A DNA stretch of 44,818 nt from Bacteroidia bacterium. GTDB lineage: Bacteria > Bacteroidota > Bacteroidia > UKL13-3. The notes under the pieces are model-generated. The model saw nothing but the letters and a program-made list of their open reading frames with translations. It ran no database searches and was not told where the DNA came from. The stretch is from contig JALONK010000024.1 in the NCBI GenBank assembly GCA_025454975.1, positions 1 to 44,818 on the forward strand, written 5' to 3'. Both the position numbers and the translations under genes were made by a program. Below, one piece after another: positions 1 to 44,818 of the stretch (its first letter is position 1; each line of letters begins with the position of its first letter).

Positions 1-101
1 ACTAGGAGATGTTTTCAGCCCAATCAATATAATTATTTTAGCTGTCCGGTTACATCCACATGGTTTTTTTCACATGATTCATCACTGCAATTTTAAGTTA
101 A

Positions 102-920
102 TCAAGAAAACATCCAAGTCAAGTGAACTGCTTCTTTGCATTCAGAATTTGTTACTATATGTATAACACCACCACAACGTTTCTTTGCTACGGTACGTAA
201 TGCTGGTACTAGAAATGATCGGATACCATCATTTTTAATACCATACTTATCACCAAAACAGATATATCCAGCGGCGTTCACTGGATGTACATTTTGTTGT
301 GTTGGGTACCATGTATAATTTAATGCATTATATCCTTGTATCGCTATTTGATTCATAGTATTATGATAATATTGTTGTACATATCGCTGTTTCTTTGATG
401 CTCCATTTGGTATTGTTATATGATTTAATATAAATTGTAATGACGTATGATATTCCGTACCAAATACAACATCATCTGTTTTGTTACTTTGTAATGTTGT
501 TGATAATATATCATTCCATTCCTTTAATACCGATGTGGTTAATGGTAAGCAACACGACCAATTAATTGTTGTACCACCCCCTAATGTCTTACCAGATAAA
601 ATAATAATTTGACTATCGTACGATACTAAAAAACCATGTTGTTGATACATTGTATCCATAGCATGTAATTCAATATTGGTTAAATTAGTTGATGGATAAT
701 AATCCCCATCTTCTACGAGTAATATTTTTAAATTTGGACAAGCATCAATTAATTCTTTCCTTACTTTAGTTGCACTACGTACAATAATTGCGTCATACGA
801 TTGTAGTTTATCCTTTAAATCTTCTTGAGCTATTTTGTTGGTGTCAACCAGAAATCCGGCTGCTTCCAGCATTTTTTTACCTGTAGCATCAATACCATCA
901 TTTGCAAGTATTTTTATCAT
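102..920 (-). CDS. Chimeric reading frame: SerA N-terminus fused to a GMC oxidoreductase fragment
   Basis: The open frame has 272 codons. Residues 1 to about 67 read as the N-terminal substrate-binding half-domain of D-3-phosphoglycerate dehydrogenase (IVRSATKV, then DACPNLKI), and the position right behind serC is the usual place for serA. The protein should continue with a glycine-rich GRGGVGMDNID-like stretch, but from about position 720 downwards it reads instead as the FAD domain of a GMC oxidoreductase of the long-chain alcohol oxidase type: VEDGDYYPS, then GKTLGGGTTINWS, then a CFGDKYG-like segment and SFLVPALRT. The GMC part lacks its own GxGxxG start and stops early. The NAD-binding and catalytic parts of SerA are absent. 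In the GMC part isoleucine is often ATA. The frame is therefore unlikely to encode a working enzyme of either kind. It may be a real rearrangement or an assembly chimera; sequence alone does not decide. I am confident of the two parts, not of the cause. Confidence 0.6.
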   Translation of the reverse strand: MIKILANDGIDATGKKMLEAAGFLVDTNKIAQEDLKDKLQSYDAIIVRSATKVRKELIDACPNLKILLVEDGDYYPSTNLTNIELHAMDTMYQQHGFLVSYDSQIIILSGKTLGGGTTINWSCCLPLTTSVLKEWNDILSTTLQSNKTDDVVFGTEYHTSLQFILNHITIPNGASKKQRYVQQYYHNTMNQIAIQGYNALNYTWYPTQQNVHPVNAAGYICFGDKYGIKNDGIRSFLVPALRTVAKKRCGGVIHIVTNSECKEAVHLTWMFS

Positions 921-1065
921 GAATATAATTATTTAGGTTTTTATATAAGAGATGAAAAGTATGTTTACTTGAGATGTTTTTTTTAAACAATAATCAAGTG
1001 TAACAGTTCATCTATCAACTTTTCAGTTTTAAGCTAATAAATATAATGCTTCGATTATTGTGGTA

Positions 1066-2148
1066 TTAACTTTTTTTAGTGGCTTCAAAACTCTGCATTG
1101 CATCAACTAATGCTTGCACACTTTCTACGGTTAACGCGTTATATAAACTTGCTCTTAAACCACCAACCGAACGGTGACCTTTTAAACCACTCAAATTTTT
1201 TGATTCGCAAAAGGTAAGAAATTCGGCTTCTAAGGATTTGTCTTTAAGAATGAAATTAACATTCATTCGGCTTCTATCTTCAACAGCCACTGTCCCTTCA
1301 AATAATGAATTTCTATCTATCTCAGCATATAATAGATCTGCTTTTTCTTTATTTCGTATCTCCATAGCTTCCAAGCCAACACTTTTAATCCACCTTAAAG
1401 TATGCATACATACAAAAATGGCAAATACGCTAGGGGTATTATACATGCTACCATTTTCAATATGTATTTTATAGTCAAGCATCGTAGGGATAACCCTTGA
1501 TGCACGTTTCTCGAGGAACGACTTTTTAATTATAACCAATGTAGTTCCAGCGGGCCCCATATTTTTTTGCGCACCTGCATAAATCATATCAAACTTTGAT
1601 GCATCAATTGTTCTGCTAAAAATATCAGAACTCATGTCGCACACTAATGGTACACCGTTGGTTTCAGGAAATGAAAACAATTCGGTGCCATAAATCGTAT
1701 TGTTGCTGGTACAATGAAAATATTTTGAATGAGTTGGTATCTGATAATTTTTAGGTATGTAACTGAAGTTTTTATCCTCACTACTTGCCAGTACATCAAC
1801 CTTACCGAATAACTTAGCTTCTTTAATTGCTCTACTTGCCCAAACACCGGTATTAGTATAGGCAGCAGTTTCACCTTCCCCTAACCAAAACATAGGTATC
1901 ATATCAAATTGTAAACTTGCACCACCTTGTAAAAAGACAACTGCATAATCATCATTTAAATTCAGAATCTCTTTCACCAGTTGTGTAGCTTCGGCCACCA
2001 CTGCTTCGTACTCTTTACTGCGGTGAGAAACCTCAATAAGAGATAAACCTGTACCTGAAAAATCTTTTAAGGCTTCAATAGAAGCATCAATAGCTGATTG
2101 TGGTAAAATTGCCGGACCGGCAGAAAAATTGTGAATTTTGGTTGTCAT
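1066..2148 (-). CDS. serC: Phosphoserine aminotransferase
   Basis: SerC is a PLP-dependent aminotransferase that converts 3-phosphohydroxypyruvate and glutamate to phosphoserine and 2-oxoglutarate in cytosolic serine synthesis; the family also acts in vitamin B6 synthesis. The 360-residue length is typical. The N-terminus carries the family signature NFSAGPA, followed by EVSHRSKE, FLQGGAS and TGVWASRA. The PLP lysine is in YAGAQKNMGPAG (Lys195 by my count). The C-terminal KGHRSVGGLRASLYNA segment is also characteristic. It lies 145 bases upstream of the broken serA start, the normal serC-serA order. A weak -7-like box (TAATTTCG on the minus strand, positions 2173-2180) lies upstream. With pdxA also in this window, a B6 role is possible. 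The start ATG fits family alignment as I recall it. Confidence 0.96.
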   Translation of the reverse strand: MTTKIHNFSAGPAILPQSAIDASIEALKDFSGTGLSLIEVSHRSKEYEAVVAEATQLVKEILNLNDDYAVVFLQGGASLQFDMIPMFWLGEGETAAYTNTGVWASRAIKEAKLFGKVDVLASSEDKNFSYIPKNYQIPTHSKYFHCTSNNTIYGTELFSFPETNGVPLVCDMSSDIFSRTIDASKFDMIYAGAQKNMGPAGTTLVIIKKSFLEKRASRVIPTMLDYKIHIENGSMYNTPSVFAIFVCMHTLRWIKSVGLEAMEIRNKEKADLLYAEIDRNSLFEGTVAVEDRSRMNVNFILKDKSLEAEFLTFCESKNLSGLKGHRSVGGLRASLYNALTVESVQALVDAMQSFEATKKS

Positions 2149-2263
2149 ATCTTTTCAAAGCTTAACTTTGTGCGAAATTATAGCGAATAATTCCTAAAAA
2201 GCTAATAGATGGGGTTAAATAATTTCAATCAATTAAAATAAAACTGATTAACAAGCTTTGGTT

Positions 2264-2896
2264 ATGAATACAATGATGCGTTTAATTTTCATGTTCGGGT
2301 TAATAGCAACCTGTTCAACCTTTAACCAAGTACTTGGGCAGCGTAAGGTTGAGCAAATAGACCCTGAGAAAAAAGAAGAAGAACAAAAGCAGAAGGAAGA
2401 GAAGGAGCGAAGTAAAGCCACAGAGGAAAAGTTTACGGATAAGCTGTCTTTTGGAGGAAATATTGCTTTATGGTTTGGTAATACCGGTGGTTTTTTTGCA
2501 GCACAACCCACCGTTTTTTATCGCTTTAACGATGAAACCATGTTTGGTACCGGAGTAACTTATTATTATTGGGAACGCACATTTGCTTTAAGTGGTAATC
2601 GTACTCAAAAAGTAAGTGATAATGCCTATGGTTTAAATTTGTTCGCACGTCGTCAGCTTTTTGAGCCATTATTTCTTCAGGCCGAATATATGCCAATGAA
2701 TACCAGTGTATATAATTTTCAAACAAACGAATTGTCGAGACAATGGGTAGGTTCCTTTTTATTGGGTGGCGGTATCAATCAACCTATAAGCGAAAGGTCG
2801 GGATATTATATTGTTTTATTGTATGATGTATTATGGGATGAAAATAGAAGTTTCATGCCTAGCCCGATTGATATCAGAACAGGATTTTATTTTTAA
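2264..2896 (+). CDS. Exported barrel-like protein of unknown function
   Basis: No named family is recognised. Starting at the ATG at 2264 rather than an in-frame TTG six bases earlier, the protein has 210 residues. It opens with a hydrophobic signal peptide (about residues 1-25, ending near VLGQ), followed by a very charged K/E/Q-rich linker (about 30-58). The rest alternates polar and aromatic residues in short strands, such as SFGGNIALWFGNTGG, TMFGTGVTYYYWE and DIRTGFYF at the end. A terminal phenylalanine after alternating residues is typical of outer-membrane beta-barrels, so an 8-strand porin-like barrel is the best inference. Its stop overlaps the stop of the convergent rhomboid gene by four bases. 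Function cannot be inferred from the context. Confidence 0.75.
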   Translation: MNTMMRLIFMFGLIATCSTFNQVLGQRKVEQIDPEKKEEEQKQKEEKERSKATEEKFTDKLSFGGNIALWFGNTGGFFAAQPTVFYRFNDETMFGTGVTYYYWERTFALSGNRTQKVSDNAYGLNLFARRQLFEPLFLQAEYMPMNTSVYNFQTNELSRQWVGSFLLGGGINQPISERSGYYIVLLYDVLWDENRSFMPSPIDIRTGFYF

Positions 2897-3501
2897 TTCG
2901 GAGAGAACGAGTTAATAAACACAAGAAAAACTTTTGGTTCAAAAACTAATGTAAATAATATACCATATATGGCTCCGTAAAAGTGAGCCTCATGGTTAAT
3001 ATTATCACGTTGTTGTTGTTTACCCATATACCAACTATAGCCTAGATAAAGTACACCTAAAATTATTCCCGGAACACCAATAATACCATATAAATAAATT
3101 TTGTTTAAGGGGTTAAATAAAATACTTGTAAATACAACTGCACTTACGGCTCCACTAGCACCTAGAGCATTGTAACCACTGTTGTTTTGATGCTTATTGA
3201 GGGTAGAAACATTGGCTGCAAAAATTGAAGTTAAATATAAAAGTATGAAAGCTAAACTGCCTCTTGATTCGAATATGTCATCGTAATAAAATTCAACAGC
3301 ATTGCCAAAGCTGTATAGCACAAACATGTTAACAAACAGATGAATGTAATCAGCGTGTTGAAATCCACTTGTTACCATTCTAAACCATTGATTATGGTGC
3401 TTAACCAAATAAGGATTAAATATTAATTGCCTGTATACGGTTTGGTTATTGAAGCTCAATACACTAATAAAAACTGTAATTGCGATAATAATAATAGTCA
3501 T
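2893..3501 (-). CDS. Rhomboid family intramembrane serine protease
   Basis: Rhomboids cut transmembrane segments of other proteins within the bilayer. The 202-residue protein has about six hydrophobic segments. The catalytic serine lies in GASGAVSA (Ser116 by my count), and the catalytic histidine in NHEAHFYGAIYG on the last core helix (His173). The HLFVNMFVLYSFG segment is the conserved second-helix motif (HLxxNM). Thus all parts of a compact bacterial rhomboid are present. The start ATG is followed directly by the first membrane segment. The gene is convergent with the barrel-like gene (stops overlap) and divergent from the phosphoesterase gene, whose start is only 23 bases away. Its substrate cannot be told from sequence. 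Confidence 0.93.
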   Translation of the reverse strand: MTIIIIAITVFISVLSFNNQTVYRQLIFNPYLVKHHNQWFRMVTSGFQHADYIHLFVNMFVLYSFGNAVEFYYDDIFESRGSLAFILLYLTSIFAANVSTLNKHQNNSGYNALGASGAVSAVVFTSILFNPLNKIYLYGIIGVPGIILGVLYLGYSWYMGKQQQRDNINHEAHFYGAIYGILFTLVFEPKVFLVFINSFSPN

Positions 3502-3524
3502 TTGAATACTTTATGTTTGTTTTA

Positions 3525-4025
3525 ATGAAACGAATAGGTGTTTTGTCAGACACACACGGTGATATGCCTGAACAATTATATGATTTTTTTAAATCATGTG
3601 ATGAAATTTGGCATGCAGGCGACATTGGTAATATAACTTTACTCGAGCAGTTATCGTCGTTTAAACCAATCAAGGCAGTTTATGGTAATATTGATGGTCA
3701 AGAAATTAAAATATCAACTGAATTGGTTTTACGTTTTACTTGTGAAGGAGCAAAAGTGCTTATTACTCATATCGCAGGATATCCGGGAAAATATAATCAA
3801 CAAGTAAAAGGGTTAATAAAAGAATATCGTCCGGATATTGTGATTTGTGGTCATTCCCATATATTAAAAGTGATTTACGATAAAGACTGGAAACACATTC
3901 ATATTAATCCGGGTGCAGCAGGATTTAAAGGATTTCATGCATTTTGCACAGCTATTCGCTTTGTAATAGACAATGGTAAACCTGCTCAGATGGAGGTGTG
4001 GGAAAAAAAGCGCAAAGATATTTAA
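3525..4025 (+). CDS. YfcE/MJ0936-type metallophosphoesterase
   Basis: This small calcineurin-like phosphoesterase acts on phosphodiesters using two metal ions. The motifs are in order: GVLSDTHGD (metal ligands Asp and His), HAGDIG, VYGNIDGQE (GNxD), ITHIAGYPGK, and CGHSHILK (GHSH) followed by INPGAAGFKG. That is the complete family set in about 166 residues, the usual size. An ATG 12 bases earlier (3513) gives four extra residues, but a consensus -7 box (TATGTTTG, 3512-3519) covers that codon, which argues for the start at 3525 with little or no leader. The physiological substrate is unknown for most family members, so I give no gene symbol. Confidence 0.93.
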   Translation: MKRIGVLSDTHGDMPEQLYDFFKSCDEIWHAGDIGNITLLEQLSSFKPIKAVYGNIDGQEIKISTELVLRFTCEGAKVLITHIAGYPGKYNQQVKGLIKEYRPDIVICGHSHILKVIYDKDWKHIHINPGAAGFKGFHAFCTAIRFVIDNGKPAQMEVWEKKRKDI

Positions 4026-4137
4026 ATTTAAACCATAAATACCTTATTTACTGCATATTAATTTTTTTATTTGCCATCATGTTGATGGTTTATTGCGGTT
4101 GAATTGTAAAATAGGTGCAACTAATTTTTAATTGAGG

Positions 4138-4167
4138 TTGTCTTAATTGGGAAAAGTTTTTATTTTG
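4138..4167 (+). promoter_or_regulatory. Putative promoter of the M43 protease gene
   Basis: A TTG (4138-4140) lies 19 bases before TTATTTTG (4160-4167), which differs from the Bacteroidota -7 consensus TAnnTTTG at one base. Start of transcription would be near 4172, about 20 bases before the ATG. Confidence 0.4.
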
Positions 4168-4193
4168 CCACTTTAAAGAGGTATATTCCAGAT

Positions 4194-6425
4194 ATGATTA
4201 GACAAATACTTTTGGGTGCATGTATTGCATTAGCAGGTAGTGCAATAGCGCAATCATCACGCGTTAATTCATGTGGCACCGACGCTCACCACAGACAAAT
4301 GACGCAAAACAATCCTCAAATGCAGGAGATGGAACGTGAGTTTCAACAGTATTGGCAACAATATAAACAAACCGAGGAGTTTAAAAAGAGCAATAAACAA
4401 CGGAGTAAAAACTCAGCTCCAAAATATATTATTCCTGTAGTTGTGCATGTGTTTTACACAACACCAAATGCAGTTGAAAATATTTCTGATGCACAAATTC
4501 AAAGTGAAATTGATTTTTTAAATAAGAGTTTTAGGAATTTAAACAGCGATACTTCTAATCGCCGTTCTAAAACTTTTAAAGGTGTTCCTTTCGACTATAA
4601 ATCATTAGCAGCAGATGCTGAAATCGAATTCAGGTTAGCCAGAAAAGATCCTAACGGAAATTGTACAAATGGAATCATTCGCATTCAAACTTCTGATGCG
4701 GTTAATGGTAACGACAATTTGAAGTTATTAAGTGTTTGGGACTCTAAGCGTTATTTTAATATTTGGGTAGTTCGCTCAATAAACAGAGGCCTAGGAGGTC
4801 CGGGTATTGCAGGTTATGCTCAATTCCCATTTTTTGCCGGAGGTGCGGGCTCAGCATTAACTGATGGCATTATGGTTATTCATAATGAGTTTGGAAATAT
4901 GGGTTCATCTTTACCGGGTCAAACACCTAATGTTACTACAACAACCCACGAAGCCGGTCACTGGTTTGGATTGTTCCACCCTTTTCAAGGTGATAGCTGT
5001 AGTATGGATAATGATGGTGTTGAAGATACTCCTCCAACTTATTTTGTGGCCACAGCATCTGAACCATTAAGAAATCGTTGTAATAATGATACTTTTAACT
5101 CGTGTAATACTGAAGCCGGTGCTGTCCCATTTATTGATTATCCTGACATGCAGGAAAATTTCATGGATTATTTTATCGGGTCTTGCGCCAGCAATATGTT
5201 CACTAAAGAGCAAGTGGCTCGCATGCATTTCTGCATTGATACCTATCGCCGCCAACTTGTTGAACAATCTAATTTAGTATCAACTGGTGTTTTAGATCCG
5301 GTTTCTGTTTGTGCTCCAATTCCAGCTTTTGGTACCTCATCCGGTTCAAACTTTACCAATAGTAGAGTTGCTTGTGTAGGTTCATCTATAAACTTTACGG
5401 ATTTATCTTATAACGGAACAGCCACTTCATGGTCATGGAACTTCGGTGATGGTGCTACACCTGCAACATCTACAGTTAGAAATCCTTCGAATGTGGTTTA
5501 TTCAACTTCCGGTAAAAAAACAATTACATTAACCGTTACAAATGCCTCAGGTACAAATACCAGAACATTTACGGATGCGTTGGATATTGTTGCACCGGCG
5601 CCAATTCAACAACCTGCTTGGGCAACTGATGCACCTCAAATAGTTGATGGCTGGATAATTAATAGAGAAGGCAATACTAACTGGCAAGTAATTCAAGGTT
5701 TAGGAGTATATAGTGGATTAACATCAATACGTTTGCCTGGAAATAATTTAAATAACCTCACCAATGAATATTCATTAATTACACCTGCGTTCGACTTTTC
5801 AGGTGCATCAACACCATACTTTAATTTTAGATACTCATTTGCTCAAAATAATGTTGGAGGCACCGCAAGTACTGATGAAATGGATGTGCAAGTTTCTACC
5901 AATTGCGGCTTAACTTGGCAAAATTTACGTCCTACATTAAGCGCTGCAACAATGTCGGCAGTTACTGCAGCACTACCGATCAGTGTTAACTTTGTGCCAC
6001 AAAATGAGACTCAATGGAAGTCTGTATCAATCTCATCAACAGCAATTCCTCGTCAGGCTAATGTAAGATTTAGAATTTTATTCCGCTATGGAGGAGGAAA
6101 TAACCTCTATTTAGATGATTTCAATATGGGATTAAGATCTGGAGCTGAGGAATTAACTGCAACATCAATTGGTTTATCAGTATATCCAAACCCAACTAAT
6201 AGTACTGCACAAATCAGTTATAATCTTCCTGTTGCAGCACCGGTTAATATCGAGTTATTCGATATTACGGGTCGTGTAATAGGCGAATTATTTAATGGTA
6301 CACAAACCGGCGGCGTTCAAGAGGTACAATTAGACAGAGCAAAATTTGGATTACAATCAGGCGTCTACTTCATTAAAATTAATGTTAATGGTGCTTCAAT
6401 TACACAAAAAGTAGTATTTAACTAA
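4194..6425 (+). CDS. Secreted M43 (pappalysin-like) zinc metalloprotease with PKD and T9SS sorting domains
   Basis: The 743-residue protein begins with a signal peptide (residues 1 to about 20, ending in SAIAQ). The protease domain holds the metzincin zinc motif HEAGHWFGLFH (His252, Glu253, His256, His262) and a Met-turn in NFMDYF (Met324), as in peptidase family M43. A PKD domain follows (about 388-465, with SWSWNFGDG), then a beta-rich jelly-roll-like region with LYLDDF near 640. The last 80 residues, from SVYPNPTNS to TQKVVFN, form a type A C-terminal sorting domain of the type IX secretion system. The protein is therefore inferred to be exported through T9SS and anchored or released at the cell surface, where it degrades proteins. 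A strong terminator follows the stop codon. Alternative substrates cannot be inferred. Confidence 0.95.
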   Translation: MIRQILLGACIALAGSAIAQSSRVNSCGTDAHHRQMTQNNPQMQEMEREFQQYWQQYKQTEEFKKSNKQRSKNSAPKYIIPVVVHVFYTTPNAVENISDAQIQSEIDFLNKSFRNLNSDTSNRRSKTFKGVPFDYKSLAADAEIEFRLARKDPNGNCTNGIIRIQTSDAVNGNDNLKLLSVWDSKRYFNIWVVRSINRGLGGPGIAGYAQFPFFAGGAGSALTDGIMVIHNEFGNMGSSLPGQTPNVTTTTHEAGHWFGLFHPFQGDSCSMDNDGVEDTPPTYFVATASEPLRNRCNNDTFNSCNTEAGAVPFIDYPDMQENFMDYFIGSCASNMFTKEQVARMHFCIDTYRRQLVEQSNLVSTGVLDPVSVCAPIPAFGTSSGSNFTNSRVACVGSSINFTDLSYNGTATSWSWNFGDGATPATSTVRNPSNVVYSTSGKKTITLTVTNASGTNTRTFTDALDIVAPAPIQQPAWATDAPQIVDGWIINREGNTNWQVIQGLGVYSGLTSIRLPGNNLNNLTNEYSLITPAFDFSGASTPYFNFRYSFAQNNVGGTASTDEMDVQVSTNCGLTWQNLRPTLSAATMSAVTAALPISVNFVPQNETQWKSVSISSTAIPRQANVRFRILFRYGGGNNLYLDDFNMGLRSGAEELTATSIGLSVYPNPTNSTAQISYNLPVAAPVNIELFDITGRVIGELFNGTQTGGVQEVQLDRAKFGLQSGVYFIKINVNGASITQKVVFN

Positions 6426-6445
6426 TTAATACAAACAATACTTAC

Positions 6446-6478
6446 AAGCCACACCAAAACAGGTGTGGCTTTTTTTTT
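6446..6478 (+). terminator. Rho-independent terminator after the M43 protease gene
   Basis: A perfect 9-bp stem, AGCCACACC with GGTGTGGCT (6447-6455 and 6462-6470), a six-base loop and a run of eight T residues follow the stop at 6425. Confidence 0.92.
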
Positions 6479-6521
6479 GCTCGTTGCCAATCAATAGTTT
6501 AAGTATAAAATGAAAAAACTT

Positions 6522-6552
6522 TTTGAAGATTTAGAGTGGTTCCTTACTTTTG
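6522..6552 (+). promoter_or_regulatory. Promoter of tRNA-Ser
   Basis: TTTG (6522-6525) and TACTTTTG (6545-6552) are separated by exactly 19 bases, an exact match to the Bacteroidota primary-sigma consensus. The predicted start falls at or within a few bases of the mature tRNA 5' end at 6558. Confidence 0.75.
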
Positions 6553-6557
6553 CACCC

Positions 6558-6645
<88 letters not shown>

Positions 6646-6647
6646 AT

Positions 6648-6682
6648 AGAATGTCGCCCCAAGCAGGCGACATTCTTATTTT
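6648..6682 (+). terminator. Terminator of tRNA-Ser
   Basis: A perfect 11-bp stem (AGAATGTCGCC with GGCGACATTCT, 6648-6658 and 6666-6676), a seven-base loop and TATTTT follow, two bases after the tRNA CCA end. Confidence 0.88.
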
Positions 6683-6803
6683 AAGATGATTTTATTCGGT
6701 AAGTTGTAAAGTTGATGAGGAGAATAAATCAAAGGATTTAGTGCATAAGTAAACTGGATAAATTCGTGTATGTTGAATAATAATGTATTGTGTATAACTT
6801 AGC

Positions 6804-6832
6804 TTGCAAGGTTGGGTAACCTGCTATATTTT
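6804..6832 (+). promoter_or_regulatory. Putative promoter of dnaN
   Basis: TTG (6804-6806) is followed after 18 bases by TATATTTT (6825-6832), one base from TAnnTTTG. It lies just ahead of the ATG at 6855, which also argues against longer open-frame starts at 6804. Confidence 0.5.
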
Positions 6833-6854
6833 CGTACCAATTAGATACTGTAAA

Positions 6855-7976
6855 ATGAAATTCATTGTAAATAGTACAACTTTACTGAAGCACCTCTCAA
6901 ATATTGATGGTGTTGTTGTGGCCAAGCCAATTATCCCGATATTGAATAATTTTTTATTCGATATTAAAGATGGTGAGTTGAAAATTTCTTCAACTGATTT
7001 AGAAACAACCATGACTACCTCAATTAAGGTTGAAGCGAAAGAGGAATTGAACATTGCTATTCCTTCTCGTACAACTATCGACCTGTTAAAAACATTACCT
7101 GATCAGCCATTAGCTTTTTCGGTAAACCTTGAGAAAGGTGCGATTGAAATAAAGTATGATACAGGAAGGTTTAAACTAACCGCACAAAGGGGTGATGAAT
7201 TTCCTAAAAATCCGGTGGTGGAAGATGGGAAGAAATTTACCATACCTGCTAAAGTATTACATAAAGCTATTACAAAAACTGTATTTGCTACCAGCAACGA
7301 CGAACTTCGTTTAAACCTTACCGGAGTATATGTTCAACTTACAGCTTCGGATATCACTTTTGTTGCTACTGATGCTAATCGTTTGGTTAGATATAAAAGA
7401 ACAGATGTTACACCGGGAGTTGAAGAAACATTTATTCTTCCTAAGAAAGCATTAAACTTATTAAAGTCGTCATTGCCTAATGATGATACCGAAGTAACTA
7501 TTGAATTTAATCGCTCTAATGCATTTTTTACCTTTAATGATGTCAGTTTAATTTGTCGTTTAATTGACGAAAAATATCCTGATTATAATGCGGTAATCCC
7601 AAAAGAAAATCCAAATGTATTGCAGATAGATAAAAATGAATTTTCTGTTGCGGTTAAAAGGGTTTCAATCACATCAAATAAAACGACACATCAAATCAGA
7701 CTAAAGTTAGCGGGCAGCGAACTTACCATCAGTGCTGAGGATATTGACTTTGAAAATGAAGCACAGGAGAAATTAGTTTGCCAATACACCGGTGAAGATT
7801 TAGAAATCGGATTTAATTCGAAGTATTTGTCAGAGATGATTTCGGCAGTGGATAGTAATGAAATAAAACTAGAAATGAGTCAGCCAAACCGCGCAGGAGT
7901 GCTTACTCCAATTGTTGGAGATGATGGAGAAGATGTACTCATGTTAGTGATGCCAATGATGTTGAACAGTTATTAA
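6855..7976 (+). CDS. dnaN: DNA polymerase III sliding clamp, beta subunit
   Basis: DnaN is the ring-shaped dimer that holds the replicative polymerase on DNA. From the ATG at 6855 the protein has 373 residues, close to the usual 366-380. It opens with MKFIVNSTTLLKHLS and carries GVVVAKPIIPILNNFLFD, typical of the first clamp domain, SSTDLETTM, LTGVYVQL and VATDANRLVRYK in the second domain, and ends in the conserved LVMPMMLNSY (the VMPMRL-like C-terminus involved in partner binding). The frame is open further upstream to 6804, but that extension covers the promoter and does not match the family. No dnaA or recF is adjacent, which is common in Bacteroidota. A terminator follows directly. Confidence 0.97.
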   Translation: MKFIVNSTTLLKHLSNIDGVVVAKPIIPILNNFLFDIKDGELKISSTDLETTMTTSIKVEAKEELNIAIPSRTTIDLLKTLPDQPLAFSVNLEKGAIEIKYDTGRFKLTAQRGDEFPKNPVVEDGKKFTIPAKVLHKAITKTVFATSNDELRLNLTGVYVQLTASDITFVATDANRLVRYKRTDVTPGVEETFILPKKALNLLKSSLPNDDTEVTIEFNRSNAFFTFNDVSLICRLIDEKYPDYNAVIPKENPNVLQIDKNEFSVAVKRVSITSNKTTHQIRLKLAGSELTISAEDIDFENEAQEKLVCQYTGEDLEIGFNSKYLSEMISAVDSNEIKLEMSQPNRAGVLTPIVGDDGEDVLMLVMPMMLNSY

Positions 7977-8001
7977 TTTTTTGATTTAAACATGTATCTT
8001 G

Positions 8002-8037
8002 AGCCCGATTTTTAAAAAAGTCGGGCTTATTTTTTAT
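8002..8037 (+). terminator. Terminator of dnaN
   Basis: A 7-bp GC-rich stem, AGCCCGA with TCGGGCT (8002-8008 and 8021-8027), whose loop contains further T/A pairs, is followed by a T-rich tract that ends just before the next start codon at 8041. Confidence 0.8.
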
Positions 8038-8040
8038 AAT

Positions 8041-10239
8041 ATGATTTTACGAATACTATCGCTACTTATTTTAATGCCTTATTTGGCATTAGGGCAATCG
8101 AAAATGTTAAGCATTGACGACGCTGTGCTTAAACAAAGAACCACTTTAGCTCCTCAACGATTAATGGGTTTGGCTTGGGTTGCAAATGCTAATGCATATA
8201 CTTATTACAGTAAACAAAATGGAAAGGATTGTGTAGTTATGCAAGATGCAGCAACCCTAAAAACAGATACTGTATTAAGCATTCAACGCTTGAATGAAAT
8301 ACTTAAAAAAGGAGTTTCAGGATTTAAAGGAATTGAGCGAATATTACCGCACGAATGGTTAACTAAAACAACATTTAAATTTACCTATTTAAATAGTATT
8401 TTTATAGGTGATATCATTAACAATAGTATCAGTGTAATTGCTCACTTGGGCGAAAAAAATGAACATGCCGAAGTTGACCCTACCAATAAAAAGGTTGCTT
8501 ACACCATCAATGGTAATTTTTTAATCAGCACATTAAACTCTTTTTATGAACCTATTAAACCAAATGCCGGATCAGATGATTCGGGAAATAAAGATTTTAT
8601 TACTAAAGATGCCGGAGTTGGTCTTTCTTACGGTGGAACAGTACATAGAAATGAATTTGGTATTGATAAAGGAATTTTCTGGTCGCCAAATGGAAACCGT
8701 GTTGCCTATTATCAATTAAATGAAAGTATGGTAACTGATTATCCAATTTACAATTTATCTACTAAACCTGCAATTACCAGAAATGTGAAGTATCCGATGA
8801 GTGGTGCTACCAGTCATATTGCTAAAGTTTGGGTGAGAGATTTACTTAAAAATCGAAGTATCCAGTTACAAACAGGCGAACCACTAGAGCAATATTTAAC
8901 TAATGTTTCATGGCATCCGGGTGAAGAAAGCGTTTATATTGCTTTAGTTAACAGGGCCCAAAATGAATTAAAGTTGAATGAATATGATGGAGTAACCGGG
9001 GCGTTTGTTAAAACTTTATTTACTGAAACTCATCCGAAATATGTTGAGCCTGAACACGCACCGGTATTTGTTAAAAATAATCCAAAGCAATTTGTTTGGA
9101 TGAGTGAGCGTGATGGATTTAATCATTTGTACTTATATTCTTCAACCGGACGACTAGATAAACAATTAACACAAGGTAATTTTGATGTAACTCAACTATT
9201 AGGTTTTAGTAATGATGGGCAATTTGTTTTTTATATGGCAGCTTCAAGCGATGGAATGGAACGTCATTGTTTTAAAACAAATTTATACTCAGGAGTAACA
9301 AAACAATTAACCTTATTGCCGGGCGTTCACCAAGTAATGCTAAGTGCTGATGGAACTTATTTAATTGATGTGGTAAGTAATGCTAACACACCGCGTAGAA
9401 TAGTTTTGTTAAATGCGGATGGCGCAGAACAAGCGTTATTGTTAAATGCATCCAATCCAATAGCTGATTATAAAAAATGTGAAATGCGCTTATTTAAAAT
9501 CAAAGCAGCCGATGGTACTACCGATTTAAATTGCCGCATGTTTTTACCTGCTGATTTTGATGAGAAAAAAAAGTATCCTGTTTTAATTTATTTATACGGT
9601 GGACCGCATGCACAAATGATTACCAATAGCTGGCTTGGTGGATCAGATATGTGGTTATACTACATGGCACAACAAGGTTTTGTGGTATTCACTGTTGATA
9701 ATCGTGGAAGTGCAAACCGGGGACTAAATTTTGAAAATGTAACACATCGGAAACTAGGGGTTGAAGAAAGTGCCGATCAACTTAAAGGTGTAGAATATTT
9801 AAAGCAACAAAAGTTTGTTGATGCTAACCGAATAGGCGTTTATGGATGGAGTTTTGGTGGATTTATGACAACTACTTTAATGACAAAAACTGATGTATTC
9901 AAGGCAGGTGTTGCGGGTGGCCCGGTCATAGATTGGAGCTTATATGAAATTATGTACACCGAAAGATACATGGATACTCCGGCAGAAAATAAAGAGGGAT
10001 ATGAAGAGAATAATTTATTAAACCATGCAAAAAATTTAAAAGGCAGGTTGTTAATGATTCATGGAACTGATGATGATGTGGTAGTGTGGCAGCACAGTTT
10101 ACAATTTGTAAAAAAGTGTGTAGATGAAGGCGTTCTTTTGGATTATTTTGTTTACCCGGGACATCTGCATAATGTAACAGGAAAAGACAGGCTACATCTG
10201 ATGCAAAAAATTACTGATCACTTCAAATTACATCTGTAA
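8041..10239 (+). CDS. S9 family dipeptidyl peptidase IV-like serine peptidase
   Basis: The enzyme removes dipeptides, usually X-Pro, from peptide N-termini; in Bacteroidota it is generally periplasmic. From the ATG at 8041 the protein has 732 residues with a signal peptide (MILRILSLLILMPYLALGQ). An earlier in-frame TTG at 7999 lies inside the dnaN terminator and is rejected. Residues about 100-480 form the DPP4 N-terminal beta-propeller (FWSPNGNRVAYYQLNESMV is the family signature region). The alpha/beta-hydrolase domain contains the nucleophile in GWSFGGF (Ser604), the acid in HGTDDDVV (Asp678 by alignment) and the histidine in YPGHLHNV (His710). The triad is complete. Its stop is one base from the stop of the convergent HAD gene. 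Confidence 0.95.
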   Translation: MILRILSLLILMPYLALGQSKMLSIDDAVLKQRTTLAPQRLMGLAWVANANAYTYYSKQNGKDCVVMQDAATLKTDTVLSIQRLNEILKKGVSGFKGIERILPHEWLTKTTFKFTYLNSIFIGDIINNSISVIAHLGEKNEHAEVDPTNKKVAYTINGNFLISTLNSFYEPIKPNAGSDDSGNKDFITKDAGVGLSYGGTVHRNEFGIDKGIFWSPNGNRVAYYQLNESMVTDYPIYNLSTKPAITRNVKYPMSGATSHIAKVWVRDLLKNRSIQLQTGEPLEQYLTNVSWHPGEESVYIALVNRAQNELKLNEYDGVTGAFVKTLFTETHPKYVEPEHAPVFVKNNPKQFVWMSERDGFNHLYLYSSTGRLDKQLTQGNFDVTQLLGFSNDGQFVFYMAASSDGMERHCFKTNLYSGVTKQLTLLPGVHQVMLSADGTYLIDVVSNANTPRRIVLLNADGAEQALLLNASNPIADYKKCEMRLFKIKAADGTTDLNCRMFLPADFDEKKKYPVLIYLYGGPHAQMITNSWLGGSDMWLYYMAQQGFVVFTVDNRGSANRGLNFENVTHRKLGVEESADQLKGVEYLKQQKFVDANRIGVYGWSFGGFMTTTLMTKTDVFKAGVAGGPVIDWSLYEIMYTERYMDTPAENKEGYEENNLLNHAKNLKGRLLMIHGTDDDVVVWQHSLQFVKKCVDEGVLLDYFVYPGHLHNVTGKDRLHLMQKITDHFKLHL

Positions 10240-10240
10240 A

Positions 10241-10894
10241 CTAAACTTTAATATCCGCCAGCGACTTTAACTTCATATCAGCAAGGGAAAATCGTTTGTC
10301 GTTAAAGCTAGCTTCGTCAGGTATGGCAATACAAAACATGCGTGCCGCTTTTGCTGCGATAACACCGTTTACAGCATCTTCTATAACAACACAATTAAGA
10401 GGATTTACTTTGCACCATTGAGCTACACTTAGAAAAATACCGGGATGTGGTTTACCATAGGGTTCGTTTTGTGCACTTCTGATATACTCAAAATAGGACT
10501 TAATGCCAAGTTTGTCTGTTACTAAATCAATTAATTCCATATAACTTGAAGAAGCTAATGCCATTCGGATACCTTTTTTATGCAGGGCTGCAAGTATTTG
10601 ATGAACCCCGGGCATTGCATCAGCGTGATTGGCGATAAGATGCTTAACTGTATCTAATACCGTCTTTTCGGTGAGTATAAAATCAGGATTTGGCCATGGT
10701 TGAAAATTATACCAATGTTGAACCACTTCATTTAATCTGAATCCCATCACCTGACGAAGCAAATCATCGGTTAAAGTTATCCCTAATTCACCAAAAACTT
10801 CCTTTTCTGCTTGTTTCCAAAACGGCTCAGAATTAATTAATAAACCGTCCATGTCAAAGATGACTAATTCGGTGGTGGCAGGAATATGCGACAT
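10241..10894 (-). CDS. HAD-superfamily sugar-phosphate phosphatase (HxpB/YniC-like)
   Basis: The 217-residue protein is a subclass IA HAD hydrolase. The nucleophile motif is FDMDGLL (Asp14, Asp16), motif II is ASSSY, the lysine is in GKPHPG, and motif III is IEDAVNGVIAAKAARM. The cap region with VVQHWYNFQPW and the C-terminal segment resemble E. coli HxpB (YniC), which dephosphorylates hexitol phosphates and 2-deoxyglucose-6-phosphate, more than beta-phosphoglucomutase. Substrate is therefore a phosphorylated sugar or sugar alcohol by inference. The gene is followed in the same direction, upstream, by a small exported protein (eight bases apart) with no clear link. Confidence 0.85.
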   Translation of the reverse strand: MSHIPATTELVIFDMDGLLINSEPFWKQAEKEVFGELGITLTDDLLRQVMGFRLNEVVQHWYNFQPWPNPDFILTEKTVLDTVKHLIANHADAMPGVHQILAALHKKGIRMALASSSYMELIDLVTDKLGIKSYFEYIRSAQNEPYGKPHPGIFLSVAQWCKVNPLNCVVIEDAVNGVIAAKAARMFCIAIPDEASFNDKRFSLADMKLKSLADIKV

Positions 10895-10902
10895 ATATAA
10901 AA

Positions 10903-11340
10903 TTACTTTTTGCTGATGTAAACTAATTCATTGTTTTTAAAAACGAAATTGTATTTCAGGTTCCTTAGTTTTAAGTAATTTCGATTTGACCAAGTATATT
11001 CAAATACAACATATCCATCTTCTTGATAACTTAAATCCGGAGTGCCTAAAATCCTTTTAATTTGATTGGAAGAAAAACTTACCACTTCCAATTGTTGTTC
11101 GAGGTAAGTGAATAACCACAAATAACCGCGGATATATCCAATACGTTCCGGTTGATATTTTCCGGGCTGCTGTTCTTTTAGTTCGAGCTTGTAATAAAGT
11201 TTGAGTTGATTAGTGATGGAATCGCTATAGTGTACAAGTTGCTTATATTCCAAGGTGGTTAATATGCGCTTTTTAAACTGTTGCGCAAATACATCAGTAG
11301 AAATAAAGGTTAAGCATAAAAATACCCAGAGTAACTTCAT
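10903..11340 (-). CDS. Small exported protein of unknown function
   Basis: I do not recognise a family. The 145-residue protein has a clear signal peptide (MKLLWVFLCLTFISTDVFAQ, cut near residue 19-20). The mature part is basic, with a helical stretch to about residue 70 and then alternating beta-like segments, including DLSYQEDGYVVFEYTW. That last part recalls small beta-sandwich periplasmic proteins of the SmpA/BamE type, but this is only an impression. It is spaced eight bases from the HAD phosphatase downstream and about 36 bases from the rRNA methyltransferase gene upstream, all three on the minus strand, so they may be co-transcribed. Confidence 0.7.
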   Translation of the reverse strand: MKLLWVFLCLTFISTDVFAQQFKKRILTTLEYKQLVHYSDSITNQLKLYYKLELKEQQPGKYQPERIGYIRGYLWLFTYLEQQLEVVSFSSNQIKRILGTPDLSYQEDGYVVFEYTWSNRNYLKLRNLKYNFVFKNNELVYISKK

Positions 11341-11376
11341 TCAATAACTAACCCATTACAATCATCATGCCTGAAA

Positions 11377-12564
11377 TTATTCAACCTGTAATAATAGCCC
11401 TTTTAAATATTCACCCTCCGGATGAAATATGCTAACAGGGTGGTCTTCCGGTTGGGTAAACTGCTTTATGATTCTAACGTTTCGTCGGGCATCTGCGGCG
11501 GCACCAAATATTATTTTTCTGAATAAATCTCGGTCAATATGTTGAGAACAACTGAAAGTAAAAATTAATCCTCCCGATTTAATTTTTTTAAACGCTATCA
11601 AATTTAAATTTTTATATCCTCTAGCAGCATTTGCAACTGCTTTGGCATTTTTGGCAAACGCCGGTGGATCTAAAATCATGATGTCGTAGTCAACCGTTGT
11701 TTGTTTTAAATATTCAAATACATCTTCCGTAAATCCCGAATGTTTGTGAACTTCGGTAAAATTGGCTTCAACATTTTGGTTACATAAGGTAATTGCTTCT
11801 TTACTGCTATCAACCGAATGAACCAATGTTGCACCGGATGCTAAGGCATAAATGCTGAATCCTCCGGAATAACTGAATGTGTTTAATACTTTTTTCCCAT
11901 TTGCATAGTCACCTAAGATTTTTCTGTTTTCACGTTGGTCTATAAAAAATCCTGTTTTTTGTCCGGTTTCAACATCTACTAAAAAGTAATTGCCATACTC
12001 TTTCGCTTTTATAGGCATTGGTTTTATATCGTTAACCCATCCACTTTCTACTCCTACGTCTTCTAATCGTTGTGTGTTTTGTTTTGTTTTTATATACAGA
12101 TAAGTTATACCGCAAGCTTTTATTCCATTATAAATTGACTCCCTAATCGCTTCAGTTCCTTTAATTAATAATTGTACTACAGCAACATCATCATAAACAT
12201 CAACAATTACGCCCGGTAAAAAGTCACCTTCAGCATGAAGCAACCTGAAAATATTTGTTTCAGCAGGTATAACTTGTTTACGAAGTTCCCATGCACGCTT
12301 TATTTTATCAATCCAGTATTGTTCGTTAATAATTAATTCTTCGTTTGTAAACTCAAACATTCGGCAAGTAATTTGGCTGTTTGGCGAGAAGAAACCATAC
12401 CCCAATAACTCATGATGATTTGTTACTACTTTAATTATTTCGCCATTAGCAGCATTTGGTAATTGCTTAACTGCGCCGCTAAATATCCAAGGGTGGCGGT
12501 TAATAACCGACCTTTCTCTTCCTGATTTTAAAACTAATGATTCCAATTTTACCTGTATATTCAC
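11377..12564 (-). CDS. RlmI-like class I rRNA (cytosine-C5) methyltransferase
   Basis: The enzyme would methylate C5 of a cytosine in 23S rRNA (C1962 in E. coli for RlmI) using S-adenosylmethionine. The 395-residue protein has the N-terminal PUA domain (about 1-85, with RHPWIFSGAV), a central region with TGQKTGFFIDQRENR, and a Rossmann methyltransferase domain with VLNTFSYSGGFS (motif I), MILDPPAFAKN (motif IV) and FTFSCSQHI (motif VI, with the cysteine). The start codon is GTG at 12562-12564; the PUA domain begins within a few residues, which supports it. Only 32 bases separate it from the divergent gene at 12597. Site specificity is inferred from family membership. Confidence 0.9.
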   Translation of the reverse strand: MNIQVKLESLVLKSGRERSVINRHPWIFSGAVKQLPNAANGEIIKVVTNHHELLGYGFFSPNSQITCRMFEFTNEELIINEQYWIDKIKRAWELRKQVIPAETNIFRLLHAEGDFLPGVIVDVYDDVAVVQLLIKGTEAIRESIYNGIKACGITYLYIKTKQNTQRLEDVGVESGWVNDIKPMPIKAKEYGNYFLVDVETGQKTGFFIDQRENRKILGDYANGKKVLNTFSYSGGFSIYALASGATLVHSVDSSKEAITLCNQNVEANFTEVHKHSGFTEDVFEYLKQTTVDYDIMILDPPAFAKNAKAVANAARGYKNLNLIAFKKIKSGGLIFTFSCSQHIDRDLFRKIIFGAAADARRNVRIIKQFTQPEDHPVSIFHPEGEYLKGLLLQVE

Positions 12565-12596
12565 GCAAAAATCTGTAATTTTTCGTTGATATTATC

Positions 12597-13331
12597 ATGA
12601 ATTTCAATTTCAAGAATTTTTGTTTGCTTATGCTTTGCTGCTCAACAGGTTTGTTGCATGCTCAAACAACTCAAGTATTCTTTGGTCGAACTATAACTTC
12701 ATCAACTGCCGAAATTGTGCAATTGGCAAGTATTCAAAACTTAACTAACGGAAAAAGAGCAATCAGTAATCGTCAAGGATATTTTAAAATTCAATCTTCA
12801 TTAACAGATACTATTTTGTTTACCTCTGTAGGTTATGATAGTCTTAAATTTCAACTGTCGTTTGTATGTGACGCCATTAGTGATGACACTATAGTCATTT
12901 TCATGAAGTCGAAAGTAGTTAAGTTAAAAGAAGTTCGAATTGTTACATCTAATCCAAAACGCGACAGTTTAGCCAGGGCAGCGGCCGAGTTTTTAAAAAA
13001 TGATCCTTTAATGAATAATAACGACCGTATTTTAAAGCGTGATAAAGGTGGATTAATGAATCCTATAACAGCTATGTATGAGCAATTTAGTAAGGCCGGA
13101 CGAGATATGGCAAAATTTGAAGAGTTTGTGGCCTATATGGAAGTGCAAAAAATGGTAGATAAAAGATACAATCGCAATGTTGTGCTGCGCGTAACAACAA
13201 TTTCTGAATTAAGAGTGGATGAATTTATGCGTTTTTGTAAGCTTGATAAACAGTTCATTTTAGAGTCGGACGACTACCATTTAATAAAGGCAATAAAGGA
13301 TTGTGAAGCTAATTTTAGAACCCAAAATTAA
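12597..13331 (+). CDS. Exported protein with a CarboxypepD_reg-like domain
   Basis: The protein has 244 residues. A signal peptide (about residues 1-22, ending LLHAQ) is followed by a carboxypeptidase-D regulatory-like beta-sandwich (about 25-110), shown by FFGRTI, ASIQNLTNGKRAISNRQGYF and ILFTSVGYDSLKF. This domain is the usual N-terminal module of TonB-dependent receptors, but here no plug or barrel follows; the remaining 130 residues are charged and helical with no known domain. Such free-standing proteins are common in Bacteroidota and are thought to be periplasmic or outer-membrane associated. Function unknown. Confidence 0.8.
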   Translation: MNFNFKNFCLLMLCCSTGLLHAQTTQVFFGRTITSSTAEIVQLASIQNLTNGKRAISNRQGYFKIQSSLTDTILFTSVGYDSLKFQLSFVCDAISDDTIVIFMKSKVVKLKEVRIVTSNPKRDSLARAAAEFLKNDPLMNNNDRILKRDKGGLMNPITAMYEQFSKAGRDMAKFEEFVAYMEVQKMVDKRYNRNVVLRVTTISELRVDEFMRFCKLDKQFILESDDYHLIKAIKDCEANFRTQN

Positions 13332-13472
13332 AATGAGTTGACACAATAGTTTAACTGTAAGTTGAAGTGAAAATAGTTTTACAAACATTTAACTCACATC
13401 GCTAAATACATCACATTCATTTAACTTGAATCCGGTATTTTAGTAAAAGTAAATAATTCAATATTCAAGCGA

Positions 13473-13970
13473 ATGATAACTACAGGTCAAATTGGTCAAT
13501 CTTGGAGAAGATTAAACGGTGAAGTAATTACCATAAGTTTATTGGAAGAGGTAGAACGTATAATTGTTGAAGAAACTGATAAAGGTAATAAGTTAAAGGT
13601 ATGTATCGGAACTGATTCGCAGGTATCAGGGAATATAACTGAATATGCTACAGTTATTGTTTTTTTGCGTGAAAAGAAAGGTGGTTTTATGTTGATTAGT
13701 AGCGAAAAAACAACAATTAAATGCAGCATTAAAGAACGTATGTTACAAGAAGTTTCAAAATCAATTGAAGTGGCATACCAATTATGTGATTTACTTGATT
13801 TGTATGAAGTGGATTTAGAGGTTCACGCAGATATAAATACTAATCCGGGGTTTAAATCGAATACGGCACTTAGTGAAGCTATGGGATACATATTAAGCAT
13901 GGGATTTGTTTTTAAGGCAAAGCCGGATGCATTTGCCAGTTCTTATTGTGCAAATAAAATCGTGCATTAA
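13473..13970 (+). CDS. YkuK-like (DUF458) RNase H-fold protein
   Basis: The 165-residue protein matches the DUF458/YkuK family as I recall it, predicted to have an RNase H-like fold. Visible features are VCIGTDSQV near residue 45 (a strand ending in an acidic residue), a central ISSEKTTIKCSIKERML region, and VHADINTNPGFKSN followed by AMGYILSMGF near the C-terminus, where a second set of acidic residues (Asp in HADIN) would lie. The biochemical role is not established, although a sporulation link has been suggested in Bacillus, which cannot apply here. A 29-base gap separates it from the next gene. Confidence 0.82.
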   Translation: MITTGQIGQSWRRLNGEVITISLLEEVERIIVEETDKGNKLKVCIGTDSQVSGNITEYATVIVFLREKKGGFMLISSEKTTIKCSIKERMLQEVSKSIEVAYQLCDLLDLYEVDLEVHADINTNPGFKSNTALSEAMGYILSMGFVFKAKPDAFASSYCANKIVH

Positions 13971-13999
13971 AATTAAATTGCTTATACTAATTTTGATGC

Positions 14000-14413
14000 A
14001 TGTTAAAAGATATCGAGTTAGACATTAGCATAGGAGCCGAAGCAGGGATTGCAATCACTTGTAAAATAAATGAAGACTTAGAAGAATCGTGGGAGGTTTA
14101 TTTAATAAACCAAGGCAATTTAGATTTTTCGAATGTATTGGTTACTTGCAAAGGTTATGGCATAATAAATAATGAAGAAAGAACCACAAGCACCATGCGC
14201 TATTTTTTAGGCGATGTTCCAACCTTCTCTGCGAAACTTATCGAACCTGTTAATGCCGAACTATTTGTATTGCATAATGAGTACTTTATTACTTTTTATA
14301 TGGATGGTAATATTTTCGATAAAAAAATAATATTCCCAGCCCATTCCATTTCTACTGATGTATTAGCAGAAAATAGCATTTTAGGAATGAAGGCTTTGGT
14401 TAAAACCCTATAA
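14000..14413 (+). CDS. Conserved-looking protein of unknown function
   Basis: I do not recognise the 137-residue product. It has no signal peptide or membrane segment. It is acidic and beta-rich, with alternation such as WEVYLINQGNLDFSNVLVTCKGYG and YFITFYMDGNIFDKKIIFP, which suggests a compact beta-sandwich in the cytoplasm. It sits 29 bases after the YkuK-like gene and may be co-transcribed with it. Its stop overlaps the stop of the convergent kinase gene by six bases. No catalytic pattern is evident. Confidence 0.7.
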   Translation: MLKDIELDISIGAEAGIAITCKINEDLEESWEVYLINQGNLDFSNVLVTCKGYGIINNEERTTSTMRYFLGDVPTFSAKLIEPVNAELFVLHNEYFITFYMDGNIFDKKIIFPAHSISTDVLAENSILGMKALVKTL

Positions 14414-15280
14414 ATGCCACCAAGGTTTTGTTTTAAAAGCCGAAATCGGGAGTAACTCCGCTTGAGTTCGAGCCTCTATGGCATTTTGAACGCGCATATT
14501 CATGGATTTAGTCAATAATGAACTAATGCTTGCTGAATCAAGATGTGTTGGTGGTAAATGAAATAATGGCTTAAAGCATAATTGATTCAAGAATTTTTTC
14601 ATCTCAGGTCTAAAGTTATTGTAATCAATAGGTGCGGCCAAATTCAGGTTCATTAGTACTTCCGGATTTTGATGAAGAAATGGTTTTTGTTTAGCAATCA
14701 TTTCATATAAAATAATTCCGGCAGCATATAAGTCGGAAGAAGAATTAAATAACGAAGATTCATTTAGTATAGCCTCAGGTGGACTATAAAATAAATTAAA
14801 GGAGAACCGTTTGTTATGATTAACCGGTAAGTAAGTCCCATTTACAAAATCAATTAAATGCAACTTGAAGTTTTTATCAAGTAAAATATTTTTGGGTTGA
14901 ATATCCAAGTGCAAGAATTGATGCTCGTGCATGGCAAGTAAGGCGGTAAACAATTGTAATATGATTTCTTTTATCTGCGATGGTTTTAAGGTGTACATAA
15001 GCTTATCTAAAGTTAAGCCATCAACCCAATATCTATAGCCATAAATAAAATCATTCTCAACTAAATAATCTTCAATGGTAAGTAATGCTGAAGTTTTAAA
15101 TTTTAAGCCGGCTTCTTGTTTCAATCCTAATGCTGCTTCTTTATATTTTGTGTGAATTACTTTTAAGGCAACAGTTTGGTTGTAATTATTTACACCTTTA
15201 TAAACATGGCTGTTTTTGCCTTTACCTATAAGTTTTAATGAGTGAACATCAACGGTAATATTGTTTTTAAAATTTAGCAT
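14408..15280 (-). CDS. Divergent eukaryotic-type Ser/Thr protein kinase
   Basis: The 290-residue protein has a single kinase domain and no membrane segment. The glycine loop is LIGKGKNSHVYKG, with the third glycine replaced by serine; the ATP lysine is in VALKV (Lys40). The catalytic loop reads HLDIQPKN, with the catalytic Asp126 and Asn131 present but glutamine (128) where active kinases usually have lysine. The DFG motif is DFV (Asp144), the APE motif is PPE, and DLYAAGIILYEM is the helix F segment. Both metal-binding residues are kept, so catalysis is possible but should be tested. The DCC1 oxidoreductase gene lies seven bases upstream on the same strand. Targets are unknown. Confidence 0.85.
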   Translation of the reverse strand: MLNFKNNITVDVHSLKLIGKGKNSHVYKGVNNYNQTVALKVIHTKYKEAALGLKQEAGLKFKTSALLTIEDYLVENDFIYGYRYWVDGLTLDKLMYTLKPSQIKEIILQLFTALLAMHEHQFLHLDIQPKNILLDKNFKLHLIDFVNGTYLPVNHNKRFSFNLFYSPPEAILNESSLFNSSSDLYAAGIILYEMIAKQKPFLHQNPEVLMNLNLAAPIDYNNFRPEMKKFLNQLCFKPLFHLPPTHLDSASISSLLTKSMNMRVQNAIEARTQAELLPISAFKTKPWWHL

Positions 15281-15287
15281 TCATTAT

Positions 15288-15695
15288 TTATAAAATAAAA
15301 CGTTGTGCTTTATTGTGGTTAGGTAATTTACAAGAGTCGTATTTACCAAACCATTTGTATCTTCGATTTGCGATATAGTTATAACATGCATCTCTCCACA
15401 ACTTTGGTATTAAATAACCTATGACAGCAATTTTGTAGATACCACCAAGTATTGTTGCAATTTTAATAATGGCATCACTCCGCAAATAAATCTGATGTTG
15501 ATGATAAAGAATAATGGTGCTAACGGTATAACTTTCGCCTAATTTTTCTTTTGCAAATGTTGATTGAAGGGGAGAGAACAAGAAGGTGTTTTTTTTATCT
15601 TTTTTCAGGATGCTTTGTACGGATCTATTGCATAAGCCGCATACACCATCATAAAAAACCACAGGTTTGTTGTGAGATATTTCAGGTGTTCTCAT
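15288..15695 (-). CDS. DCC1-like thiol-disulfide oxidoreductase family protein
   Basis: The DUF393/DCC family is named for a conserved D-x-x-C-x-x-C motif near the N-terminus, here FYDGVCGLCN. The rest of the protein, with LRSDAIIKI and a C-terminal YNYIANRRYKWFG, fits the family well (about 135 residues). The role is thought to be thiol redox chemistry, but substrates are unknown. I chose the ATG at 15695; an in-frame ATG at 15716 would add seven residues and deepen the overlap with the upstream two-TM gene from 14 to 35 bases. The overlap suggests translational coupling. The kinase gene follows seven bases downstream. Confidence 0.88.
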   Translation of the reverse strand: MRTPEISHNKPVVFYDGVCGLCNRSVQSILKKDKKNTFLFSPLQSTFAKEKLGESYTVSTIILYHQHQIYLRSDAIIKIATILGGIYKIAVIGYLIPKLWRDACYNYIANRRYKWFGKYDSCKLPNHNKAQRFIL

Positions 15696-15978
15696 TTGCT
15701 TTAATCTCCTTATCAAGTAATGTTAATTTGCTTTCAATCTTTTGTATTTTTCTTTTAAGAAATATCGGCCAAATCAGTATACTTAAAAGAGAAAACAAAC
15801 TCAAAGGAACAGTAAACCACAAGGTGTTTATTATCCATTCAAGTTTAGGCAAGAGAAGATAAATTAAACAAAGAATGAAAGTTCTGATAAACCAAAACAA
15901 TATCTTTTTATTTCTAAACGACTTTTGTAAAATCATTTGATTCTTCAATTGTTCGATTTCTTCTTTCATGATATGCAA
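15682..15978 (-). CDS. Small protein with two membrane segments
   Basis: No family is recognised with certainty. The 98-residue product has a charged N-terminus, two hydrophobic segments (about residues 27-45 and 50-72) separated by a short turn, and a K/E-rich, probably coiled-coil C-terminus. It is likely an inner-membrane hairpin with both ends in the cytoplasm. A second ATG at 15969 gives a start three residues later. The end overlaps the DCC1 gene, so the two, and perhaps the kinase after them, form one transcription unit. Confidence 0.7.
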   Translation of the reverse strand: MHIMKEEIEQLKNQMILQKSFRNKKILFWFIRTFILCLIYLLLPKLEWIINTLWFTVPLSLFSLLSILIWPIFLKRKIQKIESKLTLLDKEIKANENT

Positions 15979-16044
15979 TACTTTTACAAATATATTATTA
16001 TGAGTTAAAGGAATAGGGTATCAGCATTAAAAAGCAGAAATACC

Positions 16045-16052
16045 TATATTCG
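16045..16052 (+). promoter_or_regulatory. Putative -7 box of ffh
   Basis: TATATTCG differs from TAnnTTTG at one base and lies 22 bases before the ffh start. No clear -33 element is visible. Confidence 0.3.
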
Positions 16053-16074
16053 CACCTCAATTGAATAAAAGCAC

Positions 16075-17409
16075 ATGTTTGAAAGTTTAAGTAATAAACT
16101 GGAGCAAGCCTTTAAAACATTAAAAGGTCAAGGTAAAATAACCGAAATTAACGTTGCAGAAACAGTTAAGGAAATTCGTAAGGCATTAATTGATGCCGAC
16201 GTGAATTATAAAATTGCTAAACAATTTACAGATACTGTAAAGGAGAAAGCAATTGGAGCTAATGTACTTACCAGTGTAACGCCCGGACAGCTATTAACGA
16301 AAATTGTAAATGATGAATTAACACTTTTACTAGGAGGCAAAACAGAGGATATTCAAATCCAAGGATCACCTGCTGTTATATTAATGGCCGGTTTACAAGG
16401 TTCGGGTAAAACTACTCATTCGGCCAAGTTAGCAAATTATATCAAGAAAAAGGGGCGTACGGTAATGATGGCAGCATGTGATGTCTATCGTCCTGCGGCA
16501 ATCGAGCAAATAAAAGTTTTAGGTGAGCAAATTGGCGTAACAGTATTTTCGGAAGAAGGAAATACAGATCCGGTAAGTATTGCGAAAAATGCCGTGAAGG
16601 CTGCAAAGGAACAAGGAGCAAGTGTGTTAATTGTAGATACTGCCGGACGCTTAAGTGTAGATGAGGAAATGATGAAAGAGATTGGTAATATTAGAGACGC
16701 AATTAATCCCAATGAAATTTTATTTGTAGTTGATAGTATGACGGGTCAGGATGCCGTTAATACAGCCAAGGCCTTTAATGACGTATTGGATTTTAGTGGA
16801 GTTATACTAACTAAACTCGATGGTGATACCCGAGGCGGCGCGGCTTTATCTATTAAATCGGTAGTAAACAAACCTATAAAGTTTGTAGGTATGGGCGAGA
16901 AGATGGAAGCATTGGATCAATTCCATCCCGACCGTATGGCTCAGCGTATATTGGGTATGGGGGATATTGTGAGTTTAGTAGAACGTGCCCAACAAGTATT
17001 TGATGAAGAAGAAGCTGAAAGGATTCAGAAAAAGCTATTAAAAGACCAGTTTACCTTTGAAGATTTTTACACCCAGATTCAACAAATTAAGAAAATGGGG
17101 AATTTAAAAGATTTAATGGGAATGATACCGGGTGTTGGTAAGGCAATGAAGGACATAGACATTAGTGACGATGCTTTCAAAGGCATTGAAGCAATAATAA
17201 ACTCAATGACCCCGGCAGAACGGAAAACGCCTGATATTATTAATGGAAGTCGCAGGAAACGCATTGCTGCTGGCAGCGGAACTGATATACAACAAGTGAA
17301 TCAACTGTTGAAACAGTTTGAAGAAATGCGAAAAATGATGAAAACAGTAAGTAAAATGCAAGGAGGTATGCCACGTGGAATGATGCCTAAGATGCCTTTT
17401 GGAAGATAG
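16075..17409 (+). CDS. ffh: Signal recognition particle GTPase Ffh
   Basis: Ffh binds the SRP RNA and signal sequences of nascent proteins and, with FtsY, delivers ribosomes to the membrane. The 444-residue length is standard. The N domain comes first, then the GTPase with GLQGSGKTTHSAKLA (P-loop), the CDVYRPAA insertion region, DTAGRLSVDE, and TKLDGDTRGGAALS. The C-terminal M domain begins near FTFEDFYTQIQQIKKMG and ends in a methionine-rich stretch (MRKMMKTVSKMQGGMPRGMMPKM in parts), which binds signal peptides. In many bacteria ffh lies directly upstream of rpsP-rimM-trmD-rplS; here two unrecognised genes separate them. No SRP RNA gene is visible nearby. Confidence 0.98.
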   Translation: MFESLSNKLEQAFKTLKGQGKITEINVAETVKEIRKALIDADVNYKIAKQFTDTVKEKAIGANVLTSVTPGQLLTKIVNDELTLLLGGKTEDIQIQGSPAVILMAGLQGSGKTTHSAKLANYIKKKGRTVMMAACDVYRPAAIEQIKVLGEQIGVTVFSEEGNTDPVSIAKNAVKAAKEQGASVLIVDTAGRLSVDEEMMKEIGNIRDAINPNEILFVVDSMTGQDAVNTAKAFNDVLDFSGVILTKLDGDTRGGAALSIKSVVNKPIKFVGMGEKMEALDQFHPDRMAQRILGMGDIVSLVERAQQVFDEEEAERIQKKLLKDQFTFEDFYTQIQQIKKMGNLKDLMGMIPGVGKAMKDIDISDDAFKGIEAIINSMTPAERKTPDIINGSRRKRIAAGSGTDIQQVNQLLKQFEEMRKMMKTVSKMQGGMPRGMMPKMPFGR

Positions 17410-17481
17410 GTTTGTAACTAATATGCACAACAGATTGTGGGTGATAACTTCCATTAATAAAGTGGTAATAATTTAATTTGC

Positions 17482-17513
17482 TTGATATTTTAAATTATTT
17501 GATACTATATTTG
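17482..17513 (+). promoter_or_regulatory. Promoter of the two-gene cassette after ffh
   Basis: TTG (17482-17484) and a perfect -7 box TATATTTG (17506-17513) are 21 bases apart. The predicted start is near 17519, about 30 bases before the first ATG of the cassette. Confidence 0.6.
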
Positions 17514-17549
17514 TAACGGTATAATACATTATTACACAATCTTAATTTC

Positions 17550-17705
17550 ATGAAAATGGGAGCCAACACGAAACATAATGTCGTAAAACCTAAAAAATTG
17601 GGCATTACTGAGGTTGTTGTGAAAACAACTAAAATTAATTTCGTAAACATAACTAAAGAAGAAGTTGAATCAAAAAGACTCAAGGCATACAAGTATGCAA
17701 TTTAG
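17550..17705 (+). CDS. Small basic protein, first gene of a two-gene cassette
   Basis: This short gene encodes 51 residues starting MKMGANTKHNVVKP and ending KRLKAYKYAI. Twelve of 51 residues are Lys or Arg; there is no membrane segment or signal peptide. It stops three bases before the ATG of the next gene (17709) and is preceded by a good promoter, so the pair is clearly one transcription unit. I recognise no family. The arrangement (small gene, then a gene of about 190 codons, tightly spaced) resembles toxin-antitoxin or regulator-effector pairs, but nothing in the sequence proves this. Confidence 0.6.
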   Translation: MKMGANTKHNVVKPKKLGITEVVVKTTKINFVNITKEEVESKRLKAYKYAI

Positions 17706-17708
17706 TTT

Positions 17709-18290
17709 ATGCAAAGTGCTGAGCTTAAAGGGTACGGATATCAATATTGTGGTATTGGTTTAAGAAATAATCCGCCTGTATTAAAAGAACATATTTACTC
17801 TTTTTTAACTAAAAAAAATAATAGATATATCGTCAGAGTTGAGGAACATAACAACGATTTATATATAGTTAAATTTCATCTAAAAAATCACACGAACTCA
17901 GCGTCGAAATATATTATTTTAACAAATTTCCAAGATGCACCTCGTAAAATAATATTTACTTACATATTGATCGGATTGAGTATAGTCGCAAAAAATCCAA
18001 AGGCATCCTTTGGATTTATTGGCAGTCCAACCATAAAAGAGCTATCAAGAGATGAAAAAGAACGTCTTTCAAATACAAAACGTTTTAGAATATATACAAA
18101 ATTAGCGTTTACTTTATTTAATCCGGATAATTATCAACACCTTCAGGATCAATCGTGTAGCTCCTATTTGCTTTTGAGTAAGACAAAACTTAAAGAGAAC
18201 AAACTTTTGTTGCAAGAGATACAGTCTTCTCTTGAGTCACATTATCTTGACATTGACAGTATGTTTTCGTCTATTCTTCCAAGTGTTTAG
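17709..18290 (+). CDS. Protein of unknown function, second gene of the cassette
   Basis: The 193-residue protein is not recognised by name. It has no signal peptide. A hydrophobic, conserved-looking centre (KYIILTNFQDAPRKII, then FTYILIGLSIV, then FGFIGSPTIKEL) is followed by NTKRFRIYTKLAFTLFNPDNY and a helical, K/E-rich tail. The stretch IFTYILIGLSIVA could be a buried helix rather than a membrane anchor because it is short and flanked by charged residues on both sides. Three bases separate it from the 51-residue gene. The cassette interrupts the usual ffh-rpsP neighbourhood, which suggests it was inserted. Function unknown. Confidence 0.7.
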   Translation: MQSAELKGYGYQYCGIGLRNNPPVLKEHIYSFLTKKNNRYIVRVEEHNNDLYIVKFHLKNHTNSASKYIILTNFQDAPRKIIFTYILIGLSIVAKNPKASFGFIGSPTIKELSRDEKERLSNTKRFRIYTKLAFTLFNPDNYQHLQDQSCSSYLLLSKTKLKENKLLLQEIQSSLESHYLDIDSMFSSILPSV

Positions 18291-18306
18291 CTTACTCTTA
18301 TTACAA

Positions 18307-18338
18307 TTTGGATTTTTAAAAAACTTGCCTCATATTTG
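18307..18338 (+). promoter_or_regulatory. Promoter of rpsP-rimM-trmD
   Basis: TTTG (18307-18310), 20 bases, then CATATTTG (18331-18338) match the Bacteroidota consensus with one mismatch. The predicted start is near 18343, at the foot of a hairpin. Confidence 0.7.
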
Positions 18339-18342
18339 CACC

Positions 18343-18365
18343 CCGCTGAACAGGAGACTCAGCGG
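18343..18365 (+). promoter_or_regulatory. Hairpin at the 5' end of the rpsP leader
   Basis: CCGCTGA (18343-18349) pairs perfectly with TCAGCGG (18359-18365) around a nine-base loop. It begins at the predicted transcription start and lies 24 bases before the rpsP ATG. There is no T tract, so it is not a terminator. It could be an mRNA stabiliser or a ribosomal-protein autoregulatory site. Confidence 0.55.
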
Positions 18366-18389
18366 ATAATAATTTAAAAACATAAAAAT

Positions 18390-18938
18390 ATGTCAGTAAA
18401 AATCAGATTACAACGTCATGGTCGTACCCATGCACCGTATTATCACATTGTGGTGGCGGATTCACGTGCTCCGAGAGATGGTAAATTCATTGAAAAGTTA
18501 GGTATGTACAATCCAACAACAGTACCGGCTACTATTGAATTAAACCTTGACTCGGCTGTTAAATGGCTTCAAAATGGAGCGCAACCAACAGATACTTGCC
18601 GTGCTATTTTATCTTACAAAGGTGCTTTATACAAACACCATTTGTTAGCAGGAGTTCGTAAAGGTGCAATCACCGAAGAGCAAGCAATGGCCAAATTTGA
18701 AAGTTGGTTAAATGATAAAAATGCAAAAGTTACTGCGCATGTTGATAAAGTGGCAAAATCAAGAGCTGATCAAAAAGCTACTGCTTTAGCTGCTGAAACT
18801 AAAGTTAAAGAAGAACGTGCTGCTAAACTTGCTGCTAAATTAGCAGGAGAGGCTGAAGCCGCTGCAGCGGCTGAATCTGCGGAAGAAGTTCCGGCAGAAG
18901 AAGCACCTGCTGCTGAAGAAACAAACTCAGCAGAATAA
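18390..18938 (+). CDS. rpsP: Small ribosomal subunit protein bS16
   Basis: bS16 binds 16S rRNA in the body of the 30S subunit and is needed for its assembly. Residues 1 to about 85 match the family: [37 protein letters not shown] and the hydrophobic core segment before [10 protein letters not shown]. The remaining 90 residues form a charged helical region and then an Ala/Glu-rich tail (residues about 145-182). E. coli bS16 has only 82 residues, but long tails are usual in Bacteroidota bS16. The gene leads an operon with rimM 11 bases downstream and trmD after that. It has a clear promoter and a leader hairpin. Confidence 0.97.
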
Positions 18939-18949
18939 TTTCTAACCGT

Positions 18950-19462
18950 TTGAAATCCATCCAAAGATTTGATTTCATTCAGGCCGGCGTTGTTTCAAAA
19001 ACACACGGACACCAAGGTGAGGTTAGGTTAGTATTTCAATCAAAGATAAAATTAGATAAATGGGCTTTTCTCGAGTGTCGAGGGAAGCCCGTTCCTTTTT
19101 ATATTGTTCAAAAAGAGCAAGTTTTACCTAACGAGTATATTGTTCAGTTGAAAGGAATTAATCACTTAGAAGATGCCAAGTCAATTACAGGTTTTACCGT
19201 ATTAGTTCCTAAACCTAAGCGTAAAACAGGCATTAAAGAACAAGCAATATTAAATTATACTGTTGCAGATATTCATGCCGGTATAATTGGGAAAGTAAAA
19301 GCCGTGCAGGAAATTGCTACGCAAACCATGTTATTTATTGAACAAAGTGATGATGAAATAATGATTCCTCTGGTTGATGCTTATATCAGCAAGGTTGATG
19401 AGGAAAAGGAAATTATTTATATGGACCTTCCTGAAGGTTTGTTGGATTTAAATCAATTATAA
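18950..19462 (+). CDS. rimM: Ribosome maturation factor RimM
   Basis: RimM assists maturation of the 30S head region around uS19. The 170-residue product has the N-terminal RimM beta-barrel ([19 protein letters not shown], then [20 protein letters not shown]) and the C-terminal PRC-barrel ([49 protein letters not shown]). The reading frame has no suitable ATG; the start is inferred to be TTG at 18950, placed correctly relative to the GVVSKTHG motif and 11 bases after the rpsP stop. The trmD ATG follows two bases after the stop. It sits in the classic rpsP-rimM-trmD order. Confidence 0.95.
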
Positions 19463-19464
19463 CC

Positions 19465-20157
19465 ATGCGAATTGATATATTAACATTATTTCCAGAATTA
19501 TTTGATGGTCCGTTTGGTTATTCTATAGTTAAGCGAACAGTTGATAAAGGGCTTATTCAAATTCAATTACATAATATTAGAGATTACAGCACCAACAAGC
19601 ATAAAGCAGTAGATGATTATCCATTTGGAGGTGGTGCTGGTATGGTTATGCAGATTGAGCCTATCTTTAACTGCATCACTAAATTAAAAGAAGAGAGAAC
19701 GTATGATGAGGTTATTTATCTTTCACCTGATGGTGAATTGTTTGATCAACCTATGGCAAATAATTTATCAGGTGCAAAAAACTTGATATTATTATGCGGA
19801 CATTATAAAGGTGTTGACGAGCGAGTGAGGCAATACCTCATAACAAAAGAAATAAGTATTGGAAGTTATGTATTAACAGGTGGTGAATTGGCCGCAGCAG
19901 TTGTTGTTGATGCAGTAGCCAGGTTAATTCCAGGAGCCATAGGTGATGAACAATCGGCCTTAAGTGATTCTTTCCAAGATGGTTTGATTAGTCCGCCGGT
20001 TTATACCAGGCCTGCCAACTTTAATGGATGGGAAGTGCCAGCTATTTTATTAAGTGGTCATCAAGCAAAAATAGATGCCTGGCGACACGGACAAAGTATA
20101 CTTCGTACCCAACTGAAACGCCCTGATTTATTAGGCGATGACGGTGACGTGAATTGA
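19465..20157 (+). CDS. trmD: tRNA (guanosine(37)-N1)-methyltransferase
   Basis: TrmD methylates G37 next to the anticodon of tRNAs reading CNN codons and so prevents +1 frameshifting. The 230-residue protein has the SPOUT trefoil-knot motifs: [13 protein letters not shown] at the start, [27 protein letters not shown] and [12 protein letters not shown], and ends in an RPDLL segment like the family. It is the third gene of the rpsP operon, starting two bases after rimM. An AT-only repeat (two copies of AAATATTT, 20166-20184) and a promoter-like sequence lie between it and rplS. Confidence 0.97.
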
Positions 20158-20183
20158 AAATGACTAAATATTTAAAAAATATT

Positions 20184-20213
20184 TTTATAATTCATCCCTA
20201 AACCCTACTTTCG
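20184..20213 (+). promoter_or_regulatory. Putative promoter of rplS
   Basis: TTT (20184-20186) and TACTTTCG (20206-20213) are 19 bases apart; the -7 box has one mismatch. It would let rplS be transcribed apart from rpsP-rimM-trmD. Confidence 0.45.
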
Positions 20214-20240
20214 CAGTCCGATTTTTAAAACAATAACGTC

Positions 20241-20597
20241 ATGAACGCAGTTGAGGCAATAAAATTAGTAGAAAGCGAATTCACCGCTGATAAAAACATT
20301 CCGACATTTAATGCAGGTGATACGGTTAGTGTTTACTACAAAATTAAAGAAGGAAATAAAGAACGTATTCAGCAATACCAAGGTGTAGTTATTCAAAAAC
20401 GTAATAGCGGCCTTAGCAGCACATTCACTGTTCGTAAAATGAGCAATGGTGTTGGAGTTGAACGTATATTCCCTATATACTCACCTAATATTGACAGGGT
20501 AGAAGTGGTGAGCAGAGGTAAAGTGCGCAGAGCACGTTTATTCTATCTACGCGAACTTACCGGTAAAAAAGCCCGTGTAAAAGAGAAAAGAGGTTAA
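20241..20597 (+). CDS. rplS: Large ribosomal subunit protein bL19
   Basis: bL19 lies at the subunit interface near bridge B6/B8 in the 50S subunit. The 118 residues cover the whole family: [29 protein letters not shown], then [29 protein letters not shown] and [25 protein letters not shown] in consecutive blocks. The gene lies 83 bases after trmD, the usual order, but probably has its own promoter here. A GC-rich terminator follows the stop. Confidence 0.97.
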
Positions 20598-20618
20598 TTT
20601 TTCATAGTTGATTTTATT

Positions 20619-20656
20619 AGCCCCGGTTCGCATTAGCGCATCGGGGCTTTATTTTT
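20619..20656 (+). terminator. Terminator of rplS
   Basis: AGCCCCG (20619-20625) pairs with CGGGGCT (20642-20648); a small CGC/GCG hairpin sits in the loop. TTATTTTT follows. Confidence 0.85.
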
Positions 20657-20663
20657 ATTATTT

Positions 20664-20691
20664 TTTATAATGCCCATTCAATCTATTTTTG
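20664..20691 (+). promoter_or_regulatory. Putative promoter of valS
   Basis: A perfect -7 box TATTTTTG (20684-20691) lies only six bases before the ATG at 20698, with TTT at 20664-20666 as a possible -33 (spacing 17). Transcription would start at or next to the ATG. Confidence 0.5.
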
Positions 20692-20697
20692 TATCTC

Positions 20698-23373
20698 ATG
20701 AATTCAACAATAGCTTCTAAATATTCACCACAGCATATCGAAGAAAAATGGTATGCGTATTGGTTACAGCATAAATATTTTAAATCTATTCCTGATAAAA
20801 ACAAGGAGCCATTTACCATAGTTATCCCACCGCCAAATGTAACAGGGGTTTTACACATGGGGCATATGTTAAATAATACCATACAGGATGCGCTTACTCG
20901 AAGGGCAAGGATGCAAGGTAAAAATGCTTTATGGGTGCCCGGAACCGATCACGCAAGTATTGCTACAGAAGCAAAAGTTGTGCAGATGTTGCGCGAGAAA
21001 GGTATAAAAAAATCAGACCTGACTAGGGATGAATTTTTAACCTATGCATGGGAATGGAAAGAAAAATATGGTGGAATTATTTTAAAACAACTTGAAAAAT
21101 TAGGCGCCGGATGCGATTGGGACCGCACCCGATTTACGATGGAGCCAAAACTTAGTGAGGCCGTTATTGATACCTTTATTGATTTGTATGAAAAAGGATT
21201 GATTTATCGTGAATTGCGTATGGTAAATTGGGATCCGCAAGGTAAAACTGCCTTAAGTGATGAAGAAGTTATTTTTAAAGACGTACAATCAAAATTATAT
21301 TTTATCAGGTATTATTTTGTTGATGAACCTTCACAGTACTTAACTATTGCAACTACACGACCTGAAACAATTTTAGCAGATACAGCCATTTGTGTTCATC
21401 CCGGTGATGAACGATTTAAGCAGGTAATCGGTAAACAAGTACTTATCCCATTTATTAACCGCTCCATACCTGTAATTGCTGATGAATATGTTGATATGGA
21501 ATTCGGTACGGGTTGCCTAAAAGTTACACCGGCACACGATAAAAATGATTATGAGCTAGGTAAAAAACATAACCTTGAAGTAATTGATATTTTAACTGAA
21601 GAAGGTTTTTTAAATGCAAGTGCTGTTGATGAAAGATATATTGGTAAAGATCGTTTTGCCGTTCGCAAGCAAATTGCCATTGATCTTGAAGAGGCAGGTT
21701 ACATAGTTAAAATTGAAGAATATAAGAATCAAGTTGGTACGAGTGAAAGAACCGGAGCTGTTATCGAGCCACGCTTAACCTTGCAATGGTGGGTTGATAT
21801 GAAAAAATTTATTAGCCGTAATCCTCAGGTTTTAGATGCAGTTATGAATGATGAAATTAAGTTTCATCCGGCTAACATGAAAAATACTTACAAGCATTGG
21901 ATTGACAATATAAAAGACTGGTGTATTAGCAGGCAATTGTGGTGGGGCCAGCGTATTCCAGCTTGGTATGATGAAAACGGAAATTATGTAGTTGCTAAAA
22001 CTCAGAAGGAAGCTTTGGCTAAATATGAGCAGCAATATGGAACAGTAGCATCATTGTTACAACAAGATGAAGATGTAGTTGATACGTGGTTTTCATCTTG
22101 GTTATGGCCAATCAGTGTTTTTGACGGATTTGAAGGTTTTGAAGGAGGGAAGATAAAATTGGCTAATACTGATTTAGGATATTATTATCCTACCAATGAT
22201 TTAGTTACAGCACCTGAAATTATGTTTTTTTGGGTGGCACGAATGATTATGGCCGGTTATGAATGGATGGGTCAAAAGCCTTTTAATAATGTGTATTACA
22301 CCGGAATAGTGCGTGATAAACTTCGTCGTAAAATGAGTAAGTCGCTAGGGAACTCCCCCGATCCTTTAGATTTGATTGCCACCTACGGAGCAGATGCTAT
22401 TAGAATGGGAATGCTTTTAAGTTCACCTGCCGGAAATGATATTTTATATGATGAAGCGCAAGTAGAACAAGGTAGAAATTTTGCCAATAAAATTTGGAAT
22501 GCATTTCGTTTAGTAAAAGGTTGGGAAGTGGTTGCTGATGAAGATACATCTGCGGAAATTCTAGCTTCAAATCAATTAAGCTCAGCTTGGTTTGAAGTTA
22601 GAATGAATAATGCCTGTGAAGAAATTAACGCTAAATACGAAGATTATAAACTAAGCGAAGTTTTAATGACTATTTACAAGTTGATTTGGGATGATTTCTG
22701 TTCGTGGTATTTAGAAATGATTAAGCCCGAATATGGCAAGCCGATTAATCAATCTGCTTTGAACAATACGGTGAAATATTTTGATGAGTTAATGCGATTA
22801 CTTCATCCATTTATGCCATTTATCACTGAAGAAATTTGGCAAAATATTAGCACAAGAAAAGAAGGGGAGTCTATTTGTATTTCTCCTTATCCAGAGGTGA
22901 AGACCAATTTAACTAAGGGTGAAGATTTAGCATTGGTTTTTGAATTAATTCAACAGATTAGAAACTTAAGAAACAGCAAAGGTATCAGTCCAAAGCAAAC
23001 TTTAGATATAGCTATAAAAACACAGCATCCGGGACAATACAATCAAGCCTTATTTTTGATTAAAAAATTGGCAAACTTACATACGATTGAATTTGTTGAT
23101 ACTGCACCTATGCAAACTATTCTTGTACAAGTGCATACTGATGAGGTTTATGTAAAGTTAGAACTTCAACTTGATAAGGAAGCTGAACGAGAAAAAGTTG
23201 AAAATGAAATAGCATATCTTAATGGCTTTTTACAATCGGTGAATGCTAAATTAGCAAACGAAAAGTTTGTTGCCAATGCTAAGCCTGATTTGGTTGAAAA
23301 GGAGCGAAGGAAGAAGGCTGATGCTGAGGCAAAGATTGCAGTTTTGAATCAATCATTACAATCATTAATCTAA
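20698..23373 (+). CDS. valS: Valine--tRNA ligase
   Basis: ValRS attaches valine to tRNA-Val and edits mischarged threonine. Starting at the ATG at 20698 the protein has 891 residues. The class I signature HMGH is at residues 53-56 in PPPNVTGVLHMGHML, and KMSKS at 545-549. Between them lies the CP1 editing domain (TIATTRPETILADTA, PVIADEYVDMEFGTGCLKVTPAHD). The anticodon-binding helical domain follows (LIWDDFCSWYLEMIKPEYG), and the last 65 residues form the C-terminal coiled coil typical of ValRS (EREKVENEIAYLNGFLQ). A TTG nine bases earlier is in frame but overlaps the promoter. The map gene follows 11 bases downstream. Confidence 0.97.
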   Translation: MNSTIASKYSPQHIEEKWYAYWLQHKYFKSIPDKNKEPFTIVIPPPNVTGVLHMGHMLNNTIQDALTRRARMQGKNALWVPGTDHASIATEAKVVQMLREKGIKKSDLTRDEFLTYAWEWKEKYGGIILKQLEKLGAGCDWDRTRFTMEPKLSEAVIDTFIDLYEKGLIYRELRMVNWDPQGKTALSDEEVIFKDVQSKLYFIRYYFVDEPSQYLTIATTRPETILADTAICVHPGDERFKQVIGKQVLIPFINRSIPVIADEYVDMEFGTGCLKVTPAHDKNDYELGKKHNLEVIDILTEEGFLNASAVDERYIGKDRFAVRKQIAIDLEEAGYIVKIEEYKNQVGTSERTGAVIEPRLTLQWWVDMKKFISRNPQVLDAVMNDEIKFHPANMKNTYKHWIDNIKDWCISRQLWWGQRIPAWYDENGNYVVAKTQKEALAKYEQQYGTVASLLQQDEDVVDTWFSSWLWPISVFDGFEGFEGGKIKLANTDLGYYYPTNDLVTAPEIMFFWVARMIMAGYEWMGQKPFNNVYYTGIVRDKLRRKMSKSLGNSPDPLDLIATYGADAIRMGMLLSSPAGNDILYDEAQVEQGRNFANKIWNAFRLVKGWEVVADEDTSAEILASNQLSSAWFEVRMNNACEEINAKYEDYKLSEVLMTIYKLIWDDFCSWYLEMIKPEYGKPINQSALNNTVKYFDELMRLLHPFMPFITEEIWQNISTRKEGESICISPYPEVKTNLTKGEDLALVFELIQQIRNLRNSKGISPKQTLDIAIKTQHPGQYNQALFLIKKLANLHTIEFVDTAPMQTILVQVHTDEVYVKLELQLDKEAEREKVENEIAYLNGFLQSVNAKLANEKFVANAKPDLVEKERRKKADAEAKIAVLNQSLQSLI

Positions 23374-23384
23374 ATAGAAATAAA

Positions 23385-24188
23385 GTGAGTTTTCGGGATA
23401 AAAATTCAAAAATCATCATCAAAAATGCCGAGCAAATTGATGGAATAAGAAGGAGTTCTAAATTAGCTGCTCAAACATTAAAGGCAGTAGCTCCCTACGT
23501 TAAAGCGGGTGTTACCACAGGTTATTTAAACGATATTGCAGAGCAGTTTATGCGTGATCATGGGGCTATTCCTGCAACCTTAGGGTATCATGGATATACA
23601 AAGGCCAGTTGCATTTCCGTAAATGATGTTATCTGTCACGGAATTCCAGGTAAACTTGAGTTGAGGGAAGGCGATATTTTGAATGTAGATGTAACTACTA
23701 TTTTAAATGGTTATTATGGGGATACAAGTACAATGTTTACAGTGGGTGAGGTTACTCCTCATGCTCAACAATTAATTGATGTTACGCAAGAATGTTTAGA
23801 TTTGGGTATAACACAATGCATTCCGGGAAAACGAATTGGTGATATTGGATATGTGATTAATAAACATGCAGTAAAGCACGGTTACAGTACAGTGTACGAA
23901 TTTTGCGGGCACGGTATCGGCTTATATTTTCATGAGGAGCCCGAAGTGTGCCACGTTGCCGAAGCAAATACCGGTGCTGTAATTCAACCCGGAATGATAT
24001 TTACAATTGAGCCAATGATAAATGCCGGTAAGGCACGGGCAAAGGTTGACAAAAAAGATGGGTGGACTGCCAGGACTATTGACGGGAAATTATCAGCACA
24101 ATTTGAACATACAATATTGGTTACTGAAACCATTCCTGAGGTACTAACGGATATTAACCACAGGTATCCGGTACCAAGTGCTATTTAA
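23385..24188 (+). CDS. map: Type I methionine aminopeptidase
   Basis: MetAP removes the initiator methionine from nascent proteins. The 267-residue protein has the five metal ligands in order: Asp in LNVDVTTILNGYYGD (two aspartates), His in GHGIGLYFHEEP, Glu in FTIEPMI and Glu in QFEHTILVT. The substrate-pocket motif CHGIPG is also present. The start is GTG at 23385, close after valS; the family usually begins with a few residues before KNAEQIDGIR, which agrees. It is probably co-transcribed with valS and ends in a bidirectional terminator. Confidence 0.95.
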   Translation: MSFRDKNSKIIIKNAEQIDGIRRSSKLAAQTLKAVAPYVKAGVTTGYLNDIAEQFMRDHGAIPATLGYHGYTKASCISVNDVICHGIPGKLELREGDILNVDVTTILNGYYGDTSTMFTVGEVTPHAQQLIDVTQECLDLGITQCIPGKRIGDIGYVINKHAVKHGYSTVYEFCGHGIGLYFHEEPEVCHVAEANTGAVIQPGMIFTIEPMINAGKARAKVDKKDGWTARTIDGKLSAQFEHTILVTETIPEVLTDINHRYPVPSAI

Positions 24189-24190
24189 TA

Positions 24191-24226
24191 AAAAAGGCCG
24201 TAGTAAACTTACACTAAGGCCTTTTG
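24191..24226. terminator. Bidirectional terminator between map and the HPt gene
   Basis: AAAAGGCC (24192-24199) pairs with GGCCTTTT (24218-24225); after one mismatch TAGT pairs with ACTA around an eight-base loop. T runs occur on both strands, so it can serve both convergent genes. Confidence 0.85.
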
Positions 24227-24262
24227 CAATAATTTACGAATAACTAAGTAACCATTGCTTAC

Positions 24263-24619
24263 TTAAGCAGCAACGTGGGTAAGTTCCATTGTTGATACAG
24301 TAAGTTGATGAACTAATACTTCGGCATCATCAATTAATCTGATTAAGTCGCGCTTATTTAAAGCAGCCAATTCAATCTTAAGGCAAATGCTTGCAGCAAA
24401 AGCCATTCCTAGCATTTCACAACTAGATTTTAAACGATGAGCTAAATAATTGGCTGAATTGTAATCATTTTCTAAAACAGAAACATGCAATTGTTTTACC
24501 AATTCAGGTGTTTGATCAATAAATGTTTTGGTTAGTTCCATAACAAAACCTTTATCACCTCCGGCAATTTGTGCTAGGTAATTGAGGTTATAGTACGTTC
24601 CATAATTTAAATTTTCCAT
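24263..24619 (-). CDS. Stand-alone HPt (histidine phosphotransfer) protein
   Basis: HPt domains carry phosphate between receiver domains in multistep phosphorelays. The 118-residue protein is an all-helical HPt with the site motif AHRLKSSCEMLG (His61) and the usual surrounding helices (FIDQTPELVKQLH before, ASICLKIELAALN after). No sensor kinase or response regulator lies in the window, so its partners must be encoded elsewhere. The gene has its own strong promoter 42 bases upstream and ends at a bidirectional terminator, so it is a single-gene unit. Confidence 0.9.
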   Translation of the reverse strand: MENLNYGTYYNLNYLAQIAGGDKGFVMELTKTFIDQTPELVKQLHVSVLENDYNSANYLAHRLKSSCEMLGMAFAASICLKIELAALNKRDLIRLIDDAEVLVHQLTVSTMELTHVAA

Positions 24620-24660
24620 AACTTGATTAATTAATTAGTGAGTAGAGTTGATTTATTGTT

Positions 24661-24691
24661 CAAATATGCTACTCATTTAGTTAATACGCAA
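24661..24691 (-). promoter_or_regulatory. Promoter of the HPt gene
   Basis: On the minus strand TTG (24691-24689) is followed after 20 bases by CATATTTG (24668-24661). This is the same layout as the rpsP promoter. Confidence 0.65.
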
Positions 24692-24735
24692 GTTATTTTG
24701 TTAAAATAATTATATTTAATTGCATTTTAATATTA

Positions 24736-25482
24736 CTAATCACTGTTTAAGCATGGTAAGTAGCTGGAATAAAAAATAAACTGCACTGTAGGGGTTTCTT
24801 GGGTCGGTCCGAAACTTTTAATTGTTATTGCACTGGAAATCCTATTTGCAATCCCCTTATTCATACCAATCAGTTGGCGATAATAGCTTAACGATTTATT
24901 GGCAGCCAGTTGAAAAGGCTCTTCACCTTTAATGATTGGTGTGATTGTAGTATCAATAAAAAAGACTAAGCGTAATTGTAAATCAGGGTTCTTTTCTAAT
25001 AATCGAATGGCTTTTACATTTAACTCTTGCGCGAATAAGTCGGTCTTGATTTGATTAACAAAAAGTTTCTTTTCATTAACCCAAATTTCAGCACCTAAAC
25101 AACTTTTATTCAGTACCAACGATTGTTTATCATAGTCTGAAAACTCCCGAAATATTGAAGAAACCAAGGTGTTGAATGATGTGGCTTTGTCTAACTGTCG
25201 TTGTCTCATGTCAAACAGGCTCGCCTCTTTGTTCCTTAATATTTGTTCTTTTTCTATCAAACTATCTTGTTTTTCTTTTAAGCGTAGGTTTAATGATTGT
25301 TCCATGGTGGCGCTTTGTTCTTTCAATCGATTGTTTTCATCATATAATTGGGTGATTCTTTTTTCAAGTAAACTACTGTCTTTTTTTAGCCTTTGGTTAT
25401 CGTTTTGCAACGCCCGGTATTGTTTGGTTGAGATACACCCAAATAAAAATAAAAAGGTAAACGACACATATAAGTATTTCAT
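24736..25482 (-). CDS. Lipoprotein with long coiled coil, unknown function
   Basis: The 248-residue protein starts with a short lipoprotein signal (FLFLFGC, Cys16). Residues about 20-95 are a continuous charged coiled coil rich in Leu, Lys, Glu and Gln. The C-terminal part (about 100-248) is beta/alpha; the segment RLVFFIDTT followed by ANKSLSYYRQLIGMNKGIANRISSAITIKSFG resembles the OmpA/MotB peptidoglycan-binding fold loosely, without the canonical Asp/Arg pattern, so that is only a guess. A perfect -7 box (TATTTTTG on the minus strand, 25494-25487) ends four bases before the start codon, pointing to a leaderless transcript. Confidence 0.75.
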   Translation of the reverse strand: MKYLYVSFTFLFLFGCISTKQYRALQNDNQRLKKDSSLLEKRITQLYDENNRLKEQSATMEQSLNLRLKEKQDSLIEKEQILRNKEASLFDMRQRQLDKATSFNTLVSSIFREFSDYDKQSLVLNKSCLGAEIWVNEKKLFVNQIKTDLFAQELNVKAIRLLEKNPDLQLRLVFFIDTTITPIIKGEEPFQLAANKSLSYYRQLIGMNKGIANRISSAITIKSFGPTQETPTVQFIFYSSYLPCLNSD

Positions 25483-25486
25483 AAAA

Positions 25487-25494
25487 CAAAAATA
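25487..25494 (-). promoter_or_regulatory. -7 box of the coiled-coil lipoprotein gene
   Basis: TATTTTTG on the minus strand matches TAnnTTTG exactly and ends four bases before the ATG. A TTT on the minus strand (25516-25514) could act as -33 with 19-base spacing. Confidence 0.5.
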
Positions 25495-25530
25495 ACAATT
25501 TCAATTCGCCTTGAAATTGTTTCCTTATAG

Positions 25531-25560
25531 TTTTAATATTCAATCACTACTTTATATTTG
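25531..25560 (+). promoter_or_regulatory. Putative promoter of the cysteine desulfurase gene
   Basis: A perfect -7 box TATATTTG (25553-25560) lies 29 bases before the ATG. TTT at 25531-25533 gives 19-base spacing but is a weak -33. Confidence 0.5.
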
Positions 25561-25589
25561 TACTACTAAAAAAACTTAATTTATCAGAT

Positions 25590-26735
25590 ATGAAGGTTTA
25601 TCTCGACAATGCAGCTACTACTCCTATGCATCCGGAAGTAATCAAAGTAATGCATGAAGTGATGAGTGATTATTTTGGCAACCCGTCATCTATACATGCA
25701 AAAGGTCGAGAAGTTAAAACCTTGATTGAAGATGCCAGACGTCAGGTAGCAAAACTTTTAGGTTGCACTCCCGGTGAAATTTTCTTTACCTCAGGTGGTA
25801 CCGAAGCAGATAATATGGCAATTAGAGAAGCTGTGCATACATTGGGTGTTAAACACATTATAACCTCTCCAATCGAGCATCATGCTGTTTTACACACAAT
25901 TGAAGAATTAGCCAAGACCGGACTCATTCAAATGCATTTGGTTAACCTTACCCATAAAGGACATATTGATACGCAACATTTGGAGAACTTATTGAAACAA
26001 AATGCCAATGCTTTAGTGAGTTTAATGCATAGCAATAATGAAATCGGCAATATGATTGATTTAGAGCAAATCGGTAATCTTTGTAATTCTTATCAAGCCT
26101 ATTTTCACTGTGATACGGTGCAAACCATCGGTCACCAATATTTTGATTTAGGCAAGTTAAATGTTCACTTTTTGGCAGGTGCAGCTCATAAATTTAATGG
26201 ACCAAAAGGCATTGGTTTTATTTACATAAATAGTAAAGTTAAAATTCATCCGTTTATTACCGGAGGTGCACAAGAAAGAAATATGAGAGGTGGAACTGAG
26301 AATGTGTATGGAATATTAGGATTGGCAAAGGCTCTGCAATTATCTTATGATAATTTAGAACAAGATAAACAACATATCAGTTCACTTAAACAATACATGA
26401 TAGAACAATTGCGATTACATATTCCCGGCGTAGCATTTAACGGCGATGCCGAAGGATATTCTTCATATACAGTTTTAAATGTATCATTTCCACCCACACC
26501 AATAGCAGAAATGTTATTGTTTAAGCTTGATATTGATGGTATTTGTGCATCAGGAGGAAGTGCTTGCAGTAGTGGAAGTAATGTTGGTTCACATGTACTA
26601 AAAGCTATTGGTTCAAATCCTGATCGTCCGGCGGTTCGTTTTTCTTTTGGTGCTCATAATACAAAGACTGAAATTGATTATGTGATTGAGCGATTAAAGA
26701 TAATGCTTAAAATTAATGAATCAGTTCAAGCATAA
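25590..26735 (+). CDS. Cysteine desulfurase (NifS/IscS family)
   Basis: The PLP enzyme takes sulfur from cysteine for Fe-S clusters or tRNA thiolation. The 381-residue protein starts MKVYLDNAATTPMHPEV, carries FTSGGTEADN and SPIEHHAVLH, the PLP lysine in GAAHKFNGPKGIGF (Lys201 by my count) and the catalytic cysteine in GGSACSSGS (Cys326), the group I (IscS/NifS) loop. No iscU or regulator lies nearby, so it may belong to tRNA thiolation or to a scattered ISC/SUF system. I do not assign iscS because homologues such as this are often called by different names in Bacteroidota. Confidence 0.94.
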   Translation: MKVYLDNAATTPMHPEVIKVMHEVMSDYFGNPSSIHAKGREVKTLIEDARRQVAKLLGCTPGEIFFTSGGTEADNMAIREAVHTLGVKHIITSPIEHHAVLHTIEELAKTGLIQMHLVNLTHKGHIDTQHLENLLKQNANALVSLMHSNNEIGNMIDLEQIGNLCNSYQAYFHCDTVQTIGHQYFDLGKLNVHFLAGAAHKFNGPKGIGFIYINSKVKIHPFITGGAQERNMRGGTENVYGILGLAKALQLSYDNLEQDKQHISSLKQYMIEQLRLHIPGVAFNGDAEGYSSYTVLNVSFPPTPIAEMLLFKLDIDGICASGGSACSSGSNVGSHVLKAIGSNPDRPAVRFSFGAHNTKTEIDYVIERLKIMLKINESVQA

Positions 26736-26770
26736 CATCCAACAATAATTCCCCTATTTAACCCATAATT

Positions 26771-27694
26771 ATGAAAAGTTTTATTTCCTGTGCAATTTTG
26801 TTATTGCCCTTTGTATCTATTGCTCAACAAGCAGCAACATCTGATTCACTTCCGCCCAAAAAGCCAAGTTTGTGGAAGTTCGATTTTCAAACAGGTTTAA
26901 ATGCGAATCAAGCCAGTTATAGTGACAATTGGAAAGCGGGTGGAGTTAACTCGGTTGCACTTAGTACCTTTTTAAATGCAAAGGCAGTAAGGAAAACAGA
27001 TAAGGATGAGTGGGTAAATGATCTACAATTGCTTTATGGGAATGTTAAAAATGAAGGTCAGGATGTTCGCAAAAATGCCGACCGTATATTTTTTGATTCA
27101 AAGTATTCACGCAAACTATCAAAACATTGGAATGGCTTTGCATCGCTCAACTTTATGAGTCAGTTTGACGCAGGTTTTGAGTACAAAGTTGTAAACAATG
27201 TAGAACGGTCGAGAAGGATTTCAGGATTTTTATCGCCCGGCTATCTTACCGAAGCCTTAGGTTTTGAATACAAACCGGTTAGTTATTTTAGTGCACAAAT
27301 GGGTTTAGGAGCCTTGCGTCAAACCTTTGTTCTTGATCAAACATTATATGATAAATTTGATAGTACCGCAAAAGAATTTAAAGAACTATATGGTGTAGCA
27401 AGGGGTGATAATATGAGAAGTCAAGTAATATTTCAATTGGTTGCAAACTTTGATAAAGAAATCATGAAAAACGTGGTGCTCAAAGCACGCTATATGGGTT
27501 TGATTGATTACAACCGCCTGAATAGTCAGTATTGGGTAAGCAGGTTTGATTTTAGCATTACCGCTAAGGTAAACAAATATATCAGTACAAATTTAATGGG
27601 TGTAATGTTGTATGATTTCGACCAAGATAAGGATGTACAATATTCACAAGTATTATCACTGGGAATATCATACACCTTTAAAAATTATAAATAG
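26771..27694 (+). CDS. DUF3078 family exported protein
   Basis: The 307-residue protein has a signal peptide (about residues 1-19, ending VSIAQ). The mature part begins with the DUF3078 pattern FQTGLNANQASYSDNWKAGGVNSVALSTF in two adjoining pieces and continues as a series of short amphipathic strands ending in LSLGISYTFKNYK. An outer-membrane beta-barrel is the likely structure. Its function is unknown throughout the family. It follows the desulfurase gene by 35 bases and may be in the same transcript. The stop is ten bases from the convergent pdxA stop. Confidence 0.87.
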   Translation: MKSFISCAILLLPFVSIAQQAATSDSLPPKKPSLWKFDFQTGLNANQASYSDNWKAGGVNSVALSTFLNAKAVRKTDKDEWVNDLQLLYGNVKNEGQDVRKNADRIFFDSKYSRKLSKHWNGFASLNFMSQFDAGFEYKVVNNVERSRRISGFLSPGYLTEALGFEYKPVSYFSAQMGLGALRQTFVLDQTLYDKFDSTAKEFKELYGVARGDNMRSQVIFQLVANFDKEIMKNVVLKARYMGLIDYNRLNSQYWVSRFDFSITAKVNKYISTNLMGVMLYDFDQDKDVQYSQVLSLGISYTFKNYK

Positions 27695-27704
27695 TAAATT
27701 ACAA

Positions 27705-28772
27705 CTAGAAATCAATTCTAAAACGTTCTTTCCTTAAAGGAGTGATAGGAAGGAAGTTTTCAGCAAGTTTAAAATTCTCATTTCTTTTTCTTACCAAATC
27801 AATAGCAGTGTAAAGCGCATTTCTCATGCTTGTTTCATCAGCCTTGTTTTTACCTGCAATATCGTATGCTGTGCCATGGTCAGGACTGGTTCTTATAAAA
27901 CTTAATCCTGCGGTAAAGTTTATTCCATTTTCAAAGCCCATTAGTTTAAAAGGAATCAAACCTTGGTCGTGGTAAATTGCCAATACTGCATCAAATTTTA
28001 AAAACGTTCTGTTACCAAAAAAACCGTCGGCAGGATAAGGTCCGTAAACCATTTGTCCATTTGCTTGTGCTTGTTTGCATGCAGGTGAAATAATATCTAA
28101 ATCTTCATTCCCAAGTAAACCATTGTCGCCGGCATGTGGGTTTAGTCCAAGTACGGCAATTCTTGGTTTTGCAATAGAAAAATCCTTTTTCAAACTTTCA
28201 TGAAGGATATTTATTTTAGATAAAAGTCCCTCAACCGATAAGCGTTGTGCAACTTCTTTTAAAGGGATATGTCCTGTTACCAAAGCAACCCTAAGCTCAC
28301 CACAAACCAACAACATTGAATGGGCTGCATCACCATCTGCTTTTGCTAAATATTCGGTATGACCGGTGAAAGTTCCTTGCTCTAATTTAATATTATGTTT
28401 ATTTAGTGGTGCAGTTACTATTGCATGAAGTTTTCCATTTTTTAGGTCGTGTGTTGCTGCATTTAAACTTAAAAGGGCATATTTCCCACCTGCTTCTGTT
28501 ACCTCTCCCGGTTTAATTTCGGCTTCTTCATCCCAACAAACCAATACATTATTCTTTCTTGGCTGAGCTTGATCAATTGATTTAATAATATGGATATTAA
28601 AATCTTGAATCTGTAACACTTTTTTCCAATAGGAAATTACTTTTGGGTTAGCATATATAACCGGGGTAGCATATTCTGTAATACGGTTATCAAGTAAGGT
28701 TTTGATAACCACCTCCGGTCCAATACCGTTTAAATCTCCAATGGTTATTCCAACAACAGGTACTTTACTCAT
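27705..28772 (-). CDS. pdxA: 4-hydroxythreonine-4-phosphate dehydrogenase
   Basis: PdxA oxidises 4-phosphohydroxy-L-threonine in the DXP-dependent route to pyridoxal phosphate. The 355-residue protein begins PVVGITIGDLNGIGPEV and contains VTAPLNKHN, GHTEYLAK (metal histidine), LGLNPHAGDNGLLG (second His region), and AIYHDQGLIPFKLMGFENGINFTAGLSFIRTSPDHGTA in adjoining segments, with the third metal His in YHDQG. All are hallmark PdxA motifs. It starts three bases after the aminopeptidase stop, so the pair is an operon. With serC in this window the same B6 pathway is represented twice. Confidence 0.96.
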   Translation of the reverse strand: MSKVPVVGITIGDLNGIGPEVVIKTLLDNRITEYATPVIYANPKVISYWKKVLQIQDFNIHIIKSIDQAQPRKNNVLVCWDEEAEIKPGEVTEAGGKYALLSLNAATHDLKNGKLHAIVTAPLNKHNIKLEQGTFTGHTEYLAKADGDAAHSMLLVCGELRVALVTGHIPLKEVAQRLSVEGLLSKINILHESLKKDFSIAKPRIAVLGLNPHAGDNGLLGNEDLDIISPACKQAQANGQMVYGPYPADGFFGNRTFLKFDAVLAIYHDQGLIPFKLMGFENGINFTAGLSFIRTSPDHGTAYDIAGKNKADETSMRNALYTAIDLVRKRNENFKLAENFLPITPLRKERFRIDF

Positions 28773-28775
28773 GTG

Positions 28776-30206
28776 TTATTTTGTAAGATTTTTAATAAAT
28801 TGAACTACTAAACGAACGCCAATGCCTGTGCCATTCTTAGGGCGATAAGCATCTGCAGCAGTATTCCATGATGGACCGGCAATATCAAAATGCATCCAAG
28901 GATAGTTTGTAAATTTTTCTAAGAATTTTCCGGCAGTAATTGCACCTGCAACTGCTCCACCTATATTTTTCATATCAGCAATATCGCTTTTTATCAGTTT
29001 CGCATAATCATCCCAAAATGGAAATTCTACTAATCGTTCATGAACCTGGTTACCGCTAAGTTTTAGGTTGAGTTTTGTAGCCTCATCAGCAGTTCCCATA
29101 AATACAGTTCCATAACCTCCAATTGCTGCCGCCGCCGCCCCGGTTAATGTTGCAAAATCCAGTACTAGTTCAGGATTATATTTTTCGGCATAAGCCAAAG
29201 CATCTGCTAAAATCATTCTTCCTTCAGCATCACAGTTTAAAACTTCAACTGTTTTACCATTATACATAGTAATCACATCACCGGGAGTATAAGCATTTTC
29301 TCCGGGACGATTATCTGTTGCAGGCACTAAGCCTATTACATGAACATTTAGTTTTGATTTTGCAATGGCATACATCGAAGCTGCTACAACTGCTCCGCCT
29401 GCCATATCACATTTCATATAATCCATGCTGTTTGCCGTGGGCTTTAAACTTAGTCCGCCTGTGTCATACACCACACCTTTTCCTACCAATACTATAGGTT
29501 TTTTGTTAATTGGTTTAGCCGGTTTCCACTCCATGATGGTAAAGGTAGGCGGAGTTTGGCTTCCCATATTTACCGCAAGTAAACCACCCATCTTAAGGGT
29601 TTGAATTTGTTTTTTGTTTAATACTTCCACTTTAAAACCTGCTGCTTTACCCATGCTTTTCATTTCCTCTGCAAAGGTTACTGCGTTAAGGGTATTTTGT
29701 GGTTCATTAACCAGGTTTCTTGCTGTAAAAACAGCTTCCACCAAATTATTTAATTCTTGAATTGCATTACGTTCAACCTTGGCATCAATCAAAATTTGAT
29801 TTAATGATAATTTTTCTGCCTTCGATTTATATTTATTAAAACTATAATTAGCTAATGCACATCCTTCGGCAACAGCCAATAACCAATCCTCATTACCAAC
29901 AGCCGATTGTAATGCAATTGATTTATATTTATGATGGTTAATGGTTTGGGCTAACTTGCTTCCCTGAATCCTTAACCATTCAAGTTGAGTTTCTTCTTGC
30001 TTTTCGAAGTATTCATCAATAAGTAAAACAAAAGCCAAACTACTAAGGCGATTAATGGTAATAAGGTCGTCACCTGATTCACTTTTTTTCTTTATGTACT
30101 CAACCTCTGTCTTATTAAATCCGAATTTATTTAAGTTAGTTTTCTTTTCAGCCAATACAAATACAGCGTCTGCTATACTGTTACCACTTTTTATTTTTAT
30201 CATCAT
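28776..30206 (-). CDS. Leucyl aminopeptidase (M17 family)
   Basis: M17 enzymes are cytosolic hexamers with two zinc ions that remove N-terminal residues from peptides. The 476-residue protein has a poorly conserved N-domain and a typical catalytic domain: NEPQNTLNA, VGKGVVYDTGGLSLKP (metal Lys and Asp), KCDMAGGAVV, and the active-site block NCDAEGRMILADAL (normally NTDAEGRL). The C-terminus contains DIADMKNIGG and HFDIAGP. A second ATG one codon later is also possible. A perfect -7 box, TAGATTTG on the minus strand (30240-30233), lies 27 bases upstream. pdxA follows after three bases. Confidence 0.93.
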   Translation of the reverse strand: MMIKIKSGNSIADAVFVLAEKKTNLNKFGFNKTEVEYIKKKSESGDDLITINRLSSLAFVLLIDEYFEKQEETQLEWLRIQGSKLAQTINHHKYKSIALQSAVGNEDWLLAVAEGCALANYSFNKYKSKAEKLSLNQILIDAKVERNAIQELNNLVEAVFTARNLVNEPQNTLNAVTFAEEMKSMGKAAGFKVEVLNKKQIQTLKMGGLLAVNMGSQTPPTFTIMEWKPAKPINKKPIVLVGKGVVYDTGGLSLKPTANSMDYMKCDMAGGAVVAASMYAIAKSKLNVHVIGLVPATDNRPGENAYTPGDVITMYNGKTVEVLNCDAEGRMILADALAYAEKYNPELVLDFATLTGAAAAAIGGYGTVFMGTADEATKLNLKLSGNQVHERLVEFPFWDDYAKLIKSDIADMKNIGGAVAGAITAGKFLEKFTNYPWMHFDIAGPSWNTAADAYRPKNGTGIGVRLVVQFIKNLTK

Positions 30207-30232
30207 AACTTTTTTCTTTATATGAACAGCGA

Positions 30233-30240
30233 CAAATCTA
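30233..30240 (-). promoter_or_regulatory. -7 box of the M17 aminopeptidase-pdxA unit
   Basis: TAGATTTG on the minus strand is an exact TAnnTTTG match, 27 bases before the ATG. I see no convincing -33 element. A short palindrome ATACC-TTG-GGTAT (30255-30267) lies just upstream. Confidence 0.4.
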
Positions 30241-30301
30241 TGAAAAAATATATGATACCTTGGGTATAAAATAACTCGTTAAAAAATGTTCTATTTGCAT
30301 T

Positions 30302-31102
30302 ATGTCAAATCATCAACAGGTAAAAGCAAAGAAGCACCTTGGACAACATTTTTTAACAAGTGAACAAATTGCATCAGATATTGCACAAGCTCATTTACGC
30401 TTATTTCAACAAGGTAAAGTACTTGAGATTGGTCCGGGTATGGGCATGCTTACTAAGTATTTATTGATGGATGATATTGATTTATATGCTTCCGAAGTTG
30501 ATAAAGATTCGATTCAATACCTAAATAAAGCATATCCTCAGTTAGAGGGTAAAGTTTTATTTGAAGATTTTCTAAACATGGATTTATCTGCTTTTGCTAA
30601 TGGACAATCGTTTTCGGTGATTGGGAACTTTCCCTACAATATTTCATCACAATTAGTATTTAAGGTTATTGATAATAAACAATATATACCCTTGTTGACA
30701 GGGATGTTTCAAAAAGAAGTGGCCGAACGAATAGCATCAAAACCCGGGAGCAAAGAATATGGAATTATAAGTGTGTTTACACAGTTGTTTTATGAGGTAA
30801 ATTATTTATTTACGGTGCCTGAACATGTATTTAATCCGCCACCAAAGGTAAAATCAGGGGTTATCAATATGATTCGAAGAGCATCGGTTCCAGAGGTTGA
30901 TTATTTCATGTTAAAAAAGGTAGTTAAAGCTGCTTTTAATCAGCGTAGAAAAAAGCTAAGAAATGCGATAGCCATATTTGGTGTAAACGATGTTAATTTG
31001 CAAGCAAGCGGTTATGCAGATAAACGTGCAGAAGAATTATCTGTTGATGATTTTATACAACTTACTAAACTCGTAATCACACATGGAAACCAAAACCATT
31101 GA
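30302..31102 (+). CDS. rsmA: 16S rRNA (adenine(1518)-N6/adenine(1519)-N6)-dimethyltransferase
   Basis: RsmA (KsgA) dimethylates two adjacent adenines in helix 45 of 16S rRNA late in 30S assembly. The 266-residue protein has KKHLGQHFL near the start, motif I VLEIGPGMGMLT, motif IV NFPYNISSQLVF, the PPPKVKSGVI segment and a C-terminal helical domain with AAFNQRRKKLRNAI. This is the full family pattern. The last 20 bases overlap the mgtE start, so the two are translationally coupled. The start at 30302 is the first ATG and lies only a few bases after a -7-like TCTATTTG. Confidence 0.97.
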   Translation: MSNHQQVKAKKHLGQHFLTSEQIASDIAQAHLRLFQQGKVLEIGPGMGMLTKYLLMDDIDLYASEVDKDSIQYLNKAYPQLEGKVLFEDFLNMDLSAFANGQSFSVIGNFPYNISSQLVFKVIDNKQYIPLLTGMFQKEVAERIASKPGSKEYGIISVFTQLFYEVNYLFTVPEHVFNPPPKVKSGVINMIRRASVPEVDYFMLKKVVKAAFNQRRKKLRNAIAIFGVNDVNLQASGYADKRAEELSVDDFIQLTKLVITHGNQNH

Positions 31103-32444
31103 TACAGTATTTGTGAAACACATAAGAGCCTTGATTGAACAAGACTTACTGGAAGACTTACGTGCAGAAATTGATAATCTTTATCCTGAGGATGTTGCCG
31201 AATTGTTAAATCGGATGAATGGTGAAGAGTCAAAACAGATAATGATTTGTGTAGATGCTGAGAAAGCGGTAAAAGTATTGGTAGAGATGGAAGGAGATGT
31301 TAGGGCAACTTTTTTAGAAGGATATGAGCCTAAAGAAATTGCAAATCGGTTTATACAACACATGGATAGCGATGATGCGGCTTATGTTTTAAATCAAATT
31401 GCAGTTAGCAAAAAAGAACAAGTAATTGCCAGTTTAACAGATATTGAATTTGCCTCGAACATATTGTCGTTAATGAATTACGACGATTATACAGCAGGAA
31501 GTTTGATGGCTGTAGAATTGGTAAAGGCAAATTTAAATTGGACGGTTCAACAATGTATTGAAGAAATTCGTCGTCAAGCAGAAAATGTAGAAACCATTTA
31601 TGTGGTTTATGTAACTGATGATGTTGAACGATTAATAGGTTTAATCACCCTGAAAAATTTAATTCTATCAGCACCTTACGCGTTATTAAATGAAGTGGTG
31701 AATAAAAAGGTTATATCAGTTTCTACTTCAACTGATAGTGAAACAATCGCGAACCTGTTTAAGAAGTACGATTTGGTTGTGTTACCTGTGGTAAACGCCT
31801 TAGGGCAGTTGGTAGGGCGAATTACGGTTGACGATGTAGTTGAGGTAATAAAAGAAGAAGCCAATGAAGATTATCAATTAATGTCGGGTATCACCGAAAA
31901 TGTTGATGCAACCGATAAGGTGTGGATATTATCTCGAGCACGATTGCCGTGGTTATTAATTGGTTTGCTTGGAGGTATTGCCTCATCAAGGTTTATCGAA
32001 TTGTATGAAGGAACGCTAAAAATTCATCCCGAGATGGCTTTTTTTATGCCATTAATCGCTGCTATGGGTGGAAATGTTGGTGTACAGTCAAGTGCAATTG
32101 TAGTGCAAGGTTTAGCAAATGATACCTTAGGTACGCAATTTATAATACCAAAAATATTAAAGGAATTAAGAGTAGCATTGTTAAATGGATTAATATGTTC
32201 ACTCATATTATTGGGTTATAATTTAGGTTTTAGTGAGTCGGTTGATTTAAGTTTTACAGTGAGCACAGCTTTATTAAGTGTGATTATTTTTGCATCAGTG
32301 CTAGGTACTTTTATTCCCATGGCACTAAATAAGTTAAAAATAGATCCGGCCATTGCTACCGGACCATTCATCACTACTACCAATGATTTATTAGGATTAG
32401 CGGTTTATTTTAGCATCGGGCGAATCATGTATACATCATTTTAA
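31083..32444 (+). CDS. mgtE: Magnesium transporter MgtE
   Basis: MgtE is a Mg-gated Mg channel of the inner membrane. The 453 residues follow the usual order: an N-terminal superhelical domain (YPEDVAELLNRM, then HMDSDDAAYVLNQI), two CBS domains (about 130-255, with YTAGSLMAVE before them and VGRITVDDVVEVI at the end), a connecting helix, and five membrane segments (RLPWLLIGLLGGI, FFMPLIAAMGGNVGVQSS, and others) ending with TGPFITTTNDLLGLAVYF. These include the conserved pore-lining motif with Asp near the C-terminus. It overlaps rsmA by 20 bases. Confidence 0.96.
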   Translation: METKTIDTVFVKHIRALIEQDLLEDLRAEIDNLYPEDVAELLNRMNGEESKQIMICVDAEKAVKVLVEMEGDVRATFLEGYEPKEIANRFIQHMDSDDAAYVLNQIAVSKKEQVIASLTDIEFASNILSLMNYDDYTAGSLMAVELVKANLNWTVQQCIEEIRRQAENVETIYVVYVTDDVERLIGLITLKNLILSAPYALLNEVVNKKVISVSTSTDSETIANLFKKYDLVVLPVVNALGQLVGRITVDDVVEVIKEEANEDYQLMSGITENVDATDKVWILSRARLPWLLIGLLGGIASSRFIELYEGTLKIHPEMAFFMPLIAAMGGNVGVQSSAIVVQGLANDTLGTQFIIPKILKELRVALLNGLICSLILLGYNLGFSESVDLSFTVSTALLSVIIFASVLGTFIPMALNKLKIDPAIATGPFITTTNDLLGLAVYFSIGRIMYTSF

Positions 32445-32499
32445 AAATTATGGTGCAACCATTTGTCAAAAAAAAATTACTACTTAATCGAAGCCATAT

Positions 32500-33456
32500 A
32501 TGATTAAAACTATTAAAGTATTAATTATTGACAGGGTTCATCCGTTATTGATTGAAGGACTTATGCAGGACGGATTTGAAGTTGATTATTTTCCTGATAT
32601 CAATAGAAGCGATCTTTTACATAAAATCGGAGCTTATCAAGGACTGGTGGTTAGAACCAAAACTGAAATTGATGAAGAAATACTGAATAAAGCATCAACA
32701 TTAAGATTTGTTGGTAGGGCAGGAGCAGGATTAGATAATATTGATGTTGATGTTGCTGCGGCTAAAGGTATTGACGTGTTTAATGCAGGTGAAGCGAACG
32801 CAGATGCAGTAGGAGAGCAAACCATTGGTATGATGTTAAGTTTATTTGCCAACATTAATAAAGCAGATGCAGAGGTAAGAAAATCTGTTTGGGATAGACA
32901 AGGAAATGAAGGCATCGAACTTAATGGTAATACTATCGGAATAATTGGATTTGGTAATACAGGCAGTAAGGTAGCCGAGAAATTAATTGGCTTTGATGTG
33001 GAGGTATTAGCATATGATAAGTACCGACAGCATTTTGGTAATGTTAATGTTAAAGAGAGCAGTTTGAACGAGATCTTTGAAAAATCGAATATAATTACTT
33101 TACATGTACCCTTAACAGCAGAAACACATGAAATGGTAAATTCAGCTTTTATTGAAAAGTTTAAAAAACCATTTTGGTTGTTTAACATGTGCAGAGGAAT
33201 GGTAGTTAATTATAACGATTTGATGAATGCAATGATTACAGGAAAGGTATTAGGGGCAGGTTTGGATGTATTGGCTAATGAAAAATTAAATACTATGAAT
33301 GAAGAAGAACTTAAATGGTTCAATTATTTCACAGGAAGTAGTCGAACGGTGCTTACTCCGCATACTGCAGGATGGACTGAGCAGTCATTTTACAAGATTT
33401 CGGCTGTTTTATTAAAAAAAATAAGACAGCTAAATTTAATCCAATCAATGAGTTAA
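32500..33456 (+). CDS. D-isomer-specific 2-hydroxyacid dehydrogenase (SerA-related)
   Basis: The 318-residue protein is an intact NAD-dependent 2-hydroxyacid dehydrogenase: FVGRAGAGLDNIDVDVA (substrate loop), GIIGFGNTGSKVAEKL (GxGxxG), THVPL-like LHVPLTAETHEMV, NMCRGMVVN (catalytic Arg), GAGLDVLANEK (Glu region), and TPHTAGWTEQ (catalytic His). It has no C-terminal ACT domain. Closest relatives are 3-phosphoglycerate dehydrogenase-like proteins, but the substrate may differ. It lies 55 bases after mgtE in the same direction. Since the serC-linked serA is broken in this window, this copy deserves attention as a substitute. Confidence 0.9.
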   Translation: MIKTIKVLIIDRVHPLLIEGLMQDGFEVDYFPDINRSDLLHKIGAYQGLVVRTKTEIDEEILNKASTLRFVGRAGAGLDNIDVDVAAAKGIDVFNAGEANADAVGEQTIGMMLSLFANINKADAEVRKSVWDRQGNEGIELNGNTIGIIGFGNTGSKVAEKLIGFDVEVLAYDKYRQHFGNVNVKESSLNEIFEKSNIITLHVPLTAETHEMVNSAFIEKFKKPFWLFNMCRGMVVNYNDLMNAMITGKVLGAGLDVLANEKLNTMNEEELKWFNYFTGSSRTVLTPHTAGWTEQSFYKISAVLLKKIRQLNLIQSMS

Positions 33457-33550
33457 GTAATAGTTAATAACACGATTTTGAATTATTAAATCAAATTACT
33501 TTAATTTACGAACTTGTATTAAAACACCAAAACCGAATAATTATTAATAA

Positions 33551-36500
33551 ATGAAAAAGGTATACAGTTTATTTATGTTGCTTTTAGCCTTCTGTTTAGG
33601 GGCTAATGCACAGTCACAATTAGGTGAAATTCGAGGTAAAGTTACGGATGGCTCCACCAAAAAGCCGATGGAACTTGTTAGTATTACGTTAGAATTAAAC
33701 GGAATTGTGAAAGCACGCGTGTATTCTGATGACGACGGTGATTATATTATCAAGCCTTTGTCTCCAGGGAATTACACAGTTAAGGTTTCTTTCATAGGTT
33801 ATGATAACGTTACAATCGATGAGGTTACAGTTATTAGTGACCAAGTAACTTATCAAAACATTACCATGAATCCAAAGGGTCAAACCTTGAGAGAAGTGGT
33901 TATTAAAAGAAGGCGACCATTGGTTGACCCGGATAATTTGGGAAACACTATTACAAGTCAAACCTTAATGAGGTTACCACAGCGTAGTGCGAACATGGTT
34001 GCAAATTTAACCGCCGGTGTTGATGCAAGGGCAGGTGGTACTCCAAACATTAGAGGTGCGCGTGCCGATGGTACAGCTTATTATATTGATGGTGTTCGTG
34101 TACAAGCAGGTTCGGTTGCGGTGCCTCAAGCTGCAATTGATCAAATACAAACCATTACTAGTGGCACACCTGCTCAATTCGGTGATTTTACCGGTGGTGT
34201 TATTGCCATCAATACAAGGGCTCCGTCGAAAACATGGATGCGTTCAGTAGAGTTTATTTCTGCATCACCATTCTTTGGATGGGCCGGAGATAATTCTAAT
34301 TTCAACCAATTTGAAGGTTATGTGGCAGGTCCATTGTTAATGGCAAATAAAGGTCGCGATAATGAACGAGTTTTGTTAGGCTTCTCTTTTGCCGGAAATA
34401 TTATTTACTCTCAAGATGGTCGTCCGTCAGCGGTTGATATGTATCGCGCCAATGATGCTGCCCAAGCTAGAATAGAAAGGACGCCTTTAACAAGAACTTC
34501 TACAGGTGGATTTGTACCAAGTGGTGAATTTTTAACTAAATCAGATTTAGTAAAGGTTGACCAAAGACAAAATGTAGCTAACTATGCTGTAAACATTCAG
34601 GGCAATCTTGCATTTCAACCTTCAAGTTCAACTTCAATCCGTATAGGATACCAAGGTAATCATAGTAGAGGTAGGAACTTTAGTTTTGCTAACTCATTAT
34701 TAAATGCGGATAATAATCAGTTGTCGGTATTTTATGGCGGCCGCGTATACGCGCAATTCACTCAAACATTCGCAAAGAAACAACAAGAAGGAGAAAAGGA
34801 GAAACCCAAACCACAAACGGTATCAAATTTCTACTATACTGTTCGTGCTTCTTATGAGGTTTCATTTAACGAATCAATGAATCCGGAATTCCAACGAGAC
34901 TTTTTTAACTACGGATACTTAGGAACATTTACAACCTATCAAGCTAGAACTTTCGGCAGGGTTGGTCGAGGCTTCGGACAACAACCTGATGCATTTGGGT
35001 ATCAAAAACCGGATGGAACAACTGATACTATTTATTTATCAAGTTATGTGCGTAATTTTGGTTTGGTTGATACAGCTTATACTTTCCAACCGGGTGATAT
35101 TAATACCGTTCGCGGGAATTATACCCAAGTAATTTATGATTTCTTCGGTTCCCAAGGTCAAAATGTTAGAAGTTTAAGTCAGTTACGCGGTTTAGGCGGT
35201 TTAATCAATGGTGATCAACCTTTGGGGATTTATTCAAATATGTGGTCAAGTCCGGGTACGCTGCAAGGAAATTATTCAAAAAACATGGCTGAAGTATTAT
35301 CATTATACGTAATGTCAGAGGCCACTGTTGCTCCTAAAAAGAATCCAAAAGCAAAGCATGATTTACAATTTGGAATGATGATTGAACAACAATACAGAAG
35401 AGGGTATGGACTAAATGCAAATGGTTTATGGTCATTATCTCGTTTGTTAGTTAATAACCAATTTCAAGGTTTAGATAGTGCAGCATATACTTTAAAGTTT
35501 GATCAATTTGGTAACTTTCAAGACACAGTATTGTTCCAAGACCGAATTGATCCAAATCAACAATCGAACTTCGACAGAAATTTACGTCAAAAATTAATCA
35601 GTCAAGGTGCTACAGATGTTTATGGCAATCCTATTGATCAATTTAGTCGTCTCGATGTTAATGCGTATCGTCCGAATGTTTATTCATTAGATATGTTTAC
35701 TGCTAATGAACTATTAAATAATGGTAATTCATTCGTAAGTTATTTTGGTTATGACCATCTTGGAAACAGAGTAAGGGGTCGTCAAAACATAGATGCATTT
35801 TTAAATGATCCAAACAATAGAACGCTTGGAGCTTATGCACCTAATTACGCAGCTTTATGGTTTCAAGACAAATTTGTATTCAAAGATTTAATTGTTCGTG
35901 CAGGTGTGCGTGTTGAACGATTTGATGCAAACCAATTAGTACTAAGAGACCCATATTCATTGGTTCCAATTTATTCGGCAGGTGACGTTCGAAGAGGTAA
36001 TCTTAAAGGTTTAGCATCAAGTATCCCAAGTAATATTGGTGACGATTTTAAAATTTACGTAGATAATCAATCTCCAAATGCATCTAGCAATGTTCGTATT
36101 ACCGGATTTAGAAATGGTAATGATTGGTATGATAAAGATGGTAATCCGGTAACCGATCCATCAGCATTATGGCGCGACGCTAAGCGCGAAAACTCTCAGG
36201 CACCTGATAGAAACACACCATTTTTAGTTACAGATGGACAAGAGATACCAACTCAAGCATCGTTCCGCGATTATCGTCCTGATGTGAAAGTTTCACCACG
36301 TATTTGGTTTTCATTCCCAATTTCTTCTACTTCCCAATTCTTTGGAACGTACGATGTGTTGGCTCAACGCCCTACCGAAAGTAATGTTGCTCAATTTGAT
36401 GATTATTTCTTCCTAAATAACCGCAGAACCGGAATTATAGCAAATCCTGATTTAAGAATGACACAAGTAATTGACTATGAAATTGGTTTCCGTCAACAAG

Positions 36501-37351
36501 TGGGTGATAACTCAGCTTTAGCTATTGTAGCTTCTTACCGTGAATTCCGCAACTTAATTCAGTTATACCGTTATGTTCAAGCTTATCCTTTTGAGTATAC
36601 TTCATTCGGCAATCTTGATTTTTCTACGGTTAAATCATTCCGTTTGGAATATGAATTAAGGGATTTAGGTAATATTAATATTTCGGCTAACTATATGTTA
36701 CAGTTCGCTGAAGGTACAGGGTCTAACTCTCAATCAAGTGCAGCATTAGTGCAAGTAGGTTTGCCAACATTAAGAAATATATTCCCTCTTGATTTTGATA
36801 CCCGCCATACACTGAAAGGTGTAATTGACTATCATTACAGAACCGGAAAAGATTATAATGGTCCAATTGTAAAAGGTAAAAAAATACTTGAAAATGCAGG
36901 TGTTAACTTCATTTTCAACTACGTAACAGGACGTCCATATACTCAAACATTAATCGCAGTTCCTGAAGTTCAATCAGGAGTTGTAGCCAGAAGTCAGGTT
37001 AAAGGAACAATTAATGGTGCAAATCTTCCACCACAGTTTTATTTAGACATGACTATTGATAAAAATTTCGAATTTAAAAAGGAAAAATTAGATGGTAAAA
37101 CAGTACAATATCGTTTACGCGTTTTCCTTTGGGTTCAAAATTTACTTGATGCAGCTAACGTACTCGGTGTTTATGCTTTCACAGGATCGGCATATGACGA
37201 CGGTTATTTAGCTTCCCCACAATCACAGGAACAATTGAGGGTTGCAACCAATGCGCAATCATTTGTTGACTTGTATAATACACGCGTAGTAAACCCGGGT
37301 TTCTTTGCATTACCTAGATTAACTCGTATTGGAGCATCATTATATTTTTAA
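33551..37351 (+). CDS. Oar-like TonB-dependent outer-membrane receptor
   Basis: The 1266-residue protein has a signal peptide (about 1-20, ending GANAQ), a carboxypeptidase-regulatory-like domain (about 25-110, EIRGKVTDGSTKKPMELVSITLE in pieces), a plug domain (about 120-230, with GGTPNIRGARADGTAYYIDGVRV and FGDFTGGVIAINTRAPS) and a large barrel ending TRIGASLYF with a terminal Phe. The layout fits Oar-type receptors rather than SusC, and no SusD gene is adjacent. Substrate is unknown. The next gene starts 12 bases downstream and a PorV-like gene follows, forming one unit. A weak -7-like TACTTTAA lies about 50 bases upstream. Confidence 0.92.
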   Translation: MKKVYSLFMLLLAFCLGANAQSQLGEIRGKVTDGSTKKPMELVSITLELNGIVKARVYSDDDGDYIIKPLSPGNYTVKVSFIGYDNVTIDEVTVISDQVTYQNITMNPKGQTLREVVIKRRRPLVDPDNLGNTITSQTLMRLPQRSANMVANLTAGVDARAGGTPNIRGARADGTAYYIDGVRVQAGSVAVPQAAIDQIQTITSGTPAQFGDFTGGVIAINTRAPSKTWMRSVEFISASPFFGWAGDNSNFNQFEGYVAGPLLMANKGRDNERVLLGFSFAGNIIYSQDGRPSAVDMYRANDAAQARIERTPLTRTSTGGFVPSGEFLTKSDLVKVDQRQNVANYAVNIQGNLAFQPSSSTSIRIGYQGNHSRGRNFSFANSLLNADNNQLSVFYGGRVYAQFTQTFAKKQQEGEKEKPKPQTVSNFYYTVRASYEVSFNESMNPEFQRDFFNYGYLGTFTTYQARTFGRVGRGFGQQPDAFGYQKPDGTTDTIYLSSYVRNFGLVDTAYTFQPGDINTVRGNYTQVIYDFFGSQGQNVRSLSQLRGLGGLINGDQPLGIYSNMWSSPGTLQGNYSKNMAEVLSLYVMSEATVAPKKNPKAKHDLQFGMMIEQQYRRGYGLNANGLWSLSRLLVNNQFQGLDSAAYTLKFDQFGNFQDTVLFQDRIDPNQQSNFDRNLRQKLISQGATDVYGNPIDQFSRLDVNAYRPNVYSLDMFTANELLNNGNSFVSYFGYDHLGNRVRGRQNIDAFLNDPNNRTLGAYAPNYAALWFQDKFVFKDLIVRAGVRVERFDANQLVLRDPYSLVPIYSAGDVRRGNLKGLASSIPSNIGDDFKIYVDNQSPNASSNVRITGFRNGNDWYDKDGNPVTDPSALWRDAKRENSQAPDRNTPFLVTDGQEIPTQASFRDYRPDVKVSPRIWFSFPISSTSQFFGTYDVLAQRPTESNVAQFDDYFFLNNRRTGIIANPDLRMTQVIDYEIGFRQQVGDNSALAIVASYREFRNLIQLYRYVQAYPFEYTSFGNLDFSTVKSFRLEYELRDLGNINISANYMLQFAEGTGSNSQSSAALVQVGLPTLRNIFPLDFDTRHTLKGVIDYHYRTGKDYNGPIVKGKKILENAGVNFIFNYVTGRPYTQTLIAVPEVQSGVVARSQVKGTINGANLPPQFYLDMTIDKNFEFKKEKLDGKTVQYRLRVFLWVQNLLDAANVLGVYAFTGSAYDDGYLASPQSQEQLRVATNAQSFVDLYNTRVVNPGFFALPRLTRIGASLYF

Positions 37352-37362
37352 AGAAAATTGGT

Positions 37363-40300
37363 ATGAAAAATATAGGAATAGTATTTAAAAAGGCTTCGAC
37401 TGCAATTGGAATTGCAGCATTAACAGCCCTAACTTTCTCAGCAAACGCTCGTGAAAACAAAGGGTTGCCAAAAGAAAATGAACTTCCGGAACCTAAAGTT
37501 AGGGGTAAAATGGCAAACTGTTTGCCGGCCACTCAACAACGAGACTTGGACGTTAATAACGTTAGAACTACCATTTTAAATGGGGGAGACATGTGGTGGA
37601 ACTTAAGTAATGCCAGGTATGAAATCCCAAAAATTGAAACCGGACAGGTTGCTAAACACTCTTTGTTTGCCGGTGCCCTATGGATAGGTGGTGTAACAAG
37701 TGGTAACTTAAAAATTGCTGCCCAAACGTATCGTCAAAGTGGTAATGATTTTTATCCAGGTCCATTAGTGAATGGAGTAGCATCAATTAGTGCAGATAAA
37801 TGTAAAGCGTATGATAAAATTTGGCGAGTAACCTTAAGAGAAATTACTGACTTAGTAGAAGCTGCTGATAAAAATGCTATTGAAATATCTGATGACATTG
37901 AATCATGGCCGGGTAATGGTGATGTTTCAATTGGCGAAGCAGCTAAGTTAGCTCCTTTCTTCGATTTTGATAATGATGGTATTTATGACCCACGTGCAGG
38001 GGATTATCCAACCTTAAATGACGGTAATCCTGATGTAGATAACATTCCTGATATGATGTTATTTTTAATCTATAATGATAAAGGAAACATCCATACAGAG
38101 TCGGAAGGTTTGCCTATTGGATTAGAATTACATACCCAAGCATTTGCCTATTCAACTAACAATGAAATCAATAACATGACTTTCTACAGAACTACGATTT
38201 TTAATCGCAGCAATGAAATAGTGGATAGTACAGTTTTTGGTCAATGGGTTGATCCGGACTTAGGTAACTATTCAGATGATTATGTGGAGTGTGATGTAAG
38301 TAGAAATTTAGGGATTTGTTATAATGGGGATGACAATGATGAAGGTATTTTAGGATATGGATTAAATCCACCAAGTGTAGGTGTTACATTTTTTGAAGGA
38401 CCGCGTCGTCCGGATAGTTCTGAGATAGGTCTTACCAAGTTTGTATATTACAATAATGATTTCAGTTTAACCGGAAACCCAAGTCGCCCTGAACATTTCT
38501 GGGGTTATTTAAATGGCCGCTGGAAAGATGGAGCAAGCATCACTTACGGTGGTAATGGTAGAGGTGGATCTGATACAGCAAGTTATATGTTTCCAGGAAA
38601 TACCGACCCGGCAGGACGTGCAACTTGGAATGAGCGTATTGCAGGTAATCAACCTCAAGACAGAAGGTTTTTACAAACTGCTGGTTCATTCAGATTATTG
38701 CCCGGTGCTGTTAATCGTGTAACCATTGGTGTTGTATGGGCACGTGCTTCAAGTGGTGGTGCCACAGGTTCATTTAACTTATTAAAGCAAGCAAGTGATA
38801 GGGCTACAACTTTATATAAAAATAATTTCACCCTTAAAAATGGTCCTGAGGCACCTAAGCTTGAAATTGTTGAGTTAGATAGAAAAATTGTTATAAAAAT
38901 GACACGTACAAAGGAAATCGAGGAGTTCAGAAGAACTTTTGCGGGACCTTGTAACGACAGAACCGAATACCGTTTTCAAGGGTATCAAATCTTTCAAGTT
39001 TTAACTCCTAGTATTCCTTCTGATGTATTTGATCAAGAGCAAGCCCGACTTGTAGCACAATTTGATATCGTAGATGGAGTTAGCAGGGTTGTAAATACCC
39101 TTTTCGATCCGGAATTAGAAGAGAACGTTAAGAAAATAATGGTTGATGGAACTAATACAGGTATTCAGCATACTTTCGAAATCACTAAGGATGCATTTGA
39201 AACAGGTTCTGATCAAACCGTTTCAAACTTTAAAACTTATTATTATTATATTGTTTCTTATGCAACTGCAGTAAATTGTGCGAATGATTTCGAACAATAT
39301 TTATCAAGTGCGAAAACAGCCGACGAATTAAATCTATTAATTTACACTGCTGTTCCGCATGATCCAACCCCTTCCGGTTTAAAGCCTAATAGTACTTATG
39401 GAACAGGAATTCCTTTAACTCAACTTGAAGGTATCGGTAATGGTGGTAAAGAAATCAGGTTATCTAAAGCATCTATTGAAGAAGCTTTAAATGCTCCATA
39501 TTATTCGAGAGAAAGAAAATATGAGTCAGGATTTAGTCCGGTTACAGTTAAAGTAATTAATCCACTTAAAGTTCCTAAAGCTGAATTCGAATTGGCGTTT
39601 CGCGATACCTCTGCTAATCCGAGAAAAACAGATACCCTTTCGGCAAGAAATACACGTTGGACTCTTAAAAACCTAACAACAGGTGAAATAAAAAATTCAG
39701 ATACAACCTTAGCGTATAATAATGAGCAGGTTTTTGAAGATTGGGGTATTTCGGTTCAGGTAAACCAATCAATAATTCCGGGTGATGCTGAATCGCCGGT
39801 TGATCAATCAAACGGATTTATTTCATCTTCAATTGTATTTCCACAAGGAGCTAATGAATGGTTGACAGGTGTAATTGACGAAGATCCTAATTTTTCTCAA
39901 GCTCAAACATTACGAGTACCTTTCAACTGGATTCGTGCAGGTAGCACAGGTCGTCCGGATTTCAATAATCCTGAGGAGCATGACTTTGCCATAAATCGTG
40001 TTCCAATTGATCCACGTAAAAATTTCTCAAGTATCATCAATTCAAGGTGGGCTCCTTATGCTTTGGCCGCTCGTTGGAGAACAACTAACACTGCAAGGTT
40101 CCCAAGTTTCGGACCTGCATGGGATGGAGCAGTTGGGGCAGTGGGAACCGGCTTTGCATCAACCGACAACCAATTGGCAGATTTACATAGCGTGCGTATT
40201 TTTATTACGAGTGATAAATCTAAATGGAGTCGTTGTGCTGTAATTGAAACAGGTGAAAATACTTCATTGAATGTCGGAAATGCCGAGAAAATGGATATTA

Positions 40301-41232
40301 GAAAATCACCTTCAGTTGATAAAAATGGTGAACCGGATGGTACAGGCACAGGAATGGGATGGTTCCCCGGATATGCGATTGACATGGAAACCGGCGAACG
40401 TTTGAATATCATGTTTGGTGAAGATTCATCAATTCCAGAAGAAAATGGTTCGGACATGATTTGGAATCCAACGGCTAATTTGTTTAATAGACTTGGTCGT
40501 CCGGTATTCGGAGGTAAGCACTATATATATGTAATGGGTAGCAAACAATTTGATTTGGGTACCATCAGATACAGAGGTCCTCGTTATGATGAATGTGCTG
40601 ATTATGCAGCTCGCTTGTCAAGCAATCCTCCTGCAGGTGCACCTTCTGCTTATCTTGTAAGAAAACGTCAAGTTTATTCACAAGTATATTACACTTCAAT
40701 GCCTTTAACTACAGGTAATGGTGTGTTAAGAAATATTTGGCAAGGATTAGTGCCAAGTGATGTAACTATAAGTATTAACGTTAAACGTCCGTATGCAAGT
40801 TTCTCTGTAGATGCAAACGTTGAAAACGATAGCATGCCGTTGTTCAGATTCAAAACTGATGGCTTTGCAACATTAATCGGTGATAAATCAGTAGCCAAAA
40901 AAGCATTAGACAAAGTAAGTATTGTGCCTAATCCTTATTATGCTTACTCTCAATATGAAGATCCCGGTAATCAGTTAGATAACCGAATTAAAATTACTAA
41001 CTTACCTCCTAAATGTTTAGTTCAAATTTATACGCAAGAAGGAGTTGTAGTAAGAACAATTCGTAAGGATGATCCTACACAAACATTTGTTGTATGGGAT
41101 TTGAAAAACAATGCAAAAGTGCCAATTGCAAGCGGTATATACTTAATTCATATCAAATCAGATGATTTAGGTGAAGAGCGAATAATAAAATGGTTTGGTA
41201 TCATGCGTCCTGTTGATTACGACACATTCTAA
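37363..41232 (+). CDS. Very large exported surface protein with a T9SS/FlgD-like C-terminal domain
   Basis: The 1289-residue product has an N-terminal signal-like segment (about residues 1-30, ending near FSANA). It then shows features seen in Bacteroidota surface proteins: ALWIGGVTSGNLKIAAQTYRQ (about 105), an Asp-rich calcium-type stretch DFDNDGIYDPRAGDYP (about 205), NRSNEIVDSTVFGQWVDPDLGNYSDDY and many short beta segments. The end, from SIVPNPYYAYSQYED to the last residue, resembles a FlgD-Ig/T9SS type A sorting domain (WDLKN, VPIASGIYLIHI, KWFG), but continues a few residues past the usual end. Secretion by T9SS is therefore probable. No catalytic motif is evident. It lies between the receptor and a PorV-like gene. 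Confidence 0.85.
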   Translation: MKNIGIVFKKASTAIGIAALTALTFSANARENKGLPKENELPEPKVRGKMANCLPATQQRDLDVNNVRTTILNGGDMWWNLSNARYEIPKIETGQVAKHSLFAGALWIGGVTSGNLKIAAQTYRQSGNDFYPGPLVNGVASISADKCKAYDKIWRVTLREITDLVEAADKNAIEISDDIESWPGNGDVSIGEAAKLAPFFDFDNDGIYDPRAGDYPTLNDGNPDVDNIPDMMLFLIYNDKGNIHTESEGLPIGLELHTQAFAYSTNNEINNMTFYRTTIFNRSNEIVDSTVFGQWVDPDLGNYSDDYVECDVSRNLGICYNGDDNDEGILGYGLNPPSVGVTFFEGPRRPDSSEIGLTKFVYYNNDFSLTGNPSRPEHFWGYLNGRWKDGASITYGGNGRGGSDTASYMFPGNTDPAGRATWNERIAGNQPQDRRFLQTAGSFRLLPGAVNRVTIGVVWARASSGGATGSFNLLKQASDRATTLYKNNFTLKNGPEAPKLEIVELDRKIVIKMTRTKEIEEFRRTFAGPCNDRTEYRFQGYQIFQVLTPSIPSDVFDQEQARLVAQFDIVDGVSRVVNTLFDPELEENVKKIMVDGTNTGIQHTFEITKDAFETGSDQTVSNFKTYYYYIVSYATAVNCANDFEQYLSSAKTADELNLLIYTAVPHDPTPSGLKPNSTYGTGIPLTQLEGIGNGGKEIRLSKASIEEALNAPYYSRERKYESGFSPVTVKVINPLKVPKAEFELAFRDTSANPRKTDTLSARNTRWTLKNLTTGEIKNSDTTLAYNNEQVFEDWGISVQVNQSIIPGDAESPVDQSNGFISSSIVFPQGANEWLTGVIDEDPNFSQAQTLRVPFNWIRAGSTGRPDFNNPEEHDFAINRVPIDPRKNFSSIINSRWAPYALAARWRTTNTARFPSFGPAWDGAVGAVGTGFASTDNQLADLHSVRIFITSDKSKWSRCAVIETGENTSLNVGNAEKMDIRKSPSVDKNGEPDGTGTGMGWFPGYAIDMETGERLNIMFGEDSSIPEENGSDMIWNPTANLFNRLGRPVFGGKHYIYVMGSKQFDLGTIRYRGPRYDECADYAARLSSNPPAGAPSAYLVRKRQVYSQVYYTSMPLTTGNGVLRNIWQGLVPSDVTISINVKRPYASFSVDANVENDSMPLFRFKTDGFATLIGDKSVAKKALDKVSIVPNPYYAYSQYEDPGNQLDNRIKITNLPPKCLVQIYTQEGVVVRTIRKDDPTQTFVVWDLKNNAKVPIASGIYLIHIKSDDLGEERIIKWFGIMRPVDYDTF

Positions 41233-41243
41233 CATTAACGTAT

Positions 41244-41268
41244 ACCTGTGGGGAAACCCACAGGTTTT
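41244..41268 (+). promoter_or_regulatory. GAAA-tetraloop hairpin before the PorV-like gene
   Basis: ACCTGTGGG (41244-41252) pairs perfectly with CCCACAGGT (41257-41265) around a GAAA tetraloop, followed by only three T. It lies 12 bases after the large gene and 18 bases before the next ATG, so it is either a weak intra-operon terminator or an mRNA stability element. Confidence 0.7.
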
Positions 41269-41286
41269 AACTTAAAAGAAACTGAT

Positions 41287-42378
41287 ATGAAAAAATATAT
41301 TTTACAATTGTTATCTGTTGCAATTTTAGCACCTGCTGCTTCTTATGCAGGTAATCCCGATAGGGCCGGCGGTGCCGGAGCAACTCAATTGCTTATCAAT
41401 CCTTATGCACGTTCAGGCGCACTTTTCGGCTCTAATACGGCTTCAGTTAGAGGTGTAGAAGCTATGCATTTTAATATTGGAGGTTTAGCTTATACTCAAA
41501 AAACAGAATTGTTTTTGTCTAATGTTAACTACCTTCAAGGAACTGATGTGTTTATTCGTAATTTTGGAATGGCACAAAATTTAGGTGGCGGCAATGTAAT
41601 GGGAATTAGCGTTAATTCTTTTGATTTCGGAAATTTACCAATTACAACCGAAAGCCAGCCGGATGCTACTTTAGGAACCTTCTCGCCTCAAGTTTTAAAT
41701 ATTGGTTTGGCTTACTCTAAAATGTTTTCAAACAGTATTACCGGTGGCATAACACTACGCATTATTTCAGAAGGTATTAGTAATGCAAGGGCCAGCGGTG
41801 TTGGTTTAGATGCTGGTGTTCAATATCAAACTACTTTAATTAAGGGCAAAAAAGATATCAAAAAGGAAGATTTTAGATTTGGTATTGCCGTTCGTAATAT
41901 TGGGCCGAATATGAAATATACAGGTTCAGGTTTGTCATTTCGTGCCATTGTTCCTGCATCAGGTGCCGATCGTCGTGCCTATATGGGTTCTGAATCATTT
42001 AACTTACCCGCATTGGTAAACATTGGTGTTAGTTATGATATGCGTTTAGATAAAAAAGGAAGTGAGTCGTATAATCATAAGCTTACCGGACATGGTAACT
42101 TTAACTATAATTCATTCTCTGCTAATATCATTTCGTTAGGTTTAGAATACGCATTCAAAAACACAGCTATGGCTCGTTTTGGTTATATGTATCAGGAAGA
42201 TATTCACAACACAGCCGATTACCGTACACAATATATAGGTATTACCGGTGGTTTTGGATTTGCACTTCCGGTAACTAAAACCGGCGATAAATTATTAATT
42301 GATTATGCTTATACACCGACAAGAGTGTTTAATGGAATACATACAGTAACCCTTGCTTATATTCTTGCATCTAAATAA
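41287..42378 (+). CDS. PorV/PorQ-like outer-membrane barrel protein
   Basis: Starting at the ATG at 41287 the protein has 363 residues; an in-frame GTG at 41248 lies inside a hairpin and is rejected. It has a signal peptide (about 1-20, ending ASYAG). The family pattern is GGAGATQLLINPYARSGALFG, then GVEAMHFNIGGLAYTQKTELFLSNVNYLQG, FGNLPITTES, GVGLDAGVQYQT, FRFGIAVRNIGPNMKY and a C-terminal LGLEYAFKNTAMARFGYMY segment, as in the PorV/PorQ (FadL-like) barrels. PorV is the T9SS shuttle that takes cargo from the translocon to the attachment complex. Its place behind a probable T9SS cargo suggests a dedicated role. Confidence 0.88.
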   Translation: MKKYILQLLSVAILAPAASYAGNPDRAGGAGATQLLINPYARSGALFGSNTASVRGVEAMHFNIGGLAYTQKTELFLSNVNYLQGTDVFIRNFGMAQNLGGGNVMGISVNSFDFGNLPITTESQPDATLGTFSPQVLNIGLAYSKMFSNSITGGITLRIISEGISNARASGVGLDAGVQYQTTLIKGKKDIKKEDFRFGIAVRNIGPNMKYTGSGLSFRAIVPASGADRRAYMGSESFNLPALVNIGVSYDMRLDKKGSESYNHKLTGHGNFNYNSFSANIISLGLEYAFKNTAMARFGYMYQEDIHNTADYRTQYIGITGGFGFALPVTKTGDKLLIDYAYTPTRVFNGIHTVTLAYILASK

Positions 42379-42394
42379 TTATTTTTTACATTTG
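42365..42394 (+). promoter_or_regulatory. Consensus promoter ahead of greA
   Basis: TTG (42365-42367) and TACATTTG (42387-42394) are exactly 19 bases apart, a full consensus match. The -33 lies inside the end of the PorV-like gene; transcription would begin near 42400, just before a terminator hairpin. Confidence 0.65.
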
Positions 42395-42405
42395 TAATAC
42401 AATTA

Positions 42406-42445
42406 AAAGAAACGCTTCCTGACAAGGAGGCGTTTCTTTCGTTTT
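42406..42445 (+). terminator. Strong terminator/attenuator in the greA leader
   Basis: A 15-bp stem (42406-42420 with 42425-42439, one G-U pair) and a GACA loop are followed by a T-rich tract. It ends the upstream unit and also lies directly after the greA promoter, 31 bases before the ATG at 42471. Confidence 0.85.
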
Positions 42446-42470
42446 AACAACCTGATAAGTTTAGTTAACT

Positions 42471-42944
42471 ATGGCACAAATAAACTATGTTTCAAAAGAA
42501 GGAATGGAAAAGTTGCAAAAGGAATTGCATGAATTGAAGTTTGTGCAACGTCCATTCATTTCAAAACAAATAGCTGATGCCCGCGATAAAGGCGACTTAA
42601 GTGAAAATGCGGAATATCATGCAGCTAAGGAAGATCAAGGACTATTAGAGGCTAAGATAGCACAACTTGAAGACCTTATCACTCGCACTAGAATTATTGA
42701 TGAATCAAAACTGGATACAAGTAAAGTGATGATGTTGAGTAAGGTTAAGGTAATGAATTTAAATACTAAAAAAGATACTGTTTATACCATTGTTTCTGAT
42801 TCTGAGGCCGACTTTAAAAGTGGTAAAATATCTTTAAAATCACCAATTGGAGCAGGATTGATGGGGAAAAAAGTTGGTGATATCGCCGAAGTTACTGCTC
42901 CGGCAGGTGTAATAAAATTCGAAATCTTAGATATTAGTTTATAA
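42471..42944 (+). CDS. greA: Transcription elongation factor GreA
   Basis: GreA enters the secondary channel of RNA polymerase and stimulates cleavage of backtracked RNA. The 157-residue protein is standard: the N-terminal coiled coil (YVSKEGMEKLQKELHELK, then IADARDKGDLSENAEYHAAKEDQGLLEAKI) with the acidic tip residues in DKGDLSENAEY, and the C-terminal globular domain (VSDSEADFKSGKISLKSPIGAGLMGKKVGDIAEV). The HIT gene starts two bases after the stop, so they are co-transcribed. Its leader holds a promoter and a terminator. Confidence 0.97.
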   Translation: MAQINYVSKEGMEKLQKELHELKFVQRPFISKQIADARDKGDLSENAEYHAAKEDQGLLEAKIAQLEDLITRTRIIDESKLDTSKVMMLSKVKVMNLNTKKDTVYTIVSDSEADFKSGKISLKSPIGAGLMGKKVGDIAEVTAPAGVIKFEILDISL

Positions 42945-42946
42945 GT

Positions 42947-43339
42947 ATGGCAACGGTTTTCTCAAAAATAATTTCAGGTGAAATACCATGTTATAAAGTG
43001 GCTGAAACCAATGATTATCTTGCTTTTCTTGATGTAAGGCCTCTTGCAGCAGGGCATACACTTGTTATACCTAAGCAAGAAACTGATTATATTTTTGATT
43101 TAGATAATGAAGCATTCGCAGGATTACATTTGTTTTCTAAATTAGTTGCTGATGCACTTAAAAAAACTATCGCATGCAAACGTATCGGTGTTGCAGTTAT
43201 TGGACTTGAAGTTCCTCATGCACATATTCATCTTGTTCCAATGAATGAAATAGGCGATTTGAACTTCGAAAAACAACGACTATCATTCACTGATACTGAA
43301 TACAAGGAAATTGCTGAACGTATCAGACAACAATTTTAA
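42947..43339 (+). CDS. HIT family hydrolase (HinT-like)
   Basis: The 130-residue protein is a histidine-triad nucleotide hydrolase, a cytosolic homodimer that acts on adenosine phosphoramidates or similar nucleotides. It has FSKIISGEIPCYKV at the start, ALFLDVRPLAAGHTLVIPKQ-like sequence (YLAFLDVRPLAAGHTLVIPK) and the active-site triad HAHIHLVPM (H-x-H-x-H). The linkage to greA is common in Bacteroidota. It stops two bases before a bidirectional terminator. Substrate is not predictable. Confidence 0.93.
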   Translation: MATVFSKIISGEIPCYKVAETNDYLAFLDVRPLAAGHTLVIPKQETDYIFDLDNEAFAGLHLFSKLVADALKKTIACKRIGVAVIGLEVPHAHIHLVPMNEIGDLNFEKQRLSFTDTEYKEIAERIRQQF

Positions 43340-43340
43340 T

Positions 43341-43370
43341 AAAAGCCCATTAGGGCTTTTTTATTTTATT
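43341..43370. terminator. Bidirectional terminator between HIT and ruvC, overlapping the ruvC stop
   Basis: AAAAGCCC (43341-43348) pairs with GGGCTTTT (43353-43360) around loop ATTA. The ruvC stop codon (43350-43352) lies in the loop. T-rich tracts exist on both strands. Confidence 0.82.
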
Positions 43371-43940
43371 CGGATTCGCACTTACAAATGATTTCCACGT
43401 ATTAAATTTTTTCCCTGACTCGCCGCTTTGTAAGCCTGAACCGGTTTGAAGATAATGGCAATAAGCCGCTGCCAATCCGTCGGTTGCATCCAAAAACTCA
43501 GGTGTTTCCTTAAACTTTAATAGCCGTTGTAACATTGCCGCAACTTGCTCTTTCCCTGCATTTCCATTGCCTGTGATTGACTGTTTGATTTTTTTAGGTG
43601 AGTATTCATTTACTACCATTTCCCTAGTTATCGCGGCGGCAATCGCTACTCCTTGAGCTCGCCCAAGTTTTAACATTGACTGTACATTTTTTCCAAAAAA
43701 TGGAGCTTCGATGGCCAACTCGTCGGGCGTGTATTGATCAATCAATGCTGTTGTTCGTTCGAAAATACGTTTTAACCTTAAGCTATGGTCATCATGAATG
43801 TTTAATTTCACTATGCCTAAACTAATAAGATGCGGTTGCTTTTTTATGATGCCAATTATTCCATAACCCATAACAACAGTTCCGGGGTCAATACCTAAAA
43901 TAATACGATCGTAATTTTTTATCTGCGCTATGTTGCCCAA
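43350..43940 (-). CDS. ruvC: Crossover junction endodeoxyribonuclease RuvC
   Basis: RuvC resolves Holliday junctions as a dimer with the RuvAB motor. The 196-residue protein has the catalytic acids in ILGIDPGTVVMGYG (Asp18), LAIEAPFFGKNVQS (Glu) and LDATDGLAAAYCH (two Asp), plus the ARGL-like GRAQGVAIAA and SPKKIKQSITGNGNAGKEQV segments. All parts of the RNase H-like active site are present. It has a short basic C-terminal extension. Its stop codon sits in the loop of a shared terminator. The gene is divergent from the partial flippase-like gene. Confidence 0.97.
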   Translation of the reverse strand: MGNIAQIKNYDRIILGIDPGTVVMGYGIIGIIKKQPHLISLGIVKLNIHDDHSLRLKRIFERTTALIDQYTPDELAIEAPFFGKNVQSMLKLGRAQGVAIAAAITREMVVNEYSPKKIKQSITGNGNAGKEQVAAMLQRLLKFKETPEFLDATDGLAAAYCHYLQTGSGLQSGESGKKFNTWKSFVSANPNKIKKP

Positions 43941-43997
43941 AGTTATTATGTTTGAAGTGATAAACGGCGAGTTCTGCTATCGCAATTTAACCTTACT

Positions 43998-44818
43998 TTG
44001 AATTTAGAACAACCTTATATAAAAAATATTATTACAGGAGTAAAATTTGTTTTGGTTCCTGTTACCTTCGGATTCATATTTTATAAGTTGTTTTATCATT
44101 TTAATCTTAATGATTTATTCAATACAACCGTTTTCCATCCCAACTCATTTCAAATTGTATTATTAGCAATTGTTGTTTTATTAATGTGTCTTAATTGGTT
44201 TATCGAATCAATTAAATGGCAATATATGCTTCGTAAAGCCGAGCCTGTTTCATTAAGCGGTGCGGTTAAAGCTGTACTGTCGGGTGTAACATTTAATTTA
44301 ATAACACCTAATCAACTCGGTAATTTTGCCGGTCGTGTGCTTCACCTCAAATCTTATGATAAATGGAAAGGTTCATTAATGATGGTGATTTGTCACACCG
44401 CTCAAGTAATCATTACTGCCTCTGTTGGCCTTATTGCACTGCTGTCTGTTGCTAGTCAACAAAGTTATATCAGTCAAAATATATGTGTTATTGGCATTGC
44501 AATTACATTGGTGTTAACGCTTATTAGTTTGGCGCTGTATGTTAAGATAGATTGGATTAGTAAACTTAATATTCATCCTAAAATAAATCCATATATACAG
44601 GTGTTTAGTATGTTTAACTCACGTGAGTTGGCTTATATATTATGGTTATCTGCGATTAGGTATGTAGTATTTGTTATGCAATATTATTTGCTTATCAAAG
44701 GTTTCGGAGTAGAGGTAGGAATCAATGAAGCCTTAGGAGCTATCACGGCAACTTTTTTTGCTCAATCCTTTATCCCGGGTTTTTTATTGGTTGATTTAGG
44801 TATGAGGGGTGCTAGTGC
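43998..44818 (+). CDS. Partial flippase-like membrane protein (LPG synthase TM/UPF0104 family)
   Basis: The frame from 43998 stays open to the end of the window (273 complete codons). It encodes a multi-pass membrane protein of the lysylphosphatidylglycerol synthase TM / UPF0104 superfamily (AglD, MprF flippase domain): two hydrophobic segments, NWFIESIKWQYMLRK, then the signature GVTFNLITPNQLGNFAGRVL, and later segments such as FFAQSFIPGFLLVDLGMRGAS. The family includes predicted lipid flippases. The start is inferred to be TTG at 43998: no ATG occurs in frame before the first membrane segment, and a stop codon (TGA) lies 33 bases upstream in this frame. The C-terminus lies outside the window. 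Confidence 0.8.
   Translation, partial: MNLEQPYIKNIITGVKFVLVPVTFGFIFYKLFYHFNLNDLFNTTVFHPNSFQIVLLAIVVLLMCLNWFIESIKWQYMLRKAEPVSLSGAVKAVLSGVTFNLITPNQLGNFAGRVLHLKSYDKWKGSLMMVICHTAQVIITASVGLIALLSVASQQSYISQNICVIGIAITLVLTLISLALYVKIDWISKLNIHPKINPYIQVFSMFNSRELAYILWLSAIRYVVFVMQYYLLIKGFGVEVGINEALGAITATFFAQSFIPGFLLVDLGMRGAS

Follow-up and report, generated by a model that had tools for sequence, protein, structure and literature searches.

Three adjacent genes in the 44,818-nucleotide stretch analysed here (the window; contig JALONK010000024.1 of a Bacteroidia bacterium, assembly GCA_025454975.1) encode a TonB-dependent receptor (TBDT), a large exported protein with a T9SS sorting domain (CTD), and a barrel of the PorV/PorQ family, and this triad recurs across the phylum. 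We propose, with a probability of roughly 0.6, that the three products form one surface complex in which the exported protein, here called the cargo, would leave through the T9SS and be collected and kept by its own barrel beside the receptor. The direct basis is the order of the genes and its conservation, the families of the three proteins, the single branch that the barrels occupy, the type of CTD, the predicted fold of the cargo, and the confinement of the cargo family to genomes with SprA.

A preliminary description of this DNA had read positions 33551-42378 as a tightly spaced three-gene unit without a SusD gene, and each of these points is borne out. The genes for the TBDT, the 1289-residue exported protein, and the PorV/PorQ-family barrel are separated by gaps of 11 nt (37352-37362) and 54 nt, the latter counted up to the ATG of the barrel gene at 41287, and Pfam searches returned no SusD-type match among the proteins encoded in the unit and its surroundings. 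The features are as follows:

33551..37351, + strand: TBDT of the triad, 1266 residues (open reading frame, Pfam domains, profile search)
33629..33868, + strand: carboxypeptidase-regulatory-like N-terminal extension of the receptor, residues 27-106 (Pfam PF13620, E 3.6e-16)
33947..34201, + strand: plug domain of the receptor, residues 133-217 (Pfam PF07715, E 7.7e-6, above the cut-off)
37363..41232, + strand: cargo, a large exported T9SS protein, 1289 residues (open reading frame; homologues)
37519..38835, + strand: predicted beta-supersandwich domain of the cargo, residues ~53-491 (AlphaFold2, VIA-align, Foldseek)
40885..41229, + strand: T9SS CTD of PorZ/PorU type, cargo residues ~1175-1289 (NCBIfam, AlphaFold2 model, structural matches, conservation)
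41244..41265, + strand: hairpin between the cargo and barrel genes, 9-bp perfect, followed by TTTTAA
41287..42378, + strand: PorV/PorQ-family outer-membrane barrel, 363 residues from the ATG (NCBIfam, profile, tree)

The GTG at 41248, given as the start of the barrel in the list of open reading frames, was rejected, as it falls within the hairpin and is for that reason an unlikely start. The hairpin itself is terminator-like. Hairpins of other sequence are found at the same position in the loci of the genus and in several others, so that shape rather than sequence may be what is conserved, and about 30 of 135 cargo-barrel gaps (redundant loci counted) fold below -8 kcal/mol. This element may determine how much barrel is made relative to cargo.

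The preliminary description had further proposed that the three genes are a dedicated unit, to be judged by the gene neighbourhoods of their homologues. Those surroundings are not random: triad order and spacing are kept across the phylum, and because of this phylum-wide conservation the arrangement exceeds what chance would give. The order TBDT-cargo-barrel was found in all 13 loci from the family and in 16 of 20 from the class; it was also found in 59/72 loci from named genomes, which are mostly metagenome-assembled, and in 17 of 18 from the phylum's other classes, in which different genes flank the triad. Median gaps within the triad are 24 and 22 nt, and identity between families is ~40-50%. 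Most same-class loci have greA behind the triad, usually with a HIT-family gene and often with ruvC also in place, and greA is found behind none of the other-class triads. That the triad is kept there with greA absent indicates that the linkage of the three genes does not depend on what surrounds them, and linkage due only to the greA neighbourhood was rejected on the strength of these loci. Among the named-genome loci with enough flank, 11 of 69 have no TBDT adjoining the cargo. Where a genome carries an extra, lone full-length cargo gene, a triad-type barrel is encoded elsewhere in 10 of 11 cases, and in all ten of those genomes the end of a cargo gene directly precedes that barrel. Extra units were seen at loci L164 and L168.

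The receptor gene product scores above the Pfam cut-offs for both CarboxypepD_reg (59.7 bits against 32.3) and Plug (26.8 bits against 23.9), and among 27 homologues these two domains are matched in 27 and 26, respectively, with the TonB_dep_Rec barrel model matched in 9. Its profile also matches TBDTs of known structure in their plug domains (best E 1.7e-12), and an LREVVI motif can be seen by eye ahead of the plug. Judged by the combination of a plug and an outer-membrane barrel, its sequence places the triad receptor among the TonB-dependent receptors. TBDTs are themselves driven by TonB, and the power for T9SS export comes from PorL/M (GldL/M); the suggestion that the receptor acts as an "energiser" is for these reasons unlikely. 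The other role offered in the preliminary description, that of an "import gate", is possible, as is that of a structural partner.

The barrel belongs to the PorV family at large (NCBIfam PorV_fam NF033709, 145 bits against a cut-off of 90, matched by 29/29 homologues), and its profile matches solved PorV (6h3i) with an E value of 2e-16. Its scores against the equivalog models are 77 bits for PorV (cut-off 250), 67 for PorQ (220), and 32 for PorV2 (325), and a weak PorP match was seen in only 1 of 29 triad barrels. A tree of 74 family members places all 48 triad barrels in a single clade (support 100/99; recovered in 100% of 200 bootstrap trees) that stands apart from canonical PorV, PorQ, and the other paralogues. 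The same genome encodes PorU-PorV, PorQ, and two more PorV-family genes, and the idea that the barrel is a misread canonical PorV or PorQ was rejected, given that both are present elsewhere in the genome and that the scores fall far under the equivalog cut-offs.

The cargo C-terminus had been described as sorting-like, and this holds: the NCBIfam PorZ model is matched in 36/36 homologues. With a threshold of E < 0.01, the same 36 C-termini gave 36 matches to the PorZ model, 35 to TIGR04183 (type A), and 32 to PorU, and the window cargo scores 16.8 bits against TIGR04183 as a whole and 20.7 for the CTD alone, with a curated cut-off of 23. The AlphaFold2 model of the CTD (pLDDT 84.8) has seven strands. 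Its best structural match is PorZ 5m11 (Foldseek E 8.9e-6; Z 11.0 over 91 residues, rmsd 2.7), followed by PorU 6za2 with Z 9.2, and it also resembles the CTDs seen on PorV. A seven-stranded beta-sandwich and a near-invariant Lys close to the C-terminus were taken as structural marks of type A, and the CTD as modelled has both, with Lys1276 found in 97% of homologues; by HMM and predicted fold, it is of the PorZ/PorU type. A Lys near the end is almost invariant in type A CTDs, and their translocon-facing surface is reported to be poorly conserved (PMC10994853). In the cargo homologues, the CTD and the 13-residue tail past Lys1276 are strongly conserved, and since the translocon-facing surface of type A CTDs generally is not, this suggests a private partner. 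The CTDs of PorU and PorZ stay in place, and the two proteins are bound by PorV and PorQ, respectively (PMC5562754; PMC10202324); by analogy the cargo should remain on its barrel.

The body of the cargo is preceded by what appears by eye to be a type I-like signal peptide without a lipoprotein Cys, and homologues are present in 55/58 relatives. Pfam yielded no useful family over the cargo body, and a sequence-profile search against solved structures returned no match. AlphaFold2 modelled the whole protein with a mean pLDDT of 86.8, and in this model the first ~440 residues are confidently predicted to fold like the beta-supersandwich of glycan phosphorylases and hydrolases: alignments to the N-terminal domains of GH15/65/94/116-type enzymes cover 230-270 residues at rmsd 3.0-3.9 Å (VIA-align; the top Z of 18.4 is for ~255 residues at 3.3 Å), and the best Foldseek E value is 7.4e-5. 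Beyond residue ~490, the model consists mainly of strands with few helices, and it has no run of helices like that of an (alpha/alpha)6 catalytic barrel. Glycan binding by the cargo is a natural guess from this modelled fold, although likeness of fold does not prove function. We also note a highly conserved stretch at residues 297-326 (38251-38340) with the invariant residues D297, D299, D305, D306, D311, and D326, which may make up a metal- or ligand-binding site of the supersandwich domain. Shorter proteins of ~500-890 residues that share the N-terminal domain are encoded at loci L071-L074, where no adjoining triad-type PorV-like gene was found; at L074 there are three of them in tandem.

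To place the unit relative to the T9SS, we turn to 392 genomes of the phylum, of which 319 have SprA and 73 lack it. The cargo family was found in 150 (at E 1e-20, a count in which some genomes possibly match through the N-terminal domain alone), and all 150 are also SprA-positive (Fisher p 5e-18, genomes not adjusted for shared ancestry). The converse is not true, as the family is absent from 169 of the 319 SprA-positive genomes. Occurrence only with SprA, but not always with it, suggests that the unit uses the T9SS and is not a necessary part of it. On the same count, it is unlikely that the cargo is a core T9SS component, and with about half of the SprA-bearing genomes lacking it, its role would not be a general one. 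A TBDT close to the T9SS has a precedent in Cytophaga hutchinsonii, whose PorV co-purifies with SprA and a TBDT resembling PorF (PMC8564354).

In the mechanism that we propose, the cargo would cross the inner membrane via Sec and then the outer membrane by way of SprA, the T9SS channel. The sortase would leave the CTD of the cargo in place, and the co-encoded barrel would take the cargo from SprA and remain attached to it, in the manner of PorQ and PorZ or of PorV and PorU, such that the cargo would stay on the cell surface. There it would be adjacent to the co-encoded TBDT and would bind a glycan or glycolipid, a ligand that might be either imported by the TBDT or produced by the cell itself. 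The collection and anchoring steps are suggested by homology, gene order, and predicted structure; the uncleaved CTD, the lasting pairing with the barrel, the contact with the receptor, the transport, and the ligand are inferred. The strongest part of the proposal is the pairing of barrel and cargo, and the weakest is the role of the receptor. That the PorV paralogue serves the encoded cargo, as the preliminary description had put it, is at the level of sequence well supported by the linkage across the phylum, the separate clade, and the PorZ/PorU-type CTD. The canonical PorV, which is also present, could perform the export of the cargo, and the PorZ/PorU-like CTD could still be cleaved. More tentatively, and with the odds somewhat against it, the triad may be a phylum-wide uptake machine in which the lid of the TBDT would be a T9SS-exported glycan-binding protein on its own PorV-like barrel in place of SusD; this would be a third T9SS tether beside LPS linkage and PorP/SprF.

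With canonical PorU and PorV encoded in the same genome, the cargo might instead be an ordinary type A substrate, brought by PorV to the PorU sortase, with its CTD cut and the protein released or LPS-linked, and the triad barrel would then be otherwise employed, for example in small-molecule transport like FadL-type barrels. The TIGR04183 match in 35/36 homologues and the near-invariant type A Lys agree with such a fate, but the CTD is nearer to those of PorZ and PorU, both uncleaved, the tail past the Lys is conserved, and barrels that form their own clade remain linked to the cargo phylum-wide in differing contexts; we judge this reading to be distinctly improbable. It is unlikely, too, that the triad complex has a core structural or envelope-building function, in spirit like that of the BAM surface subunits in Bacteroidota, with the TBDT as a non-importing scaffold. 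The phylum's BAM complex does use a FadL-family barrel and surface lipoproteins (PMC12578637), and both the strong conservation between families and the fixed position by greA in same-class genomes would suit a structural role. However, neither the phylum nor the T9SS can depend on a cargo that 169/319 SprA-positive genomes lack, the TBDT plug is retained in 26/27 homologues, and related units have multiplied in some other classes, which is a better fit to ligand-specific variants.

Finally, three separate functions could be held together solely by inherited gene order. Same-class loci, in which greA and the HIT-family gene are also in place, often along with ruvC, do lie in a stretch that is stable anyway, but the other classes keep the triad (17/18) with greA in none and the other neighbours changed, and the extra units at L164 and L168 also argue against this explanation, to which we give hardly any credence.

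The surface complex that we favour has relatives among known systems. PorZ-PorQ and PorU-PorV are the closest in that each places a surface protein with a type A-like CTD on a PorV/PorQ-family barrel (PMC5562754; PMC10202324), where the triad CTD, nearest to that of PorZ and then PorU, would likewise be uncleaved. Their passengers are PorZ, with two beta-propellers, and the sortase PorU, whereas the triad cargo is neither, its barrel forms a separate clade, and its unit includes a TBDT. Proteins with type B CTDs are carried and anchored by a cognate PorP/SprF shuttle (PMC12618676; PMC9143113). There, as in the triad, the gene of a T9SS substrate lies directly upstream of that of its own barrel, but the triad CTD is type A/PorZ-like and the triad barrel is of the PorV/PorQ family. 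SusCD resembles the triad in that the gene of a large surface protein directly follows that of a TBDT bearing a carboxypeptidase-regulatory extension; it differs in that the triad has no SusD and the partner is instead a T9SS substrate with a predicted supersandwich and a barrel anchor, and no lipoprotein. An assignment to SusCD was rejected, as the neighbouring proteins have no SusD match. PorF (PG0534) and CHU_1606 are TBDT-type proteins tied, as the triad receptor would be, to T9SS function or PorV (PMC8564354), but for neither is a co-encoded cognate cargo and barrel known.

In the open-access literature, we found no earlier description in which a protein with a PorZ-like CTD is combined with a PorV/PorQ-type barrel of its own and a TBDT. 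The principle of a cognate cargo and shuttle is already known for type B CTDs, and the proposed triad complex would be of a so far undescribed kind. A review has suggested that private PorV-like barrels shield PorZ-type CTDs from the sortase (PMC10202324), and the triad, in which a PorZ-like CTD comes with a barrel of its own, outside the secretion machine proper, offers a naturally occurring and widespread test of this idea. If our proposal is true, the pairing of a cargo with a cognate shuttle would hold for type A-like signals as well as for type B, T9SS export would be linked with TonB-dependent uptake, and a large conserved protein family that has no Pfam entry would acquire a function.

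The pairing of CTD genes and barrels may reach beyond the triad. Of ~53 PorV-family genes that were sampled across ten genomes (L185-L244) and do not adjoin porU, 19 come immediately after a gene with a PorZ-like CTD and 3 after a TBDT gene; the ~53 include triad barrels and leave out canonical PorV, which lies behind porU. With CTD genes so often directly before PorV-family genes, the triad looks like one widespread case of a barrel encoded behind its likely client, and such cognate pairs of CTD and barrel may form a general class that has gone unlisted. PorV-family genes can be numerous, with up to 16 in one genome (G086). In the window's own genome, at positions 9045-11314 of locus L055 (G000, contig C33), another PorV-family gene is followed directly by a gene for a 408-residue protein without an NCBIfam family.

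Immediately upstream of the TBDT in the window lies a gene for a SerA-like dehydrogenase of 318 residues (32500-33456). A SerA-like gene is found just upstream of the TBDT in 10/13 loci of the family, and also in four loci from other classes (L158, L162, L165, and L170), where the protein is ~530 residues long.
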